Assembly: GCF_008087625.1 (NCBI RefSeq)
Contig: NZ_CP042997.1
Location: 4,402,001 to 4,466,000 of the forward strand
DNA: 64,000 bases
Reading direction: 5' to 3'
From: Aquisphaera giovannonii
GTDB lineage: Bacteria > Planctomycetota > Planctomycetia > Isosphaerales > Isosphaeraceae
In this document: piece after piece, positions 1 to 64,000 of the stretch
Position numbering within the stretch: position 1 is the stretch's first letter
Layout of the letters: each line of letters starts with the position of its first letter
The notes under the pieces: model-generated
Seen by the model: the letters and a program-made list of their open reading frames with translations, nothing else
Database searches by the model: none
Told to the model about the DNA's origin: nothing
Made by a program: the position numbers and the translations under genes

Positions 1-1728
1 CACGGGCCGGCCGCCGAGCACGTCCGCGTGATGACCCATGAGAAGCCCGCCGGTCGCACGTCCAAGGACCTCAAGATCATCCGGACGAAGGAGTTCTCGC
101 CGTCCCAGATGAACGACATGTGCGCGACCTGCCACGCCAAGATGGTCCCCCTGTCCACGAGCTTCGCCCCCGGCGACGCCTTCTTCGACCACTACGACCT
201 CGTCACGCTCGAGAACCCGGACTACTACCCCGACGGCCGCGACCTGGGCGAGAACTACACCTACACGTCCTGGCTGTCCAGCCCCTGCGCCAAGGCCGGG
301 AAGCTCGACTGCAACCACTGCCACACCGGCAGCGGCCGCCCCCGGTTCTCGATGGCCGAGTCCGACAAATCCTGCCTCCCCTGCCACCAGAAGCTCGTCG
401 ACGACCCGGCCCCGCACGGGCATCACGCGAAGGGCTCCGAGGGCAATCGATGCGTCTCCTGCCACATGCCGACGACCCGGTTCGCGGCCATGGGGCGCAC
501 GGACCACTCGATGCGCCCCCCGACCCCCGCGACGACGCTCGCCTTCAAGTCGCCCAACGCCTGCAACCTCTGCCACAAGGACAGGGATGCCGCCTGGGCC
601 GACAAGGTCGTCCGCGAGTGGTATTCCCGCGACTACCAGGCCCCCGTGCTGGCGTCCGCGAGGCTCCTCGACGACGCCCGCCATGACCGCTGGGGGGGCC
701 TGCCGGCGATGCTGGCCGCCGCCGTCGACCCCGCGGCCGACTCGGTCTGGAAGGCGTCGATGCTCTCGGCCCTCCACGGGGCACCCGGCGACCCTTCGGC
801 GAGGGCGGGCACCTTCCTGAAGGCCCTGGATGACCCGTCGCCGCTCGTCCGCTCGCGGGCGGCGTCGGGGCTGACGAACCTCCTCTCGCAGGAGACGGCG
901 ACCGCGCTCCTGAAGGCCTCGCGTGACCCATCGCGACTGGTCCGCATCCGCGCCGCCCAATCCCTGGCCGCGGTCCCCGATGGGGCCATCGCGGACCGCT
1001 CCGACCGCGCCGCCCGCGAGGCGGCCGTCGGCGAGTTCCTCGCGTCCATGGGGGCCCGCCCGGACGACTGGGCCTCGCACGCCAACGTCGGCAACTTCGA
1101 GATGGAGCGGGGGGCCTTCGACCGGGCCGCCCGCGAGTTCGAGGTCGCCGCCAGGATCGAGCCCCGGGCCGTCGGGCCGCTCGTCAACGCCTCGCTGGCT
1201 TACAGCAACCTCCAACAGCCCGACCGCGCCGAGGCCGCGCTTCGCCGGGCCCTCGAGGCCGAGCCGGGCAACGCCTCCGCGCTGTTCAACCTGGGGCTCC
1301 TCCAGGCCGAGACGGGCCGGCCCGCCGACGCCGAAAAGTCCCTCCGCGCCGCGATCGGGCGCGACCCGCACCTGGCCGCCGCGGCCTACAACCTCGGCGT
1401 CCTTGCCGCCTCCCGGGACAAGGCCGAGGCCGTCCGCTGGTGCCGCAAGGCGCTCGACATCGAGCCCACCTCGACGAAGTACGCCCACGCCCTGGCCTTC
1501 TACCAGCAGGACGCCGGGGACCTGCCGGCCGCCGCGAAGACCCTGGGCGACTGGCTCTCCTCGCACCCCGCCGACGCCGACGCCATCGCGGCACTGGGCA
1601 GCCTCCACGAGCGCCGCGGCGACCGCGCCGCCGCCGCCCGGCTCTACCGCGAGGCCTCCGCCAACCCCGCCATCCCGGCCGAGGTCAGGTCCTCCATGGC
1701 GGCGGAATTGAGGCGCCTCCAGCCCTGA
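1..1728 (+). CDS. Multiheme cytochrome c with HEAT and TPR repeats (5' partial)
   Basis: The reading frame is open to the first base, so the gene begins outside the window. The first residues (HGPAAEHV) look like the tail of another CxxCH-G-P-x-x-E-H-V heme site, so the first GTG/ATG codons near 28-31 are probably not the start. Five CxxCH heme-binding motifs follow, at nt 121 (CATCH), 310 (CNHCH), 373 (CLPCH), 451 (CVSCH) and 562 (CNLCH). After them come alpha-helical HEAT-like repeats (about nt 690-1000) and a TPR array (about nt 1060-1700) with typical A-x-x-x-N-L-G-x-x spacing. The cytochrome part suggests periplasmic electron transfer and the repeats suggest a docking surface. Whether it is an oxidoreductase or only a carrier cannot be told. 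The nearest downstream gene starts over 600 nt away, so it is probably not part of the synthase operon. Confidence 0.85.
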   Translation, partial: HGPAAEHVRVMTHEKPAGRTSKDLKIIRTKEFSPSQMNDMCATCHAKMVPLSTSFAPGDAFFDHYDLVTLENPDYYPDGRDLGENYTYTSWLSSPCAKAGKLDCNHCHTGSGRPRFSMAESDKSCLPCHQKLVDDPAPHGHHAKGSEGNRCVSCHMPTTRFAAMGRTDHSMRPPTPATTLAFKSPNACNLCHKDRDAAWADKVVREWYSRDYQAPVLASARLLDDARHDRWGGLPAMLAAAVDPAADSVWKASMLSALHGAPGDPSARAGTFLKALDDPSPLVRSRAASGLTNLLSQETATALLKASRDPSRLVRIRAAQSLAAVPDGAIADRSDRAAREAAVGEFLASMGARPDDWASHANVGNFEMERGAFDRAAREFEVAARIEPRAVGPLVNASLAYSNLQQPDRAEAALRRALEAEPGNASALFNLGLLQAETGRPADAEKSLRAAIGRDPHLAAAAYNLGVLAASRDKAEAVRWCRKALDIEPTSTKYAHALAFYQQDAGDLPAAAKTLGDWLSSHPADADAIAALGSLHERRGDRAAAARLYREASANPAIPAEVRSSMAAELRRLQP

Positions 1729-2360
1729 GCCGGCGTGCCAGTGCCACCGTCCCGACGGCCGAGAGTGCCTGCCCGGGGTCAGCGAATCCCTCGCCGGACC
1801 GCGCCAGACAGCCCATTCTTTCACCCTGTGCACCCACCCCGTCATTCCGGGATGGGCCGGGCCTTGGCCGGGAAAGCCCGACCGCCCTCTCCGCAATACC
1901 GCATCCGCAACCCCTGGAAATCCCTCAGTTTAGGATTCATGATGGGGTCGGGGCCAGCCTCCACCCCCGCGGCACAAAACTTGTAACGATCGCGGAGCCT
2001 GGCTGGGACAAGAGATCTGTAGGGGCTGGCGGCTTGCCTTGAGTGTGTCATTGGGTTTATCCTTGTCTGCGACAACCTGATTGGCCGTGAAAGGGTCAAG
2101 GCGAGCGTATGCCGAGGGCATTCTGATCGCGAGGCAGGATGTCTCCCGCCCCAGCCGGCATACCGCGAGTTCGCCGCACTCGAGTTGAGAATCGAGGCTG
2201 ACCCCCTCGCCTGGCCGGCGCGAGCGCCCGTCGGACGCCGCACGACGCCCCACCGACCCACTCAACTCCATTTTTTTCCAATACACGACGAGAAGGGTTC
2301 GCGAGCCGACGGGGCTTGGAAAGGTCCCGCACCGTCGGGTTCGAAGGGAGCAACCTGCCC
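1729..2360. other. Intergenic region upstream of the lipopeptide cluster
   Basis: I see no convincing gene in these 632 bases. The short open frames on both strands have no recognisable domain and no ribosome binding site. The region is less GC-rich than its surroundings around 1920-2110 and includes a T7 run near 2272-2278. It must contain the promoter for the cluster that begins with the MbtH gene, but I could not pick a well-spaced -35/-10 pair. Confidence 0.5.
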
Positions 2361-2573
2361 ATGCCGTCCGAGGAGAAGCCGGAGACGATCTACCGGGTGG
2401 TGAGGAACCACGAGGAGCAGTATTCGATCTGGTTCACCGACCGCGAGCTGCCCCCGGGATGGGACGAGGCCGGCAGGTCGGGGACGAAGGACGAATGCCT
2501 TGCGTATATCGAGGAGGTCTGGACCGACATGCGGCCTCTGAGCCTCCGCAAGCGGATGGACGAGGCGAGCTGA
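2361..2573 (+). CDS. MbtH-like NRPS accessory protein
   Basis: A 70-residue protein of the MbtH family. These small proteins bind NRPS adenylation domains and support their folding and activity. The family signature is clear: NHEEQYSIW near the N-terminus, PPGW, then [18 protein letters not shown]. The ATG at 2361 gives the usual family length; an upstream in-frame start at 2316 would add 15 unrelated residues. A GGGAG-like ribosome binding site lies about 11 nt before this ATG. The residue after YSIW is Phe, where most family members have Pro. The stop is only 4 nt before the giant synthase gene, so the two are cotranscribed, and the obvious partners are the three adenylation domains downstream. 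Confidence 0.95.
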
Positions 2574-2577
2574 TTCC

Positions 2578-5500
2578 ATGACGTCCCGCCCGAAGACTGC
2601 CGAGCCGTTCGAGAGCCTCACGGAGCTGCTGGGCTCGCGAGCGGCGGAAGGACCCGATCGGCCCCTCTTCTCGTTCCTGGCCGACGGCGACGGCGACGTC
2701 GCGGGGTCCGACCTCCCCGCCCTCAGCCGCGGCGAGCTGATGCTCCGCTCCCGGGCGCTGGCGGCGAGGCTGCAGGCGAAGGGCCTGGCCGGCTCGCGCG
2801 CGCTGCTCCTGTTCCCGCCGGGGCTCGAGTTCCTCGTCGGCTTCTTCGGCTGCCTCCACGCGGGCGTCGTGGCCGTTCCGGCCTACCCGCCCCGGCTCAA
2901 CCGCCCGATGACCCGCCTCCGCTCCATCGCCGCCGACGCCGAGCCCGCGGTCGTCCTGACCTGCGTCTCCCAGCGCGGGCTGATCGGCCGCTGGCGCGAG
3001 GGCGTACCCGAGCTGACCGCGCGCGAGTTCCTCATCACCGACGAGGGCCCCGGGGCGGGAGAGGTGGCGGACCTCGCCACCGGGTGGGAGGATCCCCGCG
3101 CCGGGCGCGACACCCTCGCCTTCCTCCAGTACACCTCCGGCTCCACGGCCGACCCCAAGGGGGTGATGATCACGCACGGGAACCTGCTGGCGAACTCGGC
3201 CCTGATCCGCGGCCTCTTCGCCGCGACCCAGGACGATCGGGGCGTCTTCTGGCTCCCGCTGTTCCACGACATGGGGCTGATCGGCGGAGTCCTCCAGACG
3301 CTCTACTGCGGCGGGAGCTCGACGCTGATGTCCCCGGTCTCGTTCCTCCAGCGGCCGCTCCGCTGGCTGGAGGCGATCTCCCGGACCGGCGCCGCGATCA
3401 GCGGCGGGCCGAATTTCGCGTACGATCTGTGCGTGGAGAAGACCACCCCGGGGCAGCGGGCCTCGCTCGACCTGAGCCGCTGGCGGATCGCCTTCAACGG
3501 GGCAGAGCCCGTCCGCGCCGAGACCCTGGACCGCTTCGCCGAGGCCTTCGCGCCGGCCGGCTTCCGCCGCGAGGCCTTCCTCCCCTGCTACGGCCTGGCG
3601 GAATCGACGCTCATGGTCGCCGGCCGCACGCTCGGCCCCGGCTGGTCGCCCGTCCTCGTCGACGCGGGCCAGCTCGACCGCGGCCTCGCGGCGGCGCCCG
3701 CGGGCGCCGCCCCGTCGCGGCTGCTCGTCGGCCACGGGGGACCTCTCGAGGACGCGGAGGTCGTCATCGCCGACCGCGAGACGGGCCTCCGCTGCGACGA
3801 AGGCCGCGTGGGGGAGATCCTCGTCTCCGGGCCGAGCGTCGCCCGGGGCTACTGGAATCGGCCCGGGGAGACGGCCTCGACCTTCGCCGCGACGGTGCCC
3901 GGCCTCGAGGGCCGGGCGTTCCTCCGCACCGGGGACCTCGGCTTTCTCCGCGACGGGGAGCTCGTCGTCACCGGCCGGATCAAGGACCTGATCATCCTCC
4001 GCGGCCGGAACCTGTACCCGCAGGACATCGAGCGGACCGTCGAGGGTTGCCACCCGTCGCTCCGCCCCGGCGGCTGCGCCGCGTTCTCCGCCGAGGTCGA
4101 GGGCGGCGAGCGTCTCGTCGTCGTCCAGGAGGTGGAGCGTCCCCGCCGGGGCGAGCCGTCCGACGAAGCCCTCGCCGCGATCCGCGCGGCGGTCGCCGAG
4201 CAGCACGACGTCGAGGTCCACTCGATCCGCCTCATCAAGCCCCTCGGCCTCCCCAGGACCTCGAGCGGCAAGGTCCAGCGACATGCCTGCCGCACGGCGT
4301 TCCTCGACGGTGGCCTGGAGGTGGTCGCGGCCTGGGATCGCGCGGCCGCGGGCCACGCCGCGACGGGGACGCCGGCGGAGCCGGTCGCGGAGGCGCCGCC
4401 CGCCGCCCGCTCGCGGCGGGAGATCGCGCGCTGGCTCGCGGAGCGGATCGCGCGGACCCTCGGCCTCGGGCCCGACGAGGTCGACCCGACCCGGCCGCTC
4501 GCGAGCTTCGGCCTGGGCTCCGTGGAGGCCGTCGGCCTCGCCGGGGACCTGGGCAGCCTGCTGGGGTGCCCCGTGTCCCCGCTCCTGGTCTATGACCATC
4601 CGACGATCGACGCGATCGCGGCTTTCCTGGGCGACGAGCCCGCGACGTCCCCCTCGGCCCGCGTGGAGCCCCCGCCCGTCGATCCGTCCCGCGAGCCGAT
4701 CGCGGTGATCGGCATCGGCTGCCGGTTCCCCGGCGCGGAGGGCCCGTCGGCCTTCTGGTCGCTCCTGGCCGAGGGGCGCGAGGCGATCGGCCACGTCCCG
4801 GCCTCGCGCCGGAGCGAGTCCGCCGCCGAGGCCCGGGGCATCCCCTCTCGCGGCGGCTTCCTGGACGACGTGGCGGGCTTCGACGCCGACTTCTTCGGCA
4901 TCGCCCCCCGCGAGGCGGCGCTCATCGACCCGCAGCACCGCCTGCTGCTGGAGGTCGCGTGGGAGGCCATGGAGGACGCGGGGCTCGTCCCGTCGAAGCT
5001 GGCCGGCTCGCGCGTCGGCGTGTTCGTGGGGGTCTCCACGAATGATTACGCCCAGATCCAATCGCGGCGGCGGTCCCGGGCCGACGCCTACCGCGTCACC
5101 GGCGGCGCGGGGAGCATCGCGGCCAACCGGCTCTCGTACGCCTTCGACTTCCGCGGCCCGAGCCTGGCCGTCGACACGGCCTGCTCGTCGTCGCTGGTGG
5201 CCGTGCACCTCGCCTGCAAGAGCCTGCGCGAGGGCGAGTCCACGCTGGCGCTGGCCGGCGGCGTGAACCTGATCCTCTCGCCCGAGGTCGCGGAGAACTT
5301 CGCCCGGCTCGGCTTCCTCTCGCCCGACGGCCGCTGCAAGGCGTTCGACGCAAGGGCGGACGGCTACGTCCGCGGCGAGGGGGCCGGCGTCGTCGTCCTC
5401 AAGCCGCTCTCGAGGGCCCTCGCCGACGGCGACCCGATCCTCGGCCTGATCCGCGGCGGCGCCGTGAACCAGGACGGCCGGACCAACGGCATCACGGCCC

Positions 5501-8500
5501 CCAGCGGCGCCGCGCAGGAGGCCGTCCTTCGCGACGCGTACCGCGACGCGGGCGTCTCGCCGGGCGACGTCGCGTACGTGGAGGCCCACGGCACCGGCAC
5601 GCTCCTGGGCGACCCGATCGAGGCGGCCGCCCTGGGCGCGGTGCTGGCCGAGGGCCGCCCCGCGGGCCTCCCCTGCGCGATCGGCTCGGTGAAGACGAAC
5701 GTCGGCCACCTGGAGGCGGCGGCGGGCGTCGCCGGCCTCATCAAGGCCGTCCTCTCGCTCCGGCATGGCCTCCTGCCGCCGAGCCTCAATTTCGACGAGC
5801 CGAACCCCTACATCCCGTTCGACGCCCTCGGCCTGCGCGTCCCCACCGCGCCCGAGCCCTTGCCGGCCGCCGACGGCGACGGCCCGGCGATCGTCGGCGT
5901 CAGCTCCTTCGGATTCGGCGGCACGAACGCCCATCTCGTCCTCGAGCGGTTCGCCGCCGCGCCCGGCGAGCCCCCGGCCGCCGATCCCGGGCCATTCCTC
6001 GTGCCGATCTCCGCGCGATCGGAGGAGTCGCTGCGGTCGCTCGCGAAAGCCGTCGGCGGGCGCCTCGCCGCTCCGGATGCGCCGGCCATAGCCGACGTGG
6101 CCGCGACGCTGGCGAACCGCCGCGAGCACCACGAGCATCGCGCGGCGATCGTGGCCGCGGACTGCGCGACGCTCCTCGACGGGATCGACGCCTTCCTGGC
6201 CGGCAAGAGCCGCCCCGGCGTCGCCTCGGGGCGACGCCCCGCGCACGGCCGCCCGCAGGTCGCGTTCGTGTTCTCGGGGCAGGGGGGCCTCTGGCCCGGA
6301 GTCGGCCGGGCGCTCGCGGAATCCGAGCCCGCGTTCCGCGAGGCGCTCGAGGCTTGCGACCACGCCCTCTCGCTGCACGGGGACCGCTCGCTGCACGCCG
6401 CCTTCTTCGGCCACGACGAGCCCCCCGCGACCGGCGACCCGGGATACGACCAGCCGCTCCAGTTCGCGATCCAGGTGGCGATCGCGGCGCTCTGGAAGTC
6501 GTGGGGGATCGAGCCGGACGTGGTCCTCGGCCACAGCGTGGGCGAAGTCGCCGCGGCGCACCTCGCCGGGATCCTGAGCCTGGACGACGCCGCGAGGATC
6601 ATCACCCATCGCGGGCGGTCGATGCGGCGGGCGGCGGGCCGGGGACGGATGCTCGCCGCGGCGATCGACGCCGCCGAGGCCCGCGAGCGGCTGGCCGGGC
6701 GGGGGGAGACGCTCTCGCTGGCCGCGATCAACGGCCCGAGGTCGGTGAGCATCTCCGGCGAGCCCGACGCGATCGCCGCCCTCGCCGCCGAGCTCCGCGC
6801 GGGGTCGCGGGCGGCCCGGGACGTGGACGTCTCGATCGCCTTCCACGGCCCCCAGATGGACGGCCCCCGCGCCGAGCTGGAGGCGGCCCTGTCCGGGCTG
6901 TCCCCGAGCCCCGGCGCCGTCCGCTTCGTCTCCACCGTCACCGGCGGCGAGCTCCGCGGCGACGAGCTCGACGCCCGCTACTGGGGCCGCAACGTCCGCG
7001 AGCCGGTCCTCTTCGAGCCGGCCCTCCGCGTCCTGGCGGCCGAGGGGTTCCGCGTCGCGCTGGAGGTCGGTGCGCACCCGATCCACGCCGCCGGCATCGC
7101 GGCGAGCCTCGGCGAGGGCGGGACGGGCCCCCGCCCCGTCGTCGTCGGCTCCCTCCGCCGCGGCGAGGACCGCCGGTCCACTCTGCTCGACGCCGCGGCC
7201 GCCCTCTACGCCGCGGGATGCGACCTCGACTGGGAGAGGCTCGCCCCGCGAGGCCGGCTCGTCCCGCTCCCGACGTACCCGTGGTCCCGGGCCGAATACT
7301 GGCTCGAGGACGAGCCGGAGCCGCCCGCGGCCGCCCCCTCGTCGAACGGGCACGCCACGAATGGGCACGGCTCCAACGGGCACGCGACGAACGGCCACGG
7401 CCGCCTCGCCGACATCGCGGCCGCAAACGGCCATGCCGCGGGAGGGGACGGGCCCACGCTCCTGCATCGCCTACTCTGGGAGCCGGCCCCGGATCGCGGG
7501 GCCGCCTCGCCGGACCTGGCCGGCCACTGGCGGATCCTCGGCCGGAGTGCGGGCGAGCTGGGCCGCCGCATCGAGGAAGCCGGCGGCACCTGGGAAGCCG
7601 GCGAGCTTCCCCGGCGGACGCGGCCCGATCTCGGCCTGCGGGGCGTGATCGACGCGAGGCCGCTCGACCTGGCCCCCGCGAGCGACCTGGCCTCCATCGA
7701 GGAAGGGCATCGCGTCATCCTGGGGGGGTTGCTCGAGGTCGTGCGCGAGATCGCGGCCATCGACGGCCCCGCGAGGCCGCGCCTCTGGATCGTCACGCGA
7801 GGCGCCCGGCGCGTCGTCGACGGGGATCCCGCGCCCGACCTCGTCCAGGCCCCGCTCTGGGGCTTCGGCCGTTCGCTGGCCCTGGAGTACCCCGAGGCCT
7901 GGGGCGGGCTCATCGACCTCGACCCGGCGGCGGGGGCCGATGTGGCGGACGCCATCGCGGCGGCCATCCGCGAGCCCGGCGGCGACGACGCCATCGCCGC
8001 CCGCGGCGGCCGGCACCACGCCGCCCGGCTGGAGCCGATCGACGCGTCCCCGACCGGCGCGGAGGGCCTGACGATCCGGCCATCCGGCACTTACCTGATC
8101 ACCGGCGGGCTCGGCGACCTCGGCCTCGCGGTCGCGCGGGACCTCGTCGCCCGGGGGGCGAGGCGGCTCGTCCTGCTGGGCCGCACGCCGTTGCCGCCGC
8201 GGGCGTCCTGGCAGGCGCTCGAGGCGGGCGACCCCTCGGCGCCTCGGGTCGCGGCGATCCGCGAGCTCGAGGATCGGGGCGCCACGGTCCTGACCGCCGC
8301 CGCGGACGCGGCGGATCGTCCGTCGATGGAAAGGCTCCTCGACGACCTGGCGAGGGCCTTCCCGCCGATCCGGGGCGTCATCCACGCGGCGGGCGTCGTC
8401 CGACCCCGCCCCGCGACCGAGATCGACGAGGCGGCCCTGGCGGAGACGCTCCGGCCCAAGGTCGCCGGCGGCTGGAACCTGCACGAGCTGACCGGGGGCC

Positions 8501-11500
8501 TCGACCTCGACTTCTTCGTGCTCTTCTCCTCCGTCGCCTCCCTCTGGGGCTCGCCGAAGCAGGTGGACTACGCCGCGGCCAACGGCTTCCTTGATGCCCT
8601 GGCGGAGGCCCGGCGGACCGCAGGCCTGCCGGCCCTCTCCGTGAACTGGGGCCCCTGGGGCGAGGTCGGCATGGCCTCGCGCGAGGGCCGCAACGACGCG
8701 ATGGCCCTGCTCGGCCTCCGGCCCCTGGCGGCCGGGCCGGCGCTCGAGGCCCTGGACCTCCTGGCCGGCGGGCCGCACGCGCAGGCGGCGGTCGTGGACG
8801 CCGACTGGGCGCGGCTGAAGTCGCTCCACGCCCGCGACGGCCGCAATCGGCTGCTCGAGCGGATGGGCGGCTCGCCGGGCGGGGACGGCGGTGCCGGCCG
8901 CGGGCGGCGGGCCGACGGCGAGCCCCTGCTGCAGGTCGTCCGGCGGCAGCTCGCGGGGGTCCTCCGGACGACGCCGGAGAAGGTCGACCCCGAGAAGACG
9001 CTGACGATGCTCGGGCTCGACTCCCTGACCGCGTTGGAGGTGAAGGCCGGTCTGGAGGCGGAGCTCGGCATCGTCCTCCCGCTGTCGCTGCTCCTGCAGG
9101 GGTCCACCGTCGGCGCGTTGACCGCGGCCGTGGAGCCGCTCCTGGACGGCGACGCGGCGGGGACCGACGACGAGCCGAGGGCCCCCGGCGAGGCCCACGC
9201 GGCGATCGCGGCGACGGCGACGCCCACGCTCTCCTTCGGGCAGCAGATGGTCTGGTACGCGCACCAGTTCGCCGAGGGGGCCAGGGCCTACAACATCGGC
9301 GGCGCCGGCCGGGTCCGCGGCCCGGTGGACCTCGCGGCGCTCCGACGATCGCTCGGTCGGATGGTGTCGCGGCACGAGGCGATGCGGACCGCCTTCGACG
9401 ACTCCCGCGGCGCCCCGGAATTCCGGCTGCTCGACGCCCGGGAGGTCCTGGCCGACGAGCCCTCGTGGTTCCTCGTCGAGGACGCCCGAGGGCTGGACGA
9501 CCCGGGCATCCGCACCCGGATCGACGAGCTCGCGTCCCGCCCCTTCGACCTGGCGCGCGGGCCGCTCTTCCGGGTGCACGTGCTGGAGCTGGGTGGCGAG
9601 GGCCACGCCATCCTCATCACGTTCCACCACATCGTCTCCGACTTCTGGTCCCTCGCCGTCTTCGTGGACGAGCTCGGCCGGCTTTACGCGGGCGAGCGGG
9701 AGGGCAGGGGGGACGAGGCCGAGTCAGCGCTCGCGCCGATCTCGCACGGCTACGCGGACTTCGTCCGCTGGCAGCACGCCTGGCTCGACGGCGCCCCCGG
9801 GCGCAGGAGCTGGGCCTACTGGAGCCGCCAGCTCGGCGGCGAGCTGCCGGTGCTGGACCTGCCCACCGACCGGCCCCGGCCGGCCGTCCGGAGCCAGCGC
9901 GGGGCGACGCTCCACCTCAACCTCGACCCGGCGCGCACCGCGGCGCTCGTCGAGCTGGGCCGCTCCCGCGGGTGCAGCCTGTACGTGACCATCCTGGCGG
10001 CGTTGCAGGTGCTGCTCTCGCGGTATAGCGGCCAGGACGACGTGATCGTCGGCTCGCCCGTCTCGGGCCGGACGCGGCCGGACTGGGAGCGGCTGATCGG
10101 CTACTTCGTGAACCTGCTGCCGATGCGCGGGGACCTCTCCGGCAACCCCACGTTCGAGGAGTACATGGGCCGCCTCCGCCGCGTCGTGGCCGAGGGGCTG
10201 GAGCACCAGGACTTCCCCTTCAGCCAGCTCGCCGCCCGGCTCCAGCCGAGGCCCGACCTGAGCCGCTCGCCGCTCTTCCAGGTGATGTACATCCACCAGC
10301 GGGCGCACCGGCTGGACGAGGCCGGGCTCACGCCGTTCTCGCTCGGGGCCGACGGCCTGGACATGGTCGTGCACGGCCTCCCCGTCGAGTCGCTGGCCAC
10401 GGACCGCCACGCCGCGCTGTTCGACCTGACGCTCACCACCGCGATGCGGGGCGACCGCCTGGCCCTGTCGCTGGAGTACGCCACCGACCTCTTCGAGGCC
10501 GGCACGGCCGGGCGCATGGCCGAGGGGCTCCTCAGCCTCCTCGCCGACGTGGCCGCAGACCCGACACGCCGGATCGGCGACCTGGACATCGTCGGCGACA
10601 CCCAGCGCACGCGCATGGTCGCCGCCACCGCCGGGGCCGAGCTCCCCGCGTCGTCCCACGAGACGATCCACGAGCGGTTCGAGGCCCGGGCGGCGCTCAC
10701 GCCGGATGCCCCGGCGATCGTCTCCGGCGGGGATGTCCTCACCTATCGCGAGCTCGACCGGCGGGCCGACCTCCTCGCCCGCCGGCTGGCCGCCCGGGGC
10801 GTCGGCCCCGAGGTCGTCGTCGGGCTGCTGGTCGCGAGCTGGCCGACGCGGGTCGTCGGGCTCCTCGGCGTCCTGAAGGCCGGCGGCGCCTACCTCCCGC
10901 TGGACCCGGACCTGCCGGCCGAGCGGCGGGCCGCGATGGTCGAGGATGCGGGGGCCTCGCTGGTCCTCACGGACCTGCCGCCGGGCCGGCGCGACGGCCT
11001 GGCCGGCCGCGACGCGATGGGCCTCGACGGGGAGGCAACTGGAGGGGCCGAGCCAGCGGCCGCCCGCCCCGCCCGGCGCCCTGCCGGGGGCAACCTCGCC
11101 TACGTCATCTTCACGTCCGGCAGCACCGGGCGGGCCAAGGGGGTGATGGTCTCCCACGCGAGCCTGCTGGCCGCGGGGGACGCGTGGGCGGCGGCCTACC
11201 GGCTCCGGCAGGAGCCGCTGCGTCACCTCCAGGCGGCGGCCTTCTCCTTCGACGTGTTCACCGGGGACTGGGTCCGCGCCCTGACCACCGGCGGCACCCT
11301 CGTCGCCTGCCCGCGAGACGTGCTGCTGGATCCCCCGGCGCTTGCGGGGCTCATCCGCCGCGAGCGGATCGACTGCCTGGAGCTCGTCCCGGCCGTCGCC
11401 GAGGCCCTGGCGAGGCAGCTCCAGGCGGAGGGCCGGGGCCTCGACGGCATCCGGCTGCTGGCGGTCGGCTCGGACATGCTCCGCGGCCGGCTCTACCGCA

Positions 11501-14037
11501 CGCTGGTGGAGCTGATCGGCCCCGAGGGGCGGGTCGTGAACTCGTACGGCCTGACCGAGGCGACGATCGACAGCACCTACTTCGAGGGCTCCCGGTTCGA
11601 GGATGAGGAGGACGGCCGGGTCCCGATCGGCCGGCCGTACCCCGGCACGCGGGCCTACGTGCTCGACGCGCAGATGGCCCCCGTGCCGCCGGGGGTCGTG
11701 GGCGAGCTGTACCTCGGCGGCCCCGGCGTGGCCAGGGGCTACGCGGGCTCGCCTGGGGCGACCGCCGCGAGATTCGTACCGGACCCGTTCGGCGAGGTCC
11801 CCGGTGCGAGGCTCTACCGGACGGGGGACCTCGTCCGCTGGCGGGCCGACGGCAACCTCGACTACCTCGCCCGGGCCGACCGGCAGCTCAAGATCAACGG
11901 CGTCCGCATCGAGCCCGCGGAGATCGAGGAGGCCCTGCTGTCGCACCCGGCCGCGAGGGAGGCCGTGGTCGAGGCCCGCGACGCGGGCCGGGGGCGTCGC
12001 CGGCTCGTCGCCTACGCCACCCTCGACGGGCCGCCCGGGGGGCGTCCGGACGCCGACGAGCTGCGCGGGTGGCTCCGGCGGCGGCTCCCCGAGGCCATGG
12101 TCCCCGCCGCGCTGGTGCTCCTGGACGAATTCCCGCTCTCGCCCAACGGCAAGATCGACCGCCGAGCCCTCCCCGACCCCGCGCCGGAGGCGGCCGACTC
12201 CGAGGGCTACGTCGCGCCACGGACCCCGGCCGAGGCCACGCTGGCGAGGATCGCCGAGGGCCTGCTGGAGGTGGACCGCGTCGGCATCCGCGACAACGTC
12301 TTCGCGATGGGCATCGACTCGATCCTGGGCATCCAGCTCATCTCTAGGGCCCGCGGGGAGGGCCTCTCGCTGAGCCCGGCCGACCTCTTCCGCTACCCGA
12401 CCATCGCCGAGCTGGCCGCCGCCCCGGGCATCCTGCCGGACGCCTCGGCGGCCCGCGCCCAGCGGCCGCTCGAATCGACCGAGCCCTTCGCCCTCGTCCC
12501 GGACCCGGCGCTCCGCGAGCGGCTCGCCGCGGGGTCGCCGGCCGAGGACCTCTTCCCGCTGACGCCGGTGCAGGAGGGCATCCTCTACCACGCGACGGCC
12601 TCGCCCGGGGGGGGGCTCTACGTCGAGCAGCTCGTCTGCCGGATCGAGGGCGGGCTCGACGAGGCGGCCTTCCGCGAGGCCTGGCGGCGGGTCGTCGCCC
12701 ACCACCCCGCGTTGCGGTCCTCGATCGCCGCCGCGCCCGACGGGCGGCATTACCAGGTCGTCCGCGCCGATGACGGCTCACTCGACCTGCCCTTCGCCGC
12801 GGAGGACCTGCGCGGCATGGATCCCTCGGGCCGCGAGGGTCGCATCGCCGCATTCCTCGAGGCCGACCAGGCCCGGGGCTTCGACCCGTCGCGGCCGCCC
12901 CTCATGCGGCTGGCCCTATTCCGGCTGGAGGACGCGGCCTACCAGCTCGCCTGGACGATCCACCACGTCGTCGCCGACGGCTGGAGCCTGGGCATCCTGC
13001 TGCGGGACGCGATCGCCGCGTACGGGGCGATCGCTCGCGGTGAGGAGCCGGCCTTCGCGGCCAATCGCCCGTTCCGCGACTACATCGCCCGGCTCGACGG
13101 CCGCGCCCCGGACGGGGCGGAGGCCTTCTGGAGGGCCGCCCTGCGGGGCGTCTCCGGGCCGACGCCGCTGGGCCTCGACGGGCCGGCCGGCGACAGGCCC
13201 GCGCACCACGTCGCCGGGCCCATGGAGGAGATCGGGCGGGCCCTGCCGCCCTCGGTCGCCCGGGGCCTGAACGAGGTCGCCCGCGCCGGCCAGGTGACGC
13301 TGAATACCGTGCTGCAAGGGGCCTGGGCCCTGCTCCTGTCGCGCTACGCCGGCCGCGACGACGTCGTCTTCGGCGTCACGGTCGCCGGCCGGCCGGCCGA
13401 GCTGCCGGGCATGGAGTCCATGGTCGGAGTCTTCATCAACACGCTGCCGCTCCGCGTCCGGGCCGACGACGCCGAATGGCTGGTACCGTGGCTCCAGGGC
13501 GTGCAGCGGAGGGCCGCGGGCCTGCGTCCCTATGAGGCGCTGCCGCTGTCCGCGATCCACGAGTGGAGCGAGGTCCCGCCCGGCCGCCCGCTCTTCGAGA
13601 GCCTGCTCATCGTCCAGAACCTGCCCCTCGCCGGTCTTCTGGGCCGCGAGGCGGGCCGGCTCGGCATCCGCTCCGCGCACTACCGGGAGCGGACCCACCA
13701 CCCGATCACGATCACGGTCGTGCCGGGCAACGAGATCGACGTCAAGGTCGGCTACGACGCGGGCCGGTTCGACCGCGAGGCGATCGGCTCCCTCCTCGGC
13801 CAGTTCTCGCACCTGCTGGAGTCGATCGCGGCCGACCCCGAACGGCGGCTCGGCGCGTTCGCCCTCGCGGGCGAGTTGTCCGGGCACGCGGGCCTCGCCG
13901 GCTGGGATCCCGGCGAGGGCGACGGCGCGGGGCTTGCGGGCCCCGACGACCTGGACATCGACATCGAGGGCCTGAGCGAGCAGGAGCTTGATGCCCTGAT
14001 CAGCGAGCTCGGCCCGACCTCGGGGAACGAATCATGA
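2578..14037 (+). CDS. Hybrid PKS-NRPS: FAAL-ACP-KS-AT-KR-ACP-C-A-PCP-C
   Basis: A 3819-residue loading and first-elongation enzyme. Approximate domains: fatty acyl-AMP ligase 1-600 (YTSGSTADPKG at 185); ACP 615-695 (Ser648 in GLGSVE); ketosynthase 706-1135 (Cys869, His1004, His1044 all present); acyltransferase 1225-1540 (Ser1320 in GHSVGE, with IAFH suggesting malonyl-CoA); ketoreductase 1835-2020 (GGLGDLG, catalytic Ser/Tyr/Asn present, Trp eight residues before the Tyr as in A-type KRs); ACP 2115-2190 (Ser2149); condensation 2210-2650 (HHIVSD at 2350-2355); adenylation 2690-3180; PCP 3190-3270 (Ser3248); a second condensation domain 3300-3780 (HHVVAD). No DH or ER is seen. The ten specificity residues read as D-V-G-E-A-G-S-I-D-K, one change from the recalled ornithine code. 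Inference: it activates a fatty acid, adds one malonate unit, reduces it to a 3-hydroxyacyl chain and acylates ornithine. The acidic C-terminal tail (SEQELDALISEL) resembles a docking peptide. Confidence 0.93.
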   Translation: MTSRPKTAEPFESLTELLGSRAAEGPDRPLFSFLADGDGDVAGSDLPALSRGELMLRSRALAARLQAKGLAGSRALLLFPPGLEFLVGFFGCLHAGVVAVPAYPPRLNRPMTRLRSIAADAEPAVVLTCVSQRGLIGRWREGVPELTAREFLITDEGPGAGEVADLATGWEDPRAGRDTLAFLQYTSGSTADPKGVMITHGNLLANSALIRGLFAATQDDRGVFWLPLFHDMGLIGGVLQTLYCGGSSTLMSPVSFLQRPLRWLEAISRTGAAISGGPNFAYDLCVEKTTPGQRASLDLSRWRIAFNGAEPVRAETLDRFAEAFAPAGFRREAFLPCYGLAESTLMVAGRTLGPGWSPVLVDAGQLDRGLAAAPAGAAPSRLLVGHGGPLEDAEVVIADRETGLRCDEGRVGEILVSGPSVARGYWNRPGETASTFAATVPGLEGRAFLRTGDLGFLRDGELVVTGRIKDLIILRGRNLYPQDIERTVEGCHPSLRPGGCAAFSAEVEGGERLVVVQEVERPRRGEPSDEALAAIRAAVAEQHDVEVHSIRLIKPLGLPRTSSGKVQRHACRTAFLDGGLEVVAAWDRAAAGHAATGTPAEPVAEAPPAARSRREIARWLAERIARTLGLGPDEVDPTRPLASFGLGSVEAVGLAGDLGSLLGCPVSPLLVYDHPTIDAIAAFLGDEPATSPSARVEPPPVDPSREPIAVIGIGCRFPGAEGPSAFWSLLAEGREAIGHVPASRRSESAAEARGIPSRGGFLDDVAGFDADFFGIAPREAALIDPQHRLLLEVAWEAMEDAGLVPSKLAGSRVGVFVGVSTNDYAQIQSRRRSRADAYRVTGGAGSIAANRLSYAFDFRGPSLAVDTACSSSLVAVHLACKSLREGESTLALAGGVNLILSPEVAENFARLGFLSPDGRCKAFDARADGYVRGEGAGVVVLKPLSRALADGDPILGLIRGGAVNQDGRTNGITAPSGAAQEAVLRDAYRDAGVSPGDVAYVEAHGTGTLLGDPIEAAALGAVLAEGRPAGLPCAIGSVKTNVGHLEAAAGVAGLIKAVLSLRHGLLPPSLNFDEPNPYIPFDALGLRVPTAPEPLPAADGDGPAIVGVSSFGFGGTNAHLVLERFAAAPGEPPAADPGPFLVPISARSEESLRSLAKAVGGRLAAPDAPAIADVAATLANRREHHEHRAAIVAADCATLLDGIDAFLAGKSRPGVASGRRPAHGRPQVAFVFSGQGGLWPGVGRALAESEPAFREALEACDHALSLHGDRSLHAAFFGHDEPPATGDPGYDQPLQFAIQVAIAALWKSWGIEPDVVLGHSVGEVAAAHLAGILSLDDAARIITHRGRSMRRAAGRGRMLAAAIDAAEARERLAGRGETLSLAAINGPRSVSISGEPDAIAALAAELRAGSRAARDVDVSIAFHGPQMDGPRAELEAALSGLSPSPGAVRFVSTVTGGELRGDELDARYWGRNVREPVLFEPALRVLAAEGFRVALEVGAHPIHAAGIAASLGEGGTGPRPVVVGSLRRGEDRRSTLLDAAAALYAAGCDLDWERLAPRGRLVPLPTYPWSRAEYWLEDEPEPPAAAPSSNGHATNGHGSNGHATNGHGRLADIAAANGHAAGGDGPTLLHRLLWEPAPDRGAASPDLAGHWRILGRSAGELGRRIEEAGGTWEAGELPRRTRPDLGLRGVIDARPLDLAPASDLASIEEGHRVILGGLLEVVREIAAIDGPARPRLWIVTRGARRVVDGDPAPDLVQAPLWGFGRSLALEYPEAWGGLIDLDPAAGADVADAIAAAIREPGGDDAIAARGGRHHAARLEPIDASPTGAEGLTIRPSGTYLITGGLGDLGLAVARDLVARGARRLVLLGRTPLPPRASWQALEAGDPSAPRVAAIRELEDRGATVLTAAADAADRPSMERLLDDLARAFPPIRGVIHAAGVVRPRPATEIDEAALAETLRPKVAGGWNLHELTGGLDLDFFVLFSSVASLWGSPKQVDYAAANGFLDALAEARRTAGLPALSVNWGPWGEVGMASREGRNDAMALLGLRPLAAGPALEALDLLAGGPHAQAAVVDADWARLKSLHARDGRNRLLERMGGSPGGDGGAGRGRRADGEPLLQVVRRQLAGVLRTTPEKVDPEKTLTMLGLDSLTALEVKAGLEAELGIVLPLSLLLQGSTVGALTAAVEPLLDGDAAGTDDEPRAPGEAHAAIAATATPTLSFGQQMVWYAHQFAEGARAYNIGGAGRVRGPVDLAALRRSLGRMVSRHEAMRTAFDDSRGAPEFRLLDAREVLADEPSWFLVEDARGLDDPGIRTRIDELASRPFDLARGPLFRVHVLELGGEGHAILITFHHIVSDFWSLAVFVDELGRLYAGEREGRGDEAESALAPISHGYADFVRWQHAWLDGAPGRRSWAYWSRQLGGELPVLDLPTDRPRPAVRSQRGATLHLNLDPARTAALVELGRSRGCSLYVTILAALQVLLSRYSGQDDVIVGSPVSGRTRPDWERLIGYFVNLLPMRGDLSGNPTFEEYMGRLRRVVAEGLEHQDFPFSQLAARLQPRPDLSRSPLFQVMYIHQRAHRLDEAGLTPFSLGADGLDMVVHGLPVESLATDRHAALFDLTLTTAMRGDRLALSLEYATDLFEAGTAGRMAEGLLSLLADVAADPTRRIGDLDIVGDTQRTRMVAATAGAELPASSHETIHERFEARAALTPDAPAIVSGGDVLTYRELDRRADLLARRLAARGVGPEVVVGLLVASWPTRVVGLLGVLKAGGAYLPLDPDLPAERRAAMVEDAGASLVLTDLPPGRRDGLAGRDAMGLDGEATGGAEPAAARPARRPAGGNLAYVIFTSGSTGRAKGVMVSHASLLAAGDAWAAAYRLRQEPLRHLQAAAFSFDVFTGDWVRALTTGGTLVACPRDVLLDPPALAGLIRRERIDCLELVPAVAEALARQLQAEGRGLDGIRLLAVGSDMLRGRLYRTLVELIGPEGRVVNSYGLTEATIDSTYFEGSRFEDEEDGRVPIGRPYPGTRAYVLDAQMAPVPPGVVGELYLGGPGVARGYAGSPGATAARFVPDPFGEVPGARLYRTGDLVRWRADGNLDYLARADRQLKINGVRIEPAEIEEALLSHPAAREAVVEARDAGRGRRRLVAYATLDGPPGGRPDADELRGWLRRRLPEAMVPAALVLLDEFPLSPNGKIDRRALPDPAPEAADSEGYVAPRTPAEATLARIAEGLLEVDRVGIRDNVFAMGIDSILGIQLISRARGEGLSLSPADLFRYPTIAELAAAPGILPDASAARAQRPLESTEPFALVPDPALRERLAAGSPAEDLFPLTPVQEGILYHATASPGGGLYVEQLVCRIEGGLDEAAFREAWRRVVAHHPALRSSIAAAPDGRHYQVVRADDGSLDLPFAAEDLRGMDPSGREGRIAAFLEADQARGFDPSRPPLMRLALFRLEDAAYQLAWTIHHVVADGWSLGILLRDAIAAYGAIARGEEPAFAANRPFRDYIARLDGRAPDGAEAFWRAALRGVSGPTPLGLDGPAGDRPAHHVAGPMEEIGRALPPSVARGLNEVARAGQVTLNTVLQGAWALLLSRYAGRDDVVFGVTVAGRPAELPGMESMVGVFINTLPLRVRADDAEWLVPWLQGVQRRAAGLRPYEALPLSAIHEWSEVPPGRPLFESLLIVQNLPLAGLLGREAGRLGIRSAHYRERTHHPITITVVPGNEIDVKVGYDAGRFDREAIGSLLGQFSHLLESIAADPERRLGAFALAGELSGHAGLAGWDPGEGDGAGLAGPDDLDIDIEGLSEQELDALISELGPTSGNES
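7345..7434 (+). repeat. NGH-repeat interdomain linker in the synthase
   Basis: Between the acyltransferase and the ketoreductase region the protein has five Asn-Gly-His units (residues about 1590-1619), four of them every five residues. The DNA shows matching short direct repeats built on AACGGGCAC/AACGGCCAC. It looks like a low-complexity flexible linker. A metal-binding role for the regularly spaced histidines is possible but not shown. Confidence 0.8.
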
Positions 14038-17000
14038 GCAGGATGCCGGGGGTCGCGGGTCTGACCGTCGAACAGAAGCGCGCGCTCGCCGCCAGGCTCC
14101 TGCGCGAGAAGGCCGCGGCGCGGCCCGCCTCGCCGCCGCTCCTGCCGGCGCTCTTCGAGGAGCGGGCCGCGGGCACGCCCCAGGCGCTCGCCGTCTCCGA
14201 CGGCTCCGAGGCGCTGACGTACGCCGAGCTGGACCGCCGCGCGGGCCGGCTGGCCGCCCGGCTGCGGGCGATGGGGGCCGGCCCGGAGACGCTCGTCGGC
14301 GTCCACCTCGGGCGGTCCTGCTCCACGCTGGCCGCCCTGATCGCCGTCCACAAGGCCGGCGCCGCGTACTTGCCGCTCGACCCGGCCTTCCCCGAGGCCC
14401 GCCTGCGGCATATGGTCGAGGACTCCGGCACGCGCATCCTGCTGACCGAGCGGGCGACCCGGGGCGGGATCCCCGGGCCGGGCCTGGAACGCCTCTGCCT
14501 CGACGACGGCGACACGGCGGGCGGGGCGGGCAACGACGAGCGACGGCCCCACGCCCCCATCGACGCCCGCAACCTCGCCTACGTCCTCTACACCTCGGGC
14601 TCCACGGGCAGGCCCAAGGGCGTGCAGGTGACGCACGGGGCGCTCGCCAACTTCCTGACGTCCATGCGGTCGATCGTGGGCATGAACGCCCGCGACGCGA
14701 TCCTCGCGGTCACGACGCTCTCGTTCGACATCGCCGCGCTGGAGCTCTTCCTGCCCCTGATCTGCGGGGCGCGGGTCGACATCGCGGACCGCGAGACGGC
14801 CGCCGACGGCGCCCGGCTGGCGAGGCGCCTGGACGACCCGGCGATCACGTTCCTCCAGGCGACGCCCGCGACCTGGCGGGCGCTGCTGGACGCCGGCTGG
14901 CGCGGCAAGCGGGGGCTGACGATGCTCTGCGGCGGCGAGGCCCTGCCGCGTTCCCTGGCCGACCGGCTGCTGGACAAGGGCGAGGCCCTCTGGAACGTCT
15001 ACGGGCCCACCGAGACGACGATCTGGTCCTCGGCCTGGCGGGTGGAGCCGGGCGAGGTGCCGATCGTGATCGGCCATCCCCTGGCGAACACGCAGCTCCT
15101 GGTGCTCGATCATCGGTTGCGCCCGGCCCCCGTCGGCGTCACGGGCGAGCTCTACATCGGCGGAGACGGCCTGGCGAGGGGCTACCGCAGCCGGCCCGGG
15201 CTCACCGCCGAGCGGTTCCTCCCGGACCCCACCGGCTCGTCGCCCGGGGCGCGGATCTACCGGACCGGCGACCTCGCCCGCCGCCGGGCCGACGGCGCGA
15301 TCGAGTGCCTCGGCCGCGCGGACCACCAGGTCAAGGTCCGCGGCTACCGCATCGAGCTGGGCGAGGTCGAGGCCGCCCTCGCGAAGCACGAGGGGCTCCG
15401 CGACGCCGCCGTCATCGCCCGCCCGGACGCGAGCGGGGAGGCCAGCCTGGCCGCCTTCGTCGTGCCCCGCGGCGAGGCCCCGGCGCCCTCGGCCCTCCGC
15501 GACCGGCTGCTCGAGCAGCTCCCCGAGTACATGATCCCGTCCACGTTCACGGCCCTCGACGCCCTGCCCCTGACCCCCAACGGCAAGGTGGATCGCAAGG
15601 CGCTCGCCGAGTCCGGCCCCGCGTCGGCCCCCGCCGGCACGCCCCAGCGGCCGCCTCGGGGCGCCATGGAGGAGTCGCTCGCCGACCTCTGGGCCGACCT
15701 CTTCGGCGTCCCCAGGGTCGGCGTCCTGGACAACTTCTTCGAGCTCGGCGGCCACTCGCTCCTCGTCATCCAGCTCCTGGGTCGGCTGCGGCAGACGTTC
15801 GGCGTGGAGGTCCCGCTCCGGGCCTTCGTGGACGACCCCACCGTCGCCGGGCTCTCCCGGCTGGTCGAATCGGCGCTGGCCGGCGGGACGGTCGCCGACG
15901 CATCGCCCATCGAGCGGCTGCCCCGCGACGGCTCCCCGCTGCCGGCCTCCTTCGCCCAGCAGCGGCTCTGGTATCTCGACCAGCTCCAGCCCGGCGACGC
16001 CTCGTACAACATCCCGATGGCCGTCCGGCTGGAGGGCGCCCTCGACGTCCCCGCGCTGTCGAAGGCCCTCGCCGAGATCGTCCGGCGGCACGAGACGTTG
16101 CGGACCACGTTCGCGGCGATCGAGGGCGTCCCCCACCAGCAGATCGCCGAGGCCGCCGAATTGCCGCTGGAGGTCGAGCCGCTCGACGGGGCCGACGAGG
16201 CGGCCCTGCGCGAGAGGCTGCGCGAGCTGGGCACGCGGCCCTTCGACCTGGCGGGGGGCCCGGTCCTGCGGGCCCGGCTGCTTCGGCTCGGCGAGGGCGA
16301 CCATGTCCTCTCCCTCGTCGTGCACCACATCGCCGCCGACGGTTGGTCGATGGGGGTGCTGATCGGCGAGGCGACGGCGCTGTACGAGGCGTTCCGCCGC
16401 GGCGGGCCCTCGCCCCTGCCCGAGCTGGCGATCCAGTACGCCGACTTCGCCGCCTGGCAGCGCCGGGCCCTCTCCGGCGACGCGCTCGACTCCCACCTCG
16501 CCTTCTGGCGCGAGCGGCTCGCCGGGCTCCGGCCCGCCGGGCTGCCCGCCGATCATCCCGAGCCGGCCGGGCCCGCGAACCGCGCCGGCGAGGCCCGCGG
16601 GAAGGTCGCGGGGGATGTGCTGGGCGGCCTGAAGCGGCTGGCGAGGGAGGGCGGGGCGACGCTCTACATGGCCCTCCTGGCGGCCCTCGACGCCCTCCTG
16701 GCCCGCTACACCGGCTCCGACGACGTCGCCGTCGGGACACCCGTCGCCGGCCGCTCACGGCCCGAGGCCGAGGGCCTCGTCGGGTTCTTCGTCAACACCC
16801 TGGTCGTCCGCTCCGACCTCTCCGGCTCCCCCGGCTTCCGACGGCTCCTGGCCCGCGTCCGCCGCGACGCCCTGGACGCCTACGCGCACCAGGACCTCCC
16901 CTTCGAACGACTCGTCGGCGAGCTCCGGGAGACGCCCTTCCGCGTCATGTTCGTCCTCCAGAATGCGCCGCTGCCCCCGCTGGAGGCGGAGGGCCTGCGG

Positions 17001-17285
17001 CTGTCGGCGATCGACGTCCCCTCGTCGGTCGCGAAGTTCGACGCCACGCTCTTCGCCATGGAGCACGACGGCGGGCTCGAGCTGACCCTGGAATACCGGG
17101 CAGAGCGGTACGAGGCGGCGACGATGGAGCGGCTCCTGGCCGGCTACCGGAGGCTCCTGGAGGAGATCGTCGCCGGGCCTGATCGCCCGATCGCGGAGCT
17201 CCCGATCGTCTCGCACGACGAGCGCATGCGGATGCTCGGCGAATGGAACCGGCCGGCCGGCGACGACCTGGGGATCGGCTCATGA
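14034..17285 (+). CDS. NRPS A-PCP-C, predicted glycine-activating
   Basis: A 1083-residue NRPS starting in a 4-nt ATGA overlap with the previous stop. Domains: adenylation about 40-520 (YTSGSTGRPKG at 186), PCP about 540-620 (Ser575 in GGHSL), condensation about 630-1080 (HHIAAD at 764-769). The protein opens with the A domain because its partner C domain is the last domain of the upstream protein, so modules are split between C and A. Specificity residues read as D-I-L-Q-L-G-V-I-W-K, one change from the recalled glycine code DILQLGLIWK. The N-terminus (LTVEQKRALAARLLREK) is a short basic helix that could receive the acidic tail of an upstream protein. The PCP and C region is nearly identical in DNA to that of the next gene. 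The glycine call is inference from alignment by eye. Confidence 0.93.
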   Translation: MSRMPGVAGLTVEQKRALAARLLREKAAARPASPPLLPALFEERAAGTPQALAVSDGSEALTYAELDRRAGRLAARLRAMGAGPETLVGVHLGRSCSTLAALIAVHKAGAAYLPLDPAFPEARLRHMVEDSGTRILLTERATRGGIPGPGLERLCLDDGDTAGGAGNDERRPHAPIDARNLAYVLYTSGSTGRPKGVQVTHGALANFLTSMRSIVGMNARDAILAVTTLSFDIAALELFLPLICGARVDIADRETAADGARLARRLDDPAITFLQATPATWRALLDAGWRGKRGLTMLCGGEALPRSLADRLLDKGEALWNVYGPTETTIWSSAWRVEPGEVPIVIGHPLANTQLLVLDHRLRPAPVGVTGELYIGGDGLARGYRSRPGLTAERFLPDPTGSSPGARIYRTGDLARRRADGAIECLGRADHQVKVRGYRIELGEVEAALAKHEGLRDAAVIARPDASGEASLAAFVVPRGEAPAPSALRDRLLEQLPEYMIPSTFTALDALPLTPNGKVDRKALAESGPASAPAGTPQRPPRGAMEESLADLWADLFGVPRVGVLDNFFELGGHSLLVIQLLGRLRQTFGVEVPLRAFVDDPTVAGLSRLVESALAGGTVADASPIERLPRDGSPLPASFAQQRLWYLDQLQPGDASYNIPMAVRLEGALDVPALSKALAEIVRRHETLRTTFAAIEGVPHQQIAEAAELPLEVEPLDGADEAALRERLRELGTRPFDLAGGPVLRARLLRLGEGDHVLSLVVHHIAADGWSMGVLIGEATALYEAFRRGGPSPLPELAIQYADFAAWQRRALSGDALDSHLAFWRERLAGLRPAGLPADHPEPAGPANRAGEARGKVAGDVLGGLKRLAREGGATLYMALLAALDALLARYTGSDDVAVGTPVAGRSRPEAEGLVGFFVNTLVVRSDLSGSPGFRRLLARVRRDALDAYAHQDLPFERLVGELRETPFRVMFVLQNAPLPPLEAEGLRLSAIDVPSSVAKFDATLFAMEHDGGLELTLEYRAERYEAATMERLLAGYRRLLEEIVAGPDRPIAELPIVSHDERMRMLGEWNRPAGDDLGIGS
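15771..15836 (+). repeat. Exact 66-bp repeat in PCP region (copy 1 of 2; copy 2 at 19013-19078)
   Basis: These 66 bases just after the PCP serine codon recur without a mismatch at 19013-19078 in the next NRPS gene. The match is at DNA level, including synonymous positions, so it reflects recent duplication or gene conversion and not only protein constraint. Confidence 0.9.
16689..16909 (+). repeat. Exact 221-bp repeat in condensation domain (copy 1 of 2; copy 2 at 19934-20154)
   Basis: A 221-base stretch in the C-terminal half of the condensation domain is identical at 19934-20154. The similarity continues on both sides with few mismatches. The adenylation domains of the two genes differ clearly and select different residues, so the identity is limited to the PCP-C part. 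Confidence 0.92.
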
Positions 17286-20200
17286 ACGCACCAGTCCAGG
17301 CCGAGACCAGGGGCCTCGATCGCGAGCCGGCGGCACGTCCGCTCGAGCCGCTCCACCGCGCCTTCGAGCGACAGGCGGCGCGGACGCCCGAGGCGGTGGC
17401 GTTGAGGGCCGCGACGGGCGAGGTCTCCTATCGCGAGCTCAACGACCGCGCGAATCAGCTCGCCCGCCGGCTGAAGGCGATGGGCGTCGGCCCGGACGTC
17501 CTGGTCGGGGTCTGCCTGCCGCGGTCGGCGGAGATGGTCGTCGGCCTGCTCGCGGCGCTGAAGGCGGGCGGCGCGTACGTGCCGCTCGACCCTTCGTACC
17601 CGGCGGACCGCCTGGCCTACATGCTGGAGGACTCGGCCGCGGCCGTCCTGCTGACCGAGGATCGCCTGGCCGGATCGCTCGCTGACTTCGCGGGGCCGAC
17701 CCTGTTCCTGGACCGCGACGCGCCCGGGCTTGCCGAGGAGATCGACGCCGACCTGCCGGGCGACACGCGGCCGGGGGACCTCGCCTACGTCATCTACACG
17801 TCGGGCTCGACCGGGCGGCCCAAGGGGGTGATGATCACCCACGGGGGGCTCACCAATTACCTGGGCTGGTGCGTCCGCGCCTACGCGATGGCCGGCGGCC
17901 GAGGCGCCCCGGTGCACTCGTCGATCTCGTTCGACCTGACCGTCACGGCGCTCTGGGGCCCACTGCTCGCGGGGGGCCGCGTGGACCTGCTCGACGAGAG
18001 CCTCGGCCTGGAGCAGCTGCGCGACGCCTTCCGCGAGCCGCGGGACGACGGCGTGGTCAAGATCACGCCGGCCCACCTGAAATGGCTGGGCGACCAGCTC
18101 AAGCCGGAGGAGGCCGCGGGCCGCACCCGCGTCTTCGTGATCGGCGGCGAGCAGCTCACCGCGGCCCACGTCGCCTTCTGGCACGAGCACGCGCCCGGGA
18201 CGGCGCTCGTGAACGAGTACGGCCCGACGGAGACCGTCGTCGGCTGCTGCGTGTACCGGATCCCCGCCGGGCCGGTCGAGTCGCTCCCCCCCGTGATCCC
18301 GATCGGCCGGCCTGCCGCCGGGGCGAGGCTGTACGTCCTCGACGCTGGGATGGAGCCCGTCCCGCCGGGCCTGGCCGGCGAGCTCTACATCGGCGGCCCG
18401 GGCGTCGCCCGCGGATATCTCAAGCGCCCGGGGCTCACCGCGGAGAAATTCGTCCCCGACCCGTTTTCCGCCGAGCCCGGCGCACGGCTCTACCGCACGG
18501 GAGACCTCGCGCGATACCGCCCGGACGGCCAGTTCGAGTACCTCGGCCGGGTCGACCGCCAGGTGAAGGTGCGAGGCTACCGGATCGAGCCGGGCGAGAT
18601 CGAGTCGGCGCTCGCGCTCCACGAGCTCATCCGCGAGGCCGCCGTCGTGCCGCGAGAGGATGCCGGCGGCACGACCGTGCTGGCCGCCTACGTCGTCCCG
18701 CGCGGCGACATGGCCGGCCTGCCGCCCGCTGCCGAGCTGCGGGCCTGGCTCGCCGGACGGCTCCCGGAGTACATGGTCCCCGCGACGTTCACCGCGATCG
18801 AGGCATTGCCGCTCACGCCCAACGGCAAGCTCGACCCCGGGGCGCTGCCGGAGCCCGGCGAGGCGGCGCCCGCCCCGGGCCTGGCGTCACGGCCCGCGAG
18901 CGGCCCCGTCGAGGAAGGCGTGGCCGCCCTGGCCGCCGAGCTGCTCGGGACCGGGCCGCTCGGCGCCTCGGACAACTTCTTCGACCGCGGCGGCCACTCG
19001 CTCCTCGCCGCCCAGCTCCTGGGTCGGCTGCGGCAGACGTTCGGCGTGGAGGTCCCGCTCCGGGCCTTCGTGGACGACGCGACCGTCGCCGGCCTCGCGA
19101 GGCGGATCGAGGCCGCGCTCGCGGGGGGCGCCCGCGTCGACGAGCCGCCGATCGAACGGCTGCCCCGCGACGGATCCCCGCTGCCGGCCTCCTTCGCCCA
19201 GCAGCGGCTCTGGTATCTCGACCAGCTCAGCCCGGGGGACGTTTCCTACAACATCCACCTGGCCGTCCGTCTGGAGGGCGAGCTCGACGCCGACGCGCTC
19301 TCCAGGGCGATCGCCGAGATCGTCCGGCGGCACGAGACTCTGCGGACCACGTTCGTGGCCATCGAGGGGGTCCCGCACCAGCGGATCGCCGAGGCGGGCA
19401 CCTCGCCCGCGATCGAGTTCGAATCGCTCGATGGGGCCGGCGAGGCGGCCCTGCGCGAGAGGCTCCGCGAGCTGGGCCGCCAGCCCTTCGACCTTGCGAA
19501 CGGCCCGCTCTTTCACGCGAGGCTCCTGCGGCTCGGCGAGGGCGACCACGCCCTCTCGCTCGTCCTCCATCACGTCGTCTCCGACGGCTGGTCCACAGGC
19601 GTCCTGATCCGCGAGGCGACGGCGCTGTACGAGGCGTTCCGCCGCGGCGAGCCCTCGCCCCTGCCCGAGCTGCCCGTCCAGTACGCCGACTTCGCCTCCT
19701 GGCAGCGCCGGGCCCTCTCCGGCGACGCGCTCAACTCCCACCTCGCCTTCTGGCGCGACCGGCTCGCCGGGTGCGTCCCCCCGGAGATCCCCGCCGATCG
19801 CCCCGAATCCGCGCAGGCGCAAGGTCTCGCCGGCGAGGCCCGCGCCCGCGTCGAGCCCGCCGCCCTGGGGACCGTCAAGCGGCTGGCGAGGGAGGGCGGG
19901 GCGACGCTCTACATGGCCCTCCTGGCCGCCCTGGACGCCCTCCTGGCCCGCTACACCGGCTCCGACGACGTCGCCGTCGGGACACCCGTCGCCGGCCGCT
20001 CACGGCCCGAGGCCGAGGGCCTCGTCGGGTTCTTCGTCAACACCCTGGTCGTCCGCTCCGACCTCTCCGGCTCCCCCGGCTTCCGACGGCTCCTGGCCCG
20101 CGTCCGCCGCGACGCCCTGGACGCCTACGCGCACCAGGACCTCCCCTTCGAACGCCTCGTCGGCGAGCTCCACGCCTCGGGCGGCGGCGAGTTCCCGTTC

Positions 20201-20614
20201 CGCGTCATGCTGGTGCTCCAGAACGCCCCGCTGCCGCCGCTGGAGGCTGCCGGGCTGCGGCTCAGCCCGATCGAGCTGCCCGCGGACGTGGCCAAGTTCG
20301 ACGCCACGCTCTACGCCCAGGAACAGGCCGGCGGGCTCGAGCTCATCCTGGAATACCGGGCCGAGCGGTACGAGGCGGCGACGATGGAGCGGCTCCTGGC
20401 CTGCTACGTCACGCTCCTCGAGGGCGCCGCCGCGGATCCCGACCGCCCGATCGACGCGATCCCGTTGCTCACCCCGCAGGAGCGCGAGACGATGGCCGGG
20501 CGGTGGAGGGGGCCCGACGACGACGAGGATGGCGGCATCTTCGACCTGGACGCCCTCGACGAGGCGGAGCTCGACGCCCTCCTGGCCGAACTCGACGGGG
20601 AGGACGCCCCGTGA
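17282..20614 (+). CDS. NRPS A-PCP-C, predicted asparagine-activating, terminal C domain
   Basis: A 1110-residue NRPS; the ATG at 17282 overlaps the previous stop by 4 nt, and a start further upstream would read back into the earlier gene. Domains: adenylation about 30-510 (YTSGSTGRPKG at 172), PCP about 540-620 (Ser573 in GGHSL), condensation about 630-1075 (HHVVSD at 763-768). Specificity residues read as D-L-T-K-V-G-E-V-G-K, one change from the recalled asparagine code DLTKLGEVGK and close to aspartate codes. No thioesterase or reductase follows the C domain, and no further module is in the window, so this condensation domain either releases the product or passes it to a protein encoded elsewhere. 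The acidic tail (DEAELDALLAEL) resembles that of the first synthase, which suggests a shared docking partner. Confidence 0.93.
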   Translation: MNAPVQAETRGLDREPAARPLEPLHRAFERQAARTPEAVALRAATGEVSYRELNDRANQLARRLKAMGVGPDVLVGVCLPRSAEMVVGLLAALKAGGAYVPLDPSYPADRLAYMLEDSAAAVLLTEDRLAGSLADFAGPTLFLDRDAPGLAEEIDADLPGDTRPGDLAYVIYTSGSTGRPKGVMITHGGLTNYLGWCVRAYAMAGGRGAPVHSSISFDLTVTALWGPLLAGGRVDLLDESLGLEQLRDAFREPRDDGVVKITPAHLKWLGDQLKPEEAAGRTRVFVIGGEQLTAAHVAFWHEHAPGTALVNEYGPTETVVGCCVYRIPAGPVESLPPVIPIGRPAAGARLYVLDAGMEPVPPGLAGELYIGGPGVARGYLKRPGLTAEKFVPDPFSAEPGARLYRTGDLARYRPDGQFEYLGRVDRQVKVRGYRIEPGEIESALALHELIREAAVVPREDAGGTTVLAAYVVPRGDMAGLPPAAELRAWLAGRLPEYMVPATFTAIEALPLTPNGKLDPGALPEPGEAAPAPGLASRPASGPVEEGVAALAAELLGTGPLGASDNFFDRGGHSLLAAQLLGRLRQTFGVEVPLRAFVDDATVAGLARRIEAALAGGARVDEPPIERLPRDGSPLPASFAQQRLWYLDQLSPGDVSYNIHLAVRLEGELDADALSRAIAEIVRRHETLRTTFVAIEGVPHQRIAEAGTSPAIEFESLDGAGEAALRERLRELGRQPFDLANGPLFHARLLRLGEGDHALSLVLHHVVSDGWSTGVLIREATALYEAFRRGEPSPLPELPVQYADFASWQRRALSGDALNSHLAFWRDRLAGCVPPEIPADRPESAQAQGLAGEARARVEPAALGTVKRLAREGGATLYMALLAALDALLARYTGSDDVAVGTPVAGRSRPEAEGLVGFFVNTLVVRSDLSGSPGFRRLLARVRRDALDAYAHQDLPFERLVGELHASGGGEFPFRVMLVLQNAPLPPLEAAGLRLSPIELPADVAKFDATLYAQEQAGGLELILEYRAERYEAATMERLLACYVTLLEGAAADPDRPIDAIPLLTPQERETMAGRWRGPDDDEDGGIFDLDALDEAELDALLAELDGEDAP

Positions 20615-22296
20615 TCGACCTGGTCCGGTTCCTCCTGGGATGCTCGCGAAGGACCGTGCTCGCCTCGACGGCCGCCGGGGCGGCCGGCGGCGTGGCGGGC
20701 GTCGCCCTGATCGCCCTGGTCCGCCGCCAGCTCGACGGCGGGGCGCCGGCCCCGGCCGCGGCCATGGCGTTCCTGGGGCTCTGCGTGCTGGCCGTCGCGA
20801 TGCGGGTCGCCTCGCAGGTCGCGATGGTGCGGCTCGGCCAGGGGGCGGTGCGGGAGCTCACGCTCCGCGTCGTCCGGAGGACGCTGCGGCTGCCGCTCCG
20901 GGAGTTCGAGTCGATCGACACCGCCGGGCTGCTCGCCACGCTCACGCAGGACGTGGTCGTCCTGGCCAACGCCCTGTCCAGCGTGCCCCAGTTCGCCATC
21001 AACGTCCCGATCGTGGCCGCCAGCGTGGCGTACGTCGGGTGGCTCAGCCCGCTCCTCTTCCTCTGCGGCGTCAGCTTCGCGGCCCTCGCGGTGGCCGCGT
21101 ACATGACGCTGGCCCGGCGGGCGATCCGCGAGCTCCGCGCGGCGAGGCGAGTGCAGGACCGGCTGGTGGCGGCCTTCCAGGCGATGGGCTCGGGCTCCCG
21201 CGAGCTCAGGCAGCACGACGGCCGACGCCGGGCGCTGCTCCACGACTCGCTGGAGCCGGCCTCCGCCGAGCTCCGCGACCGGTCGGTGCGGGCGATGGCG
21301 ACCTTCGCGATCGCCGACGCCTGGAGCCAGCTCGCGTTCTTCGGCTTCATCGGCTTCGTCCTCTTCGCGGCCCCCCGGATCCAGCCCATCCCGACGGGGA
21401 CGCTCGCGGCGGCCGTCCTGGTGGTGCTCTACCTCATGACCCCGCTCGACGTCATCATCAACGGCCTGCCCGCCATGGGCCGGGCGCGCGTCGCCCTGGG
21501 CCGGATCCGGGCCCTCGTGCCCGCGATGGACGGCGACGAGCCGGAGGCGGCGGCCTCGACGGCCGAGGCCCGCCCGGCGTTCCGCGAGTCGCTGCGCCTG
21601 GACGGCGTCACCTTCCGATACCGGGAGGGCGCCGACGATCGGGAGTTCCGGCTCGGCCCGGTCGACCTGGAGCTGCGGGCCGGCGAGGTGGTCTTCCTGG
21701 CCGGCGGCAACGGCAGCGGCAAGACGACGCTGGCCAAGCTCATCTCCGGCCTCTACGAGCCCGAGGCCGGCGCGGTGCTCGTGGACGGCCAGCCCGTCGG
21801 GGACGACGACCAGGCGGCCTATCGCTCACTCTTCTCCGTGGTCTTCGCCGACGGCCACCTGTTCGGCGACTACCGCGGGCTCCCCGGGGCGCCCGACGAG
21901 CTCGCCCGCAGGGCGGGCGCCGGGCTGAGGCGGCTGGAACTGGCGGGGCGCGTCGAGGTGGACGGCGAGTCCAGGTCGTTCTCCACGCTGGACCTCTCCC
22001 AGGGCCAGCGGCGCCGCCTCGCATTGCTCGGCGCCCTGCTCGAGGACCGGCCGATCCTCGTCGTGGACGAATGGGCCGCCAACCAGGACCCGACGTTCAA
22101 GTCGGTCTTCTACCACCGGATACTCCACGAGCTGCGCGCGGCCGGCAAGACGCTCCTGGTGGTCAGCCACGACGAGACGTACTTCGAGGTCGCCGACCGG
22201 GTGCTCCGCCTCTCCGAGGGCCGCGTCGTCGAGGAGACGCCCGCCGCCCCCGACGCGATCTGGCCCGGCACTTTGGGACGAGGGTTGCTGCGATGA
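20611..22296 (+). CDS. ABC exporter, cyclic/lipopeptide type (PvdE/SyrD-like)
   Basis: A 561-residue half-transporter that starts at a GTG in a 4-nt overlap with the NRPS stop. The first 300 residues hold about six membrane helices. The nucleotide-binding domain follows, with Walker A GGNGSGKTT at 365-373, signature LSQGQ at 462-466, Walker B ILVVDEW (Asp486, Glu487) and the switch histidine in SHDE. This order and size fit the PvdE/SyrD family, which moves non-ribosomal peptides across the inner membrane. Being inside the synthase operon, it most likely exports the product, or a precursor of it, to the periplasm. The family call is from domain order and motifs; the direction of transport is inference. 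Confidence 0.88.
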   Translation: MIDLVRFLLGCSRRTVLASTAAGAAGGVAGVALIALVRRQLDGGAPAPAAAMAFLGLCVLAVAMRVASQVAMVRLGQGAVRELTLRVVRRTLRLPLREFESIDTAGLLATLTQDVVVLANALSSVPQFAINVPIVAASVAYVGWLSPLLFLCGVSFAALAVAAYMTLARRAIRELRAARRVQDRLVAAFQAMGSGSRELRQHDGRRRALLHDSLEPASAELRDRSVRAMATFAIADAWSQLAFFGFIGFVLFAAPRIQPIPTGTLAAAVLVVLYLMTPLDVIINGLPAMGRARVALGRIRALVPAMDGDEPEAAASTAEARPAFRESLRLDGVTFRYREGADDREFRLGPVDLELRAGEVVFLAGGNGSGKTTLAKLISGLYEPEAGAVLVDGQPVGDDDQAAYRSLFSVVFADGHLFGDYRGLPGAPDELARRAGAGLRRLELAGRVEVDGESRSFSTLDLSQGQRRRLALLGALLEDRPILVVDEWAANQDPTFKSVFYHRILHELRAAGKTLLVVSHDETYFEVADRVLRLSEGRVVEETPAAPDAIWPGTLGRGLLR

Positions 22297-23591
22297 AGAA
22301 ACTCCTCCTGGGAATCGCCGGCCTCTGGGCGGCGGGCGCCCTCGGCTTCTGGTACTGGGCCGACGCCCGCACCTCCCGCGTCACGTACCGCACGATCGCC
22401 GTCAGGCGGGGCGACCTGCGCACCACCATCAACGCCACGGGCACGATCGAGCCCGAGGAGGTCGTGGACGTAGGAGCCCAGGTCGCCGGGATGATCGAGA
22501 GCTTCGGCGCCGACCCGGCCGACCCGGGCAAGCCCGTGAGCTACGGCACCCGGGTGGAGCAGGGGACCGTGCTGGCCCGGCTGGACAGCTCGCTGTTCAA
22601 GGCCCGCGTCGAGCAGGCGAAGGGCCGCGTCGCCCGCGACGAGGCCGACATCCTCCAGGCGAAGGCCAAGCTCGCCCAGGCCGAGCGCGACTACGAGCGT
22701 TCGCGCAAGCTCCATGCGCGCGGCAACGGCGTCATCGCCCCGCAGGAATACGACGCCGCCGTCTCGACCTACGAGGTCGCCAAGGCGGCGCTCGTCGTGG
22801 CCGAGGGCGCCCTGCTCGTCTCCAGGGCCGACCTCCAGGAGGCCACCGTCAACCTCGGGTACACGACCATCAAGTCCCCGGTGAAGGGCGTCATCCTGGA
22901 CCGGCGGATCAACATCGGCCAGACCGTCGTCGCCAGCCTGAATGCCCCCAGCCTGTTCCTCATCGCCAAGGACCTCTCGCGCATGCAGATCTGGTCCTCC
23001 GTGAATGAGACCGACATCGGCTCCATCCGCGAGGGCCAGGCCGTGCACTTCACCGTGGGAGCCTTCCCGCACGACCGGTTCGAAGGCAAGGTGACCCAGA
23101 TCCGCCTGAACGCCAGCATGAGCCAGAACGTGGTGACGTACACGGTCGTGGTCAGCTTCGACAACGTCGGCGGCAAGCTCATGCCCTACCTGACGGCCCG
23201 CCTCCAGTTCGAGGTCGAATCGCGCAAGGACGTCCCGGTCGTCCCCAACGCCGCCCTCCGCTGGCAGCCCCGCGCGGAGAACGTCGTCCCCGAGGAGCGC
23301 CCCAACCTCGCGAGCTACACCCGCCGCAATCGCGCCAGGCCCGCGGGCAAGGACGCCGAGCCGAGGGAGGACTCCGCGGCCGAGGCCGATCGGAAGCCGG
23401 TCCTCTGGGCTCGCGACGGCGACTACGTCCGCCCCGTCCCCGTCGAACTGGGCCTCACCGACGGGACGTCCACGGAGATCCGCGGGGGGAACGTCAAGGA
23501 CGGCATGGAGATCGTCACCGGCGCGACCCGCGCCGAATCGGCCACGGACGCGATCTCCATACTGCCGCACACCTGGACGGAGAAGAAATGA
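22293..23591 (+). CDS. Membrane-fusion (periplasmic adaptor) protein, MacA/HlyD family
   Basis: A 432-residue adaptor protein; the ATG overlaps the exporter stop by 4 nt. It has an N-terminal membrane anchor (about residues 4-22), a biotinyl-lipoyl half-motif starting near ATGTIEPEEVVDVGAQVAG, a long alpha-helical hairpin rich in Ala, Glu and Lys (about 105-185), the second lipoyl half (VNLGYTTIKSPVKGVI) and a beta-barrel region. Such proteins bridge an inner-membrane transporter and an outer-membrane channel. Its place between two ABC transporters makes either or both possible partners; the MacA-like organisation fits the MacB-type protein downstream best. No TolC-like gene lies in the window. 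A charged, low-complexity insertion near residues 345-365 is unusual. Confidence 0.88.
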   Translation: MKKLLLGIAGLWAAGALGFWYWADARTSRVTYRTIAVRRGDLRTTINATGTIEPEEVVDVGAQVAGMIESFGADPADPGKPVSYGTRVEQGTVLARLDSSLFKARVEQAKGRVARDEADILQAKAKLAQAERDYERSRKLHARGNGVIAPQEYDAAVSTYEVAKAALVVAEGALLVSRADLQEATVNLGYTTIKSPVKGVILDRRINIGQTVVASLNAPSLFLIAKDLSRMQIWSSVNETDIGSIREGQAVHFTVGAFPHDRFEGKVTQIRLNASMSQNVVTYTVVVSFDNVGGKLMPYLTARLQFEVESRKDVPVVPNAALRWQPRAENVVPEERPNLASYTRRNRARPAGKDAEPREDSAAEADRKPVLWARDGDYVRPVPVELGLTDGTSTEIRGGNVKDGMEIVTGATRAESATDAISILPHTWTEKK

Positions 23592-23939
23592 TCCACGGAT
23601 GGAAGATCATATCAAAGACTAATACAAAATACATTTAACCACGGAAAGCACGGAAGGGGACGGGGGGGGAGAGGGAGAAAGAGGGAGAGAGCAGACAGGA
23701 TAGAGGGAGAGGCCCTAACCGGGTCCGGAACGAGCAACCCAGACACGATACAAATTTAGAAATATTTTATCTTTTGATTTATCAGATCGTTACCGCATGA
23801 TGGGTAGCCGCGCACCGGACCAGCCTCCCCCTGTCCCCTTCCGTGCTTTCCGTGTTATCCGTGGTTAGATTCCCCCGTACCCCCGTCCGTATCTCCCATT
23901 CCGTGGATCCCAAGGCCGCGGTGGAATAGCGAGGCGTCC
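23592..23939. repeat. AT-rich island with nested inverted repeats
   Basis: This 348-base gap splits the operon and has no gene. An inner pair of arms, about 23635-23671 and 23827-23867, are imperfect inverted copies; both carry tandem ACGGA-type words, and the right arm has one extra unit. An outer pair (GATCCACGGA near 23591 and its complement near 23901-23910) encloses them. The centre, about 23745-23800, is strongly AT-rich, unlike the flanks, and next to the left arm lies a purine-only tract (about 23656-23690). It resembles a small REP- or MITE-like element or a remnant of one. It may also terminate the upstream transcript or supply a promoter for the MacB-type gene. Confidence 0.75.
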
Positions 23940-26198
<2,259 letters not shown>

Positions 26199-26266
26199 CG
26201 GCTTGACCCGTTGCTACACTGGGTTGAGCCCGAACAGGAAGCGCCACCGATTCAGTCGAGGGCACC

Positions 26267-27313
26267 ATGATGCGATCCCGGACCCGCCCCGAAGCGTCTC
26301 GCCCCGCCCCGAAGCGGCTGGCGACGAGCATCGACATCGACATCGATTCGGCGACCATCCGGGTCGTGGACCCTCGTGTCTTCCGCGACGGCCGGCGGGA
26401 CTGGTGCCGCGCCCTGGCGGAGATCGCGGCGGCGCGGCCCGGGGTGTGCTCGGCCGGGATCGACCTGTCCGACGGCTCGTGCGCGATCGGATTCGCCGCC
26501 GGCACCACGGCGGCGGCCATGGCCGATGCCTTCGCCGCCTCCATGAAAGCGGCCGGCGCGGGGACGGAGGATCGCCCCGCGCACGGTCCCGGATGGCCAT
26601 TCCGACGGGCATCGCATCCGTGGACGCTCGTCGTCGCCCTCGCGGACCAGCCGGAGCGGCCGCCGGCCACATGGGCGGCCCGCATGAAGGATCCCGAGGT
26701 CCTCCTGATCGACCTGCCGAAGCCGGTAGGTCGAGGCACCACGGCGGAGCTCGCCCGCGACGGCGATCGGCCGCTCCAGGCCCTCGCCACCTTCGCTCGG
26801 ACCGGAGGCCATGCCCGGCGAGCTTCCGGGCCGACGCCCGCTCGGGCCGGGGGCTCCCCGGACGCGCCCCCGACCATGATCGTCCATGGCCCGACGCGGC
26901 TGCTCTACCTGGCGCTCGGCTGGGCGTCGTTCGGGATGACCTTCGTCGGCCTGATCATCCCGGGCGTGCCGACTGTGCCGTTCCTGATGCTCACGGGATA
27001 CTACTTCGCCCGATCCTCGACCAGGCTCCACGACTGGCTCCTCCAGACCCGCGTCTTCGGCCGGGTCATCCGCGAGTGGGAGACCGGTGGCGGGCTGAGC
27101 TGGACGTCCAAGGCCAACCTGGTCCTGCTGACACTCACGGCCGTCGCGGCCAGCGTCGTCGTCGCCGGCGCGTCGCTCATGGTCCTCCCGATCATCGCGG
27201 TCTTCAGCGTCGCGGGGATCTTCGGCATCCTCCGCCTGCCGGGCCTGGACCACGAGCCCGAGGCGGAGCCATACGAGGCATCCGGACTCGCCCTGCCTGC
27301 GCCCGCGGTCTGA
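26267..27313 (+). CDS. HMA-like N-terminal region fused to DUF454 (YbaN-like) membrane protein
   Basis: A 348-residue protein. The C-terminal half (about 205-335) matches the DUF454/YbaN pattern: a first hydrophobic helix, then GLIIPGVPTVPFLMLTGYYFA, RLHDWLL and a final hydrophobic pair of helices. The N-terminal 100 residues have the beta-alpha-beta character and RPGVCSAGIDLSDGSCAI stretch seen in HMA-like domains that precede some metal-related membrane proteins; the usual metal-binding CxxC is absent. A Pro/Arg-rich stretch joins the halves. The function of DUF454 proteins is unknown. A start at 26267 follows a 68-nt gap after the MacB-type gene. Confidence 0.75.
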   Translation: MMRSRTRPEASRPAPKRLATSIDIDIDSATIRVVDPRVFRDGRRDWCRALAEIAAARPGVCSAGIDLSDGSCAIGFAAGTTAAAMADAFAASMKAAGAGTEDRPAHGPGWPFRRASHPWTLVVALADQPERPPATWAARMKDPEVLLIDLPKPVGRGTTAELARDGDRPLQALATFARTGGHARRASGPTPARAGGSPDAPPTMIVHGPTRLLYLALGWASFGMTFVGLIIPGVPTVPFLMLTGYYFARSSTRLHDWLLQTRVFGRVIREWETGGGLSWTSKANLVLLTLTAVAASVVVAGASLMVLPIIAVFSVAGIFGILRLPGLDHEPEAEPYEASGLALPAPAV

Positions 27314-27357
27314 CCCGACGGGCCTGGACTTGCTCGGCCGACCCCATCGCCCCCGCC

Positions 27358-28755
27358 TCAGGCCGGGCGGCGGGCGATGGCTCCCTGGAGGAAATAGACG
27401 GGGATCCCGGCGAGGATGCTCATGACGGAGATCATCGACACCCAGGGCCTCTCGTAGCAGACGGCCGCTGTGAGAAGGCCGGTCCCCGCAAGGAAGGCGG
27501 CCGGGACGACCGGATAGCCCAGCGTCCGGAAGGGGCGGGGGAGGTCCGGCCGGCGACGGCGGAGCACATAGACCGAGGCCACCGTCAGCATCGAGAAGAT
27601 CGCCAGGCCGACGCCCGAGTAGACCAGGATCTTCTCGAACGAGGCCGTCCACAACAGGACCAGGGACCAGCCGACCTGGAGGATCGTCGCCATGGTCGGC
27701 GTGCCGCGCGAGGAGAGGCGTCCCGCGACCGAGGGGAACTGCCCGGCGATGGCCATGGCCCGGGCCACGCGCGGGCCCGTCAGGATGTAGGCGCTGAGCG
27801 AGGCGAGGAGCGTCAGGCCGATGGCGATCGACATCGGATCGGCGACGCGGGGGCCGTAGAGGCGCTCGGCCGCGATCTGGGCGATGGGCGCCAGGACGCC
27901 GACGTCCTGCCTGTTCTCCGGCGACTTCACCATGGCCGAGAGGTCGGCCGGCGTCAGCGCCAGGGCGTACGCCGTGTTCAACGCCAGGTAGAGGGCCAGA
28001 ACGAGGCCCGTGCCCAGCAGGATCGCACGCGGCATCCGCTCCTGGGGGCGGTCCACCTCGCCGGTCAGGTACGAGGCGGCGTTCCAGCCGGTATAGGCAT
28101 AGGAGATGTAGACCAGCGACGAGGCCGCCGTGACGAGCAGGTCCGCCGTGATCGGCGGCCGGTCGGAGAGGTTCTCCCAGCGCCCCCAACCGGCGGCCAG
28201 ACCGGCGACGGCCAGGATTGCGAGGATGCCAAGCTTCAGGGCGGTCATGCCTCCTTGGGCTCGGATCGTCGACCCCCGGCCCAGGCAGTGGATTACCCCC
28301 AGGCCGAGGATCGCGAGCGTGGCGACCGCCGGCTGGGCGATCGCGGACGAGGCCTCATCGAGCCTCCACGGTGCCAGCAGGTATTTCGCCGCGGCGAACG
28401 CCGTCGCCGCGATCGGCCCGCCGAAGCCGATGAGGAACGACACCCAGCCGGACAGGAAGCCGGCGAGGGGGCCGTAGGCTTCAGTCAGGAAGACGTAGTC
28501 CCCCCCGGACCGTGGCAGGGCCGTCGTCAGCTCGCAGAGCGTGAGGGCGCCGCAGACGGCGAGGATCCCGCCGATGACCCAGAGGGCGAGCATCACCTGG
28601 TTGCTGCCGACGAAGAAGGTCGTGAACCCCGAGGTCGTCAGGACGCCGGTGCCGATCATGCTCGAGACGACCACGAACGTCGCCGTCGCCAGGCCGAACC
28701 GCGGCCCGCCCTTCGATACCTCGCTCCCCGGGGCCGTCTCCATCGTCGATGTCAT
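27358..28755 (-). CDS. APC-superfamily amino acid permease
   Basis: A 465-residue permease with about 12 hydrophobic helices. The first helix has the APC signature (SSMIGTGVLTTSGF) and is followed by GALTLCELTTALPRSGGDY, typical of amino acid/polyamine/organocation transporters. It is a clear paralog of the permease at 46548-47984: both share the first-helix motif, the GGDYV motif and the LSGWV-FLIGF motif. The substrate cannot be read from sequence. It converges on the DUF454 gene with a 44-nt gap and no obvious hairpin between them. Confidence 0.88.
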   Translation of the reverse strand: MTSTMETAPGSEVSKGGPRFGLATATFVVVSSMIGTGVLTTSGFTTFFVGSNQVMLALWVIGGILAVCGALTLCELTTALPRSGGDYVFLTEAYGPLAGFLSGWVSFLIGFGGPIAATAFAAAKYLLAPWRLDEASSAIAQPAVATLAILGLGVIHCLGRGSTIRAQGGMTALKLGILAILAVAGLAAGWGRWENLSDRPPITADLLVTAASSLVYISYAYTGWNAASYLTGEVDRPQERMPRAILLGTGLVLALYLALNTAYALALTPADLSAMVKSPENRQDVGVLAPIAQIAAERLYGPRVADPMSIAIGLTLLASLSAYILTGPRVARAMAIAGQFPSVAGRLSSRGTPTMATILQVGWSLVLLWTASFEKILVYSGVGLAIFSMLTVASVYVLRRRRPDLPRPFRTLGYPVVPAAFLAGTGLLTAAVCYERPWVSMISVMSILAGIPVYFLQGAIARRPA

Positions 28756-28855
28756 CGGATCTCCTCGCTGGCCGCTCTCGCCGCGGGGCCGGGGCGGCCG
28801 CCCGCTCGCGCGGGCGCGTCCCGGCCAGCCCGTCCGCCACCGGAACGCGGCCGAA

Positions 28856-29734
28856 TCAATGCTTCTTGAGGGTGATCGAGATCCCCGCGCCGTCCATGAG
28901 GACGAACGTGGTGTCGAGGTCGGGGCTGGTCGTGATCGCCTCGATGTAGCGGGGATTGGGCGCCGGCCGCCTCATGTTGTGGGCCAGGATCAGGCCGCCG
29001 GGCCGGACGTAGGGGAGGAGGTCCCGCAGATACGCGTCGTAGCCCTCCTTGTCCGCGTCGATGAACAGGAGGTCGATCGGCTCCTTGTTGCGGGTCGCCG
29101 TCTCGTGGGCGTCGCCCTCGACGATCGTGACGATGTCGTCCACGCCCCCGCGCCTGAAGTTCTCGCGGGCGACGGCGATCCGGCCGGGGTCGATGTCGTG
29201 CGTGTAGAGCCTGCCGCCGGTCTTCCGGAGCGCCATGGCGAACCAGAGGCCCGACTCGCCGGTGGACGTGCCCAGCTCGACCACCCGCTTCGCCCCGATG
29301 GACTCGGCGAGCTCGCGGAGGAGCCGGCCGTCGGACGTGGAGACGTTGGCGTAACGCTCGCCGCCGCGGGCCTGCTCCAGGGCGGCGAGGATGCGCCTCT
29401 CGCCGTCGTCCTTCGGCAGCATCGGCTTGCCCGGGTCGTTCGCGGAGGTCATCTCCCCCGGTCCGCCGGGGCCGCCACGCATGCCTCGGCCGGGGCCGCG
29501 GGGCAGCTCATCGGCCGTCAGCCTGCCGTCCTTGTTGGCGTCATGCTCCCGGAGCTTCGCGGCCGCCGCGTCGATCTCGGCCGGCGAGAGGACGCCGTCG
29601 CGGTCGGAGTCGAAGGCCTGGAGCAGCGGATTGCCGGGCCCTCCGCGCCCGGGCTGTCCGGCCTGCTCCTGGGCCGTCGGGGCCAGGATGGCGGCCCCGA
29701 TCATCGCGGCGATCGCGAATGCCGTGCGGTTCAT
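28856..29734 (-). CDS. Exported EF-hand / O-methyltransferase fusion
   Basis: A 292-residue protein with a signal peptide (MNRTAFAIAAMIGAAILAP). The ATG at 29734 has a GGGAGGA ribosome binding site 6-7 nt upstream; a longer in-frame start at 29857 lacks this and would bury the signal. Next come two EF-hand loops (DSDRDGVLSPAE and DANKDGRLTADE), a Gly/Pro-rich linker, and a class I SAM-dependent methyltransferase of the catechol/caffeoyl-CoA type (VVELGTSTGESGLWFA, then LLFIDADKEGYDAYL and a C-terminal PGGLILAHNM). Calcium binding and methyl transfer are expected from the two families. Finding both in one exported protein is odd, since SAM is a cytosolic cofactor. Confidence 0.85.
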   Translation of the reverse strand: MNRTAFAIAAMIGAAILAPTAQEQAGQPGRGGPGNPLLQAFDSDRDGVLSPAEIDAAAAKLREHDANKDGRLTADELPRGPGRGMRGGPGGPGEMTSANDPGKPMLPKDDGERRILAALEQARGGERYANVSTSDGRLLRELAESIGAKRVVELGTSTGESGLWFAMALRKTGGRLYTHDIDPGRIAVARENFRRGGVDDIVTIVEGDAHETATRNKEPIDLLFIDADKEGYDAYLRDLLPYVRPGGLILAHNMRRPAPNPRYIEAITTSPDLDTTFVLMDGAGISITLKKH

Positions 29735-30029
29735 GGTCGATCCTCCCGATGGAGTTCCTCGGAACGAGCGGAGATCGGCGACGAGACTCGTCGCCCCCCG
29801 GAAGTCGGCGACCGGCGTGCGGTGGACGGCTGCGTCGGAGCCTAAGATCGTCTTCATCCGCGGAGTGTAGGCGGGCGGCGGGGTTCAGCTCGTTGGGGCG
29901 TCCGTTGCTCCATCCTACGGCGAGCGGGGGCCCGCCGCGAGGCTCGCCCCCTTCCGCCGCTGCGACGAGGCGCGATCGAGGCGGCCTTCCTATCGGGAAA
30001 CCCGGCGTCGAATCGTGCGCCGTCGGCGC

Positions 30030-30995
30030 TCATCGCGCGGACGCGGGCCGGTCGTTGGAGATGGGCTCCTCGGAGATCGGGCCGACCTCCTGCCCCCGGA
30101 GATGTTTGTCGAAGAACTGACGGATCCGCGTCCGGACCTCCGGGTTGCGGAAGCCGCCGTGGCCCGCACCGACCACGGGTATGAAGAGGACGGAGGCGCC
30201 CTCCTTCTTCAGGGCGGCGGCGAGCCGCACCGATTGATCGAAGGGGACGGTCGGGTCCTTGGTCCCGTGGAGGATCAGGAACGGCGGGGCCTCCTTCGTC
30301 ACGTACGCGATCGGCGAGGCGGCCCGGGCCCTGGACCGGTCCTCCGACACCGTGGCCCCGATGAGCTTCGACTCCGGCGAGCCGGCCGCGTCGTGGCTGC
30401 CCCCCATCGCCGGGATGTCGGACGGGCCGAACTCGTCCACCACGCAACGGACCGCCGTGCTGCCCCCCTTGTGCGGGCCGAGCTCCCCTTCCAGGCCCGC
30501 GGCGGTGCCGGCGGTCCCCAGCATGGCAACGAGGTGCCCGCCCGCGGAGGCCCCGATCACGCCGATGCGGTCGGGGTCGAGCCGATACGTCGCCGCATGG
30601 GCGCGGACCCATCGGATCGCGGCCTTGCAGTCGTGGATCTGGGCCGGCCAGGTCGCCTGGCCGCTGAGCCGGTAAGTGATCGAGGCGACCGCGTACTGCC
30701 CGCTCGCGACGAGCCCGAGCAGCTCGCCGACGCCCATGCTCTTGTCGCCTCCCAGCCAGGCGCCGCCGTGGACGTTCACGACGACCGGAAGCCGCGCCGT
30801 CCCCTTCGGCTCCTTGGGAAGGTAGAGGTCCAGCCGTTGCCGCGGATCTGACGTCCCGGCGTAGGCGATCTCCTTCTCGACCCGGATCGAGTCGGGGACG
30901 TTGAGCCGGCCGCTCGGCGGCTGGGCGGTCGCGATCGGCGGGAGCATCAGGCCGACGGAGAGGAGCGTCGTGCCGAGCCGTGCTGCGCGTTTCAT
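30030..30995 (-). CDS. Exported alpha/beta-hydrolase esterase (BD-FAE-like)
   Basis: A 321-residue protein with an N-terminal signal peptide (cleavage near PIATAQPP). It has the oxyanion-hole motif HGGAW, the nucleophile elbow GASAGGH, a late acid region (HGTKDPTVPF) and the C-terminal histidine in GAGHGGF. This is the pattern of secreted esterases of the acetyl-esterase/feruloyl-esterase-like group. The substrate is not evident. It lies 114 nt downstream of the HupE-like gene on the same strand and may share its transcript. Confidence 0.88.
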   Translation of the reverse strand: MKRAARLGTTLLSVGLMLPPIATAQPPSGRLNVPDSIRVEKEIAYAGTSDPRQRLDLYLPKEPKGTARLPVVVNVHGGAWLGGDKSMGVGELLGLVASGQYAVASITYRLSGQATWPAQIHDCKAAIRWVRAHAATYRLDPDRIGVIGASAGGHLVAMLGTAGTAAGLEGELGPHKGGSTAVRCVVDEFGPSDIPAMGGSHDAAGSPESKLIGATVSEDRSRARAASPIAYVTKEAPPFLILHGTKDPTVPFDQSVRLAAALKKEGASVLFIPVVGAGHGGFRNPEVRTRIRQFFDKHLRGQEVGPISEEPISNDRPASAR

Positions 30996-31109
30996 CAGGC
31001 ATGCCCTCCGAGAAGGGGAACGGCGGCCCGCGGGCCTGACGCGAGACGGACTCCCATCCGGGTCGACGTCCGGCCCCGCATCCCCCTCATCGTATCGCCG
31101 GCCATCGCG

Positions 31110-32390
31110 TCAGGGGATGATTTCCGGCTCGCCGGTGAGCTTTCGCCCGCCCGCATGGCCCGCGGATTCCGCCGCGGTCGCGGCGACGGTCAGGAGGGCC
31201 AGCCCGGCGAGCAGCCAGGATGCGTGCCCGGCGAGGCCCTCGACGGCCGGGCCGATCGGGTTGGGCCAGCCGACGGCCCTCTCGGCCAGCCAGGCCGCCG
31301 CGGCGATGCCGGTCAGCGTGCCCCCGGCGACGCGGAAGGCCGCGTACGCCCGCGTGCGGGCCAGGAGCACGAGCCACGGCATGGCCACGAAGATCACGAG
31401 GAGCTGGATGGCCTCGATCCCGAGATTGAAGCCGAGCAGGCCGGAGGCCAGCGTCCAGGGGTCGAAGCCGAATCCGGTCAACGTCGCCGCGAAGGCCAGG
31501 CCGTGGACGAGGCCGAACCCGCCGGCGATGTAGGCCTCGCGGCCGCGGAAGACCGGGACCAACGCATGGACTGCCGAGACCAGGATCGAGAGCGCGATCG
31601 CCGATTCGACGAGGGGCTCGGGCAGCCGTGCCCACCCCATCGCGCCGATCGCGAGGGTGATCGAATGGCCGATCGTGAACGCAGTCACGACCTTGACGAT
31701 CCGCCGCAGCGCCGCCGCCCCGCCGGCGTAGCCCCCCCACCTCCTCCCTTCGGCCACGAGCGGCGCGGGGAGGATGAGGGCGAGCAGGAACAGCAGGTGA
31801 TCGGTCCCCTCTGCGATGTGCCGGGCGCCGAGGCGGACCATGGCGGCGAAGCCCCGAAGCCAGTTGCCGCCCGAGCGATCGATCTCCAGCGAAGGTTCCG
31901 TGTCGCGCATCGTCCCCAGGAGGACCGGCTCGTCGCCGATCACGCCGCGGCCCCAGTCGCTGGCCAGGGTCACCACCGCGGTGTGCGTGACCAGGCGGTC
32001 GAAGATCGCGTCGTAATGCAGCGTGAGGCGGTCCGCCGGCGCCCCGGGAGGCGGGGTCAGGGTCAGGCCGACGAGGACGTCGGGCTCCTTCTCGACGACC
32101 GGGGTCAGGTCGCGGACCGCCACCGCCCAGGGCCGCCCGTCCGGGGCCGTCGCGCGGACGTGGGAGAGGATGTACGGCTTCAGATCGTCGCCGTGTTCGG
32201 CGACCGTCCGCACGGCGTCGGCGGGCAGGGGCCTGTCCCAGCCGGTCGCCAGCTCGCAGATCGGCAGGGTCAGCTCGGCGTCGATGCGGCCGCCCTGGAG
32301 CCGGAGCACGACCGCCGAGCTGGGCATCGGGTGGCCCCACGCGGGGCCCGCCGTCAGCAGGAGCAGGATCGCCGGGATGAGTCGTCGCAT
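31110..32390 (-). CDS. HupE/UreJ-like membrane protein
   Basis: A 426-residue membrane protein. The first residues form a signal peptide (ending PAWGHPM); the N-terminal 180 residues are a periplasmic beta-rich domain. The C-terminal part has six or more helices with the HupE/UreJ pattern: ARHIAEGTDHLLFLLAL, FTIGHSITLAI, PLVESAIALSI and GFGLVHGLAFA. Members are linked to nickel or cobalt uptake, though for this longer subgroup no function is established. The ATG at 32390 follows an AGGTGG ribosome binding site that overlaps the stop of the upstream DUF3500 gene, so the two genes are translationally close. Confidence 0.85.
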   Translation of the reverse strand: MRRLIPAILLLLTAGPAWGHPMPSSAVVLRLQGGRIDAELTLPICELATGWDRPLPADAVRTVAEHGDDLKPYILSHVRATAPDGRPWAVAVRDLTPVVEKEPDVLVGLTLTPPPGAPADRLTLHYDAIFDRLVTHTAVVTLASDWGRGVIGDEPVLLGTMRDTEPSLEIDRSGGNWLRGFAAMVRLGARHIAEGTDHLLFLLALILPAPLVAEGRRWGGYAGGAAALRRIVKVVTAFTIGHSITLAIGAMGWARLPEPLVESAIALSILVSAVHALVPVFRGREAYIAGGFGLVHGLAFAATLTGFGFDPWTLASGLLGFNLGIEAIQLLVIFVAMPWLVLLARTRAYAAFRVAGGTLTGIAAAAWLAERAVGWPNPIGPAVEGLAGHASWLLAGLALLTVAATAAESAGHAGGRKLTGEPEIIP

Positions 32391-32397
32391 CGCCACC

Positions 32398-33777
32398 TCA
32401 GAAGGAGAATTCCGCCCCGTAGTCGGTCAGGCGATCGCGCCAGATCGTGTGGTAATGGACCTGGTCGCGGACCACGACGCCGCCCTGGCTCGCGAACTCG
32501 ATCCAGACGCGCGGGCCGTCGATGCGGACGTAATCGCCCCGGGCTTCCAGGGTCGTCGTCCCAGAGAACGAGACCGTCGTCCCGTCCAGGTCGGCCTCGT
32601 AGAGCCGGCGATACGACTCGGCCTGGGCGTTGTCGGCCGTCCAGGCCGCGATCGCCCGCTTCACGAAGGCTTTCGACGCGTCGGAGAGCTCCGAGACCGG
32701 TACCCCCTCGCGGGCCGGGAACTTGCCGTCGCGGCCGGGCCCGACGTAAACGTCGTTGAACCGCCGGTTGAGCCGCGCCTTCGAAACCTGCTCCGGCGTG
32801 AGCGAACGGAGCAGGCCGGCCATCGCGTCCTTCATCGGGGCGAGGGGGCCGTGCGCCTTGCCGGACTCATCGGTCCAGGTCGTCGGCTCGACGGCGAGGA
32901 AATAGGGTGTCGCGGCGGCGGCCGTTCCCCGGTAATAGATGTTGAACGCCAGGTGGTGGCCGCCGAATTGGAGCAGCCAGGGCGTGGTCGTCGAGGGCTG
33001 GCCCAGGATTGCGATCATGTAGTTGGCCGCGCCGTAGCCTCCCCCGGGGCCCCCGAACGGACCGCCGGGACCTCCCCCCGGCCCGCCGGGTCCCCCGAAT
33101 GGGCCGCCGGGACCGCCCGGCGCTCGGCGTCGCATGAACGCCCGGTCCTCCTCGCGGGATATGAAGCCGTCCTTGTCCGCGTCGATCTCGGCGAACTGGT
33201 CGCGGAGGAAGTCCGGGGCCTCGTCCTTGCTCAGCCTCCCGTCCTTGTTCGCGTCGGCATCCTCGAACGGCCCGCCGCCCGGGGGAGGCCCGCCAGGCCC
33301 GTCGCCGCCCGGAGGCCCCCCGCCCGGCCCGCGACGACCCGGGCCCCGTTTGCCTTCCAGATTGCCGAGGACGTCATCGGCGGCGCGGATCTCCTGGAAT
33401 CGGGCGAACCCTTCCTCGCCGAGGGCCAGGCGGGCCACCTTCATCGCCGCGTAGACCTGGGGCGCCTTCAGATCCCGGAAGAAGACGCCGTTGCGCAGGT
33501 TGGAGCCGCCTGGGAAGTTCGACCACCGGGCCGCCAGGCGCCGACTCAGATCAATCTGGGCGGTGTGGCGCTGCTCGTCGGTCAGAGTGCCCAGGAACGC
33601 CTTGGCCGCGTCCACGACCGCCGCCACGTTCGGCGACTCGAGCAAGGCCGGGGTGGGAGCGGCCGCCTGGCCATGGTCGACGGACCGATTGGGCGCTGGA
33701 CCGAGATGGGCCGCGGCGAGGCCGATGGGCAGCGTGCCGGCCGCCGCGAGGAGGCCGAGGAGGAGCGATCTGTTCAT
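32398..33777 (-). CDS. DUF3500 protein with inserted EF-hand pair
   Basis: A 459-residue exported protein (signal peptide about 1-22). DUF3500 landmarks are plain: ARWSNFPGG, then ADDVLGNL on one side, and ILGQPSTTTPWLLQFGGHHLAFN on the other side of a foreign-looking insert. The insert (about residues 145-245) has Gly/Pro-rich tracts around two EF-hand loops (DANKDGRLSKDE and DADKDGFISREE). The DUF3500 function is unknown; the EF-hands predict calcium binding. It sits 7 nt upstream of the HupE-like gene on the same strand, an arrangement that suggests a shared task. Confidence 0.85.
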   Translation of the reverse strand: MNRSLLLGLLAAAGTLPIGLAAAHLGPAPNRSVDHGQAAAPTPALLESPNVAAVVDAAKAFLGTLTDEQRHTAQIDLSRRLAARWSNFPGGSNLRNGVFFRDLKAPQVYAAMKVARLALGEEGFARFQEIRAADDVLGNLEGKRGPGRRGPGGGPPGGDGPGGPPPGGGPFEDADANKDGRLSKDEAPDFLRDQFAEIDADKDGFISREEDRAFMRRRAPGGPGGPFGGPGGPGGGPGGPFGGPGGGYGAANYMIAILGQPSTTTPWLLQFGGHHLAFNIYYRGTAAAATPYFLAVEPTTWTDESGKAHGPLAPMKDAMAGLLRSLTPEQVSKARLNRRFNDVYVGPGRDGKFPAREGVPVSELSDASKAFVKRAIAAWTADNAQAESYRRLYEADLDGTTVSFSGTTTLEARGDYVRIDGPRVWIEFASQGGVVVRDQVHYHTIWRDRLTDYGAEFSF

Positions 33778-34077
33778 CCGACGCGGTCCTTTTCACCGAG
33801 ATCCGGGGGCGGCACACCATGATTTGGATCACTGACGACGTGGAAGGGTCCCTGGCCCCGGGACGCCCTCGCGGCTGCGTCCGACGGTATCAAACGCCCT
33901 GGCCGGCGGACGAAGAGTTTCCCCTAAATTCGACTTCATGGGCCGCGGCGGGTCGATCCCGATTGCGACCGACGCGGTCCCGTTGCCGATTCAACGCCGA
34001 GATTTCCCTCGCCGCCGGCATTCCCATACAATGAACACGAGCTAGTTCGTAGACCCTCGGTCCGGAAAGCGTGCTGC
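33778..34077. other. Intergenic region between divergent DUF3500 and YkgJ-type genes
   Basis: Three hundred bases between two divergent genes, with no supported gene. It should hold both promoters. A less GC-rich stretch near 33905-34040 is the likely promoter region for the plus-strand gene, but I could not define boxes with confidence. Confidence 0.5.
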
Positions 34078-35334
34078 ATGTCGAGCCCCGTGCGAAGCCT
34101 CCCCGTGATGCAGAACTGGGACTGCCAGAGCTGCGGCGACTGCTGCCGGACGCTCGAGGGGGTGATCACCGAGGAGGAGAAGCGGCGCATCGAGGGGTTG
34201 ATCCCGGCGGGCGATCCCGAATTCCCCCCGGGGCCTTGGTTCGCGCCGAAGGGTCGGGGCTCCGGGAAGTGGTCGCTGACCCATCGGCCCTCCGGGGGCT
34301 GCGTCTTCCTGACGGCCGACAACCGCTGCGGGATCCAGAAGCGGTTCGGCGCCGAGGCCAAGCCGTTCGCCTGCCGGCTGTTCCCCTTCCTCCTCATCCC
34401 CGCAGGCGACCACTGGCGGGTCGGGATGCGCTTCTCGTGCCCTTCGGTCGCGGCGAACATCGGCCGCCCGGTGGCCGAGGCGAAGGAGGATTTGGCCGGC
34501 TTCTCGCGACTCCTGGAGAAGCATGTCGGCCGGTCGGCGGACAGCGCCCAGGCGCCCGCGGCCGAGGGGGGCCAGCAGCTCTCGTGGCCGGACGTCTGCC
34601 GCGTCGTCCAGGTGCTCGCGGAGATCGTGGAGGACCGCGGCGATCGCCTGGAGCGCCGGCTTCGCAAGTGCCTGGCCGTCGTGCGGATTGGCCGGCAGAC
34701 GCAGTGGAACAACCTGAGCGGCCACAAGGTGACCAAGTTCGTGCAGGCGGTACGCGGCGCCATGGAGGCCGAGGTGCCCCGCGAGCCCGCGGACCTGCCG
34801 CCTCCCGACCGCCTGCTCGGCGGCATCCCGTTCCGAGCCCTGCTCGCGATTTACGCTCGAAAGGATCGCGACCTGTACGGGGCGTCGCGCCTCCTGAGGC
34901 GGCCCGGCCGCGTGCTCGCGGGCTGGCGCTTCATCCGGGGTCGCGGCCGGGTGCCCCGCGTGAACCCGTTCCTGCCCGACGTCCGCTTCGACGAGGTGGA
35001 ACGGGCCGAGGGGATGCCCTCCGAGCTGGACGAGACGCTGGAGCGGTACTACCTGGTGAAGCTCAGCTCCCTCCAGTTCTGCGGGCCTCCCAATTTCGAC
35101 ATGTCCCTCTGGGCCGGCCTGGAATCCCTGATCGCCACGCTGCCGATGATCCTGTGGCTGAGGCGGGCGTTCCGGGACCAGCCCCCGGCGCAGGCGATCG
35201 AGCGGGCGATCCAGACCGTCGACAACCACTTCGGGGGCAACCCGATGCTGGGCCTCCCCCACGTCCGCTACCTGGTCCGCCTGCTCGCCGAGCGTGGCGA
35301 GCTGGAGAAGCTCATCGCCTGGTATAGCCGGTAG
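34078..35334 (+). CDS. YkgJ-family cysteine-cluster protein
   Basis: A 418-residue protein. Its N-terminal 120 residues have the cysteine pattern of the YkgJ family: CQSCGDCC near residue 16, a second group GGCVFLTADNRCGI, then ACRLFPF and SCPSV. The family is thought to bind zinc or an iron-sulfur cluster through these cysteines. The remaining 280 residues are mostly helical and unrecognised. The ATG at 34078 places the first cysteine group near the N-terminus; a second ATG ten codons later is an alternative. No neighbour explains its role. Confidence 0.82.
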   Translation: MSSPVRSLPVMQNWDCQSCGDCCRTLEGVITEEEKRRIEGLIPAGDPEFPPGPWFAPKGRGSGKWSLTHRPSGGCVFLTADNRCGIQKRFGAEAKPFACRLFPFLLIPAGDHWRVGMRFSCPSVAANIGRPVAEAKEDLAGFSRLLEKHVGRSADSAQAPAAEGGQQLSWPDVCRVVQVLAEIVEDRGDRLERRLRKCLAVVRIGRQTQWNNLSGHKVTKFVQAVRGAMEAEVPREPADLPPPDRLLGGIPFRALLAIYARKDRDLYGASRLLRRPGRVLAGWRFIRGRGRVPRVNPFLPDVRFDEVERAEGMPSELDETLERYYLVKLSSLQFCGPPNFDMSLWAGLESLIATLPMILWLRRAFRDQPPAQAIERAIQTVDNHFGGNPMLGLPHVRYLVRLLAERGELEKLIAWYSR

Positions 35335-35639
35335 GGCATGCCGTCGTCTCCCGGGTGCGGAAGGCCAGCCCCGTACACGACGGCCGTGACCGCGAGGCCA
35401 CGTTGCTGGCCCATGGCATCGAACACGAGATGAAGCCCGGGATCGTGGTCGACGACGACGCGGCCCCCGGAGGCGGATCGGGCCGGTCGAGATCCGGCCG
35501 CGGCCCGATGCGGCGCGGACGCTCTCCTAAAATCCGCTTTAGACTCGGCCCCGGGCCCCCTGCCCGCGGGTAGCATGTGTCGAGGTTCGAGCACGAGTGT
35601 CCCCGGATCGTGCGGGGGCCTGGGACCGGAGGCTTCGCC
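35335..35639. other. Intergenic region upstream of the two-component genes
   Basis: About 305 bases with no gene I can support. Both strands show short open frames in GC-rich sequence, but none has a domain or a ribosome binding site. The promoter of the regulator-kinase pair should be here. Confidence 0.45.
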
Positions 35640-36339
35640 GTGGCGGGCAGGATCCTGGTGGTGGAGGACGACACGAGCCTCGCCCGATCCCTGGTCGAGG
35701 GGCTTTCGGACGAGGGCTTCGAGGTCGCGCACGCGGCCGACGGCGACGCGGCGATGGAGGCCCTCCGGCGGGGGGGGATGGGACCTCATCGTCCTCGACT
35801 GGTGGCTCCCGGGTCGGGATGGCCTGGAGGTCCTGGGGGAGTATCGGCGGAGCGGCGGCAACACGCCCGTTCTCTTCCTGACGGCGCGGGACGCCGTCGG
35901 CGACCGGGTCCGCGGGCTCGACGGCGGGGCCGACGATTACCTGTGCAAGCCGTTCGCCTTCGAGGAGATGCTGGCCCGCGCGAGGGCGCTCGTCCGCCGG
36001 GGCCGCCCGGTCGAGGTGACGACGCTCTCGTATCGCGACGTCCGGGTCGAGGTGATGGAGCAGAAGGCGGAGCGGGCCGGCCGTCCCCTGGACCTGACGG
36101 CCAAGGAGCTGGCGCTGCTGGTCTTCTTCCTCCGCCATCCCGGGGAGGTCCTCTCGCGTTCCCGGATCTACGGGCACGTCTGGGGCGAGGATTACGACTT
36201 CATCTCGAACACGCTGGACGTCCACATCAAGGAGCTGCGCCGGGCGCTGGAGTCCTCCGGCCCTCGCCTGATCCAGACGGTCCGGGGCCGCGGCTACCTG
36301 CTCGGCGCCCCGCCGGCCGCGGCCGAGGACGGCCCATGA
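35640..36339 (+). CDS. OmpR-type response regulator (frameshifted in G8 run)
   Basis: The regulator is split between two frames. The first part starts at a GTG (35640) with GGAGG 7 nt upstream and reads AGRILVVEDDTSLARSLVEG, a normal receiver start. At a run of eight G (35770-35777) the frame must move by one base; the other frame then continues WDLIVLDWWLPGRDGLEVL, with the phosphoacceptor Asp at 35797-35799, the conserved Lys in LCKPFAF, and a winged-helix DNA-binding domain ending QTVRGRGYLL. Removing one G restores an uninterrupted protein of about 232 residues. All key residues are intact on either side, so an assembly or sequencing error, or a slippery run that still makes some protein, is as likely as a dead gene. 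Confidence 0.8.
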
Positions 36340-37823
36340 CGCTCGTCACGCGGGTCTCGGTGGCCTTCCTCGTGGCACTGGCTCTGGCCCTCTCCGGGTT
36401 CTCCGCGTGCCTGTACGTCCTGGCCGGTTTGCGGCTCAGGCTCGACCTGGACCAGGAATTGGAGGCGACGCTGGACCGCTTCCCGGAGCGGCGCGAGTCC
36501 GCGAGCGGGCGCGTCGCCTGGGCCGTCTACGACGACGCGGGGCGGAGGATCGAGGGCTCGACGGGGGCGGGCAGCCAGGCGGTCCTGGACGGCCGCGACC
36601 TCGGCCCGATCGCCGTGGACGTCGCGAAGACCATCGCGGACCGGGACGGGCTCCGCTGGAGGGTCCTGGCGCGGCGGATCGGCGGACGCGGCCGCCATGG
36701 CCCTCCCCCCGACGACCGGGGCGGCCCGCGCCGGCCGCCGCCCCCGGAGAAGGAGGCTCGCAAGGGGGGCGGGCCCGGCCGCGACCGGCCGGGCCAGGTG
36801 CTGGCCGCCTGGGCCTCGCTCGAGCCGGTCGAGGCCGAGCTGCGCTGGCTGGCGCTCGCCCTGCCGCTGATCTCGATCGGGCTCTGGGGGCTGACCGCGG
36901 CGATCGGCCATCACTTCGGCCGCCGCGCCCTGGCCCCGCTCACCCTCATGGCCGAATCGGCCCGGAACATGCCCTTCGACGACGGCAGATTGCCCAGCCC
37001 CGGGACCCGCGACGAGCTCGACGAGTTCGCCCGGAGCTTCAACGGGCTCCTCGACCGCCTGCACGTGGCGCTCGAGCGCCAGCGGCAGTTCACCGGCCAG
37101 GCGTCGCACCAGCTCCGCACGCCGCTGGCCGCCCTCGTCGCCGCGATCGACGTGGCCCGCCGCCGGCCCCGGACCGCCGAGGAGCACGAGCGGATCCTGG
37201 ACCGGCTCCGCGACGACGCCGGGCGCCTCTGGCGGGTCGTCGAGGCCCTGCTGTTCCTCGCCCGCGCGGACGCCGACGCCGAGCTGCCCGACGCGGAGCG
37301 GCTCGACCTCGCCGCCTGGGCCGCGGGCCACCTCCGCCTCTGGTCCGACCACGGCCGGGCGGCCGACCTGCATTTCGAAGCGAGCGGCGGGGCGCGGCCA
37401 TGGACGAGGGCCCACCGGCCCTTGCTGGCCCAGCTGCTCGACAACCTCCTGGAGAACGCCTGCAAGTACAGCCCGCCGGGGACGCCCGTCGTCGTCCGCG
37501 TCGCGGAGGAGCCGGGCGCCGCGTCGCTGGCGGTGGAAGACCGCGGCTCCGGCATCCCCGCCGCCGACCTGCCGCGGATCTTCGAGCCCTTCCATCGCGC
37601 CGAGTCCGCCCGCCGCCAGGGCCCCGCGGGGGTCGGGCTGGGGCTGGCCGTCGCCCGCCGGATCGCCGAGGCCCACGGCGGCACGATCGTCGCCGAGAGC
37701 GAGCCCGGCCGCGGCAGCCGCTTCGTGGTCCGGCTGCCCCTCGTGAAGGCTGACACCCGGGAGGTCGTTCGCGAGCCGGGGCTCACCCGGTCGCCGGACG
37801 GAGCCGGCCCCCACGGGGGCTGA
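36336..37823 (+). CDS. Sensor histidine kinase
   Basis: A 495-residue kinase whose ATG overlaps the regulator stop by 4 nt, so the two form a cognate pair. It has an N-terminal membrane helix, a periplasmic sensor region with a Pro/Gly/Arg-rich stretch (about 110-150), a second helix near 175-190, a HAMP-like segment, the phosphoacceptor His258 in ASHQLRTPLAAL, and an ATPase domain with the N-box LLDNLLENACKYS, G1 VEDRGSGIP and G2 GVGLGLAVARRI. The signal and target genes cannot be inferred. Confidence 0.92.
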   Translation: MTLVTRVSVAFLVALALALSGFSACLYVLAGLRLRLDLDQELEATLDRFPERRESASGRVAWAVYDDAGRRIEGSTGAGSQAVLDGRDLGPIAVDVAKTIADRDGLRWRVLARRIGGRGRHGPPPDDRGGPRRPPPPEKEARKGGGPGRDRPGQVLAAWASLEPVEAELRWLALALPLISIGLWGLTAAIGHHFGRRALAPLTLMAESARNMPFDDGRLPSPGTRDELDEFARSFNGLLDRLHVALERQRQFTGQASHQLRTPLAALVAAIDVARRRPRTAEEHERILDRLRDDAGRLWRVVEALLFLARADADAELPDAERLDLAAWAAGHLRLWSDHGRAADLHFEASGGARPWTRAHRPLLAQLLDNLLENACKYSPPGTPVVVRVAEEPGAASLAVEDRGSGIPAADLPRIFEPFHRAESARRQGPAGVGLGLAVARRIAEAHGGTIVAESEPGRGSRFVVRLPLVKADTREVVREPGLTRSPDGAGPHGG

Positions 37824-37842
37824 TCTGCGCGCCACGCGGAGG

Positions 37843-39411
37843 TTACCACGCTCGATTGCCGAAATGCCGACGCCGCAGCCGGCGGCTCGCCACGACCAGG
37901 CTCTGGAGCTTGTGCTGCGCGTCGTGGAATTTGCTGATGGGGCTGTCCGCGAAGGTGGCGAAGCCGCAGTCGGGATTGAGGAGGACGCGGTCGGGGCCGA
38001 AGAGGGCGATGGCCTTCTCGGCCCTGGGGATGATCTCCTCGGGCGTCTCGATGCGGTCCGTCTTCTGATCCACCACGCCGACGCCGATGCGGAGCGAATC
38101 GGGCAGCTCCCGGAGGACGTCGATCTCGCCGGCGCGGGGCGTGCAGAGCTCGAGGAAGAGGGTGCCGACGGGGATGCTCGAGAAGAGGCCGACGAGCGGC
38201 CGGTAATCGCCGGCCAGGGCGGCGGATTCGTCCCTCGTCCAGTTGCCGCGGCAGACGTGGAGCGCCAGGCGATCGCGGGGGAAGCCCGCGAAGACCTCGC
38301 CCAGGAGCCGGGTGGCCAGCTCGAGCTCCTCGCGCGGTGTTCGCTTCTCGCCGAGCGCGCCGCACATGAACGAGCGGTTGCCCGAGGCCCGGCGGCCGTG
38401 CACGACCTCCGTGAGCACCGGCTCGTCGAGCTGGACGAGGGCGGCCCCGGCGTCCAGCAGGTCGGCGACCTCCTCGCGGAGCACCCGGACGATGTCCGCG
38501 GCGAGCTCCTCCCGCTCGCGATAGACGCGGTCGGAGACGCACTCCAGCCACATCGTCCGCGTCAGGAGGTACGGGCCCGGGAGCGCGACCTTGAGGGGGT
38601 GATCGCCCATCGTGCGGGGGTAATCGAGCTCATGGCGTGCGAGCGGCCGGGCCGGGTCGCGGGCGATCCGCCCGAACACGGCGGGGTGCCGGACCGACTG
38701 CGCCGGGACGTCGAGCGCCGCCAGCTCGCGGGCGAATTCGTCGGGATGCTCGACGTAGGGGAGCAGGTCCACGATCGGGATGAGCTGGCAGTTGGCGAGC
38801 CGGCCGCCGACGAAGCTGGCGTAGCCGTCCCGCCGCTGCTCGCCGTCGGTGAACACGTCCACCCCGGCGCCGATCTGGGCGACGATCACCTCGGCCACCG
38901 CCCGATCGGCGAGGGCGTGGAAAGCCCGCTCCTCCATGCGTCCCTCGAGCCATTCGCGGAGCGCGATGAGCAGCCAGGCGGGGCGGGGCCAGCTCCCGAT
39001 GCCCATGACCGCGAGGGGCGGGATGGCGGGAGGTGCAGGCCTCGGCCCCCGCCGCTCGGGCGGGGCGGCCTCGCGCGGGGCGCCCGGCACGCCGGCGGGC
39101 TCCCTCGCGGGGGGTGCCTTCGACCCCGGTGTGAACGGCCCCTTCGAGATCAGGAAGATCCAGCCGGCCCTCGCGGGGTCGCGCCCGGCGGAGACCAGCT
39201 CGTTGCCGGTCATCCGGCACCAGGACGGCAGGTCCTCGGACACCGATGGCTCGGTCGAGCGGAGCTCCAGGAGCTGGCCGTGCCCGAGCGGGTCGATGCG
39301 GCGGCGGATCTGGAGGAGCAGGCCGCTGCCGCAGTCCATGTCGCCGCCGTCGAACCGATCGGCCGGCTCGAGGGCAGGGGGGCCGTCCTTGTCGCGATTC
39401 GCGTCGCTCAT
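37843..39411 (-). CDS. TusA-like domain fused to core MetE-like methyltransferase
   Basis: A 522-residue fusion. Residues about 20-90 are TusA-like: DMDCGSGLLLQIR keeps the acceptor cysteine but has CGSG for the usual CPxP, followed by GQLLELRSTEPSV and LPSWCRMTGNEL. A Pro/Arg-rich linker (about 90-130) leads to a domain of about 390 residues matching the C-terminal catalytic half of cobalamin-independent methionine synthase. The four zinc ligands are present: His385 and Cys387 (LHVCRGN), Glu421 (LFLELC) and Cys482 (NPDCGF), with the LDEPVL motif. The folate-binding N-terminal half of full MetE is absent, as in core-MetE proteins, which use other methyl donors. Its operon partners are DsrE-like and TusA-like, so a thiol or persulfide acceptor is plausible; the true substrate is unknown. 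Confidence 0.85.
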   Translation of the reverse strand: MSDANRDKDGPPALEPADRFDGGDMDCGSGLLLQIRRRIDPLGHGQLLELRSTEPSVSEDLPSWCRMTGNELVSAGRDPARAGWIFLISKGPFTPGSKAPPAREPAGVPGAPREAAPPERRGPRPAPPAIPPLAVMGIGSWPRPAWLLIALREWLEGRMEERAFHALADRAVAEVIVAQIGAGVDVFTDGEQRRDGYASFVGGRLANCQLIPIVDLLPYVEHPDEFARELAALDVPAQSVRHPAVFGRIARDPARPLARHELDYPRTMGDHPLKVALPGPYLLTRTMWLECVSDRVYREREELAADIVRVLREEVADLLDAGAALVQLDEPVLTEVVHGRRASGNRSFMCGALGEKRTPREELELATRLLGEVFAGFPRDRLALHVCRGNWTRDESAALAGDYRPLVGLFSSIPVGTLFLELCTPRAGEIDVLRELPDSLRIGVGVVDQKTDRIETPEEIIPRAEKAIALFGPDRVLLNPDCGFATFADSPISKFHDAQHKLQSLVVASRRLRRRHFGNRAW

Positions 39412-39432
39412 GGGCGTCTCGCCTCGGGCCCC

Positions 39433-39795
39433 TCAGTAGCTGACGCAGGCTGCCCCCTGGGAGAGGAACTCGACGAGGCGGGCCCCGCCCACGATCGTCG
39501 CCCCGGGGACGAGTTTGGTGGCGTCCAGGTCCCGCTTCTTGAAGCAAGGGGAGCAGACGAGGATGGTCCCGCCGGCCTGGACGAAGCTCGTCATCAGCTC
39601 CTTCAGGGGCTGGAAGCCGGGCTCGTGGACCTCGTCGGCCACGCCCGCGACGGCCAGGCGCACGCCCTCCACGCTGAGGAAGACCATGGTCTCCTGGCCC
39701 GAGGCCACCGCCGCATTCGCCACCACGAAGGCCACGGTCGCGCGGTCGGTGTCATCGGTCGATCGGGTCAGCGAGACGCAGAATTTGCCGGCCAT
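39433..39795 (-). CDS. DsrE-family protein
   Basis: A 120-residue protein of the DsrE/DsrF-like fold: an N-terminal strand and helix (TRSTDDTDRATVAFVVANAA), a middle segment ETMVFLSVEGVRLA, and a conserved cysteine near residue 83 in ILVCSPCFKKR. DsrE-type proteins pass sulfane sulfur in relay with TusA. It lies 6 nt after the small TusA-like gene and 21 nt before the TusA-MetE fusion, all on the minus strand, which fits one operon. The acceptor of the sulfur is not known. Confidence 0.85.
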   Translation of the reverse strand: MAGKFCVSLTRSTDDTDRATVAFVVANAAVASGQETMVFLSVEGVRLAVAGVADEVHEPGFQPLKELMTSFVQAGGTILVCSPCFKKRDLDATKLVPGATIVGGARLVEFLSQGAACVSY

Positions 39796-39801
39796 GGGCG
39801 A

Positions 39802-40032
39802 TCAGTCCTTCCGTCGTTCGAGGTGATAGATCGGATGCGCGGCGAGCACCAGCCGATGGCCGGTGAGCCGGCACCAGGCGGGGACGTCCACGGGTGCCCC
39901 CTCGTCCCGGGTCGTCAGCCGGAAGACCCGGCCGGGGGCCAGCCGCTCCAGGCGGGCCCGCAGGGCCAGGAGCATCGGCCCGCAGGCCAGGTCTCCAGCG
40001 TCCCACGCTTCGTCAGCCGGATCGCCGTCCAA
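39802..40032 (-). CDS. Small TusA-like sulfur carrier
   Basis: A 76-residue protein aligned with the TusA domain of the fusion encoded two genes downstream: DLACGPMLLALRARLERLAPG, then DVPAWCRLTGHRLVL. The acceptor cysteine is in CGPM, so the CPxP motif is changed here too, while the second conserved cysteine (WCR) is kept. The start is a TTG at 40032, chosen because it gives the usual domain length; there is no clear ribosome binding site and the start is uncertain. It is the first gene of the sulfur-relay operon. Confidence 0.75.
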   Translation of the reverse strand: MDGDPADEAWDAGDLACGPMLLALRARLERLAPGRVFRLTTRDEGAPVDVPAWCRLTGHRLVLAAHPIYHLERRKD

Positions 40033-40205
40033 GGTGACTGGCCCCCGCCCGCACTCGCCGCGGCCGGCCTCGCCGACCCTCGGCGGATGGCCTGCCAGCA
40101 GCCGTCATGCCGAACAGCATAGCAGCAGCCGCGGCGGACCGCCCGCGCCCCACGGCGAAAAACCGGCCTCCCGGCCCGCTCCTCCCGCCCCACGCGACGA
40201 CCCAC

Positions 40206-40234
40206 TTGACCTCCCGACAACCGGCGCGTACGTT
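40206..40234 (+). promoter_or_regulatory. Promoter 1 of the exported-paralog array
   Basis: A -35 box TTGACC (40206-40211), a 17-nt spacer and a -10 box TACGTT (40229-40234). The same arrangement precedes the other two paralogs. The distance to the start codon is about 300 nt, as in the other two. Confidence 0.6.
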
Positions 40235-40535
40235 GGACGACGCAGCTCGTGTGAGGTCGCGACTCGACCGTCGCGTGGGCGTCCAAATCGCATGCAGGGG
40301 GCTCATCCTCCGTCTGTAAGTGGTCGCATCGTCCCGTCCGCGGATGGGGCATATCCGCTCGCCTATCCCGGCGTCGCGGGGGCCGGCCTGTACCGAGGCC
40401 CGCTCCGCGGACGGCGGTCCGCATCTCCTGAATGACCGTGGAAAGCCTGGCCGACCCCGGCACATCGATGCCCGCTCGCATGGCCGAGCGGCTGCACGAG
40501 CGCCGGCTCCGATCGACCCGGCGGGAGGAAGACGC
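40235..40535 (+). promoter_or_regulatory. Long 5' leader 1
   Basis: About 300 non-coding bases between the promoter and the first paralog. The last 90 bases share words with leaders 2 and 3: a GATGCCCGCTCG-like block and a final CGGGAGGAAGACGC just before ATG, which holds the ribosome binding site. Confidence 0.5.
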
Positions 40536-41090
40536 ATGAACTCTCGCTTTGTTCGTCTTCTGCGGGATACCTCGGCGGTCGCCGCGGCGATCCTCCTGGG
40601 CGCGGTGGTGTGCCCCGGCTGCGGCGATCCCTCGGTCGGCTCGCCCGCCACGCGGCTCGCCGGGCGGATCACCTACAACGGCCGGGCCGTGAAGAACCAT
40701 GTGCTCATCTTCACCCCGGAAGGTGAGAACAAGGAGGACTGGGCCTATGCGATCACCGACGGGGAGGGGAAGTTCCTGGTCTTCGCCTCCGCCCGGGCCG
40801 GCGACATGATGCCCGGGGTCTACCGGATCGCGCTGAGGAAGGACGGCCTCGTCGCACCCGATAACGGCGCGATGAAGGACAGGCGGGCGGCGTGGCGGGG
40901 CGGCGAGCTGCCCGGCCGCTTCTACGACGCCGACCACTCGGGCATCTGGACGAAGCTGGAGCGCAGCGCGTGCTGGATCAGGATCGACCTCCGGGACGAG
41001 TCCGAATCCGGCTCTGCCGAGCGCGAGACCGATCTGAGCCGGGCGGGACGCGGGCTGCCGCCGCGTGACACTCCCGGCGGAGTCACCTGA
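40536..41090 (+). CDS. Small exported beta-sandwich protein, paralog 1
   Basis: A 184-residue protein with a hydrophobic signal (AVAAAILLGAVVCPGCG); the second cysteine aligns with the lipidation cysteine of paralog 3, though the residue three before it is Cys and not Leu. The body has the pattern GRITYNGRAVKNHVLIF, then AITDGEGKF, PGVYRIAL and RFYDADHSGIW, ending in WIRIDLRD. This matches the transthyretin/carboxypeptidase-regulatory-like folds common in planctomycete surface proteins. Compared with the other two paralogs it has a C-terminal extension of about 25 charged residues. Function unknown. Confidence 0.78.
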   Translation: MNSRFVRLLRDTSAVAAAILLGAVVCPGCGDPSVGSPATRLAGRITYNGRAVKNHVLIFTPEGENKEDWAYAITDGEGKFLVFASARAGDMMPGVYRIALRKDGLVAPDNGAMKDRRAAWRGGELPGRFYDADHSGIWTKLERSACWIRIDLRDESESGSAERETDLSRAGRGLPPRDTPGGVT

Positions 41091-41207
41091 GCAGACGGCG
41101 GCGTGGGACGGAAGCGACAGACAGCGAGGGCGTTGCGGCGGCGGCGGTGTCCCGAACCCCGGACCGAGATGGCGGATTGCTCGCCTCCTGCCGGGAGGTC
41201 GAACTAC

Positions 41208-41236
41208 TTGACCCGTTGTCGGGATCTGCGTAGGGT
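41208..41236 (+). promoter_or_regulatory. Promoter 2 of the exported-paralog array
   Basis: A -35 box TTGACC (41208-41213), a 17-nt spacer and a -10 box TAGGGT (41231-41236). The start codon lies about 290 nt downstream. Confidence 0.62.
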
Positions 41237-41526
41237 TCAGGGAGGTCTTGTGTCGGTATCCGGGACGGTGGGCGAGTAGGTTCGGGAGGGGGCGGTTCGC
41301 CCTCCTCCGTCTCGTCTCGCCGCATCCCTGATCACGGTCGGGTCGCCCTCATCCATGCCGGTTCGAGGATCGCGGGGAGGCCAACGTCCCCCGCGGCCGG
41401 CCGCCGCCCCAGCCGTGGAATCCCTCGATCCTGACGGAGAGCCCGGCGGATGCCGGTGCATTCCCGCTCGTTCCTCCCGGGCGGGCTCGCGGCGGCATTT
41501 CCCCAGACCGGGCGGGAGGAAGACGC
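41237..41526 (+). promoter_or_regulatory. Long 5' leader 2
   Basis: About 290 non-coding bases with several GC-rich self-complementary stretches. It shares the GGTGCATTCCCGCTCG block and the CGGGAGGAAGACGC end with the other leaders. Confidence 0.5.
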
Positions 41527-41994
41527 ATGAGAGGCGGTCATTCCCGCTCCCTCCTCGTGGCCGCGTTCCTTGTGGCCGGTGCGGCCATCGCGGCTATTCA
41601 GGTCGGGCCGCGCTGGTCGCAGGGCACGCCCCAATTTTCCGGCCAGGTCACCTACAATGGGCGGCCGCTGAAGGACCAGATGATCGTCTTCGTCGCCCGG
41701 GATCTCAAGAGCGACAACTGGGGCTTCGCCTGCACCGACGGGGATGGCAGGTTTTCGGTCTCGGCCACGCTGGGCGAGAGGCGCCTGGCCCCCGGGACCT
41801 ACCGGATCTTCTTCCGCAAGCCGGGCCAGTCCCGTGTCATCCGGTACCGGGGCGGCTCGGAGCGGGTGGACATGACCGCGACGGCCGCGCTCCCCGATCG
41901 GTTCTACGATGCCGATCAATCGGGCCTCTGGGCGAAGATGGGCCCGACCGCCCGCTGGATCCGGATCGATCTGCGCGACGGCCCTCACGCCTGA
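41527..41994 (+). CDS. Small exported beta-sandwich protein, paralog 2
   Basis: A 155-residue paralog of the genes on either side. It has an N-terminal hydrophobic segment (SLLVAAFLVAGAAIAAI) without a cysteine, so unlike paralog 3 it is not a lipoprotein and may stay anchored or be cleaved. The body reads FSGQVTYNGRPLKDQMIVF, then CTDGDGRFSVSA, APGTYRIFF, RFYDADQSGLW and WIRIDLRDG. Start, leader and ribosome binding site match paralog 1 closely. Function unknown. Confidence 0.8.
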   Translation: MRGGHSRSLLVAAFLVAGAAIAAIQVGPRWSQGTPQFSGQVTYNGRPLKDQMIVFVARDLKSDNWGFACTDGDGRFSVSATLGERRLAPGTYRIFFRKPGQSRVIRYRGGSERVDMTATAALPDRFYDADQSGLWAKMGPTARWIRIDLRDGPHA

Positions 41995-42223
41995 ACTCTG
42001 CGTCCGGTCGCGGCCCCGCCCCGGATGCCCCGCGGGCCGAAGGTCCCGCGAGTCGCGGTCGGCCCCGACGGGCGCTTCCTTCGTCCCCGCGATCCGACGC
42101 GTCCCCTCGGGATCGCTCGTGCGGCCGATGCCTCGACCCTCCCCGCACGGCGGGCCAGCGGTGCGACGGGACCCGCACGTCCGAAAAACGACACCTCCGA
42201 CCGCCGTCGGCCTCGTGGACGGC

Positions 42224-42252
42224 TTGATCCGCGGGCCGCCCGCCCATAGGGT
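42224..42252 (+). promoter_or_regulatory. Promoter 3 of the exported-paralog array
   Basis: A -35 box TTGATC (42224-42229), a 17-nt spacer and a -10 box TAGGGT (42247-42252), identical in spacing to the other two. The start codon lies about 308 nt downstream. Confidence 0.6.
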
Positions 42253-42559
42253 TTAGGAGGAGTTCTCGAGAGGGCCCGGAGCCGGCGGTCCGTGGCTCGC
42301 CGACGTTTCAGGCGGGAGTCCGCCCCTGCGGAATTCGGGCGGCATCGACTCGCAGGCGGCTCGCCACCCACTCGGTTCGAGGCTCCAGGGCGGGGTGAAG
42401 TCCGAAATTCTTCGTGGAGTCCCCTCGCGGATGAGGCGACGTTAATTTACGATCCAGAGGAATGGCCCGTCTGATCTCGGTGCATCCCGGCTCGCTCGCG
42501 TCGATCGAGCGGACGCACGACGGCACCTCTCCCAGGTCGGGCGGGCGGGAGAAAGACGC
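42253..42559 (+). promoter_or_regulatory. Long 5' leader 3
   Basis: About 307 non-coding bases. It has a less GC-rich middle (about 42405-42460), the shared GGTGCATCCCGGCTCG block and a CGGGAGAAAGACGC end before the ATG. Confidence 0.5.
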
Positions 42560-43021
42560 ATGAGATGCCGTTCCCTTCGCGGCTCCGTCGGCGCGATGCT
42601 CCTGGGGCTCCTGGCCCTCCCCGGGTGCGGGTCGTCGCAGGCGGATTCGGGGCCGCAGCAGCTCACCGGCCGCGTTACCTACAACGGCCGGGCCCTGACG
42701 AACCAGTCGATCGTCTTCGCCCCCAGGGAAGACCTGGACACCAACTGGGGCTTCGCCGTCACCGACGACGGGGGCAACTTCTCGGTCTCCCCCGTTGCAC
42801 GCCTGAACAAGCTGACGGCCGGGATCTACAACATCTACTTCGACAGGCCGGCCAGCACCCCCCGGTTCGACGACGGCCAGAGGCGGAAGCAGCAACCCGC
42901 CGCGCCGGCCGTCGAACTCCCGGATCGCTTCTACCACGCCAACCAGTCTGGCCTCTGGGCGCGGGTGGAGCGGGGCTCACGCTGGATCCAGATCGACCTC
43001 CGGGACGGGCCCAAGGCCTGA
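42560..43021 (+). CDS. Small exported lipoprotein, paralog 3
   Basis: A 153-residue protein with a good lipoprotein signal (LLGLLALPGC, lipidation at the Cys). The body aligns with paralogs 1 and 2: TGRVTYNGRALTNQSIVF, then VTDDGGNFSV, TAGIYNIYF, RFYHANQSGLW and WIQIDLRDG. A short Gln/Lys/Arg-rich insertion (about 115-125) is its own. It is followed by a strong terminator hairpin. Function unknown. Confidence 0.82.
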   Translation: MRCRSLRGSVGAMLLGLLALPGCGSSQADSGPQQLTGRVTYNGRALTNQSIVFAPREDLDTNWGFAVTDDGGNFSVSPVARLNKLTAGIYNIYFDRPASTPRFDDGQRRKQQPAAPAVELPDRFYHANQSGLWARVERGSRWIQIDLRDGPKA

Positions 43022-43060
43022 CCTGCCGCGAGGAACGAGTCCCAGTCCGACGCAACGAAA

Positions 43061-43104
43061 GAGGGGCCAGTCGGGATGATCTCCCGGCTGGCCCCTCGAC
43101 TTTT
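43061..43104. terminator. Bidirectional terminator hairpin
   Basis: Arms 43061-43076 and 43082-43097 form a 16-bp stem with one G-T pair around a 5-nt loop. A TTTT run follows at 43101-43104 on the plus strand. It lies between the convergent paralog 3 and YTV-repeat protein genes and can serve both. Confidence 0.85.
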
Positions 43105-43142
43105 GCGGGATCGGGGCCGGGTGGACGCCCCGGCATCGCCCG

Positions 43143-44720
43143 TCACTGGCAGGACAGGCAGGTGGGGACGACCACCGGGACCGGCGTGCACTGCTGGACG
43201 GCGACCGTGCGGGCCACCTGTCGGGCGACCACCCGGTTGACCGTGACGGGCACCTGCTCCGCCACGCAGACCGGCACCTGCCGAGAGGCCGTCTCGGAGA
43301 CCATCCGGCAGGTCCGGACGGGCACCTTCTCGACGCGCTCCTCGGCGACGTAGTTGCAGGTCGTCACCTGGTAGGGCTCCGAGCGCTCCTCGGCGACCAT
43401 CTGGCAGGTCTGCACCTCGTAAGGCTCCACCCGCTCCTCGGCGACGTAGCTGCACGTGGTGACCGGGATGGTCTCCACCTTCTCCTCGGCGACCATCTCG
43501 CAGGTGCGGACCTGGTAGGGCTCCACCCGCTCCTCGGCGACGTAGTTGCAGGTCGTCACCTGGTAGGGCTCCGAACGCTCCTCGGCGACCATCTGGCAGG
43601 TCTGCACCTGGTAGGGCTCCACGCGCTCCTCCGCCACGTACCGGCAGGTGGTCACCTGGTAAGGCTCGACCCGCTCCTCGGCGACGTACCGGCAGCGCGT
43701 GACGGGCACCTGGCGGACCATCGTCTCGCGGACGTAGGTCGTCTCGGTGACGTCGCGGGTCACGGGCCGGGAGACGAAGACCCGCTGGCTGACGACCCGC
43801 GGCGGGCACTGCACGGCGACCGTGGCGGTGACCTTCCTCTTGCACTTCAGGCATCCGAAGAGGCCTCGACGAGGCTCCCCGCCGCAGGCGTCACACTCCT
43901 CCACCGGCACCCGCACCTGACGCTCGACGACCGGCCCGGGGATCGTGGTGTATTGCCGCTCGTAGTAGCCGCACTCCACCGTCTCCTGGCGGACCGTCGT
44001 GACGGGGCGGCAGACCGTGTAGGGCTGCTCCACCATCGACGTCTCGGTCACCGGCTTCATCACGGTGTAGCGGCGCTCGCGGCTCTCGGTCTGGTAGACC
44101 GGCCGCTGCACCGTGTAGCGGCGCTCGCGGTTCTCGGTCTGGTAGACCGGCTTCATCACGGTGTAGCGGCGCTCGCGGTTCTCGGTCTGATAGACCGGCC
44201 GCTGCACCGTGTAACGGCGCTCCATCTGCTGCGTCTTGACGACGGGCCTCATCACGGTGTAGCGGCGCTCGGTGTTCACCGTCTTGTAGACGGGCCGCTG
44301 CACGGTGTAGCGGCGCTCGCGCCGTTCCGTCTGGTAGACCGGCTTCATCACGGTGTAGCGGCGCTCGCGGTTCTCGGTCTGGTAGACCGGGCGCTGCACC
44401 GTGTATTTCCGCTCGACGAACGACGTCTCGTACACCGGCCGCTGGACGGTGTAGTTCTCGGTCTGATATCCGGTGCGGTAGCGGGTCTCCATCACCGTGG
44501 TCGGGACGGTCTCGTACACCGTCTCGTAGACCGTCTGATACACGGTCTCCACCTGGGGTGCCAGGGGCACGACCGTGAGTTGCGTGGCCACCACGGAGGA
44601 GGGCGCACAACGGTGGCAGGCGCCGCCGCCGTACGTCGCCCAGGCCGGCGGGGCCGGGCCGCCCAGCAGGGCCGCGGCCGCCGCCGCGGCGAGGCTCACC
44701 ATTCTCAAGGACCTGAACAT
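43143..44720 (-). CDS. YTV-repeat protein with a second cysteine-containing repeat array
   Basis: A 525-residue exported protein; the ATG at 44720 has a GGAG ribosome binding site and begins a signal peptide (MFRSLRMVSLAAAAAAALL), whereas the longest open frame starts 47 codons earlier with no signal. The N-terminal half is about ten copies of a 16-residue unit of the form RERRYTVMKPVYQTEN, the YTV repeat first described in planctomycetes. A CDACGG...CLKCKRK zinc-ribbon-like segment follows. The C-terminal half is eight or nine copies of a 17-residue unit (CxxVAEERVEPYQVxT) with one cysteine per unit. The protein ends in PTCLSCQ. The regular beta-prone repeats suggest an extended cell-surface fibre, with cysteines able to crosslink. 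Function unknown. Confidence 0.88.
   Translation of the reverse strand: MFRSLRMVSLAAAAAAALLGGPAPPAWATYGGGACHRCAPSSVVATQLTVVPLAPQVETVYQTVYETVYETVPTTVMETRYRTGYQTENYTVQRPVYETSFVERKYTVQRPVYQTENRERRYTVMKPVYQTERRERRYTVQRPVYKTVNTERRYTVMRPVVKTQQMERRYTVQRPVYQTENRERRYTVMKPVYQTENRERRYTVQRPVYQTESRERRYTVMKPVTETSMVEQPYTVCRPVTTVRQETVECGYYERQYTTIPGPVVERQVRVPVEECDACGGEPRRGLFGCLKCKRKVTATVAVQCPPRVVSQRVFVSRPVTRDVTETTYVRETMVRQVPVTRCRYVAEERVEPYQVTTCRYVAEERVEPYQVQTCQMVAEERSEPYQVTTCNYVAEERVEPYQVRTCEMVAEEKVETIPVTTCSYVAEERVEPYEVQTCQMVAEERSEPYQVTTCNYVAEERVEKVPVRTCRMVSETASRQVPVCVAEQVPVTVNRVVARQVARTVAVQQCTPVPVVVPTCLSCQ
43300..43710 (-). repeat. 51-bp tandem repeats (cysteine/AEER units)
   Basis: Eight or nine head-to-tail copies of a 51-bp unit encoding one CxxVAEERxEPYQV unit each. 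Adjacent copies are nearly identical at DNA level, so slippage or recombination could change copy number. Confidence 0.85.
44040..44460 (-). repeat. 48-bp tandem repeats (YTV units)
   Basis: About nine copies of a 48-bp unit that encodes ERRYTV with alternating MKPVYQT and QRPVYQT endings, so the higher-order period is 96 bp. Several copies are identical or differ at one or two bases. Confidence 0.85.
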
Positions 44721-45357
44721 ACGATACTCCTCGGCGGATCCCCGGGCATCCCTGTCGCGATTCGCCAGTTCTTGGGTCATCTCGCACGGCCCGAAGGAGT
44801 GCTCAGTCTCGTCCCTGAGAAGGCCCTCCGCATGACGGCTACGGAATCCTCGATTCAACACGGCCCACGCTGCACAGAGCGAGTCCCGACCGCGGGAGTA
44901 TCCCAGGGGCTGGCGGCGGCCGATCGACCGGCACGCGGAGGGCTATCCCCCTCCAGCCGGACCACACAATCGCCACAACCCCTCCCGCCGGACGAAACAA
45001 GCAACCCACCGCGCAATTGCACCAAATCACACTCAAGCGGCCCCGCGAGATCGGTCGATGACAACACGATGGACCCCGCGGTGAGGCCTCCAGTGCAGTA
45101 TATCACCGGCCGAAATATTCCCCGCCGGAATCTCGCAGTTTTCCTGGAGTGCCGGGTCATCTTGTGCCGATCACAACAGGTTGATTCCGCAGGGCCGTCC
45201 GCGCCGCGATCTTGTCCCACCGCACAACGCGCGCCGGCCCGCGCCGGCCGCCCGGGACGCGGCCTCCCGGAAGCGACACAACGCCAGTCGAATCCTCAAC
45301 ATCGAGGAGTGTGGCAGGACCGGCCCGGCCCTCAAATGCAGCACATTCCCCGCCGCG
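44721..45357. other. Intergenic region upstream of the YTV-repeat gene
   Basis: About 637 bases with no supported gene. The stretch around 45000-45190 is lower in GC than the rest and probably holds the minus-strand promoter. A GC-rich partial palindrome lies near 45225-45255. Open frames here lack domains and ribosome binding sites. Confidence 0.5.
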
Positions 45358-46398
45358 TCAGGCGGCCGGGCCTTGTAATTTTTGCAAGACATCCTGCGCC
45401 GTCGTCCGGACGCTGACGAGCCCGGACCGGGTCAGCCCCTCGACCAGGGGCCGGAGTGCCCGGGCCAGGTCGAGCTTCCCCGCGGAGATCGACGCCCGGA
45501 CGGCGCCGAGCGCCTCGAGCTCGATGGATTCAACGCGGCTCAGCTTCTCATCCGCGTTGGGCGCATCCACGACGCGGTCGAGGTCCGCGGGGGAGAGCAT
45601 CTCCTTGAGGGTGCCCTCGGCGGCCGGATCCCCCCGGCGGCCGAGGGCGACGGCCGCGTTGTAGCGGACGAAGCGATCCTCGTCGCCGCGGAGCCGATCC
45701 CGGAGCGATTCGATCGCCGGGTCCCCGCCGACGAACCCGAGGGCGTAGACGGCCACCTGCCGCAACTCCGGCTCGCCGTCGGTGGCGGCCGCGGAGAGGG
45801 CGGCCGGGACCCGCGGATCGTCGAGCTTCCCCTCCAGGCGGGCGGCCTGCCTGGCGAGGCTGGCGGCGGCCTCCATCCGGATGGCCTGGTCCCGCCCCGA
45901 CCCGGTCGCCTCGACGAGCGTCCCGATCGGGTCGACCTTGCGGCCGCCGTCGAGGGTGCCCTCGGTCGTCTGGAAGATCCCCAGCGTCTTGATCAGGTAG
46001 ACCGTCAGCTCGGTGGCCGGCGTCGGGCCCCGGAGCTCGCCGTCGAGCAGGTCGGTCAGCTCGCCGAGCAGCCTCGGGTCGGCGGCGAGCCGGGCGTCGT
46101 TCTGGATCAGGCTGGCCAGTTCGAACGCCGACCGCCAGTCTCCCGTCCCCGCGCGGAGCCGGCGGACGTACTCCGCCGGGTCACGCTCCCCGCCGGCGAG
46201 CTTGCCGAAGAGGAGCCAGACGAAGATGACCACGGCCACGACGATGGCCGGGATCACGAAGAGCTGGACCACGAACCCGGCCGAGGGCGCCTCCACCGGC
46301 GGCAGGTCCGGCAACTCCGGGGGCTTGCCCGCGATCCGGCCCGGGCCGTTCAGGTTCGCGTCGTGGTCCGCGGCATCGAGGGCGTGGGGGTCGTGCAC
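45358..46398 (-). CDS. Membrane-anchored HEAT-repeat protein
   Basis: A 346-residue protein. One hydrophobic helix (about 45-65: FVVQLFVIPAIVVAVVIFVW) follows a short cytoplasmic N-terminus; the rest is helical repeats of HEAT type (for example ELRQVAVYALGFVGGDPAIES and RFVRYNAAVALGRRGDPAA). Such repeats bind proteins. I chose the GTG at 46398 because no ATG is in frame before the membrane helix; there is no clear ribosome binding site, so the start is uncertain. The open frame extends far upstream through the permease gene, but that part is an out-of-frame shadow. Confidence 0.78.
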   Translation of the reverse strand: MHDPHALDAADHDANLNGPGRIAGKPPELPDLPPVEAPSAGFVVQLFVIPAIVVAVVIFVWLLFGKLAGGERDPAEYVRRLRAGTGDWRSAFELASLIQNDARLAADPRLLGELTDLLDGELRGPTPATELTVYLIKTLGIFQTTEGTLDGGRKVDPIGTLVEATGSGRDQAIRMEAAASLARQAARLEGKLDDPRVPAALSAAATDGEPELRQVAVYALGFVGGDPAIESLRDRLRGDEDRFVRYNAAVALGRRGDPAAEGTLKEMLSPADLDRVVDAPNADEKLSRVESIELEALGAVRASISAGKLDLARALRPLVEGLTRSGLVSVRTTAQDVLQKLQGPAA

Positions 46399-46547
46399 GG
46401 TCGGCGGGCTCGCACCATGAGGAAGGGGAGGACATGGAGGCCGGGCCGGCGAGGCGTCGCGACGGCCTCGCCCGCGGCGGCCATCCGTCCAGTGTAAGGG
46501 GCCGAGGGGCCGCGTCAAGCGAGCCGAGGTCCGGACCCCGGGCCCAT

Positions 46548-47984
46548 TCAGGGCGCCGTCGGCCCGCCGGCCTCTGGGCCCCGTCGGCCGCGGGCACGCT
46601 TCATCATGTAGTAGACCGGGACCCCGGCCAGGATGCTGGCCAGGGCCTCCGCCGAGACCGCGGGACGCTGCCGGAAGGCGGCGGCGGCCAGCGCGGCGGT
46701 CATCACCAGGTACACCAGCGGCGTCAGTGGATATCCCGGGGTGCGGAACGGCCGGTGCAGGCCGGGAGCCTTCCAGCGGAGGACGAAGATGGAGCTCATC
46801 GCCAGCATCGAGAACAGCGAGAGCCCCACGCTGGCGTACACGACGATCCACTCGAACGAACCGGTCCAGAGGAGCACCAGGGCCGCGGCGACCTGGAGGG
46901 CCGTCGCCGCGACGGGCGTGCCCGCCGAGGGCGACAGCCCGGCCGCGATCGCCGGGAAATGGCCGGCCTTCGCCATCGCGTAGACGACCCGCGGCCCCGC
47001 CAGCAGGTAGGCGCTCAGCGTGGAGAGGAGCATCAGCCCGATCGCGACGCTCAGCGGGGCGGACCAGGCCGGCCCGAAGAGCCGCCGCGCCGCGATCTCG
47101 GCCACGTGCGCCACGACGTCCGGGCCCTCCGGGTTGCCGGGGTCGTCCGCCATCGCCCGGAGCTCGGCCGGGGTCACCGCCAGGCCGTAGACCGCGTTCA
47201 GCCCCAGGTAGAGGATCATGACCCCGCCGGTCCCGCCGAGGATCGCCCTGGGCAGGTTCCGCCGGGGCTCGCGGATCTCGCCGGCCAGGTAGGACGCCCC
47301 ATTCCAGCCGGTGTAGGCGTAGTAGATGTAGACCAGCGAGAACAGCATCGCCTCCGCCGTCGTCAGGTCCACCGGCCGGGGGTCGTTCAGGTTGGACCGA
47401 TGCGGCCATCCGGCGGCCACGCCCCACGTCACGAGGAGCCCGAGCAGGCTCACCTTGAGTCCCGTGACCAGCCCCTGCACCCTGGCCGTCCGCCGCCGAC
47501 CCGAGACGTGGATCGTCGCGAACCCGATGACCGCGGCGGTCGCGAGAGTGCGCTGGGCGAGCACCGCCCGATCCCCCTGGATCGCGAACGGGGCGAGCAC
47601 GTACTTGGCCGACGCGAAGGCCGCCGCCGCGCACGGCCCCGAGAAGCCGATCAGGAACGCGACCCACCCCGACAGGAACGCGACGAGCGGCCCGTAGGCG
47701 TGGTGCAGGTAGACGTAGTCCCCCCCCGTATGGGGCAGGGCCGCGGTCAGCTCCGCGAGCGTCAGCGCGCCGCAGATCGCGACGATCCCCCCGGCCGCCC
47801 AGAGCAGCAGCATGTACCGGGTGCTGCCGACGAGCGCCATGGTGTACCCGGACGTCGTCAGCACGCCCACGCCGACCATGCTGCCGATCACGAGGAAGGT
47901 CGCCATCGGCAGACCGAACTCGGCGGGCATGGCCGGAGGCTCGGCCATCGCATTCGTGGCCTGAGGACCGTCGCTATCTTGCAT
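46548..47984 (-). CDS. APC-superfamily amino acid permease, second copy
   Basis: A 478-residue permease with about 12 helices. It has the same landmarks as the permease at 27358-28755: GSMVGVGVLTTSGYT, GALTLAELTAALPHTGGDYV, LSGWVAFLIGF and a C-terminal ILAGVPVYYMMK. The ATG at 47984 was chosen over a TTG one codon earlier. The substrate is unknown. The divergent gap upstream (47985-48156) is AT-rich and is a likely promoter region for both directions. Confidence 0.88.
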   Translation of the reverse strand: MQDSDGPQATNAMAEPPAMPAEFGLPMATFLVIGSMVGVGVLTTSGYTMALVGSTRYMLLLWAAGGIVAICGALTLAELTAALPHTGGDYVYLHHAYGPLVAFLSGWVAFLIGFSGPCAAAAFASAKYVLAPFAIQGDRAVLAQRTLATAAVIGFATIHVSGRRRTARVQGLVTGLKVSLLGLLVTWGVAAGWPHRSNLNDPRPVDLTTAEAMLFSLVYIYYAYTGWNGASYLAGEIREPRRNLPRAILGGTGGVMILYLGLNAVYGLAVTPAELRAMADDPGNPEGPDVVAHVAEIAARRLFGPAWSAPLSVAIGLMLLSTLSAYLLAGPRVVYAMAKAGHFPAIAAGLSPSAGTPVAATALQVAAALVLLWTGSFEWIVVYASVGLSLFSMLAMSSIFVLRWKAPGLHRPFRTPGYPLTPLVYLVMTAALAAAAFRQRPAVSAEALASILAGVPVYYMMKRARGRRGPEAGGPTAP

Positions 47985-48156
47985 CAAATGACGTACAATT
48001 GAGTTAAAGAAGGCAGATTGAGTAATCTACAGAGGAAATCCGAGAAGATTCAGTGAACATCTGGAAATCGGATGACGTCCCTGAATAATAGTAAAGGATC
48101 GACATCCTAACCTGAGAAACGCTCCGCGGTAACGCCGCCGTTACGGGGGACCTCTC

Positions 48157-48573
48157 ATGAGTGATCTTCGATCGCTGAAGTCGGCCCGGGGAGGGTCGCG
48201 AGCTCGGGGCGTCCAGGGAAGGCTCTCCATCAGCTTCGGCGAGGACGATCCCGGCGACTCGCGCCGGGCCGAGCCGGCGCGGTCCGCACGGTCGGCCCGC
48301 CCACGTCGCCCGGCCCGCCCGGCCCCTCCGCGGCCCGTGAAGCGCGACGAGCCCCCGCGTCCGGCCCCGATCTTCCACCCGCTGGCCTACCGCAGCGTCC
48401 TCGCCGGGTGGCCGATCGAGCACCGCGAGCGCTGGGGGCTCCGCGCCAACGAGCTGGAGGAGACCGGCCTCTCGTGGCGAGACGCCGAGACGCAGGCGTT
48501 CGTCGAGGCCTGGAATGGCATCCGCGAGCGCGAGGCCCGCGCGGCGACGAATGCTGAGGTCGTCACGGGGTGA
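48157..48573 (+). CDS. Small hypothetical protein, Arg/Pro-rich N-terminus
   Basis: A 138-residue protein I do not recognise. The first half is a low-complexity Ser/Arg/Pro stretch; the second half (about 72-130) looks folded, with HPLAYRSVLAGWPIEHRERW and a helical end (SWRDAETQAFVEAWNGI). The ATG is preceded by a GGGGGA ribosome binding site. It is divergent from the permease gene and convergent with the beta-helix gene. Confidence 0.6.
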   Translation: MSDLRSLKSARGGSRARGVQGRLSISFGEDDPGDSRRAEPARSARSARPRRPARPAPPRPVKRDEPPRPAPIFHPLAYRSVLAGWPIEHRERWGLRANELEETGLSWRDAETQAFVEAWNGIREREARAATNAEVVTG

Positions 48574-48584
48574 CGCCCGGTCGC

Positions 48585-50006
48585 TCACGGCCGCGATGGG
48601 CCGCCGACCCGCTCGCCCACATCCTCCACGAGGATCGCCTCGCCGCCGCCGGCCCGAGGATCATGGCGGAGGTCCTCGACCCTCATGCGGCCGACGTGCT
48701 CGGCGCGGATGGCGGGGCGGGCGTCGGGGGTTGCGAGGCGGAGGCGGACGCCGTCCAGGGCGAGCTCGCCGACGTTGCGGGCGAAGAGGCCCCAGGCCGG
48801 CAGGGGGCGGGCCTCGATGCCCGGCCTCTCCACGCGGCGATCCGCCTGCTCCTTCGTGCCGCCGCCCGCGAACTCGGCGGAGACGTCGCGGAGGACGAGG
48901 CGATCGATGGGGCGGTCCGCCCAGCCCTCGGCCGAGATCGCGGCCTCGTAGACTCCCGTGGCCGAGAGCCGCTCGACGGTCACGGTGCCGCAGGTGTTCC
49001 CGTCCCGGACCGAGAGGTACACGGGCGTCTGGACATTCCGCATCGTCACGTCCGAGATCAGGACGTCGTCCAGCCGCCCCCGCGTCGGGTCCCACGCCCC
49101 CGGCTGGAGGTTGATGCCCGAGAGCATTTTCGTCCGGCCCGAGGTGATATGCGGCCGCCTGCCCGGGCCGAAGAAGAGGCAGTCGTGGACGATCAGCCCG
49201 TGCGCCGGGCCGATGAGTCGGATGCCGTTGCACGAGGAGTTGACCTCGCAACCCCGGATGAGGACGTCCCGCCAGTACCGACCCGCGATGGCGTCGTCGC
49301 CGGTCGCGAACCGGCAATCGACGATCGAGACGTCCCGGCAAGGTTCGTCCTCGCTCCAGCCACGGAAATGGACGCCGTCCCAGCCCCCGACGAAGCTCGC
49401 CCCGACGACCTGCACGTCGGAGCACTCCTCGAGCATCACGGCATAGTTGGCCGCGTCGCGGACGGTGACGCCGCGGATCGCGATGCCGCGAGAATGCCCG
49501 AGGAGCACCGCGTGCGGGCCGCGGACGCCTTCTTCGCCGTGCCTGTCGCGGACGTTGTTGCCGTCGATCATCCCCTCGCCGACGATCGCGACGTCGTGGA
49601 CGTCCACGCCGAGCACAAGCGCACGATGCCAGTTCCGCCAACGAGCCTCGATCGCGCCGGCCGGCGGCACGAACCCCTCGTACGCCGTCAGGTCGGGCGT
49701 GCCGACGATCGCCGCGCCGGCGTCGAGCCTCAGCGTCGCCCCGCTCCGCAGCCTCACCGTCCCCGAGAGATAGCGCCCGGCCGGGAGCCGGACGACCCCG
49801 CCGCCGGCCTCGCCGCACGCCGCGACCGTCCGGTTGATGGCGTCGGTGTCGATCGTCTTGCCGTCGCCCTTCGCGCCGTGGTCGCGGACGTCGAATTCCC
49901 CCGGCGCGGCCAGGGCCCCTCCCGCGGGCAGGAGCGAGAGGGGGACGAGGACCATCAGCCGCAACGCGTAGAGCCGGGCCATCGGGCGCATCGGCAGGGA
50001 CTCCAT
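48585..50006 (-). CDS. GH28-like right-handed beta-helix protein
   Basis: A 473-residue exported protein (signal peptide ending GGALAAPG). The N-terminal FDVRDHGAKGDGKTIDTDAI is the typical opening of pectin-degrading beta-helix enzymes, and the rungs carry TGDDAIAG, the GH28-type double aspartate. Other GH28 active-site motifs are not clearly present, so the substrate could be another uronide or glycan. The ATG at 50006 has an AAGGGAGA ribosome binding site. The upstream GH-like gene ends 14 nt before it on the same strand, so the two form an operon. Confidence 0.82.
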   Translation of the reverse strand: MESLPMRPMARLYALRLMVLVPLSLLPAGGALAAPGEFDVRDHGAKGDGKTIDTDAINRTVAACGEAGGGVVRLPAGRYLSGTVRLRSGATLRLDAGAAIVGTPDLTAYEGFVPPAGAIEARWRNWHRALVLGVDVHDVAIVGEGMIDGNNVRDRHGEEGVRGPHAVLLGHSRGIAIRGVTVRDAANYAVMLEECSDVQVVGASFVGGWDGVHFRGWSEDEPCRDVSIVDCRFATGDDAIAGRYWRDVLIRGCEVNSSCNGIRLIGPAHGLIVHDCLFFGPGRRPHITSGRTKMLSGINLQPGAWDPTRGRLDDVLISDVTMRNVQTPVYLSVRDGNTCGTVTVERLSATGVYEAAISAEGWADRPIDRLVLRDVSAEFAGGGTKEQADRRVERPGIEARPLPAWGLFARNVGELALDGVRLRLATPDARPAIRAEHVGRMRVEDLRHDPRAGGGEAILVEDVGERVGGPSRP

Positions 50007-50020
50007 CGGGCCGTCTCCCT

Positions 50021-52192
50021 TCAGTACTGGATGACAATGACCTCGTGGACGTCGCCCAGCGTCGCGACGACCGACGAGCCCTCGATCGCGACGGGCTGCC
50101 CCGCGCGCCCGGCCCGCGCGGACCGGGGAGAGGAGGGGAGCGTGACGCGGACGCGATACATGGGGGCGTCCTCGATGAGCCCGGGGATGACGGCGGGGCG
50201 GTTGGTGGCGGGCGTCGTGGCCGGGGTGGACGCGTAGGCGATCAGGTGGACGCGGAGGGTTCGCGTCGCGGGCTCGTCGGCCACGACGGACTCGACGAAC
50301 GCGGGCGCCTCGACGCGGACGCGGGGGGACGGATGGACCAGCCGGACGGCATTGGCCAGGAGCTTCCTCGCCTCGACGATCGGGTGCTCGCCCGCGGTCG
50401 CCGCGTCGGGCGAGGCGGCGAAGGTCAGGACGCGACCCTTGCCCAGCTCGTGCAGCAGGACGGCCGGGCCGACGGGCTCGCCCGCGCTCATCGGCCAGCC
50501 GGTGCCCTCCTTGCCCTGCTCCTGGCGGACCGTCCGATGCGGGGCCATCAGCTCGCCGATCGGCTTCGCCGCGGCCGGCTCGTAGACGCACGCCGGGCCC
50601 TCGACGAGGAACGACCAGGCGGGCTCGATCCCGGCGAGGAGTGCCGAGGGCGCGGTCGCCGGGAGGCGGACGTGGTTGTCCTCCGAGTCGAGCCTGCGGA
50701 CGAGCCGGGCGCCGATCAGGGCCTCGAGCGAGGAGCCCTTGCGAGGCTCGCCCCGCCAGCCGTGCGTCCCGCTCCAGCCCGTCACGATGAGCGAGCCGCC
50801 GGCCCCCACGTAGCGCGTGAGCCGGGCGACCTCTTCATCCGAGAGGATCGCGGCATTCGGCAGGAGCACGACCGGGAAGGCACCGAGCGTAGCCTCGGCC
50901 GCGTTCTCGTCGAGGGCGACGCCCCAGGGGACGTGCTCCAGCACCATCGCCCGGTGCGCCCCCTGGAAGGAGCGGAACATCCGGGCCGGCTCCTCGCGGG
51001 CGAACCAGTCCCTGGTCCTGGAGGAGAAGTAGATCGCGACGTCCTGGACGGGGACCCCCGCGAGGTCGCCGCGGCCGGACCTGGCGTCGCGGAAGGCCTC
51101 GCCGATGCGACGGTAGGCGACGGGGTCGAGCGAGCCGTCGTAGCCGGTCTTGTCCACCATCGTCACGAAGGCGCCGTGGGCCAGGAGCGTGGAGAGCTCC
51201 CAGCGGATGTCGTTCAGGGGCCGCGTCGTCTGGTCGTGGTACATCCGGACCCCGCGCTGCATGGCGACCTGGAATCGCTTGCCGGGCGTCGCGGCCCGGT
51301 AGAACTCCGCGTTCAGCCCCACGCCCAGCGCGCTGAAGCCCCAGACGCCCGTCTCGCCCGTGAGGAAGTCGCCGTTCTCGCCGTGCGCCACCGGCCGCTG
51401 GCCGACCTCCACCGAGAACGGCGGGTTGCCGTGATAATTGAAGTCCACCGTGACGGACGGCTTCACGGACTTGATGTGATCATGGAGCGCCCGTTCGAAC
51501 CGCCGGCTCGTGGCGTACCGGAAGGCGAGCATATGATCCCATCCCTCGTCCCAGGTCGCCCCGCTCGGCATCTTCGCGTGGTATTCCGCCTCGAAGAGCC
51601 TGCGGCAGGCCTCGCACCAGCACCCGTAGGGCCGGCCGAATCCCTGGTCGAGCATGTCGATGTGGAAGCCCGCGATCCCGTAGGCGATCATCTCCGTCGC
51701 GAGCGCCTTCAGCGTCTCGAGGTAGCCCGAATTCAGGCAGAACCGCCCCGGGATGATGGCGCCGTCGGCCCCTCGCATGGCGAACTCGGGGTGCCGCTCC
51801 AGGAAGTGCCCGCCCTGCTGGACGACGCAGTACGCGATGATCGGGATCCCGCGATGGGCCCCTTCCTCCACGGCCTCGCGGAGCACGTCCCGCCCGCCCA
51901 GCCCCGGGCACTTGGAGACGACCTTCGAGTCGTAGTACGCATACTCGCCGTCCCGGGCCCAGATCACCACGTACTCCGACCCCGCGTCCGCGCATCGCCG
52001 CACGACCTCGGCGCCGTCGAACCGCGCCGCGTACCCCACGTCCGACGGGTCGGAGCCGAACTGGGCGCCGGTCGGCCCGACTTCCATGCCGACGAGGCTA
52101 CGCATATACCACGGGGCATCCTCCGCGCCATGGGCTCGAGGCGCCGGGACGAACCAAGTCAGCATGAGGAGCGCGAAGGCCCAGCGGTTCAT
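50021..52192 (-). CDS. GHL6-type putative glycoside hydrolase
   Basis: A 723-residue exported protein; the ATG at 52192 begins a signal peptide (MNRWAFALLMLTWFV), while a longer frame start 15 codons upstream is Pro-rich. The first 350 residues fit the hypothetical glycosyl hydrolase 6 barrel: YYDSKVVSKCPGLGGRDVL, HPEFAMRGADG, NSGYLETLK and GFHIDMLDQG, with acidic residues at strand ends as candidates for catalysis. About 400-560 resembles a beta-galactosidase trimerisation (GH42 middle) domain with a glutamine-amidotransferase-like fold. The family has no proven activity. It is in an operon with the beta-helix gene, which suggests cooperative breakdown of one polysaccharide. Confidence 0.8.
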   Translation of the reverse strand: MNRWAFALLMLTWFVPAPRAHGAEDAPWYMRSLVGMEVGPTGAQFGSDPSDVGYAARFDGAEVVRRCADAGSEYVVIWARDGEYAYYDSKVVSKCPGLGGRDVLREAVEEGAHRGIPIIAYCVVQQGGHFLERHPEFAMRGADGAIIPGRFCLNSGYLETLKALATEMIAYGIAGFHIDMLDQGFGRPYGCWCEACRRLFEAEYHAKMPSGATWDEGWDHMLAFRYATSRRFERALHDHIKSVKPSVTVDFNYHGNPPFSVEVGQRPVAHGENGDFLTGETGVWGFSALGVGLNAEFYRAATPGKRFQVAMQRGVRMYHDQTTRPLNDIRWELSTLLAHGAFVTMVDKTGYDGSLDPVAYRRIGEAFRDARSGRGDLAGVPVQDVAIYFSSRTRDWFAREEPARMFRSFQGAHRAMVLEHVPWGVALDENAAEATLGAFPVVLLPNAAILSDEEVARLTRYVGAGGSLIVTGWSGTHGWRGEPRKGSSLEALIGARLVRRLDSEDNHVRLPATAPSALLAGIEPAWSFLVEGPACVYEPAAAKPIGELMAPHRTVRQEQGKEGTGWPMSAGEPVGPAVLLHELGKGRVLTFAASPDAATAGEHPIVEARKLLANAVRLVHPSPRVRVEAPAFVESVVADEPATRTLRVHLIAYASTPATTPATNRPAVIPGLIEDAPMYRVRVTLPSSPRSARAGRAGQPVAIEGSSVVATLGDVHEVIVIQY

Positions 52193-52441
52193 CGGAAGCT
52201 CCGGGGGAGTGGGGGGAGGGTGATCCGGCGGGGACATTCCGGTCGGCAGTCATTGAACGGCACGGTGCGGCGCGTGGCAAGGGGGCGGCGAGACGGGCCG
52301 GCGCCTCGCCGCCACGCGAGGTCCTCTCGCCTTGCCGCCGGCCACTCCGGCCGATAGAGTAGCGGCCGGTATGACATCTGTCGCGGGCCGACGAGGACGA
52401 CGGCCCTGGCGAGGCACGGCGTTCGGGGATGGGGCTCGACG

Positions 52442-53545
52442 ATGGGAATCTACCTCCTGGTTTTGACGGCGGGCCTCGCGCGGCTGCCCGCCGCCGCGGA
52501 CAGGATCCTCAACCTGGGCGACCCGGCGCCGCCGATCGCGGTGTCGAAGTGGATCAAGGGGGAGGAGATCGCGTCATTCGATCCGGGACGTATCTACGTG
52601 GTCGAGTTCTGGGCGACGTGGTGCGCCCCGTGCCGGGAGAGCATCCCGCACTTGACGGAGCTGGCGCACGCGTACCGGGGCAGGGGAGTCCGGTTCGTCG
52701 GCGTGGACGTCTGGGAGCAGGACACCTCCAAGGTGAAGCCCTTCGTGGACGCGATGGGCGAGAGGATGGACTACGGCGTCGCGCTCGACCGGGTCCCCGA
52801 TGGGCGAGACGTGCTGGGCGGGGCGATGGCGCGGGCCTGGATGGAGGCGGCGGCGGAATACGGCATCCCGGCGGCGTTCGTGGTCCGCGACGGCAAGATC
52901 GCCTGGATCGGCGATCCGATGGCGCTGGACGGGCCGCTCGCGAAGATCGTCGCCGGCGACTGGGACCCGAAGCCCCTCGCGGCGGAACGCCTGGCGGCCC
53001 GGGCCGCGGAGAAGAAGAAGATGGACGTCCAGCGCAGGGTCCGGGACCCGCTCCGGGCGAAGGACTACGCGGGCTGCCTCGGGGCGATCCGCGAGGTGAC
53101 CGCCGCGGACCCGACCCTGGACGGCACGTTCGATGTCTTCAAGTTCATGTGCCTCAACCGACTGGGCCGGTCCGACGAGGCCCTCGCCCTGGGGAGGAAG
53201 ATGGCCGAGGCCTCCCGGGACGACGCCGGCACGCTCTCCTTCCTCGCGCTGACCATGCTCGATCCGGAGCTGGATCATGCCCCCGACGCGCGACTCGTCC
53301 GCTTCGGCGTCGAGGCTGCGAGGCGGGCCAATGACCTCTCCCGAGGCGACGACATCGGCAGCCTCGATGCCTACGCCTGTGCCCTCTACCGCACCGGCGA
53401 TGCCCCGGGTGCCATCGCCGCCGTCGAGAAGGCCGTCGGGCTCTGCAACGCCCGATTCCCCAGCAAGGAGCATCCGTTCCACAGGCAACTGGAGGGCCAC
53501 CTGGCGACCTTCCGGAAGGCCGCCGGGAAGGCCGGCACGCCGTGA
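52442..53545 (+). CDS. TlpA-like thioredoxin-fold protein with C-terminal helical repeats
   Basis: A 367-residue protein. After a short signal (MGIYLLVLTAGLARLPAAA) comes a thioredoxin-like domain with the redox motif WATWCAPCRESIP and the cis-Pro region GIPAAFVV. The second half (about 185-365) is helical with TPR-like units (ALALGRKMAEASRDDAGTL). It should act in periplasmic disulfide or thiol exchange, perhaps with the helical part binding a partner. The ATG at 52442 is the only good start before the signal. Confidence 0.85.
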   Translation: MGIYLLVLTAGLARLPAAADRILNLGDPAPPIAVSKWIKGEEIASFDPGRIYVVEFWATWCAPCRESIPHLTELAHAYRGRGVRFVGVDVWEQDTSKVKPFVDAMGERMDYGVALDRVPDGRDVLGGAMARAWMEAAAEYGIPAAFVVRDGKIAWIGDPMALDGPLAKIVAGDWDPKPLAAERLAARAAEKKKMDVQRRVRDPLRAKDYAGCLGAIREVTAADPTLDGTFDVFKFMCLNRLGRSDEALALGRKMAEASRDDAGTLSFLALTMLDPELDHAPDARLVRFGVEAARRANDLSRGDDIGSLDAYACALYRTGDAPGAIAAVEKAVGLCNARFPSKEHPFHRQLEGHLATFRKAAGKAGTP

Positions 53546-53684
53546 AAGATCCCGGGGCACTGCGATCGCCGGACCTCGAACCGAGTCCGGCAGCCGGACC
53601 GCGCGGTCGACTCGTCGTGGCCCGCCTCGTCATGCAGACCGGGCCCGGGCTCGGTGTCCGGGTGCAGGTTCCCCCGGCCGCCTG

Positions 53685-54398
53685 TCAGTCAACCTCCTCG
53701 CCCAGTTCTCGCAACCTGGCGGCGAGGCGTTCGGCCCGTTGCACGGCCTCGGCGGCGCGGCCCTCCGCGGCGTCGGCGTGGCGTTCGGCGTCGTCCAGGT
53801 TCTCAGAGAGTTCAACGGGCGTTCGGAAGGCCCGGCCGTCCGGGCGAATCATCCTCAGGCTGTCGGGGCCCGTGCCCAACTCAAAGCGGACGCCCAGCAG
53901 CGGGCTGGTGTAGCCGTCCATGCGGGCGATCGGCCGCAGCTTGCCCCGCACGCGGCGCCAGCCCGCGAGAGTCCCCTTGTCCGGGTTGTAATAGTAATAT
54001 TCCTGGACGCCGTGGTCCTCGTAGAAGCGGAACTTGCGGTCGATCGTGGCGCGGCGGTTGCCCGGCGAGTGGACCTCGAAGACGACCTGCGGTGCGATGC
54101 CCTCTTCCACCCACTGCATGTAGGAGCCGCGGTCCCCTTTCGGGCGGCCGAAGACGACCATGGCGTCGGGGTCCATGCGGACCTTCGGCTTGCCCTCCTC
54201 GGCGTACCAGAGCAGGTCGCCCGCGACGAAGACGTCGGGGCGGCCGCGGAAGAGGATCTCCAGCCCCTCCTTGATGAGGACGATCCAGCGGAACTGCCGC
54301 GTGTTGTCCGACATGGGCCGACCGTCGCTGTCGGGATAGACGACCTTGCGGGCCTTCGGACGTTGAAGGCCTTCCTTCGGGGTGAATGCGGTGCTCAT
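53685..54398 (-). CDS. Uma2-family (DUF820) nuclease-fold protein
   Basis: A 237-residue protein of the Uma2 family, a PD-(D/E)xK-like fold common in planctomycetes, cyanobacteria and other lineages. Landmarks are DVFVAGDLLWYAEEG, PDAMVV and VVFEVHSPGNRRATIDRK, holding the Asp, Glu and Lys of the core. A C-terminal coiled-coil (about 200-237) is Ala/Glu/Arg-rich. The ATG at 54398 starts the conserved domain; the frame is open further upstream without support. The real substrate of this family is not known. Confidence 0.85.
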   Translation of the reverse strand: MSTAFTPKEGLQRPKARKVVYPDSDGRPMSDNTRQFRWIVLIKEGLEILFRGRPDVFVAGDLLWYAEEGKPKVRMDPDAMVVFGRPKGDRGSYMQWVEEGIAPQVVFEVHSPGNRRATIDRKFRFYEDHGVQEYYYYNPDKGTLAGWRRVRGKLRPIARMDGYTSPLLGVRFELGTGPDSLRMIRPDGRAFRTPVELSENLDDAERHADAAEGRAAEAVQRAERLAARLRELGEEVD

Positions 54399-54934
54399 GA
54401 CGCCTTTGGCTCCCTGGGGACCGCCTCCGAATCTCACCTGTCGCCATTCTTCCACAGTTTGGCCAACTTGGCCAGGCAGCCAGACGCGCGAGGCTACAAC
54501 CTGCATCAGAAGGACTTGCGACGACGCACCGGCCGCGACTCGTGCGACAAGGGCGGGGCCCAACCCCTGGCGGGCTGTGCCGCGGCCCCGGCAGGAGATC
54601 ATGAACGCAGTCGCAGCCCGCGGCGATCATCATCGAGGGTGATCGGGCGGCGGCTTTTTCGCCGGGGATGGTGAAATGTCGACCAAGGGGGACCATCCCG
54701 CACCGGAAATCGCTCGGATCGAGCAGCCCCGTCCCTGGGGCAAGGGCCGGGCAACTCTCCCATATCCAGCTACAAAGTCTCTTTCAGAAACTTCTTATGG
54801 AAACCATGAGGGCTCGCCCACCGGAGGATTCTCCATCAAGGTCCCGCACCCGACGGGCCGGCTCGCCGTATGCATTCGGGGTCGCCCCGGGGTACCGGGT
54901 GGACCGGATTCGACGGTAAGCACGGAGACAGACG
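54399..54934. other. Intergenic region between Uma2 and cyclase-like genes
   Basis: About 536 bases. A frame starting at 54676 is open for about 80 codons and then runs into the next gene out of frame; its codon use is unremarkable and it has no domain, so I do not call it. The region should hold divergent promoters. I see no repeat or hairpin of note. Confidence 0.5.
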
Positions 54935-56077
54935 ATGGCGAGCACGCGACGAACGTTCCTCTCAATGGGCGTGGCCGGCGTGGCCGGCCTCCGCATCGGC
55001 CCGCGGGCGGCCCTCGGCCAGGGGGGATCCGCCCCCGACGTCCTCGCGATGGTCGGCCGGGCGGTGGCCTTCCTGAGGTCGCGGCAAGCCAAGGACGGGA
55101 GTTGGTCGGGCGACCGCCAGGAACCGGGGATCACGGCGCTCGTGGTGACGGCCCTGCTGCGCACGAAGCGGGTCCCGCCGGCCGATCCGGCCGTCGAGAA
55201 GGGCCTCGCCTACCTGGAGAAGTACGTCGGCGCGAAGGGCGGGCTCTCCGAGGCCCCGCACTCGATCTACACGACCTCCGTCGCCCTGATGGCCTTCCAC
55301 GAGGCGAACGTCGGCGGCAAGTATGATCGCGTGATCAAGGGATGCCAGGACTTCCTGAAGGAGTCGCAATTCGACGAGGGGGAGAAGAAGGGCCCGAAGG
55401 ACCCGCAATATGGCGGCCTCGGCTACGGCGGCGACAGGAGCCGGCCGGACCTGTCCAACACCTCGTTCATGATGGAGGCGCTGCACGACTCCGGACTGCC
55501 GCCGGACGACCCCGCCCTGCAGAAGGCACTCCTCTTCGTGTCCCGCTGCCAGAACCTCAAGAGCGAGTTCAACGACCAGCCGTACGCCGACAAGGTGAAC
55601 GACGGCGGGTTCCTCTACACCGCCGGCGGGCCGGCTTCGCCCGCCGGGCGCGGCGGCCGCGGGGGAGAGGCCGGGAAGGCCAAGGCCCAGGACGGCCCCG
55701 CCCGCTCGACGGCCGGCATGACCTACGCGGGCCTCAAGAGCATGGTCTACGCCGGCCTCCGCCCGGACGATGTCCGCGTCAAGGCGGCGCTCGGCTACAT
55801 CGCCAAGAACTACACACTCGACGAGAACCCCGGGGGCGGCCAGCGCGGGCTGTACTACTATTACCTGATGTTCGGCCGGGCCATGGGCGCGCTCGGCAAG
55901 AAGTCCTTCACCGACGCCGAAGGCAAGGAGCACGACTGGAAGGCCGAGCTCGCGGCCGCCCTGGCCAGGCGCCAGGACCCCAGCGGCGCCTGGGCCAACA
56001 AGGACGACCGCTTCATGGAGGGCGACCCCAACATCGTCACCTCCTACGCCCTGATGGCCCTGGCCGCCGGGCAGTAG
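54935..56077 (+). CDS. Tat-exported squalene-cyclase-like (prenyltransferase-fold) protein
   Basis: A 380-residue protein. The N-terminus has twin arginines (TRRTFLSMGVAGVAGL), a Tat-type signal. The body is alpha/alpha-barrel repeats like those of squalene cyclases and prenyltransferases: AVAFLRSRQAKDGSWSGD, LAYLEKYVGAKGGL, ALLFVSRCQNLKSEF and ARRQDPSGAWANKDDRF. The catalytic DxDD of true squalene-hopene cyclases is not seen. Planctomycetes have many such proteins of unknown role. It ends 20 nt before a strong hairpin. Confidence 0.82.
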   Translation: MASTRRTFLSMGVAGVAGLRIGPRAALGQGGSAPDVLAMVGRAVAFLRSRQAKDGSWSGDRQEPGITALVVTALLRTKRVPPADPAVEKGLAYLEKYVGAKGGLSEAPHSIYTTSVALMAFHEANVGGKYDRVIKGCQDFLKESQFDEGEKKGPKDPQYGGLGYGGDRSRPDLSNTSFMMEALHDSGLPPDDPALQKALLFVSRCQNLKSEFNDQPYADKVNDGGFLYTAGGPASPAGRGGRGGEAGKAKAQDGPARSTAGMTYAGLKSMVYAGLRPDDVRVKAALGYIAKNYTLDENPGGGQRGLYYYYLMFGRAMGALGKKSFTDAEGKEHDWKAELAAALARRQDPSGAWANKDDRFMEGDPNIVTSYALMALAAGQ

Positions 56078-56097
56078 GAGGACCGGATGCCGGCCCT

Positions 56098-56136
56098 CCG
56101 CAGGGTGCGTCGGAGGCCGCCCGACGCACCCTGCGG
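56098..56136. terminator. Bidirectional terminator hairpin
   Basis: Arms 56098-56113 and 56121-56136 form a perfect 16-bp GC-rich stem around a 7-nt loop. It lies between two convergent stop codons (56077 on the plus strand and 56155 on the minus strand), so it can end both transcripts. There is no long T run. Confidence 0.8.
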
Positions 56137-56154
56137 TTGGCATCGACGTTCCAC

Positions 56155-56916
56155 TCAGCGCTTCGCGAAGACCGCCACGAAGTTCTCCTTCATCTGCGGG
56201 GGCTTGTAGTCCGGCACCGGGCCGAAGCCGGCGGCCTCGATCTCGCGACGGAAGGTGGCCTGGTCGGCGCGGATGTGGTCGAGCACGAACTTCGAGCTCC
56301 TGCCCTCCACGCGGTCGAACTCGATGAGGACGAGCCGGCCGCCCTGGCGGAGCGCGCCGCGGATCGAGGCGAGGACCTTCTCGTGGTCCTCCAAGTGGTG
56401 ATAGACGTCGCAGAGGAAGACCAGGTCCACCGAGCCGGGCTTCAGGTTCGTCGACGTCTGGGTCCCCTCGACCGCGACCACCTGTTCCTGGCCGTCCTGC
56501 TTCGCCCGGGCGGCGATGTAGCCCAGGAAGTTCTTCGAAACGTCCACCGCGTAGACCTTGCCCGTGGGCCCGACGGCGTCGGCCATGAGGCGGGTGAACA
56601 GGCCCGTTCCCGCCCCCACGTCGGCGACGGCCATGCCGGGCCTCAGGCCCAGCGACTCCACGATCTCCATCCGCCGGGCGTACACCTCGCGATCGTTGGA
56701 CTCGAACCTCTTGATGTAATCGCGGATGTCGGCCTTCTCGAACTGGGCGTTGATCCGATGGTCCACCTTCTTGCCGTGCGCGTCCTGCGACTTCGCCGGC
56801 GGCTTCTCCCCCCCCGGCGCCGCGTCCTGTGCGGCCCAGGCCGCCCCCGCCAGGAGACCGGCCGCGGCCGCCATCGCGGCCATCGCCGTCCCGATCCCGC
56901 TCAGTCTCCAAAGCAT
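56155..56916 (-). CDS. Exported class I SAM-dependent methyltransferase
   Basis: A 253-residue protein. The N-terminus is a signal peptide (GTAMAAMAAAAGLLAGAAWAA). The rest is a class I methyltransferase: motif I VADVGAGTGLFTRLMA, motif II region VYAVDVSKNFLGY, and VDLVFLCDVYHHLEDHEKVL, as in ubiquinone/menaquinone-type enzymes. The ATG at 56916 with GGGGAG upstream is preferred over a TTG three codons earlier. Export of a SAM-dependent enzyme is unexpected; the signal may instead be a membrane anchor. A second such case is at 28856-29734. Confidence 0.83.
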   Translation of the reverse strand: MLWRLSGIGTAMAAMAAAAGLLAGAAWAAQDAAPGGEKPPAKSQDAHGKKVDHRINAQFEKADIRDYIKRFESNDREVYARRMEIVESLGLRPGMAVADVGAGTGLFTRLMADAVGPTGKVYAVDVSKNFLGYIAARAKQDGQEQVVAVEGTQTSTNLKPGSVDLVFLCDVYHHLEDHEKVLASIRGALRQGGRLVLIEFDRVEGRSSKFVLDHIRADQATFRREIEAAGFGPVPDYKPPQMKENFVAVFAKR

Positions 56917-56968
56917 GGGTCTCAACTCCCCTTCCAGCGAGACGAGGGGCGTCCGGGCGAGCGGCCCG

Positions 56969-58330
56969 TCACGGCGGGGCCGCTTTCGCCTCCCGCTCTT
57001 CCTCGACCGATTCGGCGACGGCGTCCGGCGGGGGCTGGAGCTCGCCGAGGCGCCCGAGCGTCGCCAGCCGCGGCCACCTCGCCGCCACCGAGAGTACCAC
57101 GAGGATCGTCCCGACGCCCCCGACGACCACGGCGGGGACCGTCCCCAGCCAGCTCGCGGCGACGCCCGATTCGAACTCGCCCAGCTCGTTCGAGGATGTG
57201 ATGAAGATCGTATTCACGGCCGAGACCCGCCCGCGCATCCCCTCCGGCGTCAGGAGCTGCGCGAGGGTCTGGCGGACCACGACGCTGACGTTGTCGCACA
57301 TACCGGTGATCAGCAGCATGGCGAACGACAGGTACGGATTGGTGGACAGGCCGAAGACGATCGTCGCCAGGCCGAAGCCGACCACGGCCCCCAGCAGCGT
57401 GACGCCGGCACGCCGGAGCGGGGGCAGGTGGGCCATCGCGAGCGCCATCAGGAACGATCCGATCGAGGGGGCGGCCCGGAGCCAGCCCAGCCCGACGGGC
57501 CCGGTCCCGAGGATGTCGCTGGCGAAGACCGGCAGCAGCGCGGTGGCCCCGCCGAGGAGCACCGCGAACAGGTCCAGCGTCATCGTGGCCAGGAGCAGGT
57601 CCGTCCGGAAGACGAACCGGATCCCGGCCAGGAGCGTCTCCAGCGAGATCGGCTGCACCTCCCGGGCGATCGGCCGGGGCCGGAGGGTCATGATCAGGCT
57701 GGCGCCCAGGGCGCAGCAGGCCGCGTTGCCCAGGTAGCTGGCCGTCGCGCCCCCGGTCTGCGCGACGAGCAGGCCGCCGAGCGCCGGGCCGGCCACCGCG
57801 GCGACCTGCCATGTGCTGGTGTTCCAGGTGATCGCGGGGACGAGGCGGTCGCGGTCGACGATCTCGCGGAGGATCGCCCAGCGAGCGGGGCGGTTGAACG
57901 ACTGGCCGATCCCGTTGAGCACCAGGAAGACGTAGATCCACCCGACCGGGCCTCGCGAGATTGACAGCCAGGCCAGGCCCAGCGACGAGCCGACTAGGAC
58001 GCAAAGCGCCGCTACCATCTGCCACTTCCGGCTGTAGCGGTCCGCGGTGTGCCCCGACGGGATGGCGAGCAGCAGCACGGGCAGAACCTGCGCCAGGCCG
58101 ACCATGCCGAGCGCCAGCTTGCTGCCGGTCCGCTCGTAGATCTCCCAGCCGACGGCGACGCCCTGCATCTGGGTCCCGATGGTCACGGCCATGCCGGCCA
58201 GGATGTAGCTGCGGAAGCCGGCGTCCCGGAAGACGTCGTAGCGGCCGTGGCCCGGAGGTGCGGCGGTGCCCGCGGCCGCGGCCCCGGGCTCGGCGGGGTC
58301 TGCGGGCTCCTCTCCCATCGCGGCGTTCAT
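56969..58330 (-). CDS. MFS transporter (EntS-like)
   Basis: A 453-residue transporter with 12 predicted helices. The early motif GVAVGWEIYERTGSKLALG and the loop GHTADRYSRKW are typical of the MFS_3 group that includes enterobactin exporter EntS and macrolide exporters. The substrate is unknown. Its start overlaps the stop of the DUF1080-like gene by 4 nt, so they are cotranscribed. Although the class fits siderophore or antibiotic export, it is far from the NRPS cluster. Confidence 0.88.
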   Translation of the reverse strand: MNAAMGEEPADPAEPGAAAAGTAAPPGHGRYDVFRDAGFRSYILAGMAVTIGTQMQGVAVGWEIYERTGSKLALGMVGLAQVLPVLLLAIPSGHTADRYSRKWQMVAALCVLVGSSLGLAWLSISRGPVGWIYVFLVLNGIGQSFNRPARWAILREIVDRDRLVPAITWNTSTWQVAAVAGPALGGLLVAQTGGATASYLGNAACCALGASLIMTLRPRPIAREVQPISLETLLAGIRFVFRTDLLLATMTLDLFAVLLGGATALLPVFASDILGTGPVGLGWLRAAPSIGSFLMALAMAHLPPLRRAGVTLLGAVVGFGLATIVFGLSTNPYLSFAMLLITGMCDNVSVVVRQTLAQLLTPEGMRGRVSAVNTIFITSSNELGEFESGVAASWLGTVPAVVVGGVGTILVVLSVAARWPRLATLGRLGELQPPPDAVAESVEEEREAKAAPP

Positions 58331-59040
58331 TCGTCCTCGGGCTTCTCCGTACCGGCCACCTCGGCGGGCGTGAGCGGGCGGACCTCGATGTTGCGGATCG
58401 CGCCGGCCGTCTCGTACGAGGCGAAGCCGAGCGGCTGATTGCGGCGGGTCTCGATGCGGGTGCTGACGCGTCGATCCTTGTAGCGGACCGCGGCCATCTC
58501 CTTGTCGTCGATCCAGGCCCGGATCGTCGTGCCGGTGACGCGGACGCGGAACTTGTACCAGGTCTTCTCGGCGTAGCGGAACGAGCGGGTCGTCTCGTTC
58601 TCCGAGGCGTCCTGGCCGTCGAGGCTGGACAGCCCCGTGACGTTGCCGCCCCAGCCCCCGTTGACGAACGTGATGAACGCGTCACCGACCGGGAACGTGG
58701 CGGCGGCGAAGAAGTCCTGGCCGGAGAGCTTCATCGCCTCGTAGCTCAGCTCGTAATCGACCTTCGGCAGGTCGCCGCGCGTGGTCGTGATCCCGGTCAT
58801 CGACTGGCCGGTCCCGAGGACGATCGTCCCGTCCCTGACCTCGACCACGCCGGCGCCGAAGAAGTCGGCCTTCTTCCAGCCGTCCAGCGACTTGCCGTCG
58901 AACAGCGCGCGGCGGCCCGCGGCCGAGGCCTTGTCGTCCCCCACGGCGCCGCCCGGGACGGCCGGCGGCGCGAGGGCCGCCGCGGCCATCGCCGTCGCGA
59001 CGATGAGGCCCCACGGGACCGTTCGGCATGAACCACTCAT
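58327..59040 (-). CDS. DUF1080-like (3-keto-disaccharide hydrolase family) protein
   Basis: A 237-residue exported protein; ATG at 59040 with a GGGAGAGG ribosome binding site and a signal peptide ending PPAVPGGAVG. The body opens with ALFDGKSLDGWKK, the classic start of DUF1080 and related concanavalin-like domains, and ends GFASYETAGAIRNIEVRPL. Members include glycan-binding or hydrolysing proteins that act on keto-disaccharides. It is the first gene of a two-gene unit with the MFS transporter. Confidence 0.85.
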   Translation of the reverse strand: MSGSCRTVPWGLIVATAMAAAALAPPAVPGGAVGDDKASAAGRRALFDGKSLDGWKKADFFGAGVVEVRDGTIVLGTGQSMTGITTTRGDLPKVDYELSYEAMKLSGQDFFAAATFPVGDAFITFVNGGWGGNVTGLSSLDGQDASENETTRSFRYAEKTWYKFRVRVTGTTIRAWIDDKEMAAVRYKDRRVSTRIETRRNQPLGFASYETAGAIRNIEVRPLTPAEVAGTEKPEDE

Positions 59041-59149
59041 GGCAGATCCTCTCCCTTCCCCGATCCGGTTCCGCGACGCGGCGGGCGATCGCCCCGCGCC
59101 GACCTTACCGGCCGCGGGCCCGCCATGCCAGTGGCATTCGACCGAGGGT

Positions 59150-59989
59150 TCACGACGGCCCCTCGACGGCCGGGACCTCGTCCTCATCGCCCTCGGGGTC
59201 GACGAGCACGAGCGAAGCGGGCCGATCCCAGCGGGCGGGATCCTGGCGGTAGAACGCGGCGAGCTCCTCGTACAGCTCGGGATGGCGGCGGCGCAGCGGG
59301 GCGGCCTTTTCGAAGAAGGCCTCGGTCGCCACGGCGAAGAATTCGGCCGGGTCGGTCGCGCCGTACTTATCCAGCACCGAGTAGCGGCCCAGGGCCCGGT
59401 CGCGGCGGAGCCGCTCGAAGGCGTGCTCCATCACCGAGGACCACCGGGCATATCGGCCGCGGCCCTCGAGCACGGGCGTCCCGTCCACGGCGCCGTCCTC
59501 CATGTCCAGGAGGTGCGCGAACTCGTGGAGGACGAGGTTGCGGCCGTCGTCGCGGCCGGCGGCGGTCTCCATCAGGTCCCGCCAGGAGACGACGACCACG
59601 CCCCCCTTCCACGCCTCGCCGAGCCGGATCTGGTCCCCCTCCATCAGGATCCCGCCGCCGATGTGGGTGGTCGCGGGGGCGACGTAGGCGTCGGGGTAGA
59701 CGAGGATGGTGATCAGCCCCGGGAAGTAGTCGGTGCGGCGGTGGAGGAGCAGGATGCAGGCGGCCGCGGCGATGGTCACCCGGATCTCCTCGGTCAGCTC
59801 GAGCCCGCCGCAGCCCTCGTAGTTCTTCTCCACCACGAACACCTGGACGTGGCCCAGGAGCTCCCGGCGGTCGGCCTCGGGGAGCCGCCCGAACATCGGC
59901 ACGTTCCGGCGAATGACGCGCAGCCACTCATCCGGGAACGGCCGCGAGCGGATGCGATCGCGGCGACGCCGCCTGAGGAAGCCGAACAT
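59150..59989 (-). CDS. mtfA: MtfA-like zinc metallopeptidase (M90)
   Basis: A 279-residue protein. It has the zinc motif HEFAHLLDMEDG (HExxH) and the third-ligand region DPAEFFAVATEAFFE, with the family N-terminus PDEWLRVIRRNVPMFGRLPEADRRELLGH shortened here as landmarks PDEW and RRNVP. MtfA binds and modulates the glucose repressor Mlc in E. coli; a Mlc counterpart is not visible here, so the regulatory role cannot be assumed. Length is close to the family norm. Confidence 0.9.
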   Translation of the reverse strand: MFGFLRRRRRDRIRSRPFPDEWLRVIRRNVPMFGRLPEADRRELLGHVQVFVVEKNYEGCGGLELTEEIRVTIAAAACILLLHRRTDYFPGLITILVYPDAYVAPATTHIGGGILMEGDQIRLGEAWKGGVVVVSWRDLMETAAGRDDGRNLVLHEFAHLLDMEDGAVDGTPVLEGRGRYARWSSVMEHAFERLRRDRALGRYSVLDKYGATDPAEFFAVATEAFFEKAAPLRRRHPELYEELAAFYRQDPARWDRPASLVLVDPEGDEDEVPAVEGPS

Positions 59990-60126
59990 GCACGCGACTC
60001 CGGAAGCCCACCGTCACCAAGCCATTGTAGCGGCCCGGCCGTCCGGGTCGAGGCCCGCCGGGCCGGGGGACGCGCTCGCCCCGGCCGCTGTGCCTCCCTA
60101 TGATGGAAGGAGAAAGGGGGACCGCC

Positions 60127-60690
60127 ATGCTTCCCGTCGGTGAAGGGGAACGTGCCCTGGCGCTCCGCGCGGCCCGCCGGGCGATCGCGGAGTACCTCGA
60201 GCGGGGGACGACGCTCGAGGTCGCGACGCGGGCCCCCAGCCTTCTCGAGCCCCGCGGCTCCTTCGTGACGCTGAGGCGACGCGAGGGGGGCGCCCTGCGG
60301 GGCTGCCGGGGGGAGGCCCGGCCGGCCCGGCCGCTCATCGCGTCCATCATCCGCGAGGCCATCCTCACGGCCACGGACGACCCGCGGTTCCCGCCGGTCA
60401 AGCCCGAGGAGCTGCCGGGCCTGACCATCAAGATCAGCGCCCTGACGCCGCCGGTGCCGATCTCGCCGGGGGAGGTCGTCGTGGGCAAGCACGGCCTGAT
60501 CGTGATGCGCGGGAAGCGGTCGGGACTCCTCCTGCCGGAGGTGCCCGCGCATTTCGGCCTGCGGACCCCGGAGGAATTCCTGGCGGCGCTCTATCAGAAG
60601 GCGGGGCTTTCGGCGGACGACCCCTCCCGCGACGAGGACCGGCTGTTCGCCTTCGAGACCGAGGCCTGGGGCGAGCCCGAGGTCGGCTGA
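60127..60690 (+). CDS. AMMECR1-domain protein
   Basis: A 187-residue protein of the AMMECR1 family. Landmarks are GSFVTLRR, LRGCRGEARPARPL with the family LRGC motif, DPRFPPVKPEELPGL and KISALTPPVPI. I chose the ATG at 60127 because a GGGGGA ribosome binding site lies about 5 nt upstream; an ATG at 60100 would add nine residues. The family is widespread, with no settled function in bacteria. It does not form an obvious operon with its neighbours. Confidence 0.9.
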   Translation: MLPVGEGERALALRAARRAIAEYLERGTTLEVATRAPSLLEPRGSFVTLRRREGGALRGCRGEARPARPLIASIIREAILTATDDPRFPPVKPEELPGLTIKISALTPPVPISPGEVVVGKHGLIVMRGKRSGLLLPEVPAHFGLRTPEEFLAALYQKAGLSADDPSRDEDRLFAFETEAWGEPEVG

Positions 60691-60837
60691 GCCGCGCCGC
60701 CGGGCCGACCGGCGTTCCCGGCATGGCCACGGAGGCCGGGGCGCGATAATCTGGTTGGAGCGGGCCGCACCGCCCCTGAGGCCGGATTCCCCCGCCACCC
60801 GCCCGACACGAGACGATCCACGGAGAGAACGTCCCCG

Positions 60838-61311
60838 ATGACCGAATCCCCCGCGCCGGATGACTGCCGGTCCGATCATCCCTCGTCGGGAGGGGGCGAA
60901 GCCCCCGCCCGGCGCGAGGCCGCCCCGAAGCCGACGCGCCGGCGCATCCTCGTGGTCGACGACAATCCGGACATGGCCCGCAGCCTGTCGCTGCTCCTGG
61001 AGGTCCTCGGCCATGATGTGACGACGGCCCTCGGGGGCGAGCAGGCCATCGGGCTCGCGAAGGGCAGCCCCCCCGAGTTCATCCTCATGGACATCGGCCT
61101 CCCGATCATGAACGGCTACCAGGTCGCCGCCCGCCTCCGCGAGGAGGTGCCGGGGCTGTCGGCCGTGTTCGTCGCGATCTCCGGATACTCGCAGGAGGAG
61201 GACCGGCGCCGATCGAGGGAGGCCGGATTCGCCCACCACCTCGTCAAGCCCGTGGACTACGACGAGATCCTCCGGATCCTCGCCGCCGGGACGGGGCCCG
61301 TCGCCCGCTGA
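60838..61311 (+). CDS. Single-domain response regulator (CheY-like receiver)
   Basis: A 157-residue protein with an unstructured N-terminal 33 residues and one receiver domain: RRILVVDDNPDMARSL with the acidic pair, phosphoacceptor Asp in FILMDIGLPIMNGYQ, the Ser in VAISGYS and the Lys in HHLVKPVDYDE. There is no output domain, so it must act by protein contact. No kinase gene lies next to it. Confidence 0.93.
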   Translation: MTESPAPDDCRSDHPSSGGGEAPARREAAPKPTRRRILVVDDNPDMARSLSLLLEVLGHDVTTALGGEQAIGLAKGSPPEFILMDIGLPIMNGYQVAARLREEVPGLSAVFVAISGYSQEEDRRRSREAGFAHHLVKPVDYDEILRILAAGTGPVAR

Positions 61312-61340
61312 GATCGCTCCGCCGGCCCGCCCGCGGGCCA

Positions 61341-62192
61341 TCACGGCCCGCCCGGCATCCCGGATGCCGGGCGCGGCAGGCCGACATGCGTGCCGGCCCC
61401 CCGGCACATCGAGGCGACCCGGGGGATTTCATCGAGCCGCACGAAACGGTAGCCCCGACGGCGTAGCTCGGGGATGAGCGCCCGCGCCAGGCCGAGGGCC
61501 CGGTTCCGGCGCCGGATCTCCTCGATGTCGGCGGTGCTGTCGTGCATCAGGACGATGCCGCGGCCGACGCGCCCGATGGCCTCCAGGCAGGCGCCCGCGC
61601 AGGCCTCCGCCGGGCGGTCGTCTCGCCAGAAGCCCACGTCCAGGCCGTCGACGTCCCGGCCGATCGGGCCGGGGTAGCGCGGGGCCAGGGGCGATCGATT
61701 CAGCGGCGCCGCCACGTTGGACTCCGCCCGGCCGCAGAGCCACCAGTCGCCGTACGGGGCGTGGAAGAACGTGACGGGCCCGTCGACGTGCGGGCGGATC
61801 GCGGCGTCCGTCCTGGCGAGCTGCTCGTGGGCATCTCCCCCGCGCTCGACGAAGGCGTGTCTCGACGCATGATCATACGTATGATTCGCCACCAGGTGCC
61901 CGAGCGACCGGAGCCCGGCCAGGATGTCCGGGTGCCGCTCGGCGGCCCTCCCGACGGCGAAGAACGCGGCGCGGATGCCCTCGGAGTGGAGGTACGCGCC
62001 GAGGTCCGCGGTCCGGGGGCCCGGCCCGTCGCGCGGGCCCTCGCCGCGGCCGGGGCCGTCGTCATAGGTCAGGCAGAGCGTACCCGGGGGCAGACCGGCA
62101 CAAAGTATATTTATATTAGCGCTACTATGATTGCATCTCCAGCAACCGAAGCCCCCGCTCGACGTCCGTCGGGACGGGCCGCCGCCGCCCAA
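61341..62192 (-). CDS. Polysaccharide deacetylase (start uncertain)
   Basis: A NodB-type deacetylase: TYDDGP motif, HTYDH metal-binding motif, HAPYGDWW (the usual RxPY has His for Arg) and IVLMHDS at the end. The domain starts only about 12 codons after the upstream glycosyltransferase stop, and no ATG or GTG is in frame in that gap. The coordinate given uses a TTG 68 nt inside the upstream gene, whose added residues look like an out-of-frame shadow. A lost start or a translational fusion with the broken upstream gene are both possible. The gap is AT-rich (TAATATAAATATAC on the minus strand). It likely modifies a surface glycan. Confidence 0.75.
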   Translation of the reverse strand: MGGGGPSRRTSSGGFGCWRCNHSSANINILCAGLPPGTLCLTYDDGPGRGEGPRDGPGPRTADLGAYLHSEGIRAAFFAVGRAAERHPDILAGLRSLGHLVANHTYDHASRHAFVERGGDAHEQLARTDAAIRPHVDGPVTFFHAPYGDWWLCGRAESNVAAPLNRSPLAPRYPGPIGRDVDGLDVGFWRDDRPAEACAGACLEAIGRVGRGIVLMHDSTADIEEIRRRNRALGLARALIPELRRRGYRFVRLDEIPRVASMCRGAGTHVGLPRPASGMPGGP

Positions 62193-63000
62193 ATGCCCAG
62201 GGCATGCCCGACATCGTCCCCGCGAGGCTGCGCGAGGATTCCCGGGAGAGCGGCCGGCGCCGGGCGGCCTCGATCGTCTTCTTTAGGGCCACCGGGACCG
62301 GCCGTCGGAGCCAGGCGAACCAGAGGGCATTGCGGGTCATGGCGCCCCGGCGGCCGGAGGGGTCCCGGCTGCGGGACGGGTGGTGGTGGACGACGAACTC
62401 GGGCGCATAACAGAGCTGCCAGCCCCGGGAGGCCAGGTCGACGGCCAGCAGCTCCTCCTCGCCGCCGATGAAGAAGCGGTCTCGAACCCCCCGGCCTCGA
62501 GGTACGCCGAACGCCGGACCACGGAGGCCCCCGCGAGGAAGCCCAGCAGGAAAGGCCCGGGCATACCCGGCCCGCGGGGCAGGGGGCTCCGCTCCAGGAC
62601 CGAGCAGATGGCATCCTCCCTGTCCTCGGGCCCGACGAGGACGCGGGCGGTGACCACCGCAAGCCGGGGCGACGCGTCCATCAGGTCGGCGGCCCTCCGC
62701 AGGCATCCCGGCTCCCACCAGGTGTCGTCGTCGCAGAATGCGACGTAGGGCGAGTCGACGCGCCGCACCCCGAGCGTCCGGGCCGCCGCGCCGAGGTCCC
62801 CCCCCGCTCGATGAGCTCCACGCCCGGGAAGCGGCCGGCCACGGCCGCGGCCGTGCCGTCGGTCGAGGCGTCATCACCACGACGACCCTGGGGTTTTCCG
62901 GCAGCCCAGTCAGGCTTTCCAGATAACTTGAAATTTCGTTAATGCGATTGTGTGTAATCATGACCACGGTGATACGCCCTTCATTCGTTCCCGCTTGCAC
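62125..63000 (-). pseudogene. Family-2 glycosyltransferase broken by three frameshifts
   Basis: The gene starts at a GTG (63000) with GGAGG upstream and reads ITVVMITHNRINEISSYL. Three changes of frame are needed to read a whole enzyme: near 62876-62880 (before DDASTDGTAAAVAGRFPG), at the C8 run 62798-62805 (before DLGAAARTLGVRR), and near 62477-62490 (before RFFIGGEEELLAVDL). Between them the GT-A landmarks are good, including FCDDDTWW. Each is a one-base loss. This looks like a decaying gene, although two of the sites are in or near G-runs and sequencing error is possible. Confidence 0.8.
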
Positions 63001-63446
63001 GACACACCCCCTCCGCCAGCGTGCAACGTCCGTCCGAAGGTGCGCGGCGACGTTCTCATCGCGCGACGACTGGGCTTCTCAACGTACGTCCCAAAGACGC
63101 CCCGGACCGCGTACGGGGCGGCCTCCGCGTCGGGCCGCGGTGCCCTTGCGCCCTGCGGCGCCGCCGCTTGAGCATTCCCCGAACGGGCCCTCGCCGGGGC
63201 CCCTTCCCGGCGGGTGTCATCTATCGCGCAGTGGTATGAGAATTGCCCAGAAGCCACACCAAATCGTCGATGCCCCTCCCGCGTTGGTCGCTTCGCTAAG
63301 CCCGGTGCATCGCAGCCGGCCCGACCCCAACGGCCGCCCCGAGCGGCGAAATCCCGACAGCCATCCGAACCATCGCCGCCTCACATGTAGTCGTTCCGTC
63401 GCACCGAATGCATCCCGGAAAGGAATCCATTTTGGAGGAGTCGAGT
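63001..63446. other. Intergenic region between divergent glycosyltransferase genes
   Basis: About 446 bases with no supported gene. Open frames on both strands lack domains. It must contain the promoter of the plus-strand family-9 gene and that of the broken family-2 gene. Confidence 0.5.
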
Positions 63447-64000
63447 ATGCTGCACTCGCCGCCCGGGCGGATGGCCATCCTGCGCGCCTTGAAGCTGGGC
63501 GACATGCTCTGCGCCGTCCCGGCCTTGCGGGCGATCCGGTCGGCATTCCCCGCCGCCGAGGTGGTGCTCGTGGGCCTGCCCTGGGCGAGCGAGTTCGTCG
63601 CCCGCTATCCGGCCTACCTCGACGGGTTCCGGGAGTTTCCGGGCTACCCGGGCCTGCCGGAGCGGGAGCCCGACCTCGCCCGGCTCCCGGGCTTCCTCGG
63701 GGAGATGCGTGCCGAGCGATTCGACCTCGCCATCCAGATGCACGGATCGGGGCGGATCTCCAACGCGGTCGTCGCGGAGTTCGGCGCCCGAATCACCGCC
63801 GGATTCTATGAGCCGGGGATCATGTGTCCCGATCCCGCGACGTTCCTCCCCTTCCCCGAGCGGGGCCTCGAGCTGAGGCGGCTGCTGCAACTGACGGCCC
63901 ACCTGGGCATCCCGCCCGACGGCGAGGCACTGGAATTCCCGCTGTCCGAGGCGGAGCGATCGGGGGCGGCGGCCCTGGCCCATTCGATTGGCATCGGTTC
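63447..64000 (+). CDS. Family-9 glycosyltransferase (heptosyltransferase-like), 3' partial
   Basis: The gene starts at an ATG with GGAGGAG 6 nt upstream and is open to the end of the window, so only the first 184 residues are seen. The N-terminal GT9 landmarks are RMAILRALKLGDMLCAVPALRAIRSAFP (seen as ALKLGDMLCAVPALRA), then VVLVGLPW and FDLAIQMHGSG. Such enzymes add sugars to lipopolysaccharide or other glycans in the cytosol. With the deacetylase and the broken family-2 enzyme it suggests a surface-glycan locus continuing beyond the window. Confidence 0.88.
   Translation, partial: MLHSPPGRMAILRALKLGDMLCAVPALRAIRSAFPAAEVVLVGLPWASEFVARYPAYLDGFREFPGYPGLPEREPDLARLPGFLGEMRAERFDLAIQMHGSGRISNAVVAEFGARITAGFYEPGIMCPDPATFLPFPERGLELRRLLQLTAHLGIPPDGEALEFPLSEAERSGAAALAHSIGIG

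Follow-up and report, generated by a model that had tools for sequence, protein, structure and literature searches.

A conserved TusA-DsrE-MetE operon in Aquisphaera giovannonii and other bacteria: a possible selenium-supply module

The window analyzed here is a stretch of 64,000 nucleotides from Aquisphaera giovannonii (NZ_CP042997.1, positions 4,402,001 to 4,466,000). Within it, three minus-strand genes encoding a TusA-like carrier (TusA1), a DsrE-family carrier, and a fusion of a second TusA-like domain (TusA2) to a MetE-type catalytic core form one operon (Table 1), with gaps of only 6 and 21 bases, as tight as the preliminary description had reported. No Rfam family, riboswitches included, was found at the gathering score in the window.

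Table 1. Features of the operon, in window coordinates
Feature	Position	Strand	Basis
TusA1, stand-alone TusA-like carrier, 76 aa	39802..40032	-	Pfam TusA, 34.3 bits (cut-off 28.6)
DsrE-family carrier, 120 aa, CSPC motif (C81, C84)	39433..39795	-	Pfam DsrE, 56.7 bits (cut-off 22.7)
TusA2-MetE core fusion, 522 aa	37843..39411	-	Pfam matches, structure model, PDB folds
TusA2 domain of fusion, about residues 18-91	39139..39360	-	Pfam TusA, 27.4 bits (cut-off 28.6), residues 32-90
C27 codon (TusA2 domain of fusion)	39331-39333	-	
MetE-type catalytic core, about residues 131-518	37858..39021	-	Meth_synt_2, 91 bits (cut-off 21)
C350 codon of fusion, TGC	38362..38364	-	C350 in 59/59 fusions

Sulfur carriage is the classical role of TusA and DsrE. 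TusA1 lies above the Pfam TusA cut-off, and the TusA2 domain falls marginally below it. The fusion was modeled with a pLDDT of 79.7 and a pTM of 0.74, and among PDB folds it most resembles MetE, MesD, and a Listeria core MetE. Its scores fall well short of the cut-offs set for the methionine synthase models that it matches, the best NCBIfam model being NF003317 (143 bits against 406). Conservation was counted with L002 to L004, which are fragments or paralogues from the A. giovannonii genome, left out. The four MetE zinc ligands (H385, C387, E421, and C482), all of which had been recognized from the sequence of the fusion, are present in 59/59 full fusions. Residues of the homocysteine site are kept as well (D329 in 59/59, E191 and S140 in 58/59 each), and the corresponding GS, Glu, and Asp motifs also align to MesD and Thermotoga maritima MetE; their assignment to homocysteine binding is in part our assumption. 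The carriers are conserved as well: C81 and C84 of DsrE are found in 60/60 sequences and C54 of TusA1 in 51/52. The observation that both TusA parts keep the acceptor cysteine and have lost CPxP extends to the family in its first half (C17 of TusA1 in 52/52, C27 of the fusion in 58/59) and is borne out in the window in its second, where CGPM and CGSG stand in place of CPxP. The combination of domains recalls YedF (TIGR03527), in which, according to the accessible part of PMC5322559, TusA and DsrE domains are tied to SelD-type selenium metabolism. However, YedF unites both domains in a single protein and has CPxP and CGxC, whereas the operon encodes them separately, with CGPM/CGSG and CSPC, and adds MetE, and TIGR03527 had no match among its separate TusA and DsrE genes at E values up to 1.

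The gene set is conserved in other genomes and is not a random neighborhood, with further examples in planctomycetes, Betaproteobacteria, Binatota, Chloroflexi, and other groups. Among 67 loci, which include near-copies and are thus not 67 independent cases, 50 carry TusA1, DsrE, and the fusion (or a split MetE) in the same order; 8 have DsrE and the fusion without TusA1 (7 titled Binatota and a nearly identical one titled Desulfurellaceae), 8 have the MetE part alone (at least 4 of these start at a contig end), and 1 has TusA1 and DsrE with a different enzyme. The median gap between DsrE and the fusion is 21.5 bases at the 58 loci where it is measurable. Other planctomycetes, Bacteroidales, and relatives of Desulfocapsa carry a split version composed of TusA1, DsrE, TusA2-OsmC, and a MetE core encoded on its own, and in five genomes of planctomycete family f24 the core lacks adjoining TusA and DsrE genes. 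A quick tree was built from 94 MetE cores; the fusion is patchy over phyla, as would result from transfer. Among 185 class relatives of Rhodocyclus, a DsrE profile had two matches, Rhodocyclus itself and one weak hit, and thus the cassette is rare there.

The neighborhoods differ among lineages. In Massilia, a PhnCDE-type importer lies within the operon; in Binatota, the DsrE-fusion pair adjoins metY/metX/metW; and in one member of the Nocardioidaceae, TusA1-DsrE is followed by a TusA2-radical SAM protein. Some MetE cores have acyl-CoA-dehydrogenase-like and SBP-like genes as neighbors, which, together with the TusA2-radical SAM protein just mentioned, are shared with the Rv1679-Rv1680-Rv1681 families (NF049984, NF049985, and NF049973). 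In these families, however, radical SAM replaces MetE, and all three scores are below the family cut-offs.

Plain methionine synthase activity, against which the preliminary description had set its proposal, fits the data poorly. A MetH match is present in 18/20 carrier genomes, a set that includes the radical-SAM variant, and exceeds the curated cut-off in 16; at an E value of 1e-100, MetH is found in 32 of the 37 planctomycete carriers and in 152/207 non-carriers, and A. giovannonii itself has a full-length MetH. Because most carriers have MetH too, the operon is not simply their methionine synthase, and replacement of MetH or MetE was discarded as a general reading. The core might instead be a further core methionine synthase, similar to MesA-MesD, that uses another methyl donor and is regulated or activated by the carriers. 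Its intact zinc and homocysteine residues, its nearest folds, the metY/metX/metW genes adjoining it in Binatota, and the five planctomycete carriers without MetH at the above threshold all agree with this, but the MetH counts argue against it, and TusA/DsrE, the putative selenocysteine at position 350, and the link to selenocysteine (Sec) genes described below would be left unexplained; we consider it improbable. As far as the accessible part of PMC7857596 describes MesA-MesD, they share with the operon's core the MetE catalytic fold without a folate domain and the zinc and homocysteine residues, but the operon's core is fused to or beside TusA/DsrE, is linked to Sec genes, and has extra invariant cysteines, including C350. 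Inspection of gene lists by eye revealed no gene for the MesD partner MesX (DUF1852) near the cassette.

A link to selenium, which the preliminary description did not contain, is evident from co-occurrence with SelD and SelB, linkage to selA, selB, and tRNA-Sec, and TGA codons at an invariant cysteine. SelB exceeds the cut-off in 41/43 carrier genomes; some genomes entered the SelB counts twice (e.g., G252 and G083, with identical SelB coordinates). The 37 planctomycete carriers include G085, a weak match (E value of 5.9e-66) whose surroundings showed neither TusA nor DsrE; SelB is present in 36 of them (G000 included) and the exception, G214, has selD, giving SelB or SelD in 37/37. These genome associations are correlative, and relatives are not independent, but selD is found in 34/37 planctomycete carriers versus 132/207 non-carriers (Fisher P = 2.7e-4), and SelB is found in 5 of the 8 betaproteobacterial carriers tested versus 6/184 class relatives (P = 1.2e-5). 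In one test set, which took 35 loci and left out betaproteobacterial L011, L013, and L065, no SelB over the cut-off was found in 7/36 genomes, including the radical-SAM variant and G253, a genome with a TGA form of the core.

In four lineages, no more than about 8 kb separates the cassette or its core from selA, selB, or tRNA-Sec: Paracoccus (selB/selA/trxB/tRNA-Sec), locus L061 (selB/selA/tRNA-Sec), Chloroflexi (selB), and planctomycete family f24 (G193 and G106, where selB is at most 8 kb away from the core). ARAGORN detected tRNA-Sec near L061 and L106 only among 59 loci, and Rfam searches of 10 loci at the gathering score returned only tRNAs. Within the regions flanking the 67 loci, selB was expected 0.12 times and observed in two lineages (P of about 0.007, a rough estimate). 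A shared lifestyle, with habitats in which both the cassette and the Sec trait are common, would suit the patchy, transfer-like distribution and the dependence among relatives. Yet physical linkage in four lineages, the frequency of selB in the flanks, and the exchange of Cys and TGA codons at C350 all argue against mere coincidence of habitat, which we regard as very improbable.

At 98 distinct sites, the C350 codon is TGC in 68, TGT in 25, and TGA in 5. The in-frame TGA codons (L070, L118, L119, L129, and L134) fall exactly at this invariant position in five genomes from three phyla, and similarity runs on past the TGA in all five cores. SelB exceeds the cut-off in four of these genomes (G042, G155, G254, and G743) and was not found in G253 (2.5 Mb). 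The TGA codon points to selenocysteine at position 350 in some lineages; with TGA at C350 in five genomes, the MetE-core family probably contains unlisted selenoproteins. A simple SECIS filter was passed by 4/5 TGA genes but also by 64/92 Cys genes; it does not discriminate and was dropped as proof of TGA reading. Rfam SECIS models had no match in the three loci searched. Apparent TGA codons before fusion-alignment residue 130 were set aside, being most simply stops of upstream genes. In the accessible part of a 2026 review (PMC13188914), term searches for methionine synthase, MetE, and PF01717 gave nothing.

These data might also be explained by selenium carriage without methyl transfer, in which TusA/DsrE would deliver selenium to SelD while the MetE-like core would serve in another zinc-thiol role, such as redox handling at C350/Sec350. 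TGA at C350 suggests redox chemistry, and the YedF protein is linked to SelD in the accessible part of PMC5322559; on the other hand, the conserved MetE substrate residues would be needless in a non-methyl role, and we give this explanation little credence.

We favor, tentatively, a reading that is quite possible though short of probable: the operon may be a selenium-supply module that recovers both methyl and selenium from methylated selenium. Somewhat less firmly, we propose that a MetE-family enzyme, a selenoprotein in some lineages, acts as a corrinoid-free demethylase that would transfer the methyl of carrier-bound methyl-selenium to homocysteine and release selenium, via TusA/DsrE, for selenophosphate synthesis. 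The methylated selenium group could derive from methylselenol, dimethyl diselenide, or methylseleninate. Bound to C350/Sec350 or to C27 of TusA2 through a mixed selenenyl sulfide, it would sit where methyl-folate would be encountered in MetE. Homocysteine on the zinc would accept the methyl and depart as methionine, so that neither corrinoid nor folate would be needed, and the remaining carrier-bound selenium would travel from TusA2 to DsrE, TusA1, and SelD. At the level of sequence, the retained zinc and homocysteine residues, the Sec-gene link, and TGA at C350 are consistent with such a mechanism, as are the importer inside the Massilia operon and the metY/metX/metW neighbors in Binatota, and the SdmABC demethylases offer precedents by analogy. 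The relay does not explain the f24 cores without TusA/DsrE.

The reverse direction, in which the operon would methylate carrier-bound selenium so that it escapes as volatile methylselenol, would also be compatible with the carriers, the selenium link, and the methyl chemistry. However, selenium detoxification of this kind would require methionine as the methyl source, acting via the homocysteine site, an energetically unfavorable reaction, and the link is to genes for Sec synthesis; we find it quite improbable. The preliminary description had envisaged a sulfur-to-methyl pathway, with a carrier-bound thiol or persulfide as the methyl acceptor or with sulfur insertion linked to methyl transfer. 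A carrier-bound chalcogen in MetE-type methyl transfer is still the best idea, with selenium in place of sulfur. The carrier-bound group is probably the methyl donor rather than the acceptor: no result supports it as the final acceptor, the homocysteine site is intact, and nothing points to sulfur insertion.

Sulfur would keep its place if the operon salvaged methyl-sulfur, turning carrier-bound methanethiol or methyl persulfide into methionine plus a persulfide that feeds sulfur metabolism, with the selenium link secondary. The classical role of the carriers, whose families are assigned by Pfam, and the metY/metX/metW linkage in Binatota fit this. A non-selenium branch of Mlp clusters has likewise been proposed to act on methyl-sulfur (PMC10418091), but selA/selB/tRNA-Sec linkage, and the fact that Sec genes accompany forms with only Cys at C350, make such salvage unlikely.

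Under the selenium-supply reading, the closest functional parallels are the SdmABC or type 1 mlp clusters. UroD-superfamily methyl-selenide demethylases accompany the Sec trait (PMC10418091) and, in the accessible parts of PMC10418091 and PMC11097638, are proposed to liberate selenium from methyl-selenium while recycling the methyl; TusA/TusD and Sdm transcripts are both reported to rise upon selenium depletion in Methanococcus (PMC11097638, accessible part). Those clusters depend on corrinoid proteins together with an activase and, in the same portions of these sources, are reported only from anaerobes, whereas the operon combines a MetE-type core with sulfur/selenium carriers, with no corrinoid gene noticed beside it in gene lists inspected by eye. 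Literature searches found no paper joining TusA and DsrE with MetE or with OsmC, or core-MetE with methionine synthase and a sulfur carrier. Judged by title and the start of the abstract, only PMC10418091 was related among the matches listed for selenoprotein and cobalamin-independent methionine synthase; selenoprotein, TusA, methyltransferase, and selenophosphate synthetase gave only PMC11097638 since 2018.

The supply of selenium for bacterial selenoproteins is poorly known. According to the accessible part of PMC13188914, prokaryotes have no known specific high-affinity system for selenium transport, and the route from selenomethionine to Sec is left open; a 2016 review centered on animals (PMC5187540, accessible part) states that specific methylselenol demethylation pathways had not been identified at that time. 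SAM methylates selenide spontaneously, as described in the accessible part of PMC3511371, and cells that make Sec may therefore lose selenium unless they are able to demethylate it. The operon offers candidate genes for this demethylation step outside corrinoid-using anaerobes and may extend the list of selenoproteins by a MetE-type family. If our reading is correct, many bacteria would be able to turn methylated selenium into selenocysteine by a dedicated route.

The three genes lie on the minus strand where the preliminary description had placed them, separated by 6 and 21 bases, in a 10.5-Mb genome assembled into three contigs and 99.9% complete. The first two products score above the Pfam cut-offs for TusA and DsrE, and the third joins Meth_synt_2 to an N-terminal TusA domain that reaches 27.4 bits against a Pfam cut-off of 28.6. 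The predicted structure of this fusion (mean pLDDT, 79.7; pTM, 0.74) had MetE structures as its best PDB matches by E value; among the matches listed, MesD (3rpd) and the Listeria core MetE (1ypx) gave the highest target-length TM-scores, 0.81 to 0.83. In the model, C350 sits between two short strands (346-349 and 352-355), after the barrel strand ending at D329, and the MesD alignment has a gap over this stretch of the fusion. C350 (or Sec350) seems to sit on an inserted hairpin. The same genome encodes a second core MetE-like protein, 28% identical to the fusion core. The window also encodes three similar small tandem proteins with a common TYNGR motif and no Pfam match, as well as a protein made mostly of repeated YTVxRPVYQTE-type units.

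Coordinates of candidate selenocysteine sites and other features
Feature	Locus or genome	Position	Remark
C350 TGA, Bacteroidales	L070/G254		read-through alignment
C350 TGA, phylum of Desulfocapsa	L129/G743		read-through alignment
C350 TGA, phylum of Desulfocapsa	L134/G253		read-through alignment
C350 TGA, planctomycete	L118/G042		read-through alignment
C350 TGA, planctomycete	L119/G155		read-through alignment
In-frame TAG, Binatota metagenome	L008	around 7488	residue aligned to R298 of fusion
UGSC-type selenoprotein candidate, Paracoccus	L106	5499-6068	in-frame TGA before GSC; annotated as two hypothetical genes
PhnD-PhnE-PhnC importer, Massilia	L022	3562-5958	between DsrE and fusion
TusA2-radical SAM fusion, Nocardioidaceae	L071	5669-6775	after TusA1-DsrE; DoxD-like gene upstream
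Second core MetE-like gene	L112	G000:C1:2143609-2144655	386 aa, Meth_synt_2
Three tandem small proteins	window	40536-43018, plus strand	starts 40536, 41527, 42560
Repeat protein	window	43143-44861	572 aa

The three-gene set first described from the window recurs elsewhere. A scan of named genomes yielded 67 loci, hosted by planctomycetes, Rhodocyclus, Massilia, Gallionellaceae, Binatota, Chloroflexi, Armatimonadetes, and others, and 50 of them have TusA1, DsrE, and the fusion (or a split MetE) in that order. DsrE and the fusion occur without TusA1 at eight loci (seven titled Binatota and a nearly identical one titled Desulfurellaceae), the MetE part stands alone at eight, and one combines TusA1 and DsrE with a radical SAM protein. 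All four zinc ligands of MetE, noted initially in the window's fusion, are invariant in 59 full fusions, as are D329, C291, and C350; C208, C27, and E191 are present in 58 of the 59. Retention of the TusA acceptor cysteine likewise holds beyond the window, as C17 in 52 of 52 TusA1 proteins and as C27 in the fusions, and both C81 and C84 of DsrE are invariant in 60 proteins.

Among 244 genomes in the window's phylum, a profile built from 17 fusions matched 37. Eleven of these have the fusion (spread over two contigs in G129), and the other 26 have a core that lacks the fused TusA. Neighborhoods of nonfused cores were taken from 18 of these 26 genomes; in 13, DsrE and a TusA2-OsmC protein are encoded close to the core, and 12 of the 13 have TusA1 as well, in no constant gene order. 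This four-part cassette is also found in Desulfocapsa (L069) and a Bacteroidales genome (L070). In family f24, one genome (G042) has the full cassette, and five (G020, G106, G166, G176, and G193) have a core without adjoining TusA or DsrE, next to an OsmC-like gene, an SBP-like gene (related to Rv1680, NF049985), and an acyl-CoA-dehydrogenase-like gene (related to Rv1679, NF049984); one protein of each of the latter two kinds was scored, and both fell below the family cut-off. Relatives of these two genes lie downstream of the fusion at L009. The TusA2-radical SAM fusion of Nocardioidaceae locus L071 scores 353 bits against the Rv1681 family (cut-off, 380). Because Rv1679- and Rv1680-like genes adjoin some MetE cores, an uncharacterized mycobacterial gene trio is tied to this neighborhood.

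When core genes were translated through stops, TGA was found exactly at C350 in five genomes. Over 98 distinct sites retrieved with a motif pattern, the C350 codon is TGC in 68, TGT in 25, and TGA in 5; gene ends aside, the only other stop within a core in the alignments is the TAG of metagenome sequence L008, either a sequencing error or a broken gene. SelB exceeds the cut-off in four of the five TGA genomes, and none above it was found in the fifth, G253. In a quick tree of 94 cores, the four TGA rows need two changes, and the strongly supported branches also allow one origin. SECIS rules, taken from PMC13188914, were passed by four of the five TGA genes and also by 64 of 92 Cys genes and thus say nothing on the TGA genes.

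The fusion or core co-occurs with selenium genes. Among planctomycetes, selD is present in 34 of 37 carriers versus 132 of 207 noncarriers (Fisher P = 2.7e-4, with kinship of relatives ignored); the three carriers without it (G155, G174, and G207) all have SelB, and the one carrier without SelB (G214) has selD. A. giovannonii has both, and a TGA lies within its own SelD, in the context CAG-TGA-AGK. Across phyla, SelB was above cut-off in 29 of 36 genomes, one of the 36 being the radical SAM variant, and in 41 of 43 on a second list, which shares some genomes with the first under different handles. Eight betaproteobacterial carriers, all of which we take to belong to the GTDB class of Rhodocyclus, were tested; five have SelB versus 6 of 184 other genomes of that class (P = 1.2e-5, kinship ignored).

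Physical linkage was also observed. The Paracoccus ferrooxidans replicon has, in order, cysteine desulfurase (opposite strand), TusA, DsrE, two hypothetical genes, the fusion, selA, and trxB, with selB about 8 kb upstream and a UGSC-type gene that contains an in-frame TGA plus tRNA-Sec about 8 kb downstream; the genes of P. versutus are near-identical, in a shorter stretch taken without selB. At planctomycete locus L061, the operon is preceded by selB, selA, and tRNA-Sec; selB lies about 4 kb upstream at two Chloroflexi loci (L052/L053), and it is <8 kb from the MetE core in two f24 genomes of one genus (G193 and G106). In the 605,535 bases flanking the 67 loci, 0.12 selB is expected and two lineages were observed (L061; L052/L053), for which P is roughly 0.007. 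This estimate assumes one selB per 5-Mb genome and excludes the Paracoccus and f24 cases, which came from other searches.

Could the cassette be an ordinary methionine synthase? A. giovannonii has a full MetH, and its only Meth_synt_1 match is the second core MetE-like gene. A search of 20 genomes, drawn from several phyla and including the radical SAM variant, gave a MetH match in 18, with 16 above cut-off. In the phylum survey, MetH at E 1e-100 was found in 32 of 37 carriers versus 152 of 207 others, giving no sign of general MetH replacement by the cassette. Judged from gene content, the cassette is not simply a methionine synthase. The carriers without a MetH match at this threshold are G063, G071, G108, G129, and G187. 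Three of these planctomycetes belong to family f41 (L086, L087, and L099 in G108, G187, and G063, respectively), and since they lack the match, the core could serve as methionine synthase in them.

In MetE, homocysteine bound on zinc attacks a methyl group (PMC7857596). Unlike MetE, the fusion has no folate half and carries a fused carrier domain and an extra Cys/Sec. The methyl donor would be a methylated chalcogen bound to C350/Sec350 or to TusA2, homocysteine would take the methyl group, and the remaining selenium would leave via TusA2, DsrE, and TusA1. We infer this mechanism as the simplest joint reading. In the Massilia importer, PhnD (TIGR01098) and PhnE (TIGR01097) are above cut-off, and L020 has relatives of all three importer genes; methylseleninate resembles methylphosphonate. 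Binatota loci have homocysteine-making metX/metY and metW nearby, above cut-off in L018 and as relatives in seven further loci. The PhnCDE-type importer, the Paracoccus thioredoxin reductase, and these Binatota genes fit a methyl-chalcogen reading.

Methyl-selenide methyltransferases were reportedly treated by Niess and Klein in 2004, as cited in PMC11097638. PMC10418091 places such enzymes of the UroD superfamily, with corrinoid proteins, in methanogens and clostridia, and their clusters tend to accompany the Sec trait. Selenium depletion in Methanococcus maripaludis raises both TusA/TusD and SdmABC-like transcripts; the authors assign the Tus increase to tRNA thiolation and leave it unexplained (PMC11097638). 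YedF connects TusA-DsrE with SelD (PMC5322559). A term search of PMC9312934 and PMC5029168 gave no mention of MetE, and literature searches of open-licence papers found none on the TusA-DsrE-MetE set. We conclude that sequence evidence supports well a carrier-methyltransferase system linked to selenium, which probably includes an unlisted family of selenoproteins, and that methyl-selenium demethylation, with homocysteine as the acceptor, is the best candidate for its mechanism.
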